Of a stretch of DNA of 64,000 nt, positions 1 through 64,000 are shown piece after piece. This stretch comes from Tricholomella constricta. Lineage: Eukaryota > Basidiomycota > Agaricomycetes > Agaricales > Lyophyllaceae. The stretch lies in NCBI GenBank assembly GCA_013368375.1, contig JAACJP010000032.1:62001-126000 (forward strand). Direction: 5' to 3'. The position numbers and the translations under genes were made by a program. The notes beneath the pieces were generated by a model. The model saw only the letters and a program-made list of their open reading frames with translations. It was not told the DNA's origin and made no database searches. Positions within the stretch are counted from its first letter, which is position 1. Every line of letters begins with the position of its first letter.

Positions 1-73
1 GGAGGGGTCGAAGGTACGACCTCCGACCGTTGAGACGCGTCGGGAGGGCGCAAGGAACGAGTACCGACGCAGT

Positions 74-1504
74 ATGGTTCAGATAGACCATACTATAGTC
101 GATGGCGCGCGGCAAGGTCGTGCGCATCGAATCGAATCACACCGAGAAGGTGTACCGGAGGACAGCAAGCGTCCTCCCACCAAGCCTAGGGATAGGCTTG
201 TATCAGCGCGTTCAGTAGCACGCGCTTATTCATCATCTAGGTATGATACACCTAGATCCTATAGTGGCGCTATGGCCGCCACATCGGTGTCGGAGAGCGC
301 CAGCATGCGCCCTCAACCGGAACGACCACGGAGGCACCCAAGAAGAGGTGCCGTCATCGATGGCGGAGAAGCGACCGCGAACGCATCCCAGATTACGGGG
401 AGGCACACGAACGGACCAAGGAGCTCACTTGGTCTGCAAAACGCTGGGCAGAGCCCAGCAGTAAATGCGAGCACAGCACGTCCAGTTAAAGACGTACGAG
501 ACAAGCATCCGGCACTACCGGAGGTGCGGACAAACGTCCGCAAGGGAGGAGATGAGGGTGGTGAACGCCCATCGAAGAAGAGTGAACGCCACGGGACGAC
601 GACCGCAAAAGTGTCGACGCCAGCATACCCGGAGGCGGACTTCCACATTGCGTGGTGGATAGCACGACGCATAGACGACGGAAGCGACTGGAACGAGACG
701 TTCCGGGAGCTAATGCACGATCGGCCGGAAGACGATGTGCGCCGGGTCTGGAGGTGGGTGAGGTACCACCTCCGGCATCACAGAGAGGAACTCTGTGCGG
801 ACACGGGGTTAATGGGCGTCAAGCCTGTTGCGGAGACGGCGTCAAGCGCTGTATCCGATGGAGGATCTGGTGACCGACCCAGTGAAACGGGAAGGTCAAG
901 ATCGAGTTCGCAAATTGGACAGGAGCGAACACGTACCCCCGACCATGTCCTAGACTGGGTAGAGGGTAATTCGAGAACCTACTCGCGCAGTATGAGCGCG
1001 ATTAGGGGCAATTACGACATGGTGGTATCGACACCATCGGCAGCTCGGAATGAAATGTCCACCGAGCGATTGGCGTGTATGCGCCAAATTGTTCATCGCA
1101 CATATGGCGATGAACCGGAAGGGGAAGACGACGGGAATGGTGAGCGGTCCGAAGGTCATTCGGAATGCTCAGAAGCATGGCATGTCCAAACATATGAATG
1201 TGAGGACGCATGCCACGAGTACCAGTACCTCGATGAAGACGGGAAGGAAATTCACGTCTACGAAGTGGAGAGCGATGGGGAAACCAACGCTCTCGAGGCG
1301 GAATATGATAGCTACCGTGAACGTGGTAGCTATCAAGAGGAGGAGGAGAGTGGCGCTGAGCATAGCGGCTCGGAAGACGCTCGGTCTAACGACGAGCAGG
1401 AGAATGGCGCTGCACATAGCGGCCCAGAAGACGCTCGTTCGAACGACGAGCAAAGCGACGAAAGCGCTCGTTATGATGATAATGAGTGCACCGACTCCGA
1501 TTGA
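74..1504 (+). CDS. Retroelement ORF upstream of the 3' LTR, function unknown
   Basis: A 476-codon ORF. I do not recognise a catalytic domain. The middle (about residues 185-240) is a compact, Trp/His/Arg-rich segment (HIAWWIARRID, WRWVRYHLRHHRE) that looks folded. The rest is Ser/Arg/Glu-rich, and the C-terminus is strongly acidic with a near-perfect 19-residue tandem repeat of the type HSGSEDARSNDEQ. Position just before the polypurine tract and LTR suggests an extra 3' ORF or a gag-like product of the element. The ATG lies in a perfect 8-bp hairpin (71-78 with 87-94). Because the element is cut by the window edge, the true start could lie upstream. Confidence 0.55.
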   Translation: MVQIDHTIVDGARQGRAHRIESHREGVPEDSKRPPTKPRDRLVSARSVARAYSSSRYDTPRSYSGAMAATSVSESASMRPQPERPRRHPRRGAVIDGGEATANASQITGRHTNGPRSSLGLQNAGQSPAVNASTARPVKDVRDKHPALPEVRTNVRKGGDEGGERPSKKSERHGTTTAKVSTPAYPEADFHIAWWIARRIDDGSDWNETFRELMHDRPEDDVRRVWRWVRYHLRHHREELCADTGLMGVKPVAETASSAVSDGGSGDRPSETGRSRSSSQIGQERTRTPDHVLDWVEGNSRTYSRSMSAIRGNYDMVVSTPSAARNEMSTERLACMRQIVHRTYGDEPEGEDDGNGERSEGHSECSEAWHVQTYECEDACHEYQYLDEDGKEIHVYEVESDGETNALEAEYDSYRERGSYQEEEESGAEHSGSEDARSNDEQENGAAHSGPEDARSNDEQSDESARYDDNECTDSD

Positions 1505-2161
1505 GCGTGTTGGGCTCGTTGTGCCCAACAGTTCCTATCCAGGTCTTTGAGATGCAATATGAGACGCATCAGTCCGGCAGCCGTATCGGTTATGTGTCGA
1601 CGTTGATAAACGTCGAGGTGGCAGCCTACGCGACTTTAACCACAGTCGCAGCGATATCCATCGCTGAAATCCTTGTGGCGTATACGTCGGCGCGATAAAT
1701 AGCGCCTCAGTCTTCTGCGGTGGTTCAACCAGCCCTGGTCTGGCAGTTGCAATAGCTGTCGACGAGGAGTCGAAGACGGAGCCAAAAAATCGATGAAGCC
1801 ATAAATCACCGGCTAACGACTCGATTGGCGACTATCAAACCAACTCAGGCGCGAAAGTCATCGTTGGGCATTATGTGTCCAACCCTAGCCAGTACGTCCG
1901 CGGAACATGGACGCCAATCTCTCAGAGACTGGAGGAACAAGTCGCGGTCGACAGAATCGACACTATGTTAGGGCCATGACCTAACATTATCATTATTCCA
2001 TATCGTCGGGGTACCAATACCCAGACGCGACAACTGTGGCGCATAAAATATGCGCAATACATTCGACTATTGTTGCGCGTACTGTACGCGCAATATATAC
2101 GACATTCCCTCGACATCTGCCCGGGTGTAAAGATTGCTGAGTGCAATCTTAAAGGGGGGTA
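1505..2161 (+). other. Non-coding, hairpin-rich segment before the LTR
   Basis: No credible gene. It contains a chain of perfect short inverted repeats: TGTTGGGC/GCCCAACA just after the stop codon, TGTTAGG/CCTAACA near 1966-1987, TGCGCAT/ATGCGCA near 2037-2058, TTGCGCGTAC/GTACGCGCAA near 2073-2094, and AAGATTGC/GCAATCTT at 2130-2150 directly against the polypurine tract. Confidence 0.6.
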
Positions 2162-2282
2162 TGTAAGGACGCAGGTCCATACTGGTCACCTGTGTTGGCA
2201 TTGTTTGGCAACGCCTTCGGCGTTGCCTATATCTATTGTTTATATCTATTATTTTAAGTAGATCGTCGCAACTTCATGTACA
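2162..2282 (+). repeat. Short LTR of the left Gypsy-like copy
   Basis: Starts TGTAAGG straight after the polypurine tract and is taken to end ...TGTACA at 2282. The 3' end is inferred from the TG...CA rule, not from a second LTR. It contains a 9-bp hairpin (207-215 and 219-227 of the 2 kb block) around a CTTCGG cap, then an AT-rich TATA-like stretch near 2229-2255. The minus-strand LTR at about 15107-15271 has the same layout. At about 120 bp it is short for an LTR. Confidence 0.6.
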
Positions 2283-2440
2283 ACTAGCAGAAAAATGACA
2301 TCTGGTCAAGCTCGGTTGTAGTGTGATTCGCGAGGTCGTCCTGTAGCACCGCTACAGTCTTGGCTTTCTTTAACTCCTTCTCCTTCTCTGCCTCAGTGAG
2401 CAGCTTCTGCTCTGTTACAGTGGCCAGATACTGTGGAACA
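2283..2440 (-). pseudogene. Coding remnant flanking the KDZ element, family not identified
   Basis: Read on the minus strand, about 50 codons run open from 2432 to a stop at 2284-2286: a lysine/glutamate-rich, probably helical peptide containing LLTEAEKEKELKKAKTVAVL. It ends against the LTR and begins at the KDZ element, so it is a fragment of an older mobile element or gene that was cut by both insertions. I do not recognise the family. It may belong with the minus-strand gag remnant on the other side of the KDZ element (14941-15106). Confidence 0.35.
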
Positions 2441-2605
2441 AGATAATCGACTGCCGGACTTGATCACTACGTGTCCGCGGAGGGGAGCAGACGGGATGTC
2501 CGCGGGGTCGGTTTGGGATGTGTTGGCGGTGTTCATTTGTGGGGGAGGAGTGCCTGAACAGGAGCCTGGACCTTTATGGTGGCTTGGACCGAGCATGGGA
2601 AGAAT

Positions 2606-2805
2606 GTTTAAGCATGGGAATTTTATGACAGACTTCAACTAGCGTGGGAATAATGGGTCAGAACTGGCGTGGGAATCAATGGTCAGAACTAGCGCCGGAA
2701 CAATGTTGGTCAGAACTAGCTGGAAATAATTATGTCAGAACTAGCATGGGAACAATTACGTCAGAACTAGCATGGGAACGATTATGTCAGAACTAGCGTG
2801 AGAGA
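2606..2805 (+). repeat. Left tandem array, about 33-bp unit
   Basis: About six degenerate copies of a unit reading roughly TCAGAACTAGC-RTGGGAA-nnATT follow one another up to the start of the first element gene at 2891. The copies differ by substitutions and small indels. Position inside the left end of the element suggests a subterminal or promoter role. Confidence 0.75.
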
Positions 2806-2890
2806 ATACACACAACTTCTGTTGATCCCTCTTCTCCCAACTCCTGCCACCTAAAACCGCTCCTTTCCGATCACTCCGCGCATACACATT

Positions 2891-4691
2891 ATGTCCGACA
2901 CCACCGCATTCACCAGCATTGACGCGGACATCCACCAGGCAGTGGAAATCGGCGATAGAGAAGCCTTTCGGGCGTTGTAGACAAAGCGGTATGTTCTTCA
3001 ACACACTGTGCTTCATCCCTCTTACTAAATATTTTTTCAGAAAATTGTCTATAGACAGGCCAAGGCCAGTACGGAGGCCGATGTCATAAAGGCCCGCTCG
3101 TCATCGCTCCTCTGGGCCACCATGTGACTGGTGCAAAAACTCGCCCGGGACAAAAAGGACAACGGCGCCTTTAATGGGCTTCGAAAAGCGGTGGATGCCC
3201 AACCGGCGCCGGCGTCCGCGGGGCGCACCGCAGTAGAGGAGGCGAGGAAAATGGCCGCGGACTTGGCCAGAAGGAAAGCGGCCAAGATGGACAGGGAGCT
3301 GAAGGAGAAGGCTGCGGAGGAGAAGAGGAGGGCCGCGGAGGAGGAGGCGGAGAAGAGGAGGGCCGCGGAGGCGGAGAGGACGAGGGCTGCGGAGGCGGAG
3401 AAGGTGCGAAGGGGCAAGAAGAAGGCGAGGCAGATAGGGAGGCGGAGAGGGAGAGGAAGGAGGCAGAGAGGGAGAGGAAGATTTTGGAGGAGGAGGAGAG
3501 GGCGAGGGCGGAAAGGGTGAAGGAGAGGCACAGGCGGAGAAGGCCGCCCGCAAGAGGGCCACGAAGGAAAATGCCGCGGAGGTCGAGCGGAGGGTGCAGG
3601 AGGCAGAGAGAGAGCGGCGGAGGAAGGAGAAGGGTAAGGATCGGGAAGTCGGAACGTCCGCGGGGGCAGACCCCGGTGAGTTCATTTCATTTTCTTACCA
3701 TTGCTACACTGACAGTTTTTGTTTCCAGTTCAGCCTCGTATCCGCGTGGTGGACCCCCTTCCCAAGGCGGGGCCATTGTTCCAGGAGCTGGCCAGGGAGG
3801 ACGCCTTCATGACCCCCCCTGCGGACGGTGCACCCGAAAGGCATTGGAGTGCAGGGTGCATGGCGGAAGGGCCGCGGCCTGCACCCCATGTAAGTTCGCA
3901 AAGCAGTCCTGCGTCTTCCCAGTCGAGGACGACGCTGGCGCGCTTTCAAGTGAGTTCCAGCTTTGTTTTCTTTTCTATTTCATTGACCTTATCATTTACC
4001 CTTTGCAGCAACTCCCGCTGCCCAGCCCATGACCGCGGACGCCGCCAGCTTGATTGCAGACCTGCAGACCGCTGTCGCAGGATTGCAGATCGACCTGAAG
4101 CGGTTGAGGAAACAGGATGCAGCGAGGGCCGCGGAGTACAAGGTCCTCAATCTGAGGGTCTTGGAGCTTGAGGCGCAAGAGCGGGAGTTGGAGTCCCAGT
4201 CGCGGGACTGCTTTGGGCAGCTGGATCGCCACCGCAGGGGGTTGAAGAAGTTGAACGAGCAGCTGATCACGGTGGAGGATGAGGTGACCCCCGTGGCCGT
4301 CCCCGCGGCCACCCCCGCTGATGAGGACATGGACTCTCGCCCACCTCCACCGCCCACCTCGCCCCCTCCGCCACGGCCTGCCTCTCTCCCTCCACCACTG
4401 CCCACCTCTCCCCCTCCACCACCGCCCACCTCTCTCCCTCCACCGCTGCCCAAGTCTCCCCCTCCACGCCCTCATGCGGAGGCCGCGGACCCGGATGCTG
4501 GCGGATTGTCCACCACAACCACTCCACCTCCGCCCCCATCCACCCCGCCTGCCATCCCACAAGCTCCAGCTTGGAGCCCCACTGGTGCACCTGCACCAAG
4601 CATGCCAGAGGACTCAGAGAGTGGTGCTCGGGGTGTCAAGCGCAAGGCCACGGACCAGGGCGAGAGGCCCTTCAAAAAACATGCAGCCTAA
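2891..4691 (+). pseudogene. KDZ-element accessory gene 1: coiled-coil, zinc-cluster-like, proline-rich protein (broken)
   Basis: Starts at ATG 2891 and reads about 29 codons before a TAG at 2978-2980. The frame resumes in the codons just before a GTATGT donor (2989), and an intron ends at a TTTTTTCAG acceptor near 3041. Later segments are: a long K/E/A/R-rich coiled coil (about 3230-3420, with a frame change afterwards), a cysteine cluster CGRCTRKALEC then CTPCKFAKQSC (about 3826-3930), an intron (GTGAGT to TTTGCAG, about 3950-4008), a second coiled coil (4050-4260), a Pro/Ser-rich stretch (4330-4480) and a basic tail VKRKATDQGERPFKKH that looks like a nuclear signal. The cysteine pattern resembles fungal zinc clusters without matching Zn2Cys6 exactly. 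The stop and frame shifts mean this copy is probably inactive. Confidence 0.6.
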
Positions 4692-5184
4692 TTGGACTTG
4701 GCTCGGGGGCTGTTTCTTGATATCTGGAAGTTGATGTACACTGTCGGACATCCCGCGGACTTTCTCTTTCTTGCACTTTGTAGTTATGCACATTCTCGGA
4801 CACCTCGCGGACTTTTTTCTTCTTGCAATTTGTGATTGACGTAGACTTTTTGGACGCACCGCGGACCCCGCGGACCTTCTTGAACACACAAAGTACACTT
4901 GTATATATTATTACATTAGACAATTACATACAATCAATGGAAAATGTTGACACAGGTGTACCATAGACACATCTGTATATACTCCTATGGCTTTCAAAGT
5001 ATATACAATCAATCAAGTATATACAAACAAACAAGTATATACAAATATTCAAAGAATTGATGATTAACATTGTGAACCACTGTAAATCATCATCACCATT
5101 TCAAAAGCATATACAGAAGGTCAAGTATATACAAACAATCAAGCACGTTGTGAACTATTGAAAAATCATCATCACCCTACAAAG
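4692..5184. other. Spacer between convergent accessory genes
   Basis: No gene. The first half still carries CCGCGG sites (near 4752 and two near 4860). The second half is AT-rich with several scattered copies of a CAAGTATATACAAAC-like motif (about 4995-5145). It probably holds the 3' ends and polyadenylation signals of the two converging genes. Confidence 0.5.
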
Positions 5185-7559
5185 CTAGCGGCGCTTTGAT
5201 CTGCTGGTGCCAACCCCCGCGGACCTTGATGTTGTAGCTCGCGTTGCAGCCCCATTACGTGTGCGGCTGCCCCTGGTATTGGAACTGGCACCAAAGTCCG
5301 CGGCCTCCGCAAGCAGTAAATCCTGCTTTGATTTCTTCCGCCTAGTTTGTCCTTCAACATGCTTGCGCTTGCGTGTAACCGGAGGTGGGGGTGGAGTTGG
5401 TGTACCAGGCGGAGAGGGAGTAGGAGTGTTGGGTGGCGGAGTTACCTCGTTGAGCAGCTGCATTGCAGTTGCCGGCACCATATACTGTGGCAGCCCTTCG
5501 CCAGGCCCATTGATGGGTGCCTGTGTCGGAAGTCCGCGGGCATTTAAGCGGTGCATTGTTGTTTCGTCAATGGTGACCTGAGTTTCATTGATGTTCAGAC
5601 CATATTCATCAGTCTGTTCTCCAGGTCCGGGTATGTTGGATGCTCCGCGGGGTGTGTTGGGTGGTCCATGGGAGTTGTTTTCTTGTGATTGATTCTGATT
5701 GTGTTCTGAGAGTTCATCGGGTGGTCCGCGGGGTCCGTTATCCGGTAATGGATTGAATCCCAGGGGTGTCGGATGTTGGTTTTCATCTGGTTGTTCCCCG
5801 TCACTGCCTTCCAGGTCCGACATTGGAATAAGGCTTTCTAAGGGGTCCGGAGCTGGTGCTTTTTTTTTGCCCCTCTTCTGCCTTGCTTTCTTTGCTGCTG
5901 CCGCGGCAGCCAAAGCTTCCTGGTCCTTTCGCGCCCCATAGACCGCCTCCATTCTCTCCTTTTTCTTGGTCAAGTAACTGGACCAGCGAAAGGTCTCTGA
6001 GGGTCCAAGCCTCTTCTGGCGAGAGCGCCAGAAGTCGAGCAAATCCCGGAGTTCATTTAGTCGGAGGTTCTGTGGGTCTTGAATTCGGATGTCCGCGGGC
6101 ATGTACTCCGCGGAGATGAACATTCCATTGTCTGCTTTTATGGAAGTGAATGGAGGGGACGAGTAGAGGTGTCCTGATGCTAGTTCTGTAAGGAAATTAG
6201 GATAGGTGTGATATGATGTCAAAAAGTTATCACTTACTGTAATGATGTTTCAGGAATGCGCGGACCAGAAGCTCAAGGTCATCTTTGCTCTGTTGCACAC
6301 CTTCTACCAACTCCGGTAGAATTGGAAAACTGTCATTTTGTTGATCCAGCTGTAGATTTGGATGTGGCTGAATTACTGTATCAGTCTGATGCAGGTCTGA
6401 TGCAATGGATTCTTGGAGGGAAAGGACATAATCCATAAGCTTTCTCTTGAAATCCTTCACCATGTGCGGAAAGGTATCAATGAAACCTTTACTGATCACC
6501 CCTGCATTTACCGCAATGCTGTCGTGACTGCTCCGCGGCGGACATCAGCGCAAGTCCACGGAGTCGATGAACAACTCACGCCCGGACATTTAGTTGCCCA
6601 TCTTGCCCTTTCCATACCACAAAGGTAAGGGACAGCATGCCCATCTCTCGCTACCGGTTGAGATCCTCATTCTCCACTCGTTGAAAGCCCCGCTTATCTG
6701 CATTCCTGAGATGAGAGAGTGTCAACTCCGCAATGTCCGCGGACGCTGCGGAGTCACTCACTTGCACTGCTCCTCAGGAGGATAGCCCTTGGTGCTCCAC
6801 TCACGGTGGAGTAGGCTGAATCGCTCTTTGCTTCTGGCTTGGAATGGTAATGTATTCTCGTGAAGATCTTCCTGTCTGATCTCCCGGATTGTTATCTACG
6901 GCTGACTAATGCTCGGAAGTCCCTGCCAAACATGTACAAATAGCGTCTGCGGTGGCTCCTGCGCGCTCAGAGTAGTGCTGCCGCGCTACTCCAACGGGCA
7001 GTGGCCTCTGCCTCCTGGGGTTGTTGTGGAGTAAGTTTATTCATCACCTGTGCCAAAGCCTTGGTGCGTTGCTGAAAGGCCGCGGGGGCCGATTCATCGA
7101 CCTCCTCGAGCCCCAGTATCTCTTTCAACTCTTCAGTAATCAAGTTGCGCATTGTCCGATTGACTACCTGCCGTGCAGTAACCTTCAATTTTCCCGATGA
7201 CTGGTTGACCATTGGGTAGGGCCTCCAGTTGTTCCTTACCCAGTCTGCCCGTTTCTGTGTGCTGATCAGTGTGATGACTCAGGGATACTCCCAACCTGAC
7301 AGACCGTGGTGGCAGACGCGGACTTCTTATCGGTCTTTGGTTCTGTTCCCTTTGCCTTCCAGTAGTTGAATATATCAACAAGGACTTTGTCCTTGAAAAT
7401 GGCCGCCCTTTTGTCCTTGTCCGACTCTGATCGGTACTCCTCTCGGTACTTGTTGAGGACCGCGCGCTCGTCAGCCGGGTACTGGGGCTGCTTGCTTGTC
7501 TTCTTCAGGGCCGTGGGGGCATGTGGGACTGTTTCCGGTGTGAAAATATTTTCGGACAT
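5185..7559 (-). pseudogene. KDZ-element accessory gene 2 (minus strand, broken)
   Basis: Read from ATG 7559 downwards. Exon 1 encodes a charged N-terminus (DERAVLNKYREEYRSES...AAIFKDKVLVDIFNYW). A GTTGGG...GGGCAG intron leads to WVRNNWRPYPMVNQSSGKLK. Further down are a WSTKGYPPEEQ segment, an intron with a CCGCGG site inside (about 6767-6713), an in-frame TAG after ENEDLNR (about 6653), then a helical exon from 6499, a clean GTAAGT...TTACAG intron (about 6240-6189) and a long exon ending at 5185. That exon holds a helical domain, then an Ala-rich/Lys-rich stretch, a Pro/Asn-rich linker and a basic C-terminus. I know no function. It resembles conserved hypothetical proteins accompanying KDZ transposases. 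The premature stop argues that this copy is dead. Confidence 0.6.
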
Positions 7560-7812
7560 GGTGGAGCTCCGTTAAAAATTTCCTATTTGGGTCACAAAGG
7601 GTTGAACTCCATGTTTGACAGTTGTCCCACAGTCCCGCATTTGGCAAAGAAGTTTCCAGTTTGGGTAATATAAGGCACTTGTGCATTGATGGCTCCGATT
7701 GTGAGTGCAGCTGACATTGCACAACCATGAGGACATGTCCGAGTGTAATCAGTGATCCATCAGTAGACAGGTTCTAATTTTTCCACCATATCAGATCTCA
7801 CCCTTACCCACC

Positions 7813-10800
7813 ATGTTGCGTGCAGTAAAGCGCACACGTCGCAAGAAGGATGAAGTCTTTCAGGAAAGTTCTTGCTCACATGCCATGGATGTCGAGACAA
7901 CAGTCAGGCATACCCAGAGGGGTGACATTGTGGAATCCAGGAGTGTTCCTTTGCGCAAGAGGTCACCGGGTCCTGCTACATCTGTCCCTCAGGGTGTGCA
8001 GGCTCATGTCCAACCCTTTGAGCATTCAGACATCCACTCAACAGAGCTGAATGACACCACTGATGAGGTTGCCCCCAAACGGGCCAAGGTGAATCGTTCT
8101 TTGAAGTAGTATCTATCTTTAACTGAATCACAGCACAGACCCAAGGTGATTACCTTCAAGAATTTGTGAACCATGTTCCAGAGTTGTTGAAGGGGCTACT
8201 TGGGAGAGAGTACATTGAGAATCATACTCAATGTTCTGATTGTCCCAAGGGCAACTATGGATGTTGGCGTTGTCGAGACTGTCTCAGTGACAGGATACTC
8301 TGCCGGGGTTGCATGCGGACAACTCACAGGGACAATCCTCTGCATCGCATTGAGTTCTGGACTGGTCAATACTTCCAGACAGCTCAGCTGCAGGAGGTTG
8401 GTACCTACTTGCTGGTCCCTCACTCCTCCGGAAAAGCACTCTGTGATACGCTACAGCTGCAACAGGAGCAATTGGAGAATTACCAGGTGGAATACGACGA
8501 TAAAGAACAGAAAAACCACCGCACAGAGCAGCAAAATGACCCCGCGGGTCGACATGCCAACTCCGCGGATGCCGCGGACGTGACTGAGCAGACTTCCTAT
8601 GATGCAGAGGACAATGATTACATGGCGCGCTTGAGCCGTGCTTATGGTCAACAGCCAGAATTTCATCCAATTGCTGAGGCAGGGTCTACTCTGGACACAG
8701 TTGAAGTCGAAGTGGACGAGGAAGATGACGATGACACTGGCCTTAATGATGACCTTCCGACGAGAATGCCACGGCACGATGCCTTCAACAATCGTTATGT
8801 GCGCCTTGTACATGTCAATGGAATTCACTACATTCCACTTGTCTACTGTTCATGCCGCGGAGTCCGAGAGGTCAATACAGACCTGATGCACAAGCGATTG
8901 GTGCCTGCAAACTTCACACGGTACAATACGCTCTTTACCACTGCAGTCCTTGATAACTATCGCCTTGCAAACCTGGAATGTAAGGCATCTGCATTTCAGT
9001 ATTGGCACAAGCTCAGCCGGACTACGGCTGCAGCAACAAGCTCTGCGGACATCGACAACTTTTATCGCGAACTCCGCCGGCTCTCGCGTTCATGGAGATG
9101 GCTCAAGAAGCTCAAATGGGGTGGTTTTGGCAGCAATAACAGAGATCCCATGCAGACCAATCGCAGGGGAGCTTGCCATCTTTTGTCCAACATGTCCGCA
9201 GCCAGGTGCGAATCTCCCCGCGGGGTGGTCCACGGACCCGAATAAGTGAGTGCATTTGGTGACAATTATTCATCGTTATTGACATTATACGCAGAAAAGT
9301 ATACATGAGGTCTTTTGTTGCAGATGGCAATTTCAAAGCGGATCATGTTCGCCAAAAGAACAATGCCATGGATGTTTGGCTGTCAGAAGGGTCAGGTATG
9401 ATGGCTAACCGGGCCAATTATAATGAGTTCCTGAAGGAAGCATTCAATGTGATGACAGTGAGTCCAGTCCGATCACCCCCGCGGCATAGCCCACGGGGTT
9501 CATCAACCCCGCGGCGTTCTGTGCTAACCTCTATTTTAGAAAGCCCCTTGCGAGAATCAGTTCCGCGCTGTTGAGCAGGCAATGCTTGTGTCCAAGGCCT
9601 GTGATGTTAAAGGAATTGTAGCCATTGCATGTGCGCGGCATGGCTGTTTTGCCCCCAACAGCCTGTCGGACCTCCACGCGGGTGAGCAGCAAAAGAATGT
9701 GGACTGGGCATTCCTCCAGGCGCTTAAAACAACAAATGTGGAAGACATTGACCAGGTGTTATTGATCTATGATATTGCCTGCCAATACATGGTACACTTT
9801 CTAAAGCGCATCGGCCACCTACTCCCCCCAGGAATGACTATTGCTCAGGCCATTGGACTACTCCATGTTCATGGTCACAAAGACGATTGCTTTAACCGCT
9901 TTGCAACTTCATTCATTCCAGGTGCTGCTATAGTTGCGGGTGAAATTCTGGAGAGTTTGTGGGCCGTGTTGAACACTGTGTCACCAATGACCAGAACCGC
10001 AACGTTGGCACACCGAGCGGAGATCCTGGACGATCATATGAATGATTCTAACTGGAAGAAACTCCTGCAGATGTGTTAGTAAAATTTCATGTATTCTGTT
10101 ACCATCACTGACAATGTCCGCGGAGTAGCGATCACATTGTGTCGGACATATGAAAAGGCAACGGAGATGTTGGAGACTGCCCAAGAATATTTCAAAGGTG
10201 TCGCTTCAGGAATAAGCCGCACACAAACCGCAATTTGGGAGGCGGAGATCCAGGAGGCCGAGCGGAGGAGGGTTCATGATGTGAAGGCTATGGACATCCT
10301 CAAAGTGCGCACCGCGGACATTGGGCAGCCGGGAGATTCCAATGGACCTGTGCAGCACTCAACAGCTGAAGAGGAGTGGATACAATCAGGCCTTGATCTT
10401 GAGGAGCACCAGTAAGACATTTTATCTCTATTTGTCTTCCGGAGCTGAACAGTTTCCATCTAGAATTGGCCTTCAAGACAAAGTCTGCCAACTTGTGCAC
10501 GAGCCGCGGGAAGATGTCCGCAAGGCCGTCGAAACTGAAAGGCAAAGCCTACGTGCACAAATTGATGTGTTCACATTAAAACAGCTGAGCATAAACTTCA
10601 TTCCTTCAGCCTCCGCGGAGGATGTGCCAGTGAACGTCGAAGCCTTTGACAACCTAGACGAGAATCCTGCGGACCTGCCACCCTCCGGAGACGCCGCGGC
10701 GCCCGCACAAACACGCTCCCGTCCTGTCAGTGCAACAGACGGACCCCTACCACCAGAGCAGACACCTATTCGCCTGCCATCCTCAGCTGGGGAAACTGAG

Positions 10801-11534
10801 ACACATCTGGCTAAACTCGAGCTTGCATTGCGCAAGGTTCAAGCGGAGCGCCATCTGCATAACCTCCGCAATGCAATTGCGGAGAAATCATTTTTATACT
10901 CACATGTCATCCGAGTTGCTCCGCGGAAGGGTGTGGTGACGCGCGCGCGGGGTAACATCACCACCCTCAACTACACAATCACCACCCTTTGTCGGGTGTA
11001 TGACAAATGCAGAGCAAAGCTCGTCTGTCTGGGTGCGGATGAAGGCACACTGGAAAGATACAAAATTCTCGACAAGAAGCATGTGAAATCAAGCACCGCC
11101 ATACTGGATCCCAACACACCAGGTTCAACTGATATCCGAAGTACCAGTCTTTCCTGGATTTGGCAAATACCTGGTCAAGCGACAGATAGTCCGGAGGCTG
11201 TGCTGGAGTGTATGTCCTTTGGCGTCAACCCCGCGGAGTTGTTACTGACATGATACCAATAGTCCAACGTGTTCATTTCTTGAGGGCAAGGGCACAAAAG
11301 GATCGATGGACAGAAGAATTCACTCTTGTTCAATATGAAATGACTTGGACCACCCGGTATTTCCTTCATCAGGCCCAGATCTGGATAGAGCGCGGTGCGG
11401 AGGCCGCAGCTGCAGGACAACTGGGCCCGACAGCATATGCACGGCGGAAGACAGCCATGTGGACGGAACTTGCTTGGTTGGCAGAGCAACGATTTAAAGA
11501 AATAAATCACTCATATGTAGCATTGGTTCAGTAG
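7813..11534 (+). pseudogene. KDZ transposase with CxC2 cysteine cluster (frameshifted)
   Basis: Six introns can be traced: 8089-8138, 9246-9294, 9458-9539, 10075-10125, about 10412-10452 and 11210-11262. Domain order: basic N-terminus, a CxC2-type cysteine cluster at about residues 120-155 (CSDCPKGNYGCWRC, CRDC, CRGC, then TTHRDNPLHRIE), an acidic linker, the KDZ core (LVHVNGIHYIPLVYCSC, RRLSRSWRWLKKLKWGG, FCPTCPQPG, VADGNFKADH, LLIYDIACQY, LHVHGHKDDCF, GEILESLWAVLN), and a long helical C-terminus. Likely metal-binding acids are the D of ADGNF, the D of IYDIACQ and the E of GEILE, by analogy with the family. The frame shifts by one base between LKKLKWGGFG and GELAIFC (about 9120-9165), and the splice at 10411/10453 is also out of phase, so this copy is probably inactive. 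Three of the introns contain CCGCGG sites. Confidence 0.85.
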
Positions 11535-11794
11535 AATGATCATGATTACAATGTCCACGGACCTGACTCGTTTCATGTCCACTGTTTAGCCATCTCACTC
11601 CTCAGCAATTTAAGAGGTGTCAACCCATGATTCAAGGTAACATCCGCGGACAATGTGGGTCATGTCCGCGGACTTTGTTGTCACATGCCCTGGTCACATG
11701 ACAGTGTGAAATTAAATGAACCATGTGGCTGTGGCAAGAGACTTTTCTCCTCCTGTTATCTGATCCTTTATCGCACCCACATCCGAGCAAAGCA

Positions 11795-13423
11795 ATGCCT
11801 TCCTCCACACTCAATTTCATTGAATCAGAGAGCTTCTTGCATCCGATGCCGGGCGGGGCCGCAGTTGACCTCCAGGAGGTGCTGTACTACTGTGAATCCC
11901 GCTTTCGTGTTGCACTAGTGAAGTATGCCGGTGTGGAGAGTGCGGAGGTCCGCGCTTCCATGCAGCGCCACTTGGCCGCGGAGCTTGTATGTACCGCCTT
12001 TTGATCTCAGACCATGATATAATTCCCCCCAACTATAGGATTTTGCATTGGTGTTTGTTGGTGCTGCCACAAGCATGATGGCCGCGTGCGAGGTGCCGAA
12101 TTTTCTCCGCCTTCTCGCCTACCATTTCTATAGGCAGCCCCAACCTCAAGGCCCACTTGTTCTCTCAGATGCACTCATTCTTGCACTGGAGGGAGCCATT
12201 CCGCTCGAGCATCCTGTGGCCGCTGCCCCTGAATATGCCTGTGACTGGTGGAAGGAGCATGAAGACAATGAGCTTCGTGAGCCGCTCAGTCACGACACGT
12301 TGGAGGAATGTCTTGTCCTTCACCGGTTTCATCAACAGAAAGCTCCGCCACTTCGAGTGCCGTGGACACTAGGAACTCTGGAAGCCTTGCAGCAGTGCCG
12401 GGTTTGAGACAATATTCGAAGCCCATGGATACCAGAGCGCCCGCCGTGCTGCGGCATTTCACACCATATTTGAGGCCACAGTACAAAAGGCGGACGCCGC
12501 GGGCCCCGCGGACGCCGACATTGACATGAGCCCCCTTGAGCTCTTTGACATATTTGACCCAAAGGCAACGGAGGGGCCACTGGGATCAGACTTTGGGGTG
12601 GGTCTTCCTTCAGGGGAGGACATGGGGGAGAATTCGGATGAGGAGTCAAGGGAGGGCTCCGACAGCCCTGCAAGATATGACCCACTCGGAAACAATGTTT
12701 ACCAGCCCAGGGAGCTGCTACCCCACGAATTTCCTGATCACTTCCGCGGGCCGCCATTCGAAGGTGCAGAAATTGAATATAGAAGTTACTACCAGCAACC
12801 CAGAGAATGCGACTTTCACATCGAGTACAACGTTCCCGTGTACACAGGCTCCGCGGACACTGAAGGTAACACAATTACTTACCTACCCTTGTCCATTGTT
12901 AATTAAACCCATTCAAGGCCAAACAGCACCCGGTTCTGAGAGTGAGGATGAGCCCGCGGAGTCACCAGGTCCCAATGAGGAGGACGCTGCAGTACCCGAC
13001 ATTGAATTCTCTGACGAGGAGGACCCCGCGGAGTCGCCAACACGTCAACCCAGCATCACGTTTTCAGATGATGAGGACCCCGAGGCACCTGAACCCAATG
13101 TCATTGTTGAGCACCCTGCTGAACCCGACATTGAATTTTCTGACGAGGAGGACCCCGCGGAGTCGCCGGCGCGTGAACCCGACATCATCACCTTTTCAGA
13201 TGATGATAGCCCCGTGGAGGTCCTGTCTCTTTCGGATGACTCAGGTGAGGAAGGGGTTAGAGTCAGGACCCGAAACCCTTGGAGACCACCCATTGAAATG
13301 CTTGAGGGCTTATTGCAATTTTCAGACAATGAAATCAATGAGGAGCTTGCAATTGCAGTACCCCGCGGACAATACACCGCTGCCTCCTTTGCTCACATAC
13401 CGTCCAACATTCTAGATGATTAG
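11795..13423 (+). pseudogene. KDZ-element accessory gene 3: acidic repeat protein (one frameshift)
   Basis: ATG 11795; exon 1 to 11986, intron 11987-12038 (GTATGT...CTATAG), exon 2 from 12039. The N-terminal half is a folded-looking helical domain (LYYCESRFRVALVKYAG, FVGAATSMMAACEV, LLAYHFYRQP). Near 12395 the frame must move by one base to continue into GFETIFEAHGYQSARRAA, so this copy carries an indel or my model misses something. An intron at 12866-12917 leads to the last exon, which encodes acidic repeats of the type IEFSDEEDPAESP and ITFSDDEDP, likely casein-kinase-2 targets. No function known; position directly after the transposase suggests a transposition co-factor. Confidence 0.6.
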
Positions 13424-13690
13424 GGGTGAAAGCTTTACTTACCTTGGACACTTTCTCATTTTTTTTGGCTGATAATGGAAATACATGTCATGCATATATG
13501 AGTCCTATAAATGAAACATAATGAGCAGGGACACCCCAGAAATAGTTGGTAAATTAAGGTTGGAAGAGAGAGAGAGGGCTTTGATGCATGTCCGCAGATG
13601 TGGTTGTTTTAAAAAGGGAACAGAATGGCGCATCAGGGTATCAACAATGAGCCCCGCAGACCGCTAGCCCCCCCAACATCACATGTTGCA
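13424..13690. other. Spacer after accessory gene 3
   Basis: AT-rich, no ORF of interest, a short GA run near 13566-13576. Probably 3' UTR and terminator of the preceding gene. Confidence 0.4.
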
Positions 13691-13705
13691 TGCAGGCCAC
13701 AAACA

Positions 13706-14725
13706 ACGATCCGCGGAGGTCCGCAGATCCCTGCCACCCTGCCCCCCCACAGCACTGTATAGGCCCGCTGCAGCACCAGCGGGCCCGCTGGTACAGTGCC
13801 ACACGGCTACATGTAGGGGCCTGCTGGCGTTGCAGCGGCAACGATCCGCGGAGGTCCGCAGATCCCCCGCTAGCCACCCCGCTGCACCGTATCAGCTGCG
13901 CAGTACTGGGTGTGCCCACGGACAACTATCCGCGGAGGTCCGCAGATCCCTGCCACCCTGCCCCTCACAGCACTGTATAGGCCTGCTGGTACAGTGCCAC
14001 ATGGCTACATGTAGGGGCCCCGCTGGCACCGTGCCACACGGCTACATGTAGGGGCCCCGCTGGCGTTGCAGCGGCCCCGCTGGTGCCGTCAAGTACGCTA
14101 CATGTAGCGACCCCGCTAACACCGTGCCACACAGCTACATCATTCCAGCGGAGGTCTGCAGATCCCACCCTGCTGCCCAAACGGCACCATATAGGCCCGA
14201 ACCGTGGAGGTCCGCAGATCCCCCGCTAGCCCCCAACGGCACCATATCAGCTGCGCAGTGCTGGGTGTGCCCACGGACAACGATCCGCGGAGGTCCGCAG
14301 ATCCCCCGCTAGCCACCTCACTCCCACCCCAACGTATATACAGTGCTGGACAACGATCTGCGGAGGTCTGCAGATCCCCCGCTAGCCACCCCGCTGCCCC
14401 CCACCCCAACGCATATGCAGTGCTTGCCCACGGACAACGATCCGCGGAGGTCCGCACATCCCCGCTAGCCACCCCACTGCCCCCCACCCCAATGCATATA
14501 CAGTGCTGGGTGTGCCCACGGACAACAATCCGTGGAGGTCCGCACATCCCCCGCTAGCCACCCCGCTGCCCCCCACCCCAACGCATATACAGTGCTGGGT
14601 GTGCCCACGGACAACGATCCGCGGAGGTCCGCAGATCCCCCGCTAGCCACCCCACTGCCCCCCACCCCAACGCATATACAGTGCTGGACAACAATCCGCG
14701 GGGGTCCGCAGATCCCTGCCACCCT
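13706..14725 (+). repeat. Right subterminal array with palindromic CCGCGG core
   Basis: Eleven copies by eye (near 13711, 13851, 13930, 14150, 14203, 14281, 14355, 14441, 14528, 14619, 14694). The core is GATCCGCGGA, then GG, then TCCGCAGATC; the second half is the reverse complement of the first with one mismatch. Most cores continue with CCCGCTAGCCACCCCGCTG and, further on, ACAGTGCTGGGTGTGCCCAC. Copies are 70-140 bp apart. Some have C-to-T or G-to-A changes at the CpG. The array has no coding capacity of its own. Subterminal repeats of this kind often serve as transposase binding sites. Confidence 0.85.
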
Positions 14726-14890
14726 GCCCCCCCCCCCTCACAGCACTGTATAGGCCCGCTGGTACAGTGCCACACGGCTACATGTAGGGGCCCCGCTGGC
14801 ATTGCAGCGGCCCCGCTGGTGCCGTCAAGTACGTTACAATGTATTGCCCCGCTGGACAGTGGGACACACTACATTGTAATGCCCCTACCT
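13785..14890 (+). repeat. Second interspersed subterminal repeat with CTACATGTAG core
   Basis: Interleaved with the previous array are about six copies of CAGTGCCACACGGCTACATG followed by TAGGGGCCCCGCTGG (near 13795, 13995, 14030, 14085-14125 as variants, and 14764, 14830-14885 as degraded versions). CTACATGTAG is itself a perfect 10-bp palindrome. The last copies (ACATTGTAATGCCCC near 14870) mark the approximate right end of the transposon. Confidence 0.65.
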
Positions 14891-14940
14891 GGGTGGAAGT
14901 CCTCCTCAGTCCTCATGATGAAGTCCTGGGAGTGAGCAAT

Positions 14941-15106
14941 CGCTAACCAGTCCTCGATCTACCCGTGGTGATGCTTCCGAGTCGCTTCAAAAGCTTTGGG
15001 TCCATGCCCCGACAGAACTTGAGGACCAGGTGGCGGCCATCTGGGTAGTCGGCTGTAACAGAGTTACAGAGTTTGGGGACCTTGCTGTTCATGCTAGACG
15101 TAAGCT
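14941..15106 (-). pseudogene. Gag-like remnant flanking the KDZ element on the right
   Basis: Minus strand, from about 15100 down: an open stretch of about 49 codons containing YPDGRHLVLKFCRGMDPKLL, ending at a stop near 14945. The string LVLKFxRGMDP resembles the central part of Ty3/Gypsy Gag proteins. It sits between the KDZ element and the minus-strand LTR. It is probably the older element into which the KDZ transposon inserted. Confidence 0.5.
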
Positions 15107-15271
15107 TGACAAGTCTGTCGATTGCTACGTATAGGTGAAGGTTGTATATACTTATTTAATGTAATGAATTAAATAGGCAACACCAGAAGGTGTTGCCAAA
15201 CAATAGCGTAATCGTCTCGATAAGATACAATTAGATAACTGATATTAGATAAGATAGTGGGCGCCCTTACA
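15107..15271 (-). repeat. Short LTR of the right Gypsy-like copy
   Basis: On the minus strand it starts TGTAAGG at 15271 straight after the polypurine tract AAAGGGGGG and runs for about 145-165 bp; the far end is uncertain because a gag remnant begins near it. It shares with the left LTR a 9-bp hairpin (15176-15184 with 15189-15197) and an AT-rich segment. The sequence between those landmarks has diverged. Confidence 0.6.
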
Positions 15272-15627
15272 TACCCCCCTTTAAGATCGCGTGTAGCGAT
15301 CTTCACCAGGAACTTGGGCAGGAAAAGAGAATAAAAGGAGGGTCTAGGTCCTGGCAACCTAGACCTATCAAATAATGCAAGAGTACGTAGGTATGATACG
15401 TATTCTCGACTTAACGACAAGTGGATGCATTAGCGCCACTGCACGGCCTCAAAGTGCCGTGCGACGATGAGTGGTGGTGAAGACATCCTATGTTGCGTTT
15501 ATACGCAACCTGCGGAGTGCTCCTCGGGAGTCAGGTGGTCTGCACCTGACAATGGTGGTCACCCCGGCGGTGTGCCCTACGTGTCGAGGTCGGTTTGTTG
15601 ACAGGGGGATTAGGTTGTCTCCCCGAC

Positions 15628-15891
15628 CTATGACTCCATCACTGTGTCGGGGTCGGTGGTGTTGTTGTCCACCAGACCCTGGCTGGTGGTAACCACCGCC
15701 AGTGATAAAGGCCCTGTAAGGGCCGACACGGGGTCCACTTGGGTTTCGGTAGCTCCAGTTGGAGCTGCCACGACTGTGGAAGGTGTCGCGGGGGCAGGTA
15801 TAGCTGCCGCCGGGTCCGCCATTTCGACGTTGATGGACGTCGATCCCGATGAAGCTGGGTGATGCAGGCCTGGGGGGAGATATTCCCCCAC
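15628..15891 (-). CDS. Small retroelement ORF next to the LTR
   Basis: 87 codons, Ala/Pro/Thr/Val-rich, no recognisable domain. A possible internal start is at MADPAAAIPAPATP. It overlaps a hairpin-rich stretch and may be a remnant of a longer ORF. Low support as an independent gene. Confidence 0.3.
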   Translation of the reverse strand: MGEYLPPGLHHPASSGSTSINVEMADPAAAIPAPATPSTVVAAPTGATETQVDPVSALTGPLSLAVVTTSQGLVDNNTTDPDTVMES

Positions 15892-15906
15892 CCAAACACG
15901 GAGTCC

Positions 15907-16545
15907 TCAGAAGTGTGGGTCTTCACCCACAAACATCCATTCCGAACTCACTAGACGGTCTAGTGATTCGGTCTGGAATTTCACGTGCATCAGCGTTTGG
16001 ATGCGCGTGATGTCATCGGTGGTAGGATGGTACCACCCATCCCACTCAGGAATGGCGGGCGGGACGCCCATTTCATCTAGACGACGAACACGATCGTCGT
16101 CAACATTGCGGAACAGGTCCTTATAGGGACCTGAGTTAGAGTAGTTATGGTCTAAATAATGTAGACCATAAGTGTAGCTATGATGTATCCAGCTTACTGG
16201 AATACCAATGTTGATAAGGTGTTGCAAGACACCTTGTTCAGTGATCCGCACCTCCGGAGGGATCACTTGGATGCAAGGTATGGTAACCTCAGGGCCTTCG
16301 ATCGGTGTGAAAGGCCGATCTGGATTGGCCTCGTTATGGGCAGCCACAGCCTCTGAGTAGAGGTATGGCCGCGCGGTAATGGTCGCAAAAAGTCGCATGA
16401 ACCATGACCGCATGCTGTGGGTAGTTGGCGCAAGTACATTCACCAACAAGTATCCCCAAGTTCTGTGCCTATGTACGCGGAACCGGTAGTCCATGACGAT
16501 TCCTCCGTATTGGTTCTTTGAACCAATACACCCATGGTGAATCAT
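15907..16545 (-). CDS. Retroelement ORF, gag-region, unknown function
   Basis: 212 codons with a folded-protein composition (WGYLLVNVLAPTTHSMRSWF, HHSYTYGLHYLDHNYSNSGP). No catalytic motif seen. It lies between the gag-like ORF and the LTR in the same orientation. The codon at the start is flanked by a perfect 9-bp hairpin near 16507-16530. Possibly a C-terminal Gag segment or an additional element protein. Confidence 0.45.
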   Translation of the reverse strand: MIHHGCIGSKNQYGGIVMDYRFRVHRHRTWGYLLVNVLAPTTHSMRSWFMRLFATITARPYLYSEAVAAHNEANPDRPFTPIEGPEVTIPCIQVIPPEVRITEQGVLQHLINIGIPVSWIHHSYTYGLHYLDHNYSNSGPYKDLFRNVDDDRVRRLDEMGVPPAIPEWDGWYHPTTDDITRIQTLMHVKFQTESLDRLVSSEWMFVGEDPHF

Positions 16546-16698
16546 ATGTCAGCACCAGTGCTCGACATCGAGGGCATGGTCGGGGCCTCGCTGAGGAAGG
16601 CCAGCGCCTCGTGTAGGCTTGTCCGGCCGGTATTCGAAGGCCCTCCCAGGCCGCCTAATTGGCGCGGCCTGCCAAATGGGTGACCGTGTATCGAACGG

Positions 16699-17334
16699 TC
16701 AGTTGACGCTTCTAAATTCATCCATGGCCGCTCGAGCCATGGATCGGTCGCGCAAATGGGGCGCTACCGAGAGGGAGACTCGACGGAACTCCCTAAAGAG
16801 CATAAAGGTTTCTGCCCGCTCTTCATCAGTCACGCCGGGGCGCTGATCGTTGATCAAGGCATACAACTGATCAACTTCACGAGGGTTCATTGGGAACCCA
16901 CGTGGTGCGACGGCATATAGCTGTCCCGATGGGGGACGAGAGTTGTGTCCCGTCCCCAACTCGCTTTCGGATACTCGAGCTGCGGTGCCTAGTGCATAGG
17001 CATGATTCTGGGCGGACGATACATATATCGTCCGCACTAACATATCCCAAAAGCGGTTGTCCCTCTCGTGGCGGTCGTTGATGAAGACCACCCCGAGCTC
17101 ATCAGGGATCCGCCCCGGCATCTCCTTCTCAGCTTTGTGAGCCATATTCTCGTGATGCTGCTTTTGCCCGGCAGCCTTCTTCTTGCTGATAGGCTTGTCG
17201 TCATCGGACGACTCGCCCCAGTCCGATTCATCCATAGCCTCGGCATATGGATCTGAGGACTTCTGTTTGCCTTTGGATGGCGGCGTTGGGGGCTGCACCA
17301 TCGTACTAGGTGGTGCAGGGGCTGGCGCTGGCAA
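16699..17334 (-). CDS. Gag-like ORF
   Basis: 211 codons. A Pro/Ala-rich start and an acidic/Lys-rich linker precede a compact domain (NRFWDMLVRTIYVSSAQNHA, YALINDQRPGVTDEERAE, FREFRRVSLSVAPHLRD). The domain resembles Gag-type ORFs I associate with Agaricomycete Gypsy elements; no zinc knuckle is visible. It follows the next ORF (17602-18207) with a short non-coding gap. Confidence 0.5.
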   Translation of the reverse strand: MPAPAPAPPSTMVQPPTPPSKGKQKSSDPYAEAMDESDWGESSDDDKPISKKKAAGQKQHHENMAHKAEKEMPGRIPDELGVVFINDRHERDNRFWDMLVRTIYVSSAQNHAYALGTAARVSESELGTGHNSRPPSGQLYAVAPRGFPMNPREVDQLYALINDQRPGVTDEERAETFMLFREFRRVSLSVAPHLRDRSMARAAMDEFRSVN

Positions 17335-17601
17335 CGTATATTTGCCAACAGGTTCCTTCTTCTGAGAACCTCGTTATGGGTTCCGCACCCGGCTTTCTCC
17401 TGGGGGCGGTAACGCTCCGGATAGGTTTTGCGGCTTTGTTTCTGCTGATGTCAACGATGTCGACACCGTGCGCTCAATTTCTCGAGCAGGTAAGGGGCGC
17501 ACTTCGCGCATCCCTTGATCCTCGCGGTGCTCTTCCCGTTGAGAACCATAATCAAGTGGGTGTTCATCACGCCACACTTCCTGGTCGGGGTGGCGGTTGT
17601 A

Positions 17602-18207
17602 CTACCGATTCTCCTGTTCCAGGTGTCGTTCCGGACGCCTGGGCTCGCTCCTCTCTTGTCGTCGCGGCTCGTAAGAGGTGCGTTCTTCTTGACGCACCTC
17701 CGTTTGCTGCCTTTTTATGCATCGGGACGATGGTCCCTCCCCGCGATCCGGCAACGCTACTGCCAGCCGTTTTCTTTCCAGGCTGAGTTGCTCAGCCATG
17801 GCCGCTTCTCTCGCTTTCACGCATCTCAAATCCGCGCGAGCTCCATCGTATGTATCAAGCAGCTGGGTTATGACCAGCTGCGCCATTCCATCGTCCAAGA
17901 AATCACAAAATTCGCTGTGAATACCCGCATTTTCCAATCGGTCCAAGAGAGAAGAAAGGAGACCATCATCTGCAAATGGTCTCCTCGAACTTGAAGCAGG
18001 CGATACTCTGCGATCGTCTGCCATCCTCCGCGAACTCGACGCCGACGACACTTTGTCGTCTGCATTCGGTGCGACATGTTGCCGCAACGGTTCTCCGCGC
18101 ACCACTTGCGCCGGCGGAACATTTGCTTGCAGACAACTTTGGTCGTCTACCTCCATCTTCTCCGACTCGTTGTACCGCGTATTGTGCGGTACAGGCTGCA
18201 TGGACAT
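17602..18207 (-). CDS. Gag-like N-terminal ORF overlapping the truncated integrase
   Basis: 201 codons from ATG 18207. N-terminus polar; middle contains a helical segment LLSSLLDRLENAGIHSEFCD; C-terminus Arg/Glu/Pro-rich, ending RHLEQENR. The start codon lies inside the end of the integrase reading frame, in another frame (MSMQPVPHNTRY against PPNVHAACTAQ). That overlap marks the junction where pol is joined to this ORF. Confidence 0.5.
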   Translation of the reverse strand: MSMQPVPHNTRYNESEKMEVDDQSCLQANVPPAQVVRGEPLRQHVAPNADDKVSSASSSRRMADDRRVSPASSSRRPFADDGLLSSLLDRLENAGIHSEFCDFLDDGMAQLVITQLLDTYDGARADLRCVKAREAAMAEQLSLERKRLAVALPDRGEGPSSRCIKRQQTEVRQEERTSYEPRRQERSEPRRPERHLEQENR

Positions 18208-18224
18208 TTGGGGGTACCATGATT

Positions 18225-19318
18225 ACGCTGTCTGAGCATATTTCTTTCAACATGGACGGCATGTATCCACTATTAAGCTCAAATGGAGCGAACTTGGTGG
18301 TAGGCGATACGCTCGCATTTATTGCGAACTCAGCCATGGGTATACAATCTACCCAATCCTTTTGGTCATGCCTCACAACGGTGCGAAATATCTGGCCAAT
18401 ACTACGATTGGCTCGCTCCGTCTGTCCATCCGTCTGAGGATGGAAAGATGTCGACATTAGGAGCTTAGCTCCTAATAATTTATGTAGTTCGCGCCACCAG
18501 CGCGAAGTAAACTTAGAGTCTCGATCACTTACGATCGAGCTTGGCAGGCCATGTAGCCTGACGATCTCCCGTCGGTATACCCATGATAATTGGGCTGCTG
18601 TCATCATCGTATGTATGGGTATCATATGCACCATACGCGTCATACGACAAATTACTACCCATAGATAGTTATATCCCTTTGATTCTGGAAATGGACCGAT
18701 AAAGTCCATTCCGATAGAGTCCCAAGGCTTAATTGGTACTGGCAGGGAGTGTAGTTTCCCTGACGGTTTCTGATTTGACGTCTTGATCTGCTGGCAGTAC
18801 TCGCACATTTTACAAAATGTACGCATGGTCGTGGCTAGTGATGGCCACCAATACCATCGTCGAATATATTCAGTAGTCCGTTCAGCACCGAAATGGCCCA
18901 TAGTTTGATGGGCTTGCTCAACAATTGACGTGATGAGCTCGGGTTCTCGCGGTATGCATAGAACGCTATCATTTATAGTGTTCGTGGTCCAAATGAGATT
19001 GTCTTTCGTGGTGAACGTACGAAAGTCCTTCGGGTTAGCGAGAATAACTGAAAATAGTTTATCTTTTGGGTATCCAAGGATAACATCGTGACGGATCTTT
19101 TCATCTGTTTTGTCTGGGGGAGGAGCAACTGTGTCCCTCCCGAGGACAATATCTCCGACCGTACGTTCCCGTTCGGTTGGACTCATGCTTTTTTGAGGAT
19201 GTGAAGATGGCCCGGATGCGATACTTGGTGCTGCAGCCTCCATTATCTGAGCTTCGACATCTTGATCCTCCTGGCGTTCTTGAAGACGCTTGCTTTGACG
19301 TATTTCTACGTCTTTCAT
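18225..19318 (-). pseudogene. Ty3/Gypsy integrase, C-terminally truncated
   Basis: The core is clear: zinc-binding HHCC (AHQTMGHFGAERT ... CKMCEYCQQIK) and the catalytic triad D-D-E (GMDFIGPFP, IVSDRDSKFT, TDGQTERANR). The frame reads GYMPSMLKEICSD and then leaves the family pattern; the C-terminal DNA-binding/chromodomain part is missing and the gag-like ORF begins. The frame is in phase with RNase H upstream but separated by a TGA at 19322-19324, so the two were one polyprotein. Confidence 0.85.
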
Positions 19319-19321
19319 TGC

Positions 19322-20978
19322 TCAAATCTCAACTACTTTTTCCACGATTTCATGGTATCGTGGTACTGGTAGATCTTCACCAGTAGGATCGATTCTAGCA
19401 TCCGCAGCTACGAAGTCGTGGACGTCGTAACGATCTTGATGGTTATTGCTCTCGAAATATCGCGATAGACAGTCGGCGACTTTATTCGGTTCGCCTTTCA
19501 CATAAGTAATATCGAAATTAAATCGCGACATGTATTCCATCCATCGACGCTGCCTAGGTGATAAATTCACCTGGGTCTTAAAGAATTCGAGGGCTTTGTG
19601 GTCGGTAATGATGTGGATTTTATAGCCCACAAGTTTATCCTCCCACTTAAGTAGCGCTTCGAGAATAGCTAAGGTCTCGAGTTCATGCACAGCGTAATTC
19701 TGCTGTGCATTAGTGAACTTCTTGGACATGAATCCAGCCGGCTGAGCTTGGATCCATGTAGGTCCTTGACCATACATCGCACCGACGCCTGATTTGGAGG
19801 CGTCACATATAATCCAAATCGGTTCGCCTGTCTTTGGTTGAATTGGCCAAATAATTGGCGTTGTGCAGCATATATGCTTTATCATTTCAAAGCATCGTTG
19901 ATGAATTGGTCTCCAATAAAATGGCGACCCATTCTCGGTCATCGCCATTAATGGCCCAGTATACGCGGATATATCTGGGAGGAATTGACCCAGATAATTA
20001 ACCAGTCCAACGAACCGCTGTATATCGTTGTAATTCCGTGGAATCCTCCAGTCACGAATCCGTGCCAATTTATCGGCATCGGGATGAATTCCTTGGTCGT
20101 CAATTATATGACCAAGGCAATCGACGCGATCCGAATATAGCTCGCATTTCTTCCACTTCACATAAAGGGACTGTTCGCGTAATTGCTCAAACACTACTCG
20201 AAGATGATCTTCATGTTCTTCGATGGAGTTCGAGAATATGAATATGTCATCCAAGTATACATGCATAAACTTCCCAATGACGTCCCGAAAAATTGACGTC
20301 ATTAATCGTTGAAATGTTGCGGGGGCATTACAGTCCCCGATCTGCATTATGTTGCTGACGTATGTTCCCGCTATCGTTGCAAAGGCGGTCTTGTGTACGT
20401 CCTACTTGAGGATGTGTACTTGTTTGTACGCATCCGTTAAGTCAATCTTTGATCGTATCTTCCCTCTGGCAACATCCTCGCGAATGACTTCCTTGGTCTG
20501 GCAAGGGCATAACGTCCTTGATCGTGTTGTCGTTACGCTGTCGTGCGTCCAAGGGTGTTCTCAGGGAGCCGTCTTTTTTCGGGATACATAGCAGCGGCGC
20601 TGCTTGCTTCACCGAACGAGGCTCCCACCATTTAGAGTCTGTATACCGATTGACCTTCACGTAAAATTCCTCGCGAAGGGACATAGGACACCTCGGCGCG
20701 TGGTACTGGTACTGTTTCTCATCGTCGACAAGAGTAATCTCGCGATTGACTTCCCGCCAGGGTGGTAACTATTGTTTCGTACCACCCACCATATCTACAA
20801 ATTCGTCATGCCATTGCTGGCAAAGTCGTGGATAATCTTCCGCGGTAAGGCCTCCATTGGGTGCCTTACCTTTTCCGTTAACCGTTCTTGCAGCGCGGAT
20901 GTGCGCTGTGTCTTTATTGCTAGGTTTAACATCAAACCTAGCTCGTAGTTTTACGAGGGCAAAGTCACTCTCATCACC
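19322..20978 (-). pseudogene. Ty3/Gypsy reverse transcriptase and RNase H (one frameshift, two stops)
   Basis: The minus strand encodes YPRLCQQWHDEFVD, LPPWREVNREI, CIPKKDGSLRTPLDARQRND, the RT core (KIDLTDAYKQ, YLDDIFIFSNS) and RNase H (CDASKSGVGAMYGQ, ELETLAILEAL, DHKALEFF, VADCLSRYF). Inactivating changes seen: a one-base shift at about 20490-20496 after MPLPDQ; TAG at 20402-20404 in HILK-stop-DVHKTAF; TGA at 19322-19324 between RNase H and integrase; and a stop after VDMVGGTKQ near 20769. The 5' end lacks protease and is fused to a host gene. Confidence 0.85.
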
Positions 20979-21446
20979 GCCCACAAGCAGGATATCATCC
21001 GCCTTCTCGAATTTCGCGTGCCAGTCCCTGAACCACTGCGACGTCTCAGGCTTGGTGGTAGGGATAACAAGGGGCCCTTCCCAGTGGCTCCCCGGCACGA
21101 GGACGAGCACGGCGTACCGGATCTGCTCGCCGTTTGCAAGCGTGACATATCCGCCCTCCTCGCCTTCGTCGGCCATGGAAGTGACCTCGCCGGTGATTAA
21201 CGTACCGTTCCCGTTGACAAGGAGCTTGTCGTAGGGCATGGTGACTTGCTCGTGGAAGTCTCCCTCTGGGGTGACGGTGGCGCGGATGGAGCCGGGCAGG
21301 TGAAGGAAGTAGGGACGCGCGGTGATTATGATGAGGTTATACTTCGTGGGATCGAGAGTGGTGGAGAGATGGCGTGCGGTAGGGGCGCCTGCGCCGCCGC
21401 CGCCTACGACCACGACATTTTGGCGGTTATCAGAGGATTTGGACAT
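20979..21446 (-). pseudogene. 5' half of an FSP1/AIF-like FAD/NAD(P)H oxidoreductase, truncated by the retroelement
   Basis: ATG at 21446. The protein opens with a dinucleotide-binding Rossmann motif (NVVVVGGGGAGAPTARHL), then typical pyridine-nucleotide-disulfide oxidoreductase strands (YNLIIITARPYFLHLPG, VPGSHWEGPL) as in AIFM2/FSP1-like proteins, which use NAD(P)H to reduce quinones. It reaches the second nucleotide-binding motif (DDILLVGG) and there switches to retroelement sequence (ESDFALVKLRARFD...), keeping one open frame to 20769. About 155 host residues of an expected 370-400 remain; the rest is not in the window. The hairpin texture typical of the element begins exactly at the switch. 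Confidence 0.75.
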
Positions 21447-22423
21447 GAAAATTTCTTTGAGGAATTAGGTGGTTGTAAAATTTGGAGCTGAAAAGTCTGC
21501 GCTCGGCGATGGTAGAGTGGGTCTTTAAGAACGAAAAAAGATACTCGCGCATCTTGGCGTTATAAGTATTGAAAAATTCGGCAACCGTCATGACTATTTG
21601 TCGAAACGGTGTAAGCTTGAAATAAGCGCGTGTAATCGCGATTGACACATGCCGTGCCGAGCTGACAGAGCAACCAAACAACTTTCCTATCAAACAATAA
21701 AAGAGTCTGTAGTAGCCTTGATCAACCTGATGAGGTCTTATCATATATATTTATGCAGGTTTCGTAGACATGATTGACAATGCATTCGCTGTTAACCTTC
21801 GATTGACTCCTCTAGACGAAGGCATTCGCAAAATAGAACTCCATAGCCGAGAATGCTATTAATAGCATTCGCGGCTATGTAGTTCTCAAATAAACAAGGC
21901 CAAAAGATTGCTATAAGCCTGGATTTGAGCAGTGCACTTTGGCTTCAGCGCGCTATGTCAAGCACATCGTGTCTTCGGGAGGCAACGAAACTCCAACTAT
22001 CTGGATGCCGACGTCAATTTTTGTCTTTCAGCTTCAAGTTTCACGGTCATCAAATCTTGAGTCGCTGAAGTTTCTTGCTATTTCGCAGGTGCTGCAACGT
22101 CCCAGTGCCCATGGGTCGGATAACTCAAGTCATTCGCAGATATCCTTGAAATTTCCCTCGATGCTCCACGGCTTTCCTATAAGCCTTGTTTCGAGAAATC
22201 GCAGGTCGATTCGCATCTTATCAGCAGAAGATAACTGATGGGTTTGCCATGTGGCATGCCAACTTCTCTGATCGCCCTCGAAATTGATATTGAACCATCA
22301 CCTTCGAGTTCCACACACAAAAAGTGGAAGCCATGTCTCTGCAAGGTGCTCGCAGTCCCTTGTAAGCCGTTTACCCACCTCCCCGCACCAGCGTGTTTGC
22401 TGAAGAAGCCGAGCAATTTTTAG
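21447..22423. other. Intergenic; promoter side of two divergent genes
   Basis: No convincing gene. The ORF at 21939-22238 has no protein-like features. The region lies between the truncated oxidoreductase (-) and the membrane-protein gene (+) and probably contains both promoters. A short first exon of the membrane-protein gene may lie here (for example ATG 22238 or ATG 22332 with a donor at GCAAG-GTGCTC), but I cannot decide. Confidence 0.4.
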
Positions 22424-23031
22424 AGCCGTGATATTTCTCCTACATATCGCCCTGGAAGCGCCCATCGCAGTGCAGGGTGTCTGGTCACCCGCGACGCTGC
22501 CGTTCCTCCAGCTCAACAACACCACGTTAGTCGTGGTTAAAGTACGTACCCTATTTCATCTTTCAAGGCACGGATCTTCAAATGGCAAATACAGTTATAC
22601 TCGGCCTTGGTCCTTGCATCATGCCTGACGTCCCTCCTCTGCTATTCCCTCCCTGGTAGGTCATCTCCATCAAGTTTAGCCCAGCTAAGTACCAATTTGT
22701 ATTGAATCCAACGCCGCCTAGAATTCCTCCCGGGAAAACGCGCATTCGCCATGGGACTCTGTATATACCACAGCATAGCATCAACGATCCTATTCCAGGC
22801 CCCACGCTTCATCCCCCATTCCTTCGGTCCCCTCATGGAGCAGTACGTGGCGGCATTCGCATCTACACATATCGTTCCAGTACATCTACTAACGCCATAC
22901 CGCGCAATAGATACAAGATCACCCCGGAGATCGTGTGGGGCGTGTTCCATGGCTTCGTGGGACTGGGCATGGTGACGTGGTGGCAGGCGACGTTGCCCCA
23001 CACTGCGATGGCGCGGGGAACACAGAAGTGA
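22424..23031 (+). CDS. Small multi-pass membrane protein, conserved fungal hypothetical
   Basis: Exons 22424-22541, 22595-22655, 22722-22842 and 22911-23031, all joined in phase; a TTTTTAG acceptor at 22423 suggests an upstream exon not resolved. The protein is hydrophobic with about four membrane segments: FLLHIALEAPIAVQGVW, LYSALVLASCLTSLLCYSL, FAMGLCIYHSIASTILF and VWGVFHGFVGLGMVTWW. Motifs LPFLQLNNTTLVVVK and APRFIPHSFGP look conserved. I recall similar short Agaricomycete hypothetical proteins but no known function. Confidence 0.65.
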
Positions 23032-23286
23032 TACGACGTGCGTGCGTATATTGGTCCTGTGAATGGTATATGTAATATAGCGATTTTGCCGGGGTATGTG
23101 TGATGACGTGAGGCCGACTATTGCGGAAGGGGTGCCATGAAGGATCTGGGACTCTCAAGTGGCCTGCAAGATGCTCGAGGGCTCGGATGCGCACGTTGGG
23201 CGGACATGTTTTCAGAAACCAGATCGGGGCTTTTGAGAACATACGTAAGGGAGTCGTTGTTGGGTGGAGGTCGTCCTGAGCTCAGG

Positions 23287-24082
23287 TCATCGTGCGAATC
23301 GGATGCGGATGAAGAGATATGCTAGAACGGACAGGGCGAGCAGCACCATAGCGATCGTCTTTGAGCCAATGACTGAGGTTTCGTGTTCGACCTAGGTAGG
23401 AAGTATGTTGGACTGCAGATGAATCAGAGGCTGCCCTTGCAGACTCACCACAGACGTGAACGGGGACAGGATCGGGATTGTGAAGTGGGATGGCGTTGCT
23501 CGTGTGGTGCTATGTCGCGTGTAATGTGTCGCGAGGTAAATGACAAGTGCTACGAGGACCGCGACGAGGCCCATAAGAAGGACCTATGGTAGGCATGAGT
23601 CGATGTTACAGTTGTATACGCGTGATGTAGCATGCTGAACTCACCATCAGTTTCTCCAAACTCGCGTGCCTCTCTTTGTGCTGCTCACGCAGAATCGAAA
23701 TCTCATACTGCAGAGAAAGTTTTATTACAGCTAGCAATTGCAATGAACGTAGACTAACGGCGCGTTTGACCTCCTCCGCCCTCACGAGGTCTTGTGATTC
23801 GCGCTGGTGGACTTCTCGTGCGGACAGAAGTGTCTCCGCAGTAAATGCGCGGGCTGCCCAGTATTGCTCTGCTGTGGGAGACGAAGAGGGGGCTGGAGCT
23901 CCAAAACGCGTGGTTTGGCCCCGGGAAGAAGCAGTAGTAGTAGGCTTTGCCTGTGGCATAGGCCAGAGGGAGACAGACACGTCCTGGGCGAACTTTAACG
24001 TTCGAGATATGGGTATATTGGGGGAGATGGAGGCCATTGGTCGCTCAGGTGAGCCGGGAGGCGCTTTCCTGAGCTTGCTCAT
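23287..24082 (-). CDS. Coiled-coil protein with two C-terminal membrane segments
   Basis: Exons (minus) 24082-23645, 23583-23449 and 23391-23287; all junctions are phase 0 with good GTGAGT donors. The product is about 225 aa: a Ser/Pro-rich N-terminus, a helical region (AEQYWAARAFTAETLLSARE to EISILREQHKERHASLEK), then two hydrophobic segments (VLLMGLVAVLVALVIYLA and IAMVLLALSVLAYLFIRI) ending in RIRFAR. This suggests a membrane-anchored coiled-coil protein, topology hairpin-like with the N-terminus in the cytosol. I do not recognise the family. Confidence 0.65.
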
Positions 24083-25191
24083 CGTCGAAGTGAACGAGGA
24101 ACCTGGAAATGGTGTGGGCGTGGGCGTGTCATGTCACGCGACGCTGTCACCAAACCAGAAACTTGTAGTGCGAGACACTGACGCACTCAACTTGAAACTT
24201 TTCTAACGTATCGCCTCTGTTCCTTCTCCTCGCTAGCCATGGATGAGTCTTTCGAATGTATTTCTGGGCAAGTTGAATTTGCGTCTCCTTCATTCAATCT
24301 TCCTGTCACTGCCGCCTGTGGAGTCGCAGTCCTCTGAACTCTCAGCTTCGTCGTCTTGGTATTCTCTCCTCACTGGGACTTGTTAACTTCGCGATTTTGC
24401 TCTTAATCTTCGTCATCCTCCGAGTATTCTGCGTCATAATCGCCGTCGTCTCATCGTCTTTTGTGTTCTCGTCGAATCTCCCGTGCTCTTCATCTCCACT
24501 CTTCTCCCTTTGTCTGATTCATCATTGTCCATGCCATTGGAGCCAGCATACTCCCTTAGGTGCACAATGTCGAACAATAGCTTGGAAAGCTCACCGGTCA
24601 CCCTTCTAACGGTTCCCTATCCGATCGACGATGGTCTGCCTCAGCTGCTCACAAGTACTTGGTGCGGGTCGTTCTGGCCTGTATAACGCACTGTTCTACT
24701 TCATCCGAGCTCAAAAACCTTGTCCGCTTCGCGAAGGAGAAGAACGATTCGCCAGCCAGTCGTGGACTACATATATTGTTTCGTCGAAGCCTCCTCCGCC
24801 TCTTCGGCCAGGATGTGTCTTCGTGTAGGCGTTGACATCAACTCCAGTTCTTTCGGATGTTCCATGTGCTCGCAATATTATCTCCCCAAGTTGCGTCTCC
24901 TTCTTTGCGGGCTTGAGACTCCGTTTCGAGCCATCCTTTCCGTGATGCTCCAGGCTTATGGTGTTCGATTTGAGGGCTGGAACGGGTGAAAGTCAATGTA
25001 GAAATGGAGTATTTGTATTCTCGCCTCCGGCTACTGTTGTTTCAGCAAAGCCTGACAAAACTCAGCGGTTACTCAGCTCAATTCTTCGTGGCATGGTATG
25101 TATAATGCGTGTCGATCAAGTGTTGACTCGTCTATTCTTGATAAGTGGATTTGTGATGACTCACAAGTTACGCAAGGAAATATTGGTCGTT
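24083..25191. other. No convincing gene
   Basis: Short ORFs only (for example 24483-24686, 24720-24989, 24958-25260 on +), none with domain-like composition or a coherent splice chain. CT-rich runs near 24220-24520 look like basidiomycete promoter or UTR sequence. Confidence 0.4.
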
Positions 25192-25887
25192 CTAAGAATT
25201 CTCAATAAATTCGCCATACACGATGTCAAACATGACTTGAAGAATCTGAGGCTCAGCTAGACATCCATCTTCATATGCGAAGGCAACAGTCGCAGCCATC
25301 TCCCCATAGCTTGCGTTGTGGGCAACTCCATTCCCGTCGGCTTTGGCGCTAATGAGTTCCCCTATTATTTTTTGCCAATCTGGGTAGCCTATTCGCTCCA
25401 ACCACGCAGAGAACGACTCGCCACCAAGCATCGGGTAACGTTGGCCGTATTGGCTTTTTAATGCCGTAATGGTCTTTTCAGCGAGGATGCGGCGGCGTAT
25501 ATAATGCAAATCCCTCCGATCCTTGGCGTGGTACAACAGTTGTAAGCACTGTCCGTGTGTACCATTGAAGCTAAAGAGAAAGCTCACCGATATATAATCT
25601 CCGTGCAAGTCATCATAGCTCCGCCAGGCTCTAGCTGCGTCCTCTGAGAGCGTATGGTTCTCGTCCTTCAGTCTGTAGTTCTCGACCTCAACCCCTGCCA
25701 GTTCATTCCAGAGTTCGTTGCGCTGTTCAATCGCAGCATCCAATTGGTTCAGAAACGACGCTCGTTCCGCTCTCGCCCTCTCTAGCTCATCCCTGGTTCG
25801 TCGCAACTCCGCGGAAAGGCGGTGGTTTTCTCGGATCTCGTCACGTAGCGATATATTCCTCCTCTGGAGCTCCGCTAAAAAGTCCAT
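25192..25887 (-). CDS. Coiled-coil hypothetical protein
   Basis: ATG 25887, stop at 25192. Residues 1-80 form a clear heptad coiled coil (LRDEIRENHRLSAELRRTRD, LERARAERASFLNQLD). A 39-nt in-frame intron (GTGAGC...GGACAG, about 25589-25551) may be removed or retained. The C-terminal part is a compact domain (YHAKDRRDLHYIRRRILAEK, ERIGYPDWQKIIGELISAKA, NGVAHNASYGEMA, AYEDGCLAEPQILQVMFDIV). The second half recalls hypothetical proteins of Agaricomycetes; function unknown. Confidence 0.6.
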   Translation of the reverse strand: MDFLAELQRRNISLRDEIRENHRLSAELRRTRDELERARAERASFLNQLDAAIEQRNELWNELAGVEVENYRLKDENHTLSEDAARAWRSYDDLHGDYISVSFLFSFNGTHGQCLQLLYHAKDRRDLHYIRRRILAEKTITALKSQYGQRYPMLGGESFSAWLERIGYPDWQKIIGELISAKADGNGVAHNASYGEMAATVAFAYEDGCLAEPQILQVMFDIVYGEFIENS

Positions 25888-28000
25888 CAAGTGATTGTTC
25901 GACGAGAGGATGAATTCACGTACTTGACAATGAATGCATTTTACGCTCTCCTACTCCCCATCCTCGCTGATCGGATTCCCTTTGGCTCGCCCTCTCTTCC
26001 ACCTGCCGACTGGAGCTACCGGTATCCTCCACACGGTGGATTGGTGGACATCGACCTTTGACCATGCCACAAGGAATTAATTTGTGCGAAATGAGGTTCA
26101 GATTACGGCTTTAGGGTGAAGGGATTTTCAAGGTGGGGGACTCTGGCAGGAGTGGTCGACGCCGTAACGGTAGAAACGAGGAACAGGAGTATTACTCGGA
26201 TTATCGTACCGAAGCATCACGAAAATTAGCGACCACGTAATTCATGTCAGCCTCCAGGGAAGTCGACTGTAACTTATTTACACAGAACCTGCACAGAACT
26301 CTACAAGGCCTCATGCGGTCCATGGATCCCACTGATATGGTGTCCAGTAAAGCTTTGAATCCCGATAATTCGGGTGTTTACTGGGGAAGATAGAGATGGA
26401 GCACTTTTGTGTGACGGACCTAGTCCTTTCATGTCTGTCTTATGTATAAAACTCGTCGCAAAGGGTCCCCATAATCCCCCCAAAAAAAAGTTCATTTAGG
26501 AGCTGAGACGTGAATGAAGTTGAAGAAAGCGGAGGCGGACAACGAACCAGAACCGACAGCGGGACCGGATGGAATCCGGTTATTTGGCAAAAAGGTCCGA
26601 TACCAAATATGACGCGTTGACGAGTGATCCGCTTGCTTTTATCCCAGAACTTTTGAGGGACTCAAGTGCCAGGAGATGATCAACCAGGTTCGCCCTGTAA
26701 AACATGTTCGAGTCGCAAGGAAGAATAACCTTGGCAGCATGTTCATGGGCTCTATGACCTCGGAGGTTATGATATGACTAGGGACACCCAGGGGAGTCGG
26801 ACACTCTCACCAATGATTCCGGTTCCTCATGGCGACTTCAATCCTCCTTGACAGTGCAAGTTCAAGCAGTTCCTCTGGCCCAAAGTCTTTGTGTGCCACT
26901 GTCTTGTGTATGATGACACCTATGCTTTGCCTCAAAATCGAAGTACCTCTGCTTCGTCTCCGAAAATGCCGCCTTCCTTCGACAACGGTCAAGGCCTTGA
27001 CTTCTGGATCGCGGTCGCTATTGGTTAACGAAAATGCCACGAAGGTGCAAAGCAGAACCACATCTCCAAGGACCTTTGGATCTGACAGTGACTCGAATGA
27101 CAATCAACCTACTAGCGTGCACCTAGGCATTGGCAACATTCCGGATCATTCTCGTGCGACGTCTTTGACGAAGACTGCGGGACGACCAACTGCTAACATG
27201 TTGTTATTATGCCGTACTCGCCTCGACCTACTTGACCGGACTTGATCTGGTCCTCGAAGTGGAAAGCACTCTGGCGATGGCTGGACCGCAACGTCTGGCA
27301 CGCAATCACTGATGGTCTGTAATGACACTCTCAGGATAGACTGAATCAACAAGGTGATGACCTTGACGCTAGAATCAATTGGTAGGCATATTGTGGTGCA
27401 AGTCATTATGCAACGCTGAAGCATATTTGCCTCCAGAAAAGTTGGTAGCCATTTATGGATTTCAGTCTGGGACATTGTCGTCGACTTCCGGTATCGGCCA
27501 TCTGGAACCAATGCCAGCCCCTGAAGACACGGTCAAGTGCGAACTTGTTCACCTCCTTAGACAGGCGGTCGTGAAGGTATCAGCAGGGGAATTGCGGGGT
27601 CAGGTAAGTCGACGTTTTGAGTGCGACATTTCTCCTATTTTGTAGTGCTCACACTCGTGTGGCGTAAAAGGCGCTGCAAATTTCCTCCCATCCATTCTTC
27701 GCTCGCAACTGACAGATATTGTATTCCGCTGTCCATAGAGTGTTCGCTATCAGAAATCTGGGGATAACCGCTGATGAAATAACACGGAATAAGATGTCCT
27801 TGTTATGTGCAGAATGACCCATCCTTGTTATGTGCAGAATGAACTGAGCACGTGGATCCTGTGAATTGATTTCAGTCTTCCTTAAGTACCACCCCCAGGC
27901 TCAATCCAAGATCTGCCAACTCCCAACCCGTGAACACTAACGCTACAGTATCCATCCGTTTCGAATTCCCGGCCGTGGGGCGCCATCCCGACCGCTGTTC
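25888..28000. other. No convincing gene; possible degenerate coding sequence
   Basis: Short ORFs on both strands (26807-27103 -, 26829-27245 +, 27146-27511 -, 27379-27645 +) overlap each other without a splice chain I can defend. The minus ORF at 26807-27103 (RDPEVKALTVVEGRRHFRRR, FGPEELLELALSRR) is the most protein-like. A 30-bp direct repeat containing TCCTTGTTATGTGCAGAATGA is present twice at about 27798-27842. Confidence 0.35.
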
Positions 28001-28960
28001 CGTCCAGTCGCAGGCCATTTGACCAGAACTCCGCTCGGCGTTTCCCGCCGCTGGTTGCGAACGCGTCAAACGTCAACACCACCCTCATTGGCCCTTACCC
28101 TCTCTTCAGGCCCGCGCATAGTCTACAAAGCGATGCGTTCGTTCAAGGTACTTCCAGCTGTCGCTGCCTGGTTCAGTGGTGCGTATCTCACCCATATTAT
28201 CATGACAACTTCGATAAAATTCCACAGTGATCTCGCAATAACCAACTGGGCAATGGGGCGGCCATTGGAATTACCTACGGATCTGTGTGCTTATGACAGG
28301 TGGATTCGGCGGCGGCATGATAAGTTGGGAATGATGGACCATTAGTTGCTCGAGGTATGTCGTAGTTTGACACCCTTCTCTTTCTGACGGCTGCTGGGGG
28401 CACATCTTCCGATTACAGGCTACTTACAAGTATACCGATATCCTACTGAAGATTATCATATGCGGCGGTGAGTCCCATATTTTTTTTTTTTCCTTTTTTA
28501 TTCCGTTTTTACGCTTTTTGTTTTGTACCGACTGTTCTCATTCGATTGATCTGGGAGCAGACACTGACGACATCTACAGTGATCCCGGACCATGCGCATA
28601 GTCACCCGTTTCAAAATCTACAAATGGCGTCAGGTGGGATTCGGGAGATATGGTGGATGATGAGGCCGTTATTTCATGTACGTGTCACTGCAGGGCTTTG
28701 CTCCCGTTTGCTCTTGTCGACTCCTTTCCCTACTCCTGCGTTCGCTCCTCCCCCTCACCTTCATCTTTCTATCTGTCTGTTCACCTTTCCTGGGTTCACG
28801 AAACAGCAGCTGATGTGTAATGTATACAGGTTTCGTTCGGCAATGGGATTCTATGAAACTACGAAGAAGGTACGTCAGTTGTTGATAGGCTTCACGATGA
28901 TTGTTGAACATAAATTGTTAGGGCTGTATGTACTGTTACATATCAATCTCATTTAACGTA
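28001..28960 (+). other. Possible spliced gene, not resolved
   Basis: Several open segments bordered by good splice sites suggest a multi-exon + strand gene: an open stretch ending near 28345, then segments before donors GTATGT (28354), GTGAGT (28469), GTACGT (28679) and GTACGT (28870), for example ASGGIREIWWMMRPLFH and LMCNVYRFRSAMGFYETTKK. I could not join them in one consistent frame and do not recognise the product. Confidence 0.3.
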
Positions 28961-29075
28961 GCATGCTGTATAGTTAGTCGAGAGCACACGTGGTCCACCA
29001 TCGGACTCCTGTTGTCCACGTTGAACATCAAAAGTTTTGTTGCTTGCTGTGCCGTTTCCCCCCGAGGATTTCGAG

Positions 29076-31942
29076 ATGTCAAGCCAAGGCCGCAGGAAGG
29101 AGCCGCGCAAAGGAAGCCTCCTGAGGATCGAATCGTCTAGATACTCTCGCCCAACAGCAACCACACGTTCAAGATCGAGTCGGCTTATCACTGGGCAGGC
29201 TTCTTCTGTGGTACCGTCTGCCAGTACTTCATCTCGGGAGGATGCAAGACAACCCAATCAGCAACCACAGCGCTTTCTGAACTTTCCAAGCACAAGTGTG
29301 CCTGTCCCCTCTGCTAATGTACTGGCTGGAGTATCACATACTGCTTGTGAGTATCCGCAATGCCTATCGTGAGATTCAACTAACAACCGTTGATCCAGCT
29401 GATCTGCCGTTTGACGAGGACATTTTTGGAGTCTCTTCGGAGGCATCAGAACCGCTGCCCGAACTGCCGCAACACCCACTCGACAATGCTGACGCGGAGT
29501 ACTGGTATGCTTTGTCAAATGTCGGTGCCATATTCCGACTTGACAAATATATGTTTGTCTTTCAAAATTGGGATGCGGCGTCCCGAATGCTCGAAGTTTG
29601 TCTCATCTTCAACTAATTTTCTTTCGCTGATCTCAAGTCTATAGATTGGAGTCTATTACCATGTTACACGGCTGCCACGAAGTGAAGAAACCTATGGTAT
29701 TACGTGCACGTGCCCTGGATGGAAAGCACGCTACATGTGCTGTCACCAACGCGTTCTGGCTCATTGTGTGGCCGAAATCGAAGAGCTGCCTCATCTCGCA
29801 CCTTTTCCTGCACCCCCTGCTGTCTTTCTCCAATACACACCCTTTCAAGATCGTCTCATCTTCTCCTGTGGTTCAGTATCCAGTGGGAGCCGCTATGATT
29901 CTACAAAACGTTCTATCGTCACATTCCAGCGGTCTGGTCGCTGGCATTGCCAATCGTGCCGCTATTCTGACACATGTAAACATCGTCCGCATGCCCTCGC
30001 TTTTGCGGCCGAGGCCTCTCTGATCCCAGAAGGTCTTCAAGCGGGCATCGATATACATCTCGCAGCTGATGGCAGCGAAAACGATTGTGAGAACGCATTG
30101 CTCATTCAAGCAGCTGGACGCGATGATGGCTTGGGATTACGGGGCTCTATATCCTGTTTGCCAATACCGCCACCTCGCTGGTGCTCACTTAAATCAGAAC
30201 CGTCATACAGCGCGCCAAAGGTGTCATCTCACGGCCCTTATCTGGCTCTTGACAGCGGCGCGCAATGCTGCTGTGGATTGACATGGTCTGCTGCTCTTTT
30301 CCAGAGTGAACTGTCAGCATACGCGAGTGTGGCTCCATTGTCTCAAGTCGAGACCCAAATCGCGGTACTCTATGACCTCACAAATTGTCGTGAGGTCTCT
30401 GTAGAACTGATTCCTTGCCCAGTGTGTCGCCACAGCCGCCGCTTTATTGGTCCAGATTTGAGTCCTCGTGGCATCTTCAACTGGAACAATACAATGTTGT
30501 TCACGCACGATCTATTGAACAGCTTCACAAATGCATACACAGCATCAGAAACTCCGTTCTCGGCCTTCTGTCTGACTGTCTCGCGCATGTACATGGAACA
30601 TGGCATCGATGTCAAGTTCTGTTCTGACGACACCTTCGTTCGTGTTTGGTTTGCATTTATCCGCCTTCAACAGCTCGATAGTGGTATGAAATGTACTACC
30701 TGTGGGCCATCACCAGCAATCATTATTGCAGATGGAATAAGCCTTGCAACGAGTACTTCCAAGCTTAACCACCGACGTGTCCGACCTCCTACGTTTACAG
30801 ATCATTCGAGCCCTTCGATCGAGTCAATCTCCAGCTACAAGGCCCGAGGCCTACCTGCTGTCACGCAGCCTGATATACGTTCTCTAGTTAATAAGCTGCT
30901 CGAAATTTCGATTGCGCATGCTGCATGCGATTTACCAAACACACGCGATCTCGAGACACTCTACCCAGAGTTGTATGCATTAATTGACTTGTATTTCCAT
31001 CTTGGTGTGGCCTCCCCGCACCATAAATCCTATCGAGGACTCCTACAACAGATCGTGGCCCCCGACATTGTCCTTCAACTCATTCCGTATGCAGCCATTG
31101 CGACACTCCAAGAAATAGCACATCCAGACACTCCAGTGCCAGAATGGATTCAATTTTTAGTCCCAGCATTTGGTCGTGTCGTGAATGGATATCGCAACAA
31201 TGAATCATCGATCCCTCGAGAGGTGCGCAATATTGCAGGATGGCTTGCCAGACGTGCAAGTGCGGTCTTCGCACAACTCGCTCAACACGAGCCTGCACCT
31301 CCTGATCCCACGATGCAACCAGAGCAATGGGAGACTACAGGCACATATTATGGTCTTCCAGCCATACGCCGCCGTCGCGCATATCCAAAATTACGAAACG
31401 ACTCGTCCACACTTGATCGAGATGCTGAGGAGATGGGTGACTGTAACAAATTTTACAAGACTTACTCGAAAAATAATCTGACGGGTGGAATCCTTGTCCT
31501 TTGGTGTACCCATTCTATCTGCCTTGGCTTCCACTCGATCCCTGTTGCGGAGGGCCGAAACGATGTTTTTTCTGCAATTTATACTCGTTTCCCCACAGCT
31601 CCAGAAATCATCGTCTATGACTTTGCTTGTCAATTGGCTCCGTACTGCCTTGTTCGCGAGGCATCATACTTCCGCAACACCAAATTCCTAATCGACGAAA
31701 TGCATGCTCATGATCACACCCGATGTGGGCAGGCATGCTTCGCCAGCAATTCCATGCAATTTGATGACCGCATGCGTTCTATAAACACAAGTGCTGCAGA
31801 ATGCGGGAACAAGGGCATGAAAAGGATTAGAAAGAGTGTAAGCTTTATGGCATTTGAACATGCTGTACTGTTTACAAAGGCTTTTCTGGACGTGTGGAAT
31901 CGGAATGCTATTAATCGTCTAGAAAGAGTTTATTCTAAGTGA
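29076..31942 (+). CDS. KDZ-type transposase with SWIM and CxC zinc fingers (second family)
   Basis: Exons 29076-29346, 29399-29595, 29645-31942; phases close, giving about 921 aa without internal stops (an in-frame ATG at 29037 is an alternative start). Order: basic Ser/Arg-rich N-terminus; helical region; SWIM finger CTCPGWKARYMCCHQ; a second cysteine motif WHCQSCRYSDTCKH; further pairs CCCGLTW, CPVCRHSRRF and CTTCGPSPAIIIADG; helical middle; then the KDZ C-terminal core LVLWCTHSICLGFHSI, IIVYDFACQLAPYCL, HAHDHTRCGQACF and SAAECGNKGMKRIRKSV. Candidate metal ligands are D of IADG, D of VYDFACQ and E of AAECGNK. This matches the KDZ branch with CxC5/CxC6-like and SWIM clusters and is very different from the transposase at 7.8 kb. 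The ORF looks intact. Confidence 0.8.
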
Positions 31943-32082
31943 TTATATGTAGCTCTAGTACTTCTATGTGCGTACAATTATAGGAATTACCCTGTGTGGT
32001 ATATGTGATGCATGTGGTGGCTCGTTAGATATGTACGTATAATCTTCATGTCAGTAAATGTTTGTTACTGGTCAGTCCATAT

Positions 32083-33748
32083 TTATTGAGTTGCCTGCAT
32101 TGAATCGAGCTGTGACTCAACTCCAGCCCTATGTGCCCTCTCATCCTCCATCTGTTTCTGCAGCACTGCAACTTGATGCTCCAGCTTGCGTCGTTCCTCT
32201 CGGGCAGCATGCACCTGTTGGTTCAATGCCGCAATCCTTTCAGGGCTTGCCATTTGATGCTCCGTATGGCTACGTGCAATTGCATGCAGGCCATCAGCAA
32301 AGTTATCACCGTTAACTCCCAAAGCATCTTTCATGACTCGAGATGTCCAGAATCGTGCTTTTCCATTTCTCATGAGGATAGACTCCGGCCTATGAATTTT
32401 ATCAGGAGACAGTCAGGATAAAAAATAGAAAGATCTCACCTTGCTACGTAGAACAGAATATAAGGTCGGCACTTTCGATCAAGCTTCTCAATCTGTCAAT
32501 GAGCGTAAGTTTATGAACAGTCTTACACGAGACGAAAGTCATGTACAGAATTCACGATTCGTTGTAGACGCTCGCTGTGACGTTTTGCTCTCCGTATATC
32601 ATCCTCAATGTAGCCCCCGTCGGATTCTTGATCTGAAAAGCAACATGGGAAATATCTCAACAGTAGCTTGACGGTATCAATGGCATTCACCTACCCAAGT
32701 CACCGTCACTTTCAAAATCTGAACCCTTGCTGCCTGAAACCTTCTTGCGTTTCTTAGCACGACGAGCAGTGAGTTTATCAGCCACAACGGGCAAAGGCTG
32801 CGGTGCCTGGGTCTCATCAACAATGCGAGCCTCCCCAAGCACCGAAGGGACACCCTCAGAACATACATCTACTACAAGCAGGTACAGGTCAGCCACAACG
32901 TACATATGTAATGATTCATAGCCTCAGCCCACACACACGGGACAGTAGCGGACACGGTCAGGAAGTCGAGAAGCGATGCCACGTCATCCGAAAATGGCAT
33001 GGAAGCCTGCAAAACACATCAGTTTAGAGACGGCTTGGAAAAAGACTAGACACACCTCATGAAATGATGGCATAGCCTCGAGTGAGGATAAAATTTCTGT
33101 CAGGTCAGCTTCGTCAAATGGCTGTAGTGCTGGAGCACAAGCACCATCCGAAATGGTGTCCATGTTGAAATCAGAAGAGTCCGGGGTCACGGGTGGTAAT
33201 GATCCCGATTCGGAGGATGAAGGCGGAAGCGTAGGGGATGGTGGAGTGAAGAGGTCAAAATCAAAGGAGAAAGGATCGAACCTGCTGTCTGAGGTCCCTG
33301 TATCATTCATCGTGTCCTCCAGAATGGGAAGAGCGACTGAAGGGCCCCACACAACAGGCCAGTCGTAAGTATGGTCAGTCGTCACAGTCGGGACTACCGG
33401 TTCCCTGGGCAGCGAGTCAAAGTTGAAGTTGGGTAGCTCGGCTACAGGTGCTGTACTCGTAGTACGAGGTACAGAGGTGGATACTCTTGGAGGGGATGGA
33501 GTGAGGGGTGCAAAACGCGGTAAACCGATGCCACATCCAGACGCATCCGGAATAAAGGAGGGGCCGGGGCCGTCTTCAGACGGAGCAGCTGGTGTGGTCT
33601 TCTGAAGCGTTGATATCAGTCAACAGAGCACATTTTGATAGAGACAGCATACGCACCTTTGTCTTCCTGTGTATACAGCCTTCTCCTTTGAAGCGTACCG
33701 CATTTCCCGCCTCGTCTACACATCCTTGACGGCAAAAGCGCCGTTTTG
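32083..33748 (-). CDS. Multi-exon partner gene convergent to the SWIM-KDZ transposase
   Basis: A chain of about eight exons reads from 33748 down to the stop at 32083. Order: a Cys motif KRRFCRQGCVDEAGNAVRFK and GCIHRKTK (33748-33657); a Pro/Ser/acidic exon with many FD and DF motifs (33601-33056); SMPFSDDVASLLDFLTVSAT; a basic KLTARRAKKRKKVSGSKG segment; DDIRRAKRHSERLQRI; IEKLDRKCRPYILFYVAR; and a last exon with a coiled coil (MASPERIAALNQQVHAAREE, VAVLQKQMEDERAHRAGVE). The first exon (upstream of about 33800) is unresolved. Mixed acidic, basic and coiled-coil parts suggest a nuclear scaffold or transcription-factor-like protein. Position, tail-to-tail 140 bp from the transposase, suggests it is part of the same transposon. 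Confidence 0.6.
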
Positions 33749-35286
33749 CTGTAAAATGATGAGAACCTCTATTCAAAAACAATGGATAATCCCAAAAAAT
33801 TGACGTACACATGCTGAAAAATTCTTCGAAAGATAGTTCAAGGCCAGGGGGCCAAGGAGGTCGAGATCCCGCACAAAGAAAGACAAGGAGGGACAGGGAG
33901 AATTAAAGGAGTGAGTAAATGAGGACCGAGAAGGACAATAAGAATTAATCGCAGCACATCATGGCTAACGATTGCCTCGTTCACAAGCAACGGGACGGGA
34001 TGGAGGGATGGATGGGTGAGTCGGAAGTGTTTATACATATAACGCGGGAGCCGCCAAACTCCGATGGTTTGCTGGCATCACGCGATCGATCATTCTGTGT
34101 TATCCACAGCACAGTCATTCCTTGCATAGCAAGGATACCATATTCCGTGTTATTTCATCAAAGGTGGTCCCGAAATCTGCAACCACAAATTGTGAAGTCC
34201 TGATTCGCTTACAGATTCTCCGACTCCATGATCTCATTTCTCCTCCTGCTTATGACGAGGAGCCAAATCCGGCGATACATCACAATTGCCATCGGACATC
34301 GCTGAGCTTCGGCGAGAAAACCAGCGGATGTTCACGGATAATTCTTCCGCTCCACCCCTTCTCCATCAAATGACGCACTTTGGGAGACCTGGCGTCGGGC
34401 GAAGGCTCGTTAAACGCTCTATGTACGATCTCTCTTGCCCCTGTATCTTCCACATTAGCCAGGCCCCGATCAATTTTTAAAGGAGAAATAGACGGCTCAG
34501 ACACGAAAATGAGGGGATGAGAGACTATAAGTGGGCAGCAACCCGGGATTTGGTGCTTGGAGGTGGATTCTCGGCCCTTGGAGTCGTGGACGTTCCTCCT
34601 GCATATGACGATCAAAGATATTTTTCCCTTGATTTACTTGGGGTCTATCGTTGGCATATCATTTACCCTCGGTGGTATTGGTCTGGGCGTTAAATTATTT
34701 CTATCAATCATTGTGTACCTAGTGTAACCATCGGATTATATTGCTCCCGGAGTGCCCTTGAGTCTTCAGAAGTTTTTCGGAGGGCGTTTGCAGCGAGGAA
34801 CTGTAAACTTCAAGATGTGCAGACCAGATATACACCTGGCGTTGAACTTCTACAGAATTCGCCTTGTCGCTGGCGTTTCGGATTTGTCGCGATCATTGAT
34901 CACAAGCTTTTTATTATACATCACGTGCGGGCGTGTTTCATTTCGCCGGGCCACCTGTTGTCCTCGTCTCGTTCTGTCTTCTACGACGACCCTCTCCGCC
35001 GGTCATCTCATATCGCCCTGTACGATATCGTTTGCCGCTGAATTGTAGGCCCTTCAGCGGTAAATAATTGGTGAGTTGGGCTTCTGTCATATGTTCTCAT
35101 TCATTAACACCAAATTCAGGTGCAACGGACGCCAGCACACGACCTCTTCGCGCGATACACTAAAGGTTGGACGGAAGTACCGAAACGTTCACTTTCACAC
35201 TCCCCCAGCCTTTTCTCGCGCGACGACAAAATTACGCCCTCACAAGTCAACCTCGCCGAGGTCACGCGGCGTAAAACAACTTTCCA
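33749..35286. other. No resolved gene; 5' parts of neighbours
   Basis: Contains the unresolved 5' exon(s) and promoter of the minus-strand gene ending at 33748 and the promoter of the plus-strand gene at 35287. ORFs at 34752-35048 and 34817-35041 overlap in two frames and show no domain. Confidence 0.35.
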
Positions 35287-36945
35287 ATGACTGCGAGATT
35301 CGCAGGAGAAGATATCCCTGATACTCCGGATTTTCCTTTGGAATCTGATATTGTGGATCAGCATTGCACTGTGGACATGGAATTTGCCTTCGACCATGAG
35401 ATACCTTCACGCCCAACCAGTCGCTTAGGTTTTAACCGCGTTAAATTTCAGGACTCGCTTTTCACAGAAGAGGAATTTTTGGAAGAGGTGGACTCTGAAT
35501 CAGATTCCGAAACAGGCATATCAAATTGTCCACCTCTTCGGCGTCCCGGATGGACAAACCCCACTGACGTCGACGTGGATATCACGACCCTCCTGTCTGA
35601 ACGAGACACCGGTTCTCAAGCATCTTCTGAGTCCGTCATATCTTCCTCACTCTATTCAGAAGACAATAGGAATACGCCCAACGACCCATGCTCATCCGAC
35701 GATGAGGATGTTGACGCCGAGTTGGATTCCGACTGTTCCTCATGCGAAGAATCTGATGACGAGAGCGACACCATATCTCTATTCCCAACGACAAACTCTA
35801 CCTCGGACATACTATCTGCCTCATTTTCTTCTTCAGTTGAGGAATCCGACTGGAGCGTCCGCCCGAAGTATTCATGCCTTCCTTCGCCATTGTCGCCCCA
35901 GTATGCACCTCAAAACGCCTTCACTTACTGGAACACTCCCCAACGCCATCGCTATCGACACCACGGACACTCCCGACATGCCCTCCTCCACGTAAAGTGG
36001 TTCTGGGCCACTCGAGAAGACAGGTGGATGGAGCACAAAGCACGCCTGTGCGAAGCGAAGGCGTACGGCGGCCTCTCTATATTCAGCTCTCTATCACCCG
36101 GGCTCCGGCTTCCCAGCGGCTGTGTTCCTCCAGATGGCTTTGCCACACCCCAGCCACCAGCATCGCCTCCTGTCCCGCAGCTTCCGCCGCTATCTGTCCA
36201 TCCACGGCGCGGTGATCTCTGTGCCCTTCGTGACCCGTACTCCATGCACATTGACCGCTATTTTGTTGGCATGCCGATGTGGACGATGGCGAAGACACTC
36301 TGGATGTTTGATGTACATATGGCATCGAGCGATTTTAAGCTGCAGGAGAATGAGGACGACCTGTTTGACGAGGAGCAGAGCGAGAATGAGTCATTCGAGA
36401 CGTCAGGCTCCCATGCGTTCAGCGATGATTCAGACTCGACGCTAGTGGAGAGTGAAAGTGACAGAGACCTCACTCGATGCGACGATGCGAGTGTCGGCAC
36501 TGACGATATACGCCCGAAATCCGCTTTCGATGAGGGCAAGGGCTATCTTGCATCGGAACTATACAAGGATTCTTCGTCCTCTGCTCACGCTAGCGAGGAC
36601 AAGGGCAGTCTCCACCTTCCGACGTCGTCCGACTCACCTTCGACCAGCTCTAAACCTCAGGGATCTACCTCGCCCCGTTCTCGCTGGGCAACTAGTTGGT
36701 ACCGCCGTTGGGAGGTTCTCTTGCAGCTTTGCATCGACAACAACCCCGGAATGGTCGCCGACCCCGACGCACTCCCAGCACCGCCCCCCGTCAAGTCGCA
36801 GCGGTTCTTTATCGCTGATGACTGGAGCGATGTCCTCAAGGACGAAGAGGACGAGGACGAGGTGGAGATGCCCACGGGGAATGTCCTCGTCGTTGTCAAT
36901 CACGACGGTTTGGAGCGCCGACCCCTGCGTCACCGTCGATTTTGA
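35287..36945 (+). CDS. Acidic, serine-rich orphan protein
   Basis: Single uninterrupted ORF of 552 aa from ATG 35287, unusual here because most neighbours have introns. The composition is biased: long D/E/S clusters (EEFLEEVDSESDSETG, SCEESDDESD, DEEDEDEVEMPTGN) alternate with a central Arg/His/Trp-rich section (HRYRHHGHSRHALLHVKWFW) and a Pro-rich stretch. A second Trp-rich motif SRWATSWYRRWEVLLQLC occurs near residue 470. No known domain, signal peptide or membrane segment. Could be a disordered nuclear protein. Confidence 0.6.
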   Translation: MTARFAGEDIPDTPDFPLESDIVDQHCTVDMEFAFDHEIPSRPTSRLGFNRVKFQDSLFTEEEFLEEVDSESDSETGISNCPPLRRPGWTNPTDVDVDITTLLSERDTGSQASSESVISSSLYSEDNRNTPNDPCSSDDEDVDAELDSDCSSCEESDDESDTISLFPTTNSTSDILSASFSSSVEESDWSVRPKYSCLPSPLSPQYAPQNAFTYWNTPQRHRYRHHGHSRHALLHVKWFWATREDRWMEHKARLCEAKAYGGLSIFSSLSPGLRLPSGCVPPDGFATPQPPASPPVPQLPPLSVHPRRGDLCALRDPYSMHIDRYFVGMPMWTMAKTLWMFDVHMASSDFKLQENEDDLFDEEQSENESFETSGSHAFSDDSDSTLVESESDRDLTRCDDASVGTDDIRPKSAFDEGKGYLASELYKDSSSSAHASEDKGSLHLPTSSDSPSTSSKPQGSTSPRSRWATSWYRRWEVLLQLCIDNNPGMVADPDALPAPPPVKSQRFFIADDWSDVLKDEEDEDEVEMPTGNVLVVVNHDGLERRPLRHRRF

Positions 36946-38013
36946 TGGATTTTATCCTTATTGCTTAACCTCGTTTTTCCTAACTGCCTGCCCAGAAAAT
37001 GTCGTTCTCGGACCGGTCTATATGTGGACCACTCCATGACCTTCAGGGCTCATTCTTTCGTTTTGCATCACCATGTACTATTACGACCCGTCCATCGCAT
37101 CCTGGCTTTTTCGAAATTCATCATCAATCATTACCATTTTCCATTTGCATGCCACATCATCCACTCTCCATACGTATCACCTCTCGTTTCGACGTAATAT
37201 TGTACTTGTCCCCTGACTCTCCTCCTGGTCCCCATGACACGTGCTCTATTCAGCACTGTAGTCCTCCGTGGCTCGATATCGATTTGTTGCCCGCCACCTA
37301 TAATGTCCGCCTCGTATGGTATTACACAGTATATATATCACCTGTTACAGCCTATCTCCTTTTAAATGCAATTCGCTACTATTCGCATACTCTCTGCACC
37401 TCGAAGTGTGCTTGCTGGAGCCCAGTCATTGGTGTATCGTTTCCAAAAAAAAAAGAGACAAGTGCGGCTGGCTCACTTCCTTCTAGGAATGATCTGGATA
37501 ACAGAATGCGAATCCATCTAGGTTCATGCGTGATATGTGGTAATATACAAATGTACAATCTACTCCGATACTCAGACCAGGAGAATAAGAATATGCGTTA
37601 AATAGGTGGACAACGAAGAGACGAGGAGAGGCGTTAGGTCATGAGTGAGGAGTCCGGCATTATTGACTGAGAATTAGAAAGCAATACGAGAGCAAATTAG
37701 AAAGCAGAGAATCGTCAGAGATGTAGATGTCGTGCGTTGAAGGGAAGATTGCAAAGTCGTTAGGGCGGAAGAGGGGATCTGGCCCGTTGATGGCGTTCGT
37801 TCAGGAATTGGAAGGTGGAGAATAAATAGAGCAGAGCGCCCATGGTGCCGCGTTGGTTGCCTATCGAGAATGCGAAGTAGTTCCAGGCAGCATGAGGATA
37901 AGACTTGGGTGCCGAAAAGTGGATGGAACGAAAACGTGTCTGGCACTGAGGGCGAGGTCAGCATCCTATTGGAGTTGCGAGGAAAGGGGGATGATGACAT
38001 ACCTGGTTGTCTG
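36946..38013. other. Intergenic
   Basis: 3' flanks of converging genes. An adenine run lies at 37446-37455. A minus-strand open stretch around 37680-37930 (contains GTMGALLYLFSTFQFLNERH in one frame) may be a further exon of the gene at 38014-38723, but the join is unclear. Confidence 0.35.
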
Positions 38014-38723
38014 TCACGTACGAACGATGAAGTATGGCTCCTGGCGGCCGTCCTTGTGGGTTACGGTATATACGACTGCGTCGCGGGACCTGCTGTCCGC
38101 GAGCTGGATCGTGAGGAGGGCGCCGAGTTCGAGAGAGAGAGCCAGGGCGCGCATGATCACTGACGGGTCGTTGATAAAAGATTTCCAAAATGGAGTCTGT
38201 GACACGGCAGGATCGACTTGGACGTGGGCGGCAGGTTGTTTGCCTGGGGTTGTGGGTTCAATGAGAGGCATGGAGGAATAAGGAATGGTTGGTACTCACT
38301 GTGTGTGTTACGGAGGTAAGGCGTGTCGGCGGATATGTGTGCCTGCCAGGTGAGGTAACGAGTTTTGTCGCGTGGAGAGGCGTTTTTGAAAGTGATAGTC
38401 GCGTATTGATGCCGCGAATTGGAATGGTGGGACAACCCAGAGAGGTCTTCCCGAAATTCAAACGACTCATGGGAGATGCACGAGTAGCCATGACTATCGC
38501 GGACGGTATGAAATGGGAAACCCAGAGGCATGCTGGTGAGCTTGCAGGAGTTCAAGCAGTTCCGTAGTTGAACTTTCAGGTCAAGGCGGTCTGCACCATG
38601 TACCGGCACCTCGACATATCGCGACTTGCCAGAGAGAATGTCCGGGTGGCCTGAGCGCCTCCTATCGTGGTAGGGGTGATACGAATGGCATTGGATAGTG
38701 GGAACAGAGACAGTTCGAGACAT
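38014..38723 (-). CDS. Hypothetical protein, two visible exons
   Basis: ATG 38723; exon 1 runs to a GTGAGT donor at about 38308 and joins in phase to an exon after an ACCCCAG acceptor (about 38252) that ends at 38014. Exon 1 is His/Ser/Arg-rich with no domain; exon 2 reads AAHVQVDPAVSQTPFWKSFI, RALALSLELGALLTIQLAD, VVYTVTHKDGRQEPYF and looks folded. Further 3' exons are possible. Unrecognised. Exon 1 might instead be partly 5' UTR of a shorter protein. Confidence 0.4.
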
Positions 38724-40545
38724 TTTTGCGTCGAGAAGTGATCACCAGAGAGGATTTGGCGGGTGATAGAACTGCATGTCGCCCAAGGTATTTTAAGTAC
38801 GACTGGCGCACCAGCGACAAAAGACCGAAGACAAGAGCAGAGAACATAATCGTTGTCCTCAATGAGAAACGTGGTTTTTCCTTGGAGACGAGTATGTGGG
38901 TGTACTACCTTGTAAAAGGCCTGCATCAACAAAAACAACAATTGCCGGCTGCGAACAAGGAACAACAAGAAAGTTGCCGGAAGCCTCTGATTGATGTTTG
39001 GCTGGCAAGTGGTCATTGTGCGGTAGATCTAACCTTTGTGAACGTGATCAGAGTGTTCGAGCAGTTATTCCGGGAGAGCATAATAGCCTCTGTTGACGAA
39101 AGAATTCGGAAGAGATCACTGGAAACATTCAAAGGATCTTTCCTTTTAGAAGTGGCAGTGTGTTTATGTGTGTCTGTATGTGTGCAAGCTGCAGATCAAC
39201 AGAGATCAATTCGCGGACAGTTCATCCTGCTGTGCATAAAAGGACCATGTTCCGTGTTTCTTTTTATCAGCGGTCATCCCGAGACGACAGCGGACACGTA
39301 TGGCAGTGAGATCCTTTGATCATGTGGCTCAAACATGAATTCACGAGGCTCTTTCACACGCATGTGTCCAAACTGTATATCGCCACAACGCTCAAACTGG
39401 TCCCTGAAAGTCGGAGTCGCAGCTGCTCCTAAACGGCTTCAAACAATTGAGTTGCACACTTTTCGCTTCACTCATGACCAGACCAGTAGCCAGGATCCGC
39501 CTTATAATTTCTGGATACATGATGGCCTGGGCCCAGACCCAGAAGCTCCGCTACCAGGCGCGTCCTACCAGTCTGAGGATCCAGCAATAAAGCCTCCACT
39601 TGAAGGCTTGCGTAGCACCCGAGACTGAAGATTGACGGCCCTCATCCGTACGTTTTTCCTGTAAATTGGCACTAAGAAACCATTCTGACTGGCTTCAAGT
39701 TTCGAGTATTGATGCTCCCGATTTGAGAATACGATTATTCCTCCCGACACGTTTAACAAAGCAGCGACAACGAGCTCAGGGGCGCTTCTTGCTGCTGCGA
39801 AGCCGAAGAGGGACATTTGCAGTTCATTTACAAAAAGGCAGGCTTACCTCCGGACGTGGTGAAGTGCTATATACCACCTTTGGTAAATGGATGCTTCAGA
39901 TATCAATTGACCCAGGAGTCGAACCTGAGTAAAATCGGCTTTGAGTTCGGATCGCTTGTGTGATCTCTATGCCAGAGACGGGATCGCTGTTCGTGTGCGT
40001 GGATGGATGGTAAGTCTCCTTGGTATCTTGTTGTTGAAGTGGATGATGGCCGAAGGGTATCTTTTTGATTCAGCCGCTGCTTATTTCGATAGCTGTGTAT
40101 ACACAACAGTATGTATGGGTGATATACATGTGTGTTTCGCTCGTTATTCGACGAGAGGTCGGCCCGCTGCCACCGAGAATCTCGCGTAGCCGTGGATGAT
40201 CCGATGGTCTGGTTCCGTCGGACAAACGGCTGCCAGCGTCGTTCCAGATGCCTTGGGGTTTGACCTCGTCGTTTTGTGTAGTATTGATGTAGGAAACAAG
40301 ACCAGCACCAAAGCTTTGCTGAACTCTGCGGTGGCTGGGTGGAATTCGACAATAACCATAGCAAGGATATTTGGGACAGCTCACGCCTACTCACGCAATT
40401 TGGCCTTGAAATAGGCTTTGAGTTCGACGGCCACCTTGCGGTAGCAAAAGTGAAATCTATCGAATTTCGGTGGCTTGCCTGCCGCCTGACCTCGACGGAC
40501 CGTTCGGCAGACCGGCCCGCCCCTACCGCGGCGCGGAATTTCTTT
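38724..40545. other. No convincing gene
   Basis: Overlapping ORFs on both strands (38726-39319 +, 39335-39628 +, 39903-40394 -, 40070-40384 -) lack domain-like composition and consistent splice sites. I see nothing I can support. Confidence 0.35.
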
Positions 40546-40551
40546 TATAAA
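40546..40551 (+). promoter_or_regulatory. TATA box of the fuconate dehydratase gene
   Basis: TATAAA 92 nt upstream of ATG 40643, in a GC-poor stretch, at a spacing usual for fungal promoters. Confidence 0.5.
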
Positions 40552-40642
40552 GACCAAAGCACGAGAAGATGGTCCGCTGCGGTATTACCCTACCTTCTCA
40601 GCCCTCTCTTGCAGATTGTCTGCATTCATTTTCGCGGGGAAA

Positions 40643-42611
40643 ATGGTTAAAATCACTGGTTACAAGATTAACGGTGCGTCTGGGTGTTCTGGACTTTGGT
40701 CTATGCCGCTGATCGATTTCTCCTGGACTCGTAGATGTGCGGTTTCCTACGTCCTTGACGGGCGATGGTACCGATGCCATGCGAGTTGCATTTGATAGAG
40801 TGAATGCGTGTTGAACTGATAGTCTTTCATTGATAGGAATACAGAGTGTGATTACTCCTCGGCATACGTGACCCTCCTCACGGATTCCGATCTCGTTGGG
40901 TATGGAATGACCTTCACAATCGGACGCGGTAACGACATTGTACGTATCCATTCTATACGATCCAACGATTGCTCTCAAAATCCAGGAATAGGTATGCATC
41001 GCCATCAAAGAAGTTGCCAACCGTCTCGTCGGAAAGGACACAGAAGAGTTGTTCTCCAATATGGGAAAGACCTGGGACTTCATGATGGCCGACCCCCAGC
41101 TGCGATGGTAAGTTTAATTCGCTCATGTCGAGGACGCATGTCCAAACTTACACGGTCTGAGAAGGATTGGACCTGAGAAGGGTGTCATTCACATCGCGTC
41201 GGGAGCCGTCAATAACGCCCTCTGGGATATGTACGCACGCTCGCGCAAGAAGCCCTTGTGGAAGCTTGTTGTTGACTTCACGCCCGAGGAAATCGTGCAG
41301 TCTGCTGCTTTCCGCTACATCTCGGACGCGATCACGAAAGAGGAGGCATTGGCGATGCTGAAGGAGAAGGAGGCAGGAAAGAAGGAACGCGAGGCTAAGG
41401 TTCGCGAGCTCGGGTGGGTCTGCCTTTGATAAATGGATACGTTGTCGTTAACCCAATCCTATCGTTATCAGTTACCCCGCATACGTCACTTCTGCTGGCT
41501 GGCTTGGTAAAATTCCTCACCTATCCATATCAAAGGCGCGTCTGACCAGTTCATGATGCTTAGGCTATACCGACGAGAAAGTCGCACATTTGACAAAGGA
41601 AGCCGTCGCACAAGGCTTCAACCACTTCAAAATGAAGGTCGGCGCTGACCAGGCCAACGATCTCCGCCGCGCCAAGATCATCCGCTCCATCATCGACGAC
41701 CCCCAATACCTCCCTGCTGGCATCGCCCCACGCGACCCCAAAAGCGAGGCGTTGCGCGGCAAGAACGCCGGCCCCACTGGCTCCGTCCTCATGATCGACG
41801 CAAACCAGGTATGGGACGTCAAGCAGGCGATCGACTATGTTATCGGCCTGAAAGAAATCAAGCCTTGGTACGCGATGTCCCTCACCTTGTCACCGCAACC
41901 TCCATCTGACCCTTTTGCTTTTTTAGGTTCATCGAGGAGCCTACCGCACCCGATGACATCCTTGGTCATGCCGCGATTCGCAAGGGACTCCAGCCTCACG
42001 GGATTGGTGTTGCTACTGGCGAGCACGCGCACAACCGTATGGTGTTCAAGCAGCTGTTCCAGGCGGAGGCCATTGATGTCGCGCAGATCGATTCTTGCAG
42101 ATTGGCGGGTGTGAGCGAGGTGCTCAGCGTGCTGTTGATGGCTGCCAAGTCAATTTTCACTGTCATTCTACCCGTGAAGTGATAGGATCTGACTATATCG
42201 CATCTAGGTTTGGTGTCCTCGTGTGCCCGCACGCTGGAGGTGTCGGACTGTGTGAATACGTCATTCACTTGAGGTACGCACCTTAGGAATGCGCAAGTGG
42301 CGCATTCTAATTTTTATTGTATCCCTCCAGTTTGATCGACTACATTGCCGTTTCTGGCACCATGGAGCGCAATGTCCTCGAGTTTGTCGACCATCTGCAC
42401 GAACACTTTGTCACCCCGTGCTCTATCAATGCTCAGGGGCGTTACAACGTCCCCACGAACCCAGATGAGGGTTACAGGCATGTTTTCTGAGGTGTCCGAG
42501 TTTTTAAACGCGTGTTGAATGTATGATTTTAGCATCGAGATGCACAAAGCAAGTATCGCGGAATTCGAGTTCCCGAACGGCTCGTATTGGGTTGGCGCGA
42601 GAAAGGCGTGA
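40643..42611 (+). CDS. L-fuconate dehydratase-like enolase-superfamily enzyme
   Basis: Eleven exons close in phase: 40643-40673, 40735-40780, 40837-40939, 40992-41107, 41165-41413, 41472-41506, 41564-41867, 41927-42148, 42208-42273, 42331-42477, 42533-42611; 465 aa. The family (mandelate racemase/enolase; ENOSF1/L-fuconate dehydratase) removes water from acid sugars to give 2-keto-3-deoxy acids, using Mg2+. Seen: N-terminal capping domain ([49 protein letters not shown]), the KxK base motif (FKMKVGAD), metal ligands in [19 protein letters not shown] and ATGEH, then QIDSCRLAG and [16 protein letters not shown]. Introns 2 (40781-40836) and 10 (42478-42532) have GC donors, both required by the frame. 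Probably cytosolic sugar-acid catabolism. L-fuconate as the exact substrate is inferred from similarity. Confidence 0.9.
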
Positions 42612-43080
42612 TCAGTGTGGTTGAGGTTCGGTATGGCGGTTGATGGGATGCCGGACTGGTCGATGAACGCGTAATTATATTTGAACTGGAAGAAAAACAC
42701 ACTTTGTATTGATTATTGTAATATCTATAACTCCATTCATGTCCTCCCTTTCTCTAGATGTAAGTATGTCCCCATGCGTGAAATTACGAGAACGGGACAA
42801 AGCCGTGATCTTAGGAGCAACCACGTCTTGTTGAAAATCATATTCTGGTCCACCGCGATCTGACCAGGAGAAGGCTGGGAACAAGTGATTCGTTCAATCC
42901 CTAATTGGCATAGTTGCATGAAGTAAAACAAACATTGCGAACACTTTAGTGGAGAAAGATACAACAATCACTGAAAACAAATGATACGGGAGTGTTCGGG
43001 CTTTCCTCAACCAGACGCCATCCTGACGAAAGAACAACTCATCAGCAGAGCGTCAATATCCACAACAACAAAACATTCAA
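42612..43080. other. Spacer between convergent genes
   Basis: No gene. Holds the 3' ends of fuconate dehydratase (+) and the GH25 gene (-); AT-rich stretches near 42710-42760 and 42960-43080. Confidence 0.5.
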
Positions 43081-44223
43081 TCACCGTTGCAACCCCGCCG
43101 CGTCCCCATTAAACAGATCCTGATCACCCGGGTTGGGGCCCGAATCCGCATATTGCCAGAACGTCGCGAAGCTGTTCGGAGAGGAAGTTGAAGATTAGTC
43201 AATGCGATGATATCATATCCTGGGTAGTGAGGAATACGCACGGCCAGCCAGCGGGGAGAGTGCCGATGGTTGAGGCGTAGCGTGCAATCCACAGCGGGTT
43301 GTTGGAGGCGAATGCGGCGCTGTTGCCTGTGCAGGTCGTCCACCAGTCGGTCGTGGTGTAGATGACTAGTAATGAGAAAGAAATGGGGTCAGCGGAGTCG
43401 CTCGGAAGTTCTACCTATTGGCAGTCTATATTTACTCGGGAATCTGGTGTGAGGCGCGTTGAGATTGGAGGTGAGTTGACCGCGGTCAAGTTGGGTGCGA
43501 GGGAAGAGACTACGCACCGGCTGGTTGCGGCGTGGTAGGTGTTGGAAAAGTCTGCGATCCAAGAGACCATCGCGGAGGCGCTGAGGCCGTAGCACTCGGC
43601 CCCACTAGGATTGTCTGACATTCCGAAATTGAAATTCATGACGAGGTGTGTCTATCGGAGGACGTACACTCGATATCGAGCACGCCGGGAAGTGTTATCC
43701 CTGATTATTTACACATTCCTTGGGTGCGTCACGAGAATGGGGGTAAATCAAGCACTCACCATCTCCGCTCCAGCCACCTAGAAAAACCCGAGTTCTCGAT
43801 AAGTATCCTGTAAAACGGTGATGAACGAACGCGATCTACAAACCTCCATGAGCGAGGAAAAAGTTGGCTTGCGTAGCACCCGAGCTACTATCCGGGTGCG
43901 CAAAGTGATACGCGCCACGTATGAACCCCGCATTCGTTGCGCCGATATACTGGCTCGAAAAGCTCGAACTGATAAAAGCTGCGGAAGGTGTTTTCGTCAG
44001 GAATGGATTACAGGGGCGTGTGACATATGGACGCACTATGTCCTTCGGTCGCCTTGATGAACGCAAAGGTCAGTCCATTCGCTTTGACGGCGGCCCAGTC
44101 GACGTTGGGTTGGAAGCCGGAGACGTCGATTCCCTGGGGCGCCGCGCGTTTCTGGAATGGGGAAGGGGCTGCGCGGGTGAGGGTGAGAGTGCCAAGTGCG
44201 AAGAGCGCTGCTGCGAGCTTCAT
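43081..44223 (-). CDS. Secreted GH25 lysozyme (N,O-diacetylmuramidase type)
   Basis: Exons on the minus strand: 44223-44037, 43978-43844, 43777-43760, 43700-43668, 43614-43518, 43425-43415, 43365-43242, 43171-43081; all phases close, 231 aa. A signal peptide ([18 protein letters not shown]) and a KR processing site precede the barrel start [13 protein letters not shown]. Typical GH25 motifs follow: [34 protein letters not shown] (catalytic acid pair), [30 protein letters not shown] and GDQDLFNGD. The enzyme cleaves the MurNAc-GlcNAc bond of bacterial peptidoglycan. Two exons are tiny, 18 and 11 nt; without the 11-nt exon the conserved strand before IYTTTDWW is out of frame. Likely role: digestion of or defence against bacteria. 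Confidence 0.9.
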
Positions 44224-47185
44224 GCTGCTGTACTGGTTCGCGCGTATATTTTGCGACACGACGGGGTTTATGTCCTGCTTTTCTGGGCCATTTATGCACG
44301 GGTATTGCTCGCGAAGCCTGTCAGGCGTTGCGGAGAGGACAGAGGGTGTTGCATGGGCCAGATATCAAGTGACGAGCTGCGAAGGCGCTCGCCAGGTGGT
44401 GGGATAGCAGATGATAGGTATATAGGGGTGCTGTCCACATGTGGGAGGCATGGTTTGTTGCATTATAATAACACGGTCGGTAGAGGTGGCTGCGCTGAGA
44501 GACATTAATAGCGCGGTAGCAGATGGCGGCGACGCCGGTGATAGGCTAAGGCTGTTTTTTCAGGAGCGGATCGAATAATAGTCGATGTGGTTGGGGGTGG
44601 GAGTCGTTGTTTGCGTGTAATCAGGTTGGGAAAGCAGAACCATTTTGGATCGAAGAAATGCATATGTGCACTGCTTGTGTGAATCGACTACCAATTAGCT
44701 ATTTATAGCCCAGCGTTACCGGAAACCGCACTCAAGGTTGGCAGGCCAGGGAGAGAAGTAACTATGAGCTTGTCAAGAGCACACGCATAGCTTTGACGGG
44801 CGTGAGGACTGATGACGTTGGATATAAGTTGGAAGACAGCGCACAGCAGGAAAGAGCCAGAGTCCATCTATGATATACGAATCGGGGCCCAGCGTATGGC
44901 GGTGCGAGGTAGGTCTGCGACGCGACAGTTGTTCGCGTTGATCGATTCGTGACAAGTAAGCTGAAAATAATGGTCGGAGGCATGGGTCGGGTAAGGGTGA
45001 GCACAGGCGCGACACTGAATAATTGGAACTTCACAGAGTTTACGTTGCCAGCACCTGAACAAGGGAAAGTACTTTATTCCTACTTACATTGCAGTCGATG
45101 AGATGTTGAAGAAACTGTAGTCCCGTGATGGGTATCCTTGAAGGGTTAAGCCCGCCATCAGCGATCAACATTCCACGTTCAACGATCATCCTGCACACAT
45201 GACCGAGACTGCCACGGAGGAATTCGAATTTCGAGCGACTCGGAACCTCGGACACCCCTCCATGACCACCGGGCCCTTCAGCTCCATGAGCCCGGCCCTC
45301 GATTTCACTTCACTGACATTTGACAGGCTCCATCCAAATAAAAACCCTGCTGATCAATCCCTTGATCAGAACTCAATCTCTACTTCACCGTGACTATTAT
45401 CGAATTAAACATTTCCTCCGCGGTTCACACTGGCACCGTGTCGACGTCCTTGTCTCTCGGATCTGGGCCCTATCTGTGTATTGTCCTGCCCTAGCCCTAC
45501 TACCCCTGCACCGTATCAACGTCCTCAAGAGGCCAGCATGACGCTTCGCCCTCGAAGATCCGATCCATGAAAGTGTTCTGAGCCTATTAGGCTCCAGTCC
45601 CTGGTACCAATGGGAATAGGACCTACGTATGTGTGTATATACGGGCATGAGCATGGACGCGGAGGCTTTCAATGTCGAATTGGATCTTGATGCTACGCAC
45701 TCAGACAGCAGACTGACAGCTGATCGAGGTCATCGATACACGTGCTGCGTCGGGCGTCTATCGATGGTGGTGTGTGTGTCGTCAGGTCGATTGTGGCCAT
45801 CTCTAGTGGATGTGCACACTGCTGTCGCGTGCTTGAAGGCGATTCAAAGAGGCATAATGTTCTGTTCTCCTGCTCCGCGATCAGCTCACGTCTATGCAGT
45901 ATTGTCTGAGGGAGGGGGCCGAGGGGACTGGCCTCACGATGGGCGGCTTGTGTTTTGTGATGAGTGAGAACTGACCGTGCGTCATTGATTGTGCGTGTCC
46001 ATGTCATTTTGGCTTGGGAATTGGATGCGTTTATTTTTTAAGTGTAGATGTTTATCGTGGTTATCACAGGCTAGAGATGCCTAGAATACGTGAGCGTTTG
46101 TTGGTGATCGTCGCGACGATGAGCACTGAGCAATAGTTGATCACCGAGCGCCTGATGCAGCGAACTGTTCGCGTTGTGTACTGACAATCTGAAAGACTCC
46201 TCTGATGATAGATGGCGTTCTGAAGAAATTTAAACCCTTGGATGGTATCATATGATCGCAAAGTGATGTGAGTCTGCCTAAAAACTAGATGGATGAATTC
46301 CTGGAAACTCAATAATTTTCAATGAATTCCTGACCGATTCCCTGGCAGTTTATGGGATGACTTGGTTCTTTTGATGCGTCAACGCGGTGCGATCGGGATA
46401 GACTGCTGACCAAGGCGGAGAGGCATTAGGCAGACAAGAGCAAATATATCGGTGACGTGTCAGACAGATCGCGGCATGCTTTTCCGTGCTTCGCGCCTTG
46501 GTCGAGTGGAACTGTCACGGTCGCTTATGGTCATCCAGGGCCTCTAATAACCAATTAATGACTTGTTGAGTTGCTCCATCTAAAGAGTCCGAGCAAAAGA
46601 GGAAGAACATGGGCTCGCGGAGGCATCCGGCGATGGACCGGATTGACAGGGGATGCTTATGTAGGGCCAAGTGGACGTCGGGGGGTCAGGAACAGAGCCA
46701 TCAAATATGTACCCTGGAATCAATGCGAGGCAGAGACGCGTATCCATGCCTAATGCTCGCTGGCAGCCATCTGTTTAAAGTGTCCATCATGACCAAGCAG
46801 GGCAGGGTCCACGAACGCTGGGACAAGCTGGTCCAAACTCTAAGTGGCAGCTGGCAAGTGCGAGTTGGTTGTGCGAGCGGCTCGTGACGCGTAGCCCCCC
46901 GTAGCGTAGCCCCCCGTATCAGCTCTCCGATGTGCAAAAGCGATCGCTTCTGAGAACGAGAGGAGCTCAGAAGAGACTAAACCCCGATGAGATCTTGATG
47001 CTGACACGAGGGTGCCTTGTAAAGGGGGGAAGAGGAGGCAAGATAGGAAGGGATTTGGACGTTGGATAGGACAAGACGTCGCGGTGGACGAGTGAATCGC
47101 GATCGATCCTTGTATTTCCATAAAGCGTACCGGCGGCAAGTCTGTGGGAACAGCGTGTCAGGGATCCGGTGTATAATTTCTGACC
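44224..47185. other. Long intergenic stretch
   Basis: No supported gene. A minus-strand open segment at 45090-45255 (FEFLRGSLGHVCRMIVERG, ITGLQFLQHLIDCN) ends at a GTAAGT donor, and a shorter segment near 46200-46260 (IQGFKFLQNAI) resembles its end, so a small duplicated gene fragment is possible. The remainder shows only shadow ORFs. Confidence 0.35.
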
Positions 47186-47192
47186 TATATAA
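47186..47192 (+). promoter_or_regulatory. TATA box of TUP1
   Basis: TATATAA 166 nt upstream of ATG 47358, followed by a pyrimidine-rich leader (CTCTTCCCGCC, CCCCCCCGTCC) typical of strongly expressed fungal genes. Confidence 0.5.
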
Positions 47193-47357
47193 GGAGGGCG
47201 CTGCTCATCAGCAACGCTCTTCCCGCCTCCCAACTCTGATCCCCCCCCCGTCCCTGCAAATCCTTATTCTCCCCTCTGCCTCCCCCAGCCGTCGTCTCCG
47301 CCCCCGCTCTCGACGGCCCAATCCCTCCGTTTTCTCCCTTTTTTTAAATCACCTCCC

Positions 47358-50267
47358 ATGTCGTCAAGCACGATCTACAACGTGCGTTTCATTCCCTTGT
47401 TTTCGGACCTGCAAGCTTCAGCAAACGTCTTCTACCGTTTAATTGCCGCATCTCAAGCGGTAGTTAAGTGACACCTCGTAGTCACGGCGCTCCGAAGGAT
47501 TGCCTCCTGACGTTTCTGTGTCAAATTACAACCTCCGCGCACGTGTGGCTTGGCCATGCGTTTCCTGTTCTTTGCTCAAGCTTTTTTCAACCCGTGTGCT
47601 CAATGAACCTCTCCATCCAACAGCATCGCAGCCTCCAGCCCTCGGGTCCTCCAACTCAGGGTCCCGGCCAGCAGCAAACTCACACAAGACTCAACGAATC
47701 CTTCGACGCAATTAGACACGAGTTTGATGCCGTAGCAGCAGAGTTGACTCTTTTGCGAGGTCAGAGGGAGGAGCTAGAGGCAAAATGTGCGTATCGCTAT
47801 CCATAACTCTAGCCCTGCTTCATACCTTTTGTTCCGTTTCCGATGCCCGTCAGTGGTCGCACAAGTCACCGAACTCAACAAAATTCATCAATCTTTCTAT
47901 GACCTGGAGGCTCTGCACACCAAAGTACGCACCCAATACGACGAAGAGGTCCACCGGCTTCGCACAGAGCTTCACGCTGTTCGACAAGGTCTTGCACCCC
48001 ATCCTCCCGTTGGTCCTGCCTCCATCGGCATTCCAGGACCCGCGGGTCCATCCAACGCACCCCCTGGCATCCAGATTGGTGCAGGCCCTCAGCCTCAGCC
48101 GTACAATGCTGACCCTTATTATGCCCGAGACAGGGAACGCGAGCGCGATAAGGAGCGAGAAAGAGAGCAGCGGGACAGAGAGCGTGATCGGGATCGTGCT
48201 GAGCGGGAGCGGGAGTCTGAGAACCGTGACCGCGAGCGTGATAGGCCGAGAGGAGATGCGCGTGTCGTCGATCCTGACTTTAAGCGCGGTCTCGGTGACC
48301 GGGATCCTAAGCGCTTTAAGCCAGACCGCATCAAAAATGATCGTCCAGGTATATATTCTCTCCCATCTGTAATTCGATTCCTTTCCTTTAACCCCCGCAT
48401 CCTTGCTCTCTCAGACCATTTTAGCCCCTCACTAGGACCAGGCATGACACCCAAACTGCCTCCGCCACCTCAATCGACGTCTGCCGCCCCGGGTGGGCCT
48501 GGCCTTCCGCCACCCCCACAGACGCCATCATCATACTCAACCTCAGGTCCAAGCTCGTCGAACCAGCCCGCTCTCACAGAGCAACCGTTACCTCCCCACG
48601 CCGGCGCGTTGGTGCCCATCGGATCCGGCCCCAGCAGCTTCCCTGACGACCTCGACATTCACTCCGTCCCACCCGAGCTGAAGAAGGAGGGCAGCGACTG
48701 GTTCGCGATCTTCAACCCTACTACGAAGCGTGTGCTTGACGTAAGCCTCGTCCACACCCTTATGCATGAGAGGTATGTCCGCCCCTCCGTCCTCCTCGGA
48801 GCTCAGTGTCAAACCCATTTCCATCTCCCACGCACACACCTTTCACGTTTATGTTCAATTGCTTCTCTTCGGAGCGCTTTACTGACTGGATCTTTTTGTG
48901 TTCCATTTGTTCCTTCACTGTACTTTTGCGGTGATGACACAGCGTCGTGTGCTGCGTCCGGTTCTCGGCCGATGGCAAGTTCTTGGCCACGGGATGCAAT
49001 CGCACAGCCCAGATCTACGATACGAAGACCGGCGCGAAGACCTGGTGAGCATTCGATTTTTGACCTCGCGCTTGTGCTTCCGTGTGGGAAGCCAGCCAGC
49101 CCACATGCATATCGATCGCTCACACACACTGTTCTTCGTGGCCAGTGTTTTGGTTGACGAATCGGCCGGGAAAGCTGGCGACCTTTACATCCGAAGCGTG
49201 TGCTTCAGCCCGGATGGTAAGTATCTCGCCACGGGCGCGGAGGACAAGCAAATCAGGGTATGTCACATGATTTCGCGTTATTTTTAGATTTTTACGGGAG
49301 AGGCTAAATGCGTCCACGTTGCGGACAGATATGGGACATCCAGAAGAAACGTATCCGCAATGTGTTTGACGGGCACCAGCAAGAGATCTACTCTCTCGAC
49401 TTCTCATCGGACGGTCGGCTGATCGTCTCTGGCTCCGGCGACAAGACCGCGCGCATTTGGGACATGACGGACGGCTCGTCAAAGGTTCTTACCATAAACG
49501 ACCCGGACTCGCTGAACAACGACGCGGGCGTTACGTCTGTGGCTATATCCCCGAACGGCCAGCTCGTCGCGGCGGGGTCGCTGGACACGGTCGTGCGCAT
49601 CTGGGACGTCGCGACGGCGCAACTGGTGGAGCGCCTCCGTGGCCATCGGGATAGTGTGTATAGCGTTGCGTTTACGCCGGATGGGAAGGGCCTGGTGAGC
49701 GGGAGCTTGGATAAGACGCTCAAGTATTGGGATGTGAGCGGGCTTATGACGGGCGGCAGCGGCGGCGCGGTTGGGATCGTCAAGGGCCGCAAGGAGGGTG
49801 CGGCGAACGGTGCGGGAGGTCCTGTGAGTGGGCCGGGGGGAGCGCCGGGGGCGGTGGTGAGGAAGGATGGAGCGGATAAGGGGAGCCAGTGCACGATGAA
49901 TTTCACGGGCCATAAAGATTATGTGTTGAGCGTGGCGGTGTCGCATGATGGGCAGTGGGTGGTGTCGGGCTCGAAGGATCGGGGAGTGCAGTTCTGGGAT
50001 TCGAGGACGGCGATTGTGCAGTGTATGTTGCAGGGGCATAAAAATTCGGGTACGTCCTCGAGTTGTTGTTTTCGTCTTTGTGGATTTGGGCTTATCTTGC
50101 CATGATGTGTGTTAGTGATCTCGATTGACCTCAGCCCGGCGGGGAGCATCCTTGCTACAGGCAGTGGAGACTGGCAGGCGCGGATATGTACGTTCCCTCC
50201 CGTCCTCCCCGATACCTTTTTCATTGCTCATCATGCTGCGATTATAGGGAGCTACACCACCATTTAA
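47358..50267 (+). CDS. TUP1: General transcriptional co-repressor TUP1
   Basis: Nine exons close in phase: 47358-47381, 47624-47786, 47854-48348, 48436-48772, 48943-49044, 49146-49257, 49329-50049, 50116-50187, 50248-50267; 681 aa. Residues about 22-95 form the Tup N-terminal coiled coil ([40 protein letters not shown]) used for tetramerisation and Ssn6/Cyc8 contact. A linker rich in Arg/Glu/Asp repeats and a Pro-rich segment follow. From about residue 340 to the end are WD40 blades: [131 protein letters not shown], ending WSYTTI. Recruited by DNA-binding repressors in the nucleus. The first exon is only 24 nt and intron 1 is 242 nt, longer than the others. Confidence 0.95.
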
Positions 50268-50898
50268 TCCGGCTGTTTTCTTTTTAACTCTTACTCGCTT
50301 CTTCTCTCTCTCTCTCTCTCTGTCTCATTTTTTATATATCTCGCTTTTCTTTGCTTGCTCGCTCGCCCCCTTGTACTTCGCCGTGTCTATTGTCTCCAAT
50401 CCTGTTTGTTACATATATCTATCTCGCCCGGCTCCCTACCGTCTTGACGCTTCTTGATGTCGTGACCCGCACCCGCACACGCACCCCGCACCGGACCTCG
50501 ACTTCGACACCTTCCACGGCCCTCCTCGTATAGTAAGTAAGTAATGGTGTCTCCACACGCCCATAGACACGCACCGCGCCTCCCCTTACCCCTGAACCCG
50601 AGTGTACAAAAAATTACCTACGTTATCTATTTCAACTTGCTCTCCCTCCTTCCTCGCGTCGGCCCTTCGCGCGGCGTTTGATCATCAGAAGTTAGTAGAA
50701 CGTTGCGTCGTGATCGCGATGAACCCTTGGTTTTTGTTTCCGAGCACCGGCGGCGCTGCAGGCTCCTCCTGGCAGTGGTAAGTACAGTATCTGATCCGCT
50801 TGAATTCCGTGTTCGAGTTCGGGGCGTTTGAGTGGTGATAATAAATAACCCTTGATGACCATGCACTTTTTTGTTGTAGAGTACAGCTCAGTTCGTTA
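50268..50898. other. TUP1 downstream region with CT microsatellite
   Basis: Pyrimidine-rich, with a (TC)n run at 50303-50320. No gene seen; 3' UTR of TUP1 and the flank of the truncated F-box copy. Confidence 0.5.
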
Positions 50899-51774
50899 TC
50901 AGGGAAATGACTGCATTAGATCCTCTCTATATGCGATAGACGGGAGGCCGAGTGTGACAAAGCGTAGTCGGGGGGAATTATCAAAGACTGTGATTTCAGA
51001 GGGCTTAATATGAGAGAGTTTGAAGCCTCTGCTTCTGAAGCGCCCTTCATATTCTGGCTCGTCATCGTCATCGTCATCGTCATCATTATCGTAGACGTCG
51101 TCGTCTTCGGCAACAAGGCCAACAAGGGAGAGGGTTTCTAACAACGGCAAGGTATTGCCCGGCAAACGCAGAAACTCCGAGAGAAACCCATAGTCACCAC
51201 AAATTCGGAGATCGCTAAGGCGGTGTGAGAAGTTCAGGGCCATGCTCGAATACATGCTTTCGGGCAGATAGCGGACTGAAGTCGTAGTGCTCAGCGACAG
51301 GGACAGTGGAACTTTGCTGTTGGCGCGACCATACCAGAATGCGATGATACCAGGGTCGCGGTCGCTTTTGGCGTGAACGTCCACCTGTATGGAAAGTTTG
51401 TTCCAGAAGGCAGAGGAGCCTATAATTGTTTTCCTCCATGCGCTGCATACGTGAGACAATCCGAGTGGGGACGACACCCGCTGAGGATGTGGTTGGGCTG
51501 GAAAGGCATACTGGAATATTTGCGCAAGGAGTTCAGGTGAAAGAAGGCGAATGGGGGCAAGCAAGAATCTGAAGGAGTACGCCTCGTCCTGCTCGCGTGA
51601 TCGGATGTCGCTGATAGTCCTCATTGCCTTCATTAGATGATTTATCTTCAATTGAAGTTCAAGTTCATCTTCTTCTAAATTCGCAATGCTCGCCTCCTTC
51701 TGGGTCAAAGCCGCAGCCAAGTAAGCGTGTTGAGCAGGTGACGGTCGATGGTTGGACCGCCAAAGAGTATCCAT
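50899..51774 (-). pseudogene. Truncated tandem copy of an F-box gene
   Basis: 291 codons from ATG 51774, nearly the same as the first half of the F-box protein encoded at 53121-54764: coiled coil (ALTQKEASIANLEEDELELQ), then the F-box-like IRLLSPELLAQIFQYAF and the SHVCSAWRKTIIGSSAFWNK segment. Compared with the full copy it has a run of eight aspartates in the middle, and it stops after IAYREDLMQSFP, where the other copy goes on for about 280 residues. The LRR-like C-terminus is missing, so it is likely a pseudogene or a dominant-negative-like short protein. Confidence 0.65.
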
Positions 51775-53120
51775 AGAGACATTTTGCAGTATTTCTGAAG
51801 CTCTTGAGATGCTCTAAGCCAGGCATTATAAGCATGACTGCACGACAATGGAAAAAGCACGCACTTCTTGCATTTTTCTCGCAGCTCGTCTTTCTAGCCG
51901 TGCTTCAATATTTTGAGTAACGACCTCGGGGAGAATTGGACCTGTATCGATTCGACAGTAGATATACCGAGGGTGCGCTAGCTATGTGTGCACACCTTCC
52001 ACTAGAAAACGGTCAGGCTTTCAAGTTTGACGACAGGTAAACATCGACAGAGACTTACTCAACCATTTACGTTGCTCTTGTTGCTCATGTCCTCGCGAGG
52101 GTTCACTGGCATCCGGCGTTAGGGAAGATTCTGTGGTGTTTGACATTGCAAATCTCTTCTGTACAAAGCTTCGTCGTGTAACACGTTTAAGTTTAACTTA
52201 AACTTGAAGTTGGAAGGTGCCGCGTAAATCACGGGACGTGACACCCTCGCGTCGTCTGACAATGACATTGACGACGCGTTATGTATATGTCTTCCGATGT
52301 TGCTTGGTCCACCAGGCACTTCACTTATTGCTCAAAGAGCCGGCGTTGGTGCTAGAGGAATGCGCGGTCCATAAGGTGACTGTATTGTACCATCACTTAG
52401 CAGACTACGTGCAGCAGCCAGATGATCGTGAAAACAATTGACAAGGCCAACTCGACGAAACCCGCCCCCTCAACCCGCGCGCGGCTTAGTGCAATGCTTT
52501 CAAACACAACCACGAGCAAATTTCACGGTTGCGGAAGTCCAGAGCTTTGGATCTAAGTTTTCAAGAGTGTGTGTAGACTTTCTGGGCAGGTCGAGCATGG
52601 GCAGGACATTCAGCTCTGCTGAACGTCTGCTAACGGCCCTGGCATATTGAGATCTGCAGTGCCTTGAGATGCGAGAAAGCGAACCCCGCTGATGACCGTG
52701 AAAAGGAATCACTGTGCAGCTATGGCGTGCATGTGAACTTGAATGCATAGGATTTGCGCGGAGGCTGTAGATTGAATGCTTTCCTGAGATCAGTTGATCA
52801 GTTGAACTCATGAGATAACAATAAGGTACGGTAAGAGGAAGGGATTTTAAGGTAGATATTGCGAACTCGATGGCGTGGAGTGGAATCAAAGACCGTTACT
52901 AGGAGAGAGCAGCCTGTAAAACAATGCAAGTCAGTCGCTCCAATGCCGGGAAGCTGTCAGCATCCACGAAAACCTTCTCTTAGTGGTAACATTGCTCTAT
53001 GCAAGCCCTATGTCAGCTCCACAAAGCGCCCTACAGCACCTAGTATGCTCCCCGCTTCCCGGCTAATGGCATAAACACAGGAAAAACAACCAATCGTCGA
53101 CATGTCATTGAAAGTAAGTA
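51775..53120. other. Duplicated upstream region and spacer
   Basis: On the minus strand a short reading frame from ATG 52146 (MSNTTESSLTPDASEPSRGH, EQQEQRKWL) ends at a GTAAG donor. The same motif and splice site occur upstream of the second copy (from ATG about 55190). So the tandem duplication includes 5' sequence or 5' exons. The rest (52200-53120) shows no gene. Confidence 0.45.
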
Positions 53121-54764
53121 TCAGAAAGGACACCAGAACGTTCCAGTAAGTGATTCAAGCTCGCTCAGGGAGGAAACGACATCAACATTGACCACAGGCC
53201 GAGATGATTGGGCTTGCTCGACCGCATCACATATTTCACCTTGCAGACGTTCCAACGCTTGGCGTGCGGCAACCTCTTCTTTGTCAAACCAGTATTTCTC
53301 TATCCAGACATAGAGCGAAAGGTATTCGAGAGGGCGACAGCGACGAGGATCCATGGCCCAGGTATAAACAAGCTCGGTGAACGCGGCGCCAACTGCTTCT
53401 ATGCTGTTGCGTCCGTCAGGTGTGAACGCAAACGTGAATGAAACCAGATGAGCAAATAGCGGTGGAGCATGTCCATCGCGTTCCGGAGGCGTTTTCCTGA
53501 GGCACCGTAACTGATATGCTAGATCCTTGTCGAGAACATGCATGCGAAGATCTTCAAGCATAGGGCATGCCATAACAAGCTGAAGGAGCTCGTCATGGCT
53601 GCATGAAATATGCGATAGTTGAAGACAGCGGACCAAGGCCAAGCTGTCGAGGATGCCAGGGAATATGGCACGTAATGGAAATATGAAAGCATGATCCTCA
53701 TCATCCACCAGTACAAGAGTTAGGAGTTTGGGAAGGGGCATCAGAGGGAGGGCATCAACGGCCGTAAATCTGTTGTCGGGTTTGCACAATTGCAACCTGA
53801 AAGACATCAGGTCGACAAAGGTGGCCAGGTTGAAGACCTCAGTGCTATGAGAAGAGCTCTCAGTGTCGACTACAAAGGATGCGGCATGGAGTTGTGGACA
53901 TAGATTGGTTAACCTGATGAACGCGCCCTGAGTTATTTTCCCTTGAATGTCGAGACGGGTAATCGAGCTCCATGAAAGCGCAAAAAAGGAATTCTCTCTA
54001 AATGCGATAGATGGGAGGCCGAGCGTGACAAAGCGGAGTCGGGGGAAATTATCAAAGACTGTGATTTCAGACGGCGTAATATCAAATTTGAAGCCTCTGC
54101 TTTTGAAGAGCCGTCCATGTTCTGACCCGTAGTAATAGTCATCCTCATCTTCGCCGATAAGAAGGCCAACAAGGAAGAGTGTTTCTAACACCGGCAAGGT
54201 TCTACCCGGCAAATGCAGAAACTGCGAGTGAAGATCATAGTCACCATAGATTCGGAGCTCGGTAATGCGGTACGAGAAGTTCACCATGCTCGAATACATG
54301 CTTTTGGGCAGATAGTTCATGTAAGTCGGAGTGCTCAGTGAGAGGGACAACGGAGCATTGCTGTTGGCGTGACCATACCAGAATGAGATGATATCGGGGT
54401 CACGGTGGCTTTTGGCGTGAATGTCCACCTGTATGGAAAGGTTGTTCCAGAAGGCAGAGGAGCCCATAATTGTTTTCCTCCAAGCACTGCATACGTGAGC
54501 CAATCCGAGTGGGGACGACACCCGCTGAGGATGTGGTTTGGCTGGAAGGGCATACTTGAATATTTGCGCAAGGAGTTCAGGTGCAAGAAGGCGAATGGGG
54601 GCAAGCAAGAATCTGAAGGAGTCCGCCTCGTCCTGCTCGCGTGATCGGATGTCGCTGATAGTCCTCATTTCCTTCATCAGGTGATTTATCTTCAATTGAA
54701 GGTCAAGTTCATCTTCTTCTAAATTCGTGATGCTCGCCTCTTTTTGAGTCAAAGCTGCCGCCAA
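53121..54764 (-). CDS. F-box/LRR-like protein
   Basis: 547 codons. N-terminal coiled coil (LTQKEASITNLEEDELDLQL), then a degenerate F-box (APIRLLAPELLAQIFKYALP, LAHVCSAWRKTIMGSSAFWN) that would bind Skp1 in an SCF ubiquitin ligase, then irregular leucine-rich segments to about residue 480 (LPVLETLFLVGLL, FPRLRFVTLGLPSIAF, ITRLDIQG, FPGILDSLALVRCLQLSHIS). This architecture is greatly expanded in Agaricomycetes. Upstream exons encoding GHEQQEQRKWLS and PEAVARNVEARLEGRAARKM lie at about 55190-54900 and may be the true N-terminus, but the frames do not join cleanly, so I keep the ORF start. Confidence 0.7.
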   Translation of the reverse strand: MAAALTQKEASITNLEEDELDLQLKINHLMKEMRTISDIRSREQDEADSFRFLLAPIRLLAPELLAQIFKYALPAKPHPQRVSSPLGLAHVCSAWRKTIMGSSAFWNNLSIQVDIHAKSHRDPDIISFWYGHANSNAPLSLSLSTPTYMNYLPKSMYSSMVNFSYRITELRIYGDYDLHSQFLHLPGRTLPVLETLFLVGLLIGEDEDDYYYGSEHGRLFKSRGFKFDITPSEITVFDNFPRLRFVTLGLPSIAFRENSFFALSWSSITRLDIQGKITQGAFIRLTNLCPQLHAASFVVDTESSSHSTEVFNLATFVDLMSFRLQLCKPDNRFTAVDALPLMPLPKLLTLVLVDDEDHAFIFPLRAIFPGILDSLALVRCLQLSHISCSHDELLQLVMACPMLEDLRMHVLDKDLAYQLRCLRKTPPERDGHAPPLFAHLVSFTFAFTPDGRNSIEAVGAAFTELVYTWAMDPRRCRPLEYLSLYVWIEKYWFDKEEVAARQALERLQGEICDAVEQAQSSRPVVNVDVVSSLSELESLTGTFWCPF

Positions 54765-57479
54765 GTGTACGCGTTGAGCAGGTGATGGTCGATGGTTGGA
54801 CCGCTGCAGACTATCTATGGGGACATTTGGCGGAGGTTCTGAAGCTCCCAGAGTGCTCTAGACCAGGCATTATGAGCAGGACTGCACGGCAATGGAAAAA
54901 GCACGCACGCACTTCTCGCATTTTTCTGGCAGCTCGCCCTTCTAACCTTGCTTCAACGTTTCGAGCAACAGCCTCGGGGAGGATTGGACCTGTGTTGATC
55001 TGTCAGTAGATACTGAGAATGCGCTATGCATGCACACCTTCCACTAAAAAAATTGTCAGACTATCGAAGAGGTGGCAGACGACAGACTTACTCAACCATT
55101 TACGCTGCTCTTGTTGCTCATGTCCGACTAGTGAGAGTCTCCTCAGTGCACTGACATCCGGCGTTAGGGGAGATCCTGTGGTGGTTGTCATCGAAAGGCC
55201 CTTCCGTTAGAGGTTCGTCGTGCAACACGTTCAGGTTCAACTTGAACTTAAATTTGAAAGGGCTAGGAAATGGATGGATGGATTAGATACCGCGTCAATC
55301 TCGGGATCTCGCGTGAGCTCGCGTGACAGGTTCGCGTCGTCCGACACGTACGTGCTCGATCCACCGCTGAATTCATCCAAAAAATCGCCGTTCGGGGGAG
55401 AAGAATACTGATCTGAAACGACTATGATACTTAGGATCATCCAATTGGAGTCCATGCAGCGGATGATCGTGAACACAATCAACGCAACTGACTCAATTGA
55501 ACTTATCTCCTCAACCACTAGTCAACATCCAGCTCGCTGAAGTCCTCCCCAACCACGCCCAGGTATCTGCAAGATAAAAGCGATCGACTTGAGCTGCGAA
55601 ATGGATAAGGTCGTAAAAGACCCGCGACCACCGTCCGAGATTACATTAGATTGATGGGAATTCAGAGTTTCGTGTGGCCCACCCTACTCCATAGGCGCGA
55701 CATCCATAAGACTGCAGGGGCGGGGTAGGCATAGCAGGTGGCGGGAGATACGAGACGTAACAGATAACGCGACTGCGACCAAGATGCATTCTCTCGAACA
55801 TACAGTAAATGAGCGGCGCAAGTGCATGACGGCGGACGCATGGGAAGTCCATGCCAGCTGAGGGTGGGTGGGCCTCCTCTCTATGTGATACGTCCCCCTG
55901 ATAAATGGAGTGACTGCAGATGCTAAGGGGCAACACACCAAAACACCAGCACCAACCGGTGCCGTTTAGTACGAGCAATGATCAATGGGTTCCCAAACCC
56001 GCGGGGTCGCAAGCCTCCAGTGTCCAGGTTCTTCACCCCACTCCTGACGAAGGTCCTCTCGAGAGGTTCGTGGCGACGGGCACCTTCAATTGTGTGGATA
56101 TGGGTCAAAATATCTTGTGTTCTGCTTCGAATAAGTAAGATGTCTGCCTTCTCGTCGATTAAGACACCTTGCCGTATTGAATAATCAGACTGTCAATGGG
56201 AACAACAACTGGGTGTGAGTATATTTTGTCGCAGACCTCTGTCCCGCCCGCCAAAGCGCACTTGTGTCGACGAGCAATTCCTACGGGGCCCCATTCTAGA
56301 TCATCGCGTTCATCGCATCGTGCCCACTCTCTATGGGACTTGAGTCACTGACCTTGCGACTTGAACCATCCCAGCTCTTCAAAGTTCGTACCTCCTGTCA
56401 CTCGCCGGCTGGGACACACGCTATCCAAATTTTCTTCCTCTGCATTCGATTTGGGGGAGGGGTGTGTGGAGAATAAGGGGCGATGGATGATGGTTCCGTG
56501 CTTGTCTCGGTGCTGTGCCAATTATTATCATAGAGTGCGACAGCGTGGGAAAACGCCAGCTGGAGGCCGAACCTCTGCATATTCGCAAGGATTGAAAAAA
56601 AAAACACCATAGATAGACTCAGCTCAACAGCAGTTCCAGAAGCGCTTCAGAGTTGCTCCCCCCCTCTAACAGCCGTGGGCACGCCCGGACTCCTCGGAAG
56701 ACGGAGAACGATGCGGAACAGATGATGAATCCCATGCCCATTTCCACAGCAGGGAAGGGAACAACAGCATCATCATCATGGCAAGCGTCGTTATTCAGTT
56801 TGCCTTTGTTGCAGTGCATTTGCATCAGGAACATAGCAATAGGGGTAGGACAGCCAGAAAAAATGCATTTCGCTCCCGAGAACGTTTAGGAGAGGCGGAA
56901 GGCCGTGATCAAGCATGCGTTGTACAGGGAAAATAAAACATTGATTTGGGGTATCTCTACAAGCAGGGGGGTGATCATACCTTGTGTGTGTGTGTGGTGA
57001 AGTTAGTTGTACACGAAAACCGTGGGGTAGGCCATGTGGAGGAGGACGGAAAACAAAAAAAACGCCCAAAGCCGCCGTCAGTCGACACAGTGAACGAAAA
57101 AAGGGGGGGGGGTACTAAAACAAACGGTGGAGAGGGAGTTGATGGGGGGAGGGAGGGGATCAAAACAACGTGCGTGTGTGTGTGTGTCAAACATGGTAGG
57201 CCCATGAAGGTGGAAAAAGAAGAAAAGAAAAGGAAAAGAGGCAGGCAATAGCGAGAGGAGAGAAAGGAAACCTGCGAGCCAAAAGGCAACGAGGCGACAC
57301 GCCCACAAGCAAGAACCCATCAGCATCAGGCATCAGCACGAGCACGAACACGACGACGGAAGAAGGCGCGGGGAGCATGCGGGTCATATAAGGGCTGGCA
57401 GGTAGGCTGGCTCTGGCTGGCTCGCAAACAAGCAAGGGCAACAGAGATACATCCCCAGCCCCAGCCCCCTCCCCGTTGC
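54765..57479. other. Intergenic; duplicated F-box 5' region then low-complexity DNA
   Basis: 54765-55270 matches the upstream part of the truncated F-box copy. From 55300 to 57479 I see no supported gene. It includes a (GT)n run at 56983-56996, another near 57172-57186, and purine-rich low-complexity sequence at 57040-57260. The last part is the 3' flank of ATG4. Confidence 0.4.
56983..56996. repeat. (TG)n microsatellite
   Basis: Seven TG units in a row; a similar run of about seven units starts near 57172. Confidence 0.8.
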
Positions 57480-60400
57480 TCAGTCATCCGTCAAGATACC
57501 CTTGACGCCCCCACTCTGCGTGCGCCCCCCATCCCTCGCACGCGCCGTATGCATGCGCTTTCCCGTGGGCGCCGCGCCCTTGTTCGACGACGACGGGCTC
57601 CTGCTCCTGCTCCTGCTCCTCTGCCCCGCAGACTCCGCCGCCGTGCGCTGCGTCACAGGGAACGGGAAATGCTCCTGCTGCTGTTGCTGCTGGTGTCGAC
57701 TGTGCGAACCTGACCCCTGCGTCGGGATCTTCACCAAAGGCACCGGGACGGGCACGGGCACCTCCCCTTTTCGGCCCTTCCTGCTCTTGCTCTGGCTCTT
57801 CTTCCCCCCCGCCTTGCCCTGCCCATTCGAGCCTTCCATAGGGCTTGGCGTCTGGTGGTGGTGGTGGGGGGCAGCGGGGGACCTTCCCGTGCCAGCGCTA
57901 GTGGGCGTCGGAGAGGGCATGGACGGGTCCACCCAGTCGTCCTCGATGTCCCCCTCCTCGAATCCCTCCCTTCCCCTTTCCCTTTCCCTTTCAACCCCAT
58001 CACCAGCCGGGCCCAAGCCCTTCCTGCCCTCGCCGGGAGGAGGGCCAATCGAGAACCGAGCGTTGGGCAAGGGCGTGATAGGGTCCACCGGGTCCTCCTC
58101 CGTGTCCACCTCCTCGCTCTTCGCGCGCCCCCCCTGGCTCGCACTCCCGCTTCCGCTCGCACTCCCGCTCCCGCTGCCGCGGCCGCTGCCGCTGATGCTG
58201 GTGCTGGAGACGGAGGCGGACACGGACCGCGTATCGAAGAACTGCTCTCCGTCTTCCTCTTCATCCTCCTCCTCCTCTTCCTCATCGTCCCTGCCACCAT
58301 CCTCATCTGACCCGAGATCCATCTCCAGATCATCCGGCTCCGAGATGGACTCCAAGCCCATGTTATCGTCCGAGTCCGAGGGCCACGTCGGCGGCTCGTC
58401 CTGCACCGAAAACACCGTCTTGGGCAGCTACAACAAAAAATCAAAACAAGGTCCAGATGAGCACCGAATCAATACAAACAAAAGAAGCGACACGGAGAGA
58501 CAACGAGCAACGACAGAGACGGAGTGGTCAAACGGAAGAACCGCAAGAAAAAAACGAAAAGAAGAAAGAAAGGGAAGGGGGGAGAAAACCCACCTTCTCA
58601 ACCCTCCCCCTAAAATCCCACCAATCCCTCTCGTCTCTACACATAAACCCAATGAGCATGCTCGGGTCCAGCCCGCTCAGCGGCATCTTCCTTACACGCT
58701 CGCAGTGGAACGTCCGCAGCTCCGTAGCGTGGTACGCCGTCACGTAGTGCTGCTGTAGGGCGTCTAGCCCCTCGCCGTCCATCATCCCCATCCCCATAGG
58801 CACGGACATGGACGTGGACGTGGATAGGGAGAGCTCCCGTGCGTCCATCGCGTCCTGGCCTTGGCCTTGGTTGTGGTTGTGGTTGTGGCCGTGATTGTGG
58901 CTGGGGCTGGGGCTGTGACTGTGGCTGGAGGAGCGGAACCGCGAATGTCGCTGCTGGGGCCTCTGCTGTTGCTGCTGTTGCTGCTGGTGGTGCTGGTGGT
59001 GCTGGTGGTGCTTGACAGAAGGCGGCGGCGATCGAGACGCCCGCATATCCCTCTCCCTCTCCCTCTCCCGTTCCCGATTCAAGTGAACACTAGAGGACTC
59101 CCCCTCCGACACCGCATCCGCATCCGCCGCGGAGGATGAGGAGGAGGACGAAAACTCCTGCTGGAGCGGGGACGGCGACAGCGGGGCGTGGTACGAGAAC
59201 GTCGAGGACCCACCCGTGCGCACCGACGACGGCGAGTGCGAGTTCGAGTGCGACGCTCGGTGCTGCTGCTGCTGAGGCGACCGGGGTAGGTCGGATTCAG
59301 GCGTAGTCTCCCTCCTCCTCCTGTCGGCGTAGGGGTTGGGCGGGGGTGGGGGGCGCAAGGGCACGGCGGGGCGGGTATGGTGCGGGTCGAGATAGAACAG
59401 GTTATCAGCCTGCGAGCCTACGAAGTAGTATGACGAGCTGGGTCGACCGCCCGCGATGCCCACCGACTGTGGGAACGTGTACAGGAGCTAATTTGGGGGG
59501 TTAGCGGTTTTGTTCATGTCTATAATGCGCTTAATGAGAACGTACCTTTATGGTATCATGGTAGATAGGATTAACCCCGTCCAGCCCGAGCCGGACACCG
59601 ATGAGTAAGAGCACGGGGCGGTCGCCCCATGAAGCCGACAGGGTCTTGGTGTGTCTCATCGGGGAGCGGATGCTGGAGGACCCGGTGTGCGAGGCTGCGA
59701 AGACGTCGCTCTGGAACAGCATCCCGTCCGTCGCGACGGACACGCCCAGGCCCGCCTCTGGGAAGCCGCTCACCAGCGTCCTGCGATACGATATCCAAAT
59801 AAGCACAGGTAACATAGGAGGAGGGAAAGGAGGAGAGGGGCGGGGAGGGGTTAGATACGTACTTGATGGCACCGGCCGCGGTGCTGGGCCCAAACCACTG
59901 CCCGACGTCCTTGCCTAGCTCCTTGCCCGCAAGCGCCATGCGGTGCACGCTGAACGGCGCCTCAGGCGCAGGCGTATCAAAGAACCACGTCAGGATCTGC
60001 ACGTACGTCGCATAATCCGCCGTATGCACCGCGTGCGGCGGGCGCCGCCAATCTACAAGACCCAAACAGCACCCGTCAGCGCCCGACGGCAAAAAAGGTG
60101 ATAGAAGAGGAAAGAAAACGCACCCCGGCCAAGATGGAGATGCACAAGAGCGCTCGCAAGGAGACTCTGGCCCGTGCGCAACATACACCCCCACCCCGAA
60201 TCGCTCGTCCACCCCTTCTCGCCTCCTCCCCCTCCTCCACCCACCCAATTCCAAGGGCGCGACGCACGCGCCGGGCTGCCCACCACAACCGCGCCCTCCG
60301 GGTTCCCACTGCCTGCACTGCTGCCGCCGTCCATGCCGCACCGGATATCGGCAAGGCGCACGTCGCGGATGGGCGTGAACTGCGAGCGGTAGGTGAGCCA

Positions 60401-61012
60401 GACGCGGGACGTAAAGTCCGCGTAGAACACAGGGGGCCAGTGTGCGGCTGGGTGGGGCTGTTTCCCCTGAGCGTCGGATGCAGAGGTGGAGGAGGTGGAG
60501 GAGCGGAGGGACGAGGCGCGCGTGCTGCTCGTGGATGCCGACAGCGCCTGAGGCTCATACCCGGGGTGCTGGACGCCCATGATCCAGATGGGGTCTGTGC
60601 ACTTGTCGGGGGTGGAATCGCTGTCGAGGAGGTAGCGGACTGCCTTGTCGAGGTGGCCCTTGCCGTGCTTGGCGGCTGTGAGGAGAGCGGAGGGGCCTTT
60701 GCCCTTGGGGGACTGGCCTTGGGCTTGGGAGTGCGAGTGGGAGAGGAGGGAGGGGAGGGAGAGGTCGGTGGAGGAGGTGCTGAAGGTGTGGGAGAACCAG
60801 CCCGAGAGGCGGGTGGGGAGGTCGCCGATGCGGGAGGTGGAGGAGGTGGAGGAGGTGGAGGAGGTGGAGGAGTAGAGCGAGAGGTGCTGCGATGAGGATG
60901 GCGTTTCGTTTGGCGTGCTCAGGGGCCGCTCGGAGCGGGTGCGGGGGCGGGGAATCCTCATGGGCTCGACGATGACCGGGGGCTCGTCGACGCTGTTAAG
61001 ATCGGGATGCAT
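57480..61012 (-). CDS. ATG4: Autophagy cysteine protease ATG4 (peptidase C54)
   Basis: Exons on the minus strand: 61012-60124, 60052-59863, 59780-59546, 59487-58594, 58427-57480; all phases close, 1051 aa. ATG4 trims the C-terminus of Atg8 and later removes it from phosphatidylethanolamine. Seen: [11 protein letters not shown], the catalytic cysteine at about residue 276 ([17 protein letters not shown]), [46 protein letters not shown], the Asp and His of the triad ([11 protein letters not shown], about 472-474) and [15 protein letters not shown]. Yeast Atg4 is about 500 aa; here a Ser-rich N-terminus, a roughly 220-residue Ser/His/Gln/Arg insertion after DPHHTRP and a 300-residue acidic/Ser tail double the size. 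ATG 61012 is the first in frame; an additional 5' exon is not excluded. Confidence 0.92.
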
Positions 61013-62169
61013 CAGCAAATTGGCAAATGTTTCATATCAGGCTCATGTGTTATGTCTGTCGCAAGTCAACCTCTGGGGGGTTATATTGCGTTATGTACCT
61101 ACCTGTTGTGCAAGCGCGTGTGGCTTAAGTGGTTGGAACGTTGTTGTGTATCTCGGGTTGTGCGTTCCATCCTCGCTCACTGCTTTTTGTTTTCGAACCA
61201 AATTTTGTGTTTGCGCATGCTTTGAAGCAAGGAACGGCAACAGTTGCTCACTTTTCGCTTCGAACCTTAAATCTAAAAAAGGCAACAAGTTTGACAAGTG
61301 ACAGACAAGCCACAACAAAGGCGGGGCGCCTTCGGCTTGCCCGTACGGGTGTGCTCAGCTCTCGAAGTCCCGATTGCAACACTATTTCCATTTCCATTTT
61401 CATAAGTATCCTGAGAGCAGTTTATTTAGAGTATTTCTTTCCATAGATGCTCTTGCCGCTTGTCTCGTGCCGTGAGCAACCAATGTGGCACAGTACCTTG
61501 AGCCTTGGACTTTTTGAGATGCAATACAGTGACAAGAACTCTTACAGATCATTCATTAGCCTAGATAACCATCACATATTGTATTTCACTGATTTAGTAA
61601 CAAAGTCTCCATAGGCGGGTTGCAGGTTAGGAAAGGGCAATGGAATGGGCGGGGTCGACGACAGGGAAGCGTGGGTGATGGCAAGGTTACCGAGGGAAGT
61701 GATGGACACGTAATTTACCCTCATCGCCGCTGTGTTCGAACTCGCCTTTCTGGAGCCTTCGAAAACGGCGGGTTGAATGGGCATGATGGTCGTATAATGG
61801 TGGAAGCGCTGTGACGTGACGTCCCGCCGTTTGCGAGGGCGCGTGGCTCCCGTTTAGGACACGGATCTAAATATAAATAATTGCCTTTTCAAGGATTAAG
61901 GTTCGAGGCGAAATTTCAAAAGCGAACGGCAACACGCACGCACGCTCACTCTTCCTCATTATCCATCGTTGTCTGCTGCTGTCCCACCTGATCTTGCTAA
62001 CTCATCTTTGCTCCTTGTTGCTATGCAAACATGTCGTCCCTTTCCTTGAATCTGGCTTGTTCTTCTTGAAGAGGGAGGGGGGTAATGGCTGGTTCAAAGG
62101 TCAGATCATTTATCAAAGATTAGGCACTGATTATTAGGTCTCTGGGACTCGGAAGCGGTACGAATAGGA
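61013..62169. other. Intergenic
   Basis: ATG4 promoter side, then no supported gene. Short ORFs only. Confidence 0.45.
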
Positions 62170-63855
62170 TCAGGATAACTTTTGCTTCTTCCGGGGATTC
62201 TTTGCACCACCATGATCTGTGCACGGACAGAACTTGGCCCCACCCGATCCCTTACAGCCCTCCGTGCGACTACAGCCATGGTCACGACACCCCGCGCATC
62301 GCTTATTGCGCTTCTTCTTGGAACCACTCGAATTCGATGGATGCGATGAGGCCCCGCCGCTCCCACCATCCCCACCACCACTCGGTACCACGGCGAAGCT
62401 AGAAATGGTCTGCTCCGTCGAGACTTCTTCAGCGGCCACTTCTCTTGTCGATTCTGTGCGTGCTTGTACAGGGGCTGGAGGGTTTGGTAACTGGATGGGG
62501 GTGGAAGGGTGGGCCTGAAGTGTAGAGGCTAGTGATGTGGCAGTTTCGGAGGACACGTGTTAGGACCTTGCGTAGCACGCTGGTTGCGGAGTTATTCCGA
62601 GACCACCGAAGCGGACAGGCCTGACGTCGTCAAGGAAGACGGGCTCCGATAGGGTAATCGGAGGTCGTGAGCGTTGACGAGGGTGTTCACCGGAGCTTAT
62701 TCGAACGAATGAGCACAAGTGATACAATTGCAGAGCCGAGTAAACCGAGAGAGTAAGAGAGAATAAGAAACGGGAACGGGAACTAGTCGTAACAAATGGT
62801 AATATCGAGGTAAAGAGTCTGAAAAGAAGTGGTGCCATCATATATACGGTGGACGTGCGTGGGAAAGCGTAAGTGATTGCGAGTTTAGGGGCGGTCGTGA
62901 CAACATGACAGATGTGAGGCCGCTGTGTGGAACTTAATGTGAGTCCAAAAATTCCCATTTTCACTACTCACCGCTGATCCGATTATCTGCTCTCCCCTTT
63001 CCTTTATCCTTCCGTGTTACTGGCTGTAGACTTGGCGCTGGGAGAATACGTGCCGGCAAAACTCGAGATTGACGATTGGGATCATTCAAGATGTCAGTTA
63101 TCTCCTTCCGTTCTCCAACACTGTTTGACAGTGTCGCCTTTTCAGCACGATATGCCGCCCAGACTTTGTGATGCCGTTCGAGCTGTTGTGGGATCTTGTA
63201 GAAGAGCTGGTTTTCTGGCCGTTCGTGTACAACTTGGTTCCAGCGTAGGGCAAGTTAATGGATTTTGCAGTCTTGTTGGCAACAGGTGCACGTAAGGATT
63301 GATTGGCGAACTCGTTGGCTGTAAGGAGCTCATTGAACAGCCTGTATTCAGCTGGGGTGTGAATTGGCACAACAGCGTGCGCGGTTTGCTGATGTTGCGG
63401 CATATATTCATAAAGACTGAGAGGTGCTGTTGATAGGTGAGTAAGGAGATGGACAGGTACGTCCCGGTGGTACGGAGTGCCTTCTAGAATTGGCAACTCG
63501 ATGTGATGCATGCCATAGTCTGCGGCCATGGTCTTCGGGACCTTGATGATTCCTGAAGACTCCTTTGTTGCGATGCAGGTGCCAAGGATCGAGGGCATCG
63601 GGAATGATGGTTGTATACCCAACTCCACAGCTAGCTCAACAATCTCATCAGTTCGCCAAGTGTCAAAATGGCCACGGAATCGCTTTCCCGTACGATTAAA
63701 GTGCCCAACCTGAATAATCATTGTTCGAATGCTTTAAGATGGTCAAAAATATGTATCAATACCGTTGCATTTCTTCGATGCCGTATATTTGCTAACGCAT
63801 AATCTGCAAGCTCCGGTGATGCTCGAAGTGATCCAAATGTACAGCGAATAGGCAT
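62170..63855 (-). pseudogene. Multicopy-type fungal hypothetical gene with C-terminal Cys motif, broken by a solo LTR
   Basis: Exons on the minus strand: 63855-63763, 63709-63292, 63232-62972, then a last exon from about 62932 (acceptor CACATTAAG) to 62170, phases consistent. The protein starts MPIRCTFGSLRASPELADYA and contains VGHFNRTGKRFRGHFDTW, DYGMHHIELPILEGTPYHRD, PVHLLTHLS, LYEYMPQHQQTAHAVVPIHT, FYKIPQQLERHHKVWAAYRA, and a C-terminal cysteine motif CAGCRDHGCSRTEGC ... CPCTDH before a basic tail. I recall many similar genes in Agaricomycetes, probably tied to mobile elements; no function known. A solo LTR (62558-62902) splits the last exon between TSVM and SSETATS, truncating the product before the cysteine motif. 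Confidence 0.6.
62558..62902 (-). repeat. Solo LTR, 345 bp
   Basis: On the minus strand it begins TGTCACGACCGCCCC and ends AAGGTCCTAACA, the TG...CA ends of an LTR. The five bases on either side on the plus strand are ACACG (62553-62557) and ACATG (62903-62907), a 5-bp target duplication with one transition. No internal element sequence is present, so it arose by LTR-LTR recombination. The start sequence TGTCACGAC is common in Agaricomycete Gypsy LTRs as I remember them. Confidence 0.75.
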
Positions 63856-64000
63856 ATGCAAGGGGGTGTCACATGTGACATTCCTTATATAGGGTTAGTT
63901 AGTTAGTCCAAGCCACCAGGTCGTTAAAAAAAATATGACATCAGTTTAAAGGGACTTGTCCTTGGCCCAGGACCAAACCTGGGCTTGAATGGCAGTATTC
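63856..64000 (-). promoter_or_regulatory. Promoter of the minus-strand gene starting at 63855
   Basis: TATATAAG on the minus strand (plus 63884-63891) lies about 30 nt before ATG 63855. No gene in the remaining bases. Confidence 0.5.

Follow-up and report, generated by a model that had tools for sequence, protein, structure and literature searches.

Within the window, a 64,000-nucleotide stretch of DNA from the mushroom Tricholomella constricta (Agaricales, Lyophyllaceae), a KDZ DNA transposon carries the palindrome CCGCGG throughout its body, exons included. By computation, this motif is enriched, is independent of codon use, is absent from the two distant KDZ families that were sampled, is conserved with turnover of its sites, and is linked to gene A, which encodes an apparently zinc-cluster-like protein. 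A tentative reading, to which we give somewhat less than even weight, is that a fungal DNA transposon spread a sequence-specific self-label along its entire length, coding exons included, in the form of the site bound by the zinc-cluster protein that it encodes; the flanks of the motif and the presumed reading half of the protein would have changed together, and the element would be a counterpart of VANC with another protein fold and an alternative to the TET demethylase gene near other KDZ families.

A KDZ transposon had been proposed here in a preliminary description, and Pfam places the product of gene C above the cut-off for both KDZ (PF18758; 125 bits, cut-off of 26.6) and CxC2 (63.5 bits, cut-off of 27). 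The right end, formerly put at 14750, actually lies at 14891. The left boundary (2441) was taken from the earlier description together with the first CCGCGG sites, at 2475 and 2500; a left terminus of the window copy was looked for and not found. Gene models of the element were drawn by eye. Its parts, in window coordinates, are as follows.

2441..14891, + strand: Kyakuja-like KDZ DNA transposon with 59 CCGCGG and no recognizable left end (from Pfam and the right terminus)
2891..4691, + strand: gene A, with a basic charged region, a six-cysteine (Zn2Cys6-like) cluster, a second charged region, and a proline-rich tail (by eye)
3820..3912, + strand: gene A cluster, CX2CX6CX9CX2CX6C
5185..7559, - strand: gene B, no assigned function, with an open reading frame (5188-6249) holding eight CCGCGG
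7813..11534, + strand: gene C, encoding the KDZ transposase; CxC2 and KDZ domains identified by Pfam
9540..10076, + strand: KDZ-domain exon of gene C (Pfam)
11795..13423, + strand: gene D, acidic repeats, no assigned function
13697..14730, + strand: 3' subterminal repeats, with units of the type GATCCGCGGAGGTCCGCAGATC that hold seven CCGCGG
14847..14891, no strand: right terminus ending GCCCCTACCTG, common to copies C31, C51, C11a, and C1 and to the short element L053

Two pieces each of genes B and D, when scanned, gave no Pfam match, and viral contigs scanned with the KDZ exon gave no match to it. Ten places were fetched, five of which are motif rich over about 14 kb (C31, C51, C11a, C11b, and C1); the remaining five look interrupted or shortened. 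Complete copies start with CACATACAGG and end with CCTACCTG; the complete C51 copy measures 13.77 kb, has CA..TG ends and a 7-bp target duplication (AACTTTG), and contains 77 CCGCGG (5.6/kb). Duplications of 7 bp and CA..TG termini were found in all five elements read at both ends by eye (C31, C51, C11a, C1, and L053), and by duplication length and termini the element is Kyakuja-like. L053, a 4.25-kb element with the ends of the window family, is made up mostly of CCGCGG arrays in inverted orientation, and no transposase gene was seen in it. Genes A and D and the element ends contain local repeats, and some CCGCGG sites sit in these.

Counting yielded 59 CCGCGG between 2441 and 14750, against 11 in the remaining 51.7 kb (70 in the whole window), close to the 60 or more versus about a dozen estimated before. 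When all hexamers were counted, CCGCGG was the commonest of the element, and it is also the most overrepresented palindrome there (59 versus 7.07 expected from trinucleotides, z of 19.5; the runner-up, GCTAGC, has a z of 7.7), an excess that composition does not explain. Leaving out the 3' repeats (2441-13600), 52 sites remain versus 5.99 expected from trinucleotides; the Poisson tail is 9e-34 for the element and 9e-31 for the 52 sites before 13600. In the flank (15500-64000), CCGCGG occurs at 0.21/kb and falls outside the eight top palindromes. The preliminary description went wrong in assigning most sites to longer words, since only 16 of the 59 form the full TCCGCGGA; as for the surroundings of the sites, in the body only the nearest bases show a preference, with A adjoining the core in 49% of cases (both strands counted). 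No sign of even spacing or helical phasing of the sites was found (gap CV of 1.1 in the body, R of 0.10). Across the genome searched (44.1 Mb, 118 contigs), TCCGCGGA occurs 1,584 times, compared to 616 for the reversed word, and the corresponding numbers for CCGCGG pairs 3 to 30 bases apart are 915 and 175. GCCGCGGC is not enriched genome-wide (1,146 versus 1,343 reversed), which counts against self-labeling.

As had been claimed, the sites are spread over exons of both strands and over noncoding parts. The counted exons hold 39 sites in 6,527 bp (5.98/kb), and the rest of the element, which includes some gene B exon, holds 20 in 5,924 bp (3.38/kb). Codon use as the cause of the exonic sites was rejected, in line with the earlier suggestion, by 1,000 synonymous-codon shuffles, which averaged 6.3 CCGCGG and never exceeded 14, versus the 38 observed in exons. 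Of three possible reading phases, x-Ala-x (NCC GCG GNN) accounts for 30 of the 39 exonic sites and the other two for 7 and 2, as if the sites had gone to positions that the protein can accommodate. No CCGCGG occurs in the KDZ exon (9540-10076); L030, a locus of the second subfamily, has one in its KDZ exon.

Related loci place the motif in a family context. The 26 transposase-region loci of subfamily 1 (L001 to L026; 2.6 to 3.5 kb) have 8 to 21 CCGCGG each, and the four loci of a second subfamily (L027 to L030) have 23 to 25 in 3.5 kb (6.5 to 7.1/kb); DNA identity between the two subfamilies is 62%, with the transposase exon 77 to 80% identical. The base beside the core is A in 43 to 60% of cases in 11 assembled subfamily-1 sequences (31 to 62% in L001 to L026), compared to C in 59 to 62% and A in 10 to 13% in subfamily 2 (L027 to L030), a flank change that rests on two subfamilies, the second of them represented by four nearly identical loci (99.9%). 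Two distant KDZ families contain no CCGCGG in the 6 kb seen of each. One of these two, the family of L051, has a word of its own, TGGGCAAGACC, which in the 6 kb seen is confined to an array at the end and which the genome listing places in arrays at both ends of the family's copies. A third group that also matches gene A (places C31:130215, C20:69856, and C50:30787) was seen in 701 bases with one CCGCGG and in 351 bases with none, again counting against self-labeling.

A weak TET/JBP match lies near the KDZ gene of the other of the two distant families, L052. Of 23 TET/JBP matches, 13 lie at most 10 kb from distant KDZ places, and 1 is at most 10 kb from a KDZ exon of subfamilies 1 to 3; since none of the six matches that exceed the Pfam cut-off is among these near-KDZ ones, the link between TET/JBP and KDZ rests on weak matches. 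No TET/JBP match was found inside the C51 copy, the nearest being just outside its left end.

The sites appear to come and go. Outside the motif, the CpG observed/expected ratio is 0.63 in the element versus 0.98 in the flank, and the transition products of CCGCGG are in excess in the element body: CCACGG/CCGTGG at 3.1 times expectation (0.74 in the flank) and CCGCAG/CTGCGG at 1.5 times (0.61 in the flank). Subfamily-1 copies without a given site often show CpG transition products there. The proposal that a palindrome was seeded across the element and is now losing its CpGs is thus borne out as to CpG decay but not as to one-time seeding, because the sites of subfamily 2 are mostly elsewhere and their density is higher: of its 24 sites, 6 share their position with a subfamily-1 site, another 6 fall opposite gaps, and the remaining 12 fall opposite hexamers with one to four differences. 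CCGCGG is identical across subfamilies at 6 of 18 positions, compared to 240 of 3,095 for other hexamers and 6 of 93 for other hexamers with two CpGs (P = 0.004). The pattern looks like density maintained while individual sites turn over. Among recent copies compared pairwise, 92.1% of motif CpGs are kept, versus 81.0% of other CpGs and 87.2% of those in a G/C context (counts excluding six decayed loci, L005, L007, L008, L009, L025, and L026). A by-position test within subfamily 1, on 13 nonredundant loci of the other 20, gave a P value of 0.0495 against all other CpGs and of 0.60 against CpGs in a G/C context, making slower loss of the motif CpGs a weak suggestion; the second value counts against self-labeling.

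The candidate reader is the product of gene A. In the window copy, the frame of its cluster does not match that of the segments before and after it, whereas the gene reads through in copies C31, C51, C11a, and C1. Fungal Zn2Cys6 domains have the spacing C-x2-C-x6-C-x(5-12)-C-x2-C-x(6-8)-C, into which gene A fits: its six cysteines, spaced CX2CX6CX9-10CX2CX6C, were found at the scanned spacing in the window and in 6 of the 10 fetched places and are invariant in a six-row alignment (A1). The only Pfam match of gene A is PF00172, to which native pieces score 11.4 to 17.8 bits, below the 21-bit gathering cut-off. With the halves of the cluster swapped, pieces score 19.3, 20.0, and 21.2 bits over most of the profile, versus 13.9 and 17.8 bits for two native pieces of like length; apparently, then, the cluster resembles a fungal Zn2Cys6 domain with its halves exchanged, Zn2Cys6-like rather than a filed member. 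Foldseek listed 24 matches led by Pho7, Gal4, and Put3, the best with a nonsignificant E value of 0.35, and a PDB sequence search returned two matches at an E value of about 0.5, to HIV Tat. The below-cut-off Pfam scores and the nonsignificant structure matches weigh against a zinc-cluster reader. Protein searches, in which the 7,992 candidates sharing most words were scored in one case and 67 candidates in the other, recovered only the host's own gene A protein, P0046, which is publicly named as having a Zn(2)-C6 fungal-type domain. In a heptad test for a coiled coil, 155 of 300 shuffles reached the observed value.

In the types of subfamily 1 that were seen, the second CX2CX6C half reads CK(Y/F/H/L)AKQSC; in subfamily 2, whose motif flanks are different too and whose version of gene A is present at C45, it reads CRDKKRHC. 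Against self-labeling, gene A identity among subfamily-1 members spans 44 to 100% although their motif flanks are similar, so changes in the protein are not simply mirrored by the motif.

Both CCGCGG-rich subfamilies carry gene A upstream. Thirty-nine gene A places were counted (41 rows minus C23:666736 and C5:143270, further pieces at loci already counted); 32 of them are followed within 30 kb, on the same strand, by a KDZ gene of subfamilies 1 to 3, and the 7 that are not count against self-labeling. Upstream of distant KDZ genes, gene A was found within 15 kb at 0 of 56 places, a search that could miss a diverged gene A; the 56 were picked from longer row lists, in which some rows are pieces of one gene. 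Through this linkage of a zinc-cluster-like gene to the CCGCGG-rich subfamilies, the preliminary idea of a distributed protein-binding site gains support that is indirect.

For an element that combines such a gene with 60 to 80 zinc-cluster-type sites, the simplest reading is self-labeling. We consider it an even call that the protein reading the distributed motif is encoded by the element itself, with sequence-specific antisilencing as its most likely use. The gene A protein, presumably a dimer, would bind CCGCGG as two CCG/CGG half-sites placed back to back, the adjoining bases varying between subfamilies; given the 59 sites of the window copy and the 77 of C51, it could coat the whole element and would protect family members from CpG methylation or closed chromatin. 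Binding, dimerization, and counteraction of silencing are all steps that we infer. Antisilencing is favored by the presence of sites throughout the body, the CpG depletion (0.63 versus 0.98), the C5 methylase matches of the host, and the comparison with VANDAL elements. CCGCGG in the subterminal repeats may also aid end assembly for transposition, and use in transposition, the main rival, may coexist with antisilencing.

In that rival, which we regard as rather unlikely, CCGCGG would be the binding site of the KDZ transposase or of the gene B or gene D protein, the body sites would aid synapsis or copy choice in transposition, and gene A would serve some other purpose. End-array words are typical for transposase sites in general; CCGCGG fills the inverted subterminal arrays of L053, which shares the ends of the window family and shows no transposase gene, and the L051 family has arrays of TGGGCAAGACC at both ends. 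However, the confinement of the L051 word to the terminal array, in the 6 kb seen, means that end binding does not require body sites, and the transposase exon remains 77 to 80% identical between subfamilies whose flanks and gene A differ strongly. Alternatively, the motif might be read by the host, through a zinc-cluster regulator or through its methylation machinery, the element recruiting that reader or being marked by it. Zinc-cluster regulators are common in fungi, the host has the C5 methylase matches mentioned above, and CpG depletion of the element suggests methylation; yet the motif is family specific (two distant KDZ families of this genome show no copy in 6 kb each), and a single host reader would not easily explain flanks that differ by subfamily, making this alternative improbable. 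A neutral origin, by mutational or gene conversion bias or by spread of subterminal repeat fragments into the body, might draw on those sites that sit in local repeats (genes A and D, element ends) but is disfavored as very improbable, given that body sites show preferences only in their nearest bases, that a word containing two CpGs is eroded by CpG decay, and that sites are conserved between subfamilies above other hexamers and are far above codon shuffles.

Among known systems, Kyakuja of Laccaria bicolor is described as having 7-bp duplications and CA..TG termini (PMC12730594). The window family shares these features and the KDZ and CxC2 domains and differs in its zinc-cluster-like gene, its dispersed CCGCGG, its inverted subterminal arrays, and the lack of a TET/JBP match in the C51 copy. 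Among the literature matches listed (the best 15 of 604 and 25 of 68 where listings were capped), covering KDZ transposons, CCGCGG, subterminal repeats, antisilencing, and zinc clusters, no title described such a system. CACTA elements of the En/Spm type have subterminal transposase-binding repeats, in which a short word forms inverted arrays at the two ends; the window family resembles them in its arrays, but CCGCGG also fills its body, including exons. The yeast regulators Pdr1 and Pdr3 are zinc-cluster proteins. TCCGCGGA and TCCGTGGA are the consensus pleiotropic drug response elements (PDREs) that they bind, and the upstream region of PDR5 has four PDREs (PMC5539612). The CCGCGG core is common to both systems; the PDRE, however, is a host promoter element rather than a word spread over a transposon, and the halves of the gene A cluster are swapped.

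Finally, sequence-specific antisilencing by a transposon's own protein has been described for the VANDAL elements of Arabidopsis, in which a short word specific to the family builds up, the word differs between related elements, and the VANC motifs are tandem repeats in noncoding parts (PMC5735166). The likeness lies in an element-encoded candidate reader and a family-specific word, and the difference is that 39 of the 59 CCGCGG here are in counted exons. Although not filed as VANC, the element may work like the VANC system. If so, a fungal zinc-cluster case with coding sites would suggest that self-labeling arose independently, would offer a natural protein-motif pair for studying the coevolution of recognition, and would add, for mushroom transposons, an alternative to TET/JBP capture that can be put to the test.

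Divergence among copies of the Kyakuja-like transposon proved to be unevenly distributed along its length. When positions 2441 to 13423 of the window were compared with the copies on contigs C31, C51 and C11a of the host genome, genes B and C showed 88 to 94% DNA identity, whereas the gene D region showed 76%, and for gene A no match of at least 150 bp was present among the matches listed. Judging from these alignments, the copies might have swapped modules, or their parts might have changed at very unequal rates. Short repeats lie on both sides of gene A:

2637-2800, tandem repeat with a unit of approximately 26 bp (GTCAGAACTAGC...), immediately 5' of gene A
4997-5161, 18-bp repeats (AAGTATATACAA), in the interval where genes A and B converge

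Additional six-cysteine motifs, differing in sequence from that of gene A, were observed close to CCGCGG-rich copies at two loci, L041 and L045, on C20 and C9.

Outside the transposon, a 46-nt inverted pair (2127-2172 and 15261-15306; 83% complementary) flanks it on both sides and, by eye, looks like the ends of Ty3-type LTR elements.

Thirteen of the 23 TET/JBP matches in the host genome lay within 10 kb of distant KDZ genes (contigs C67, C5, C33, C10, C42, C27, C14, C29, C56, C50, C22 and C51), and none of these 13 reached the Pfam cutoff.

One distant KDZ family, represented by L051 (C20:112500-118500), carries terminal arrays of a word of its own, TGGGCAAGACC (positions 1115 to 1702 of the locus), which the genome listing places in opposite orientations at the two ends. 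At C7:672164-693690, a KDZ exon lies 21 kb from a match to gene A; the intervening DNA contains arrays of TGGGCAAGACC as well as a KDZ gene of the distant type, an arrangement suggestive of the insertion of one KDZ element into another.
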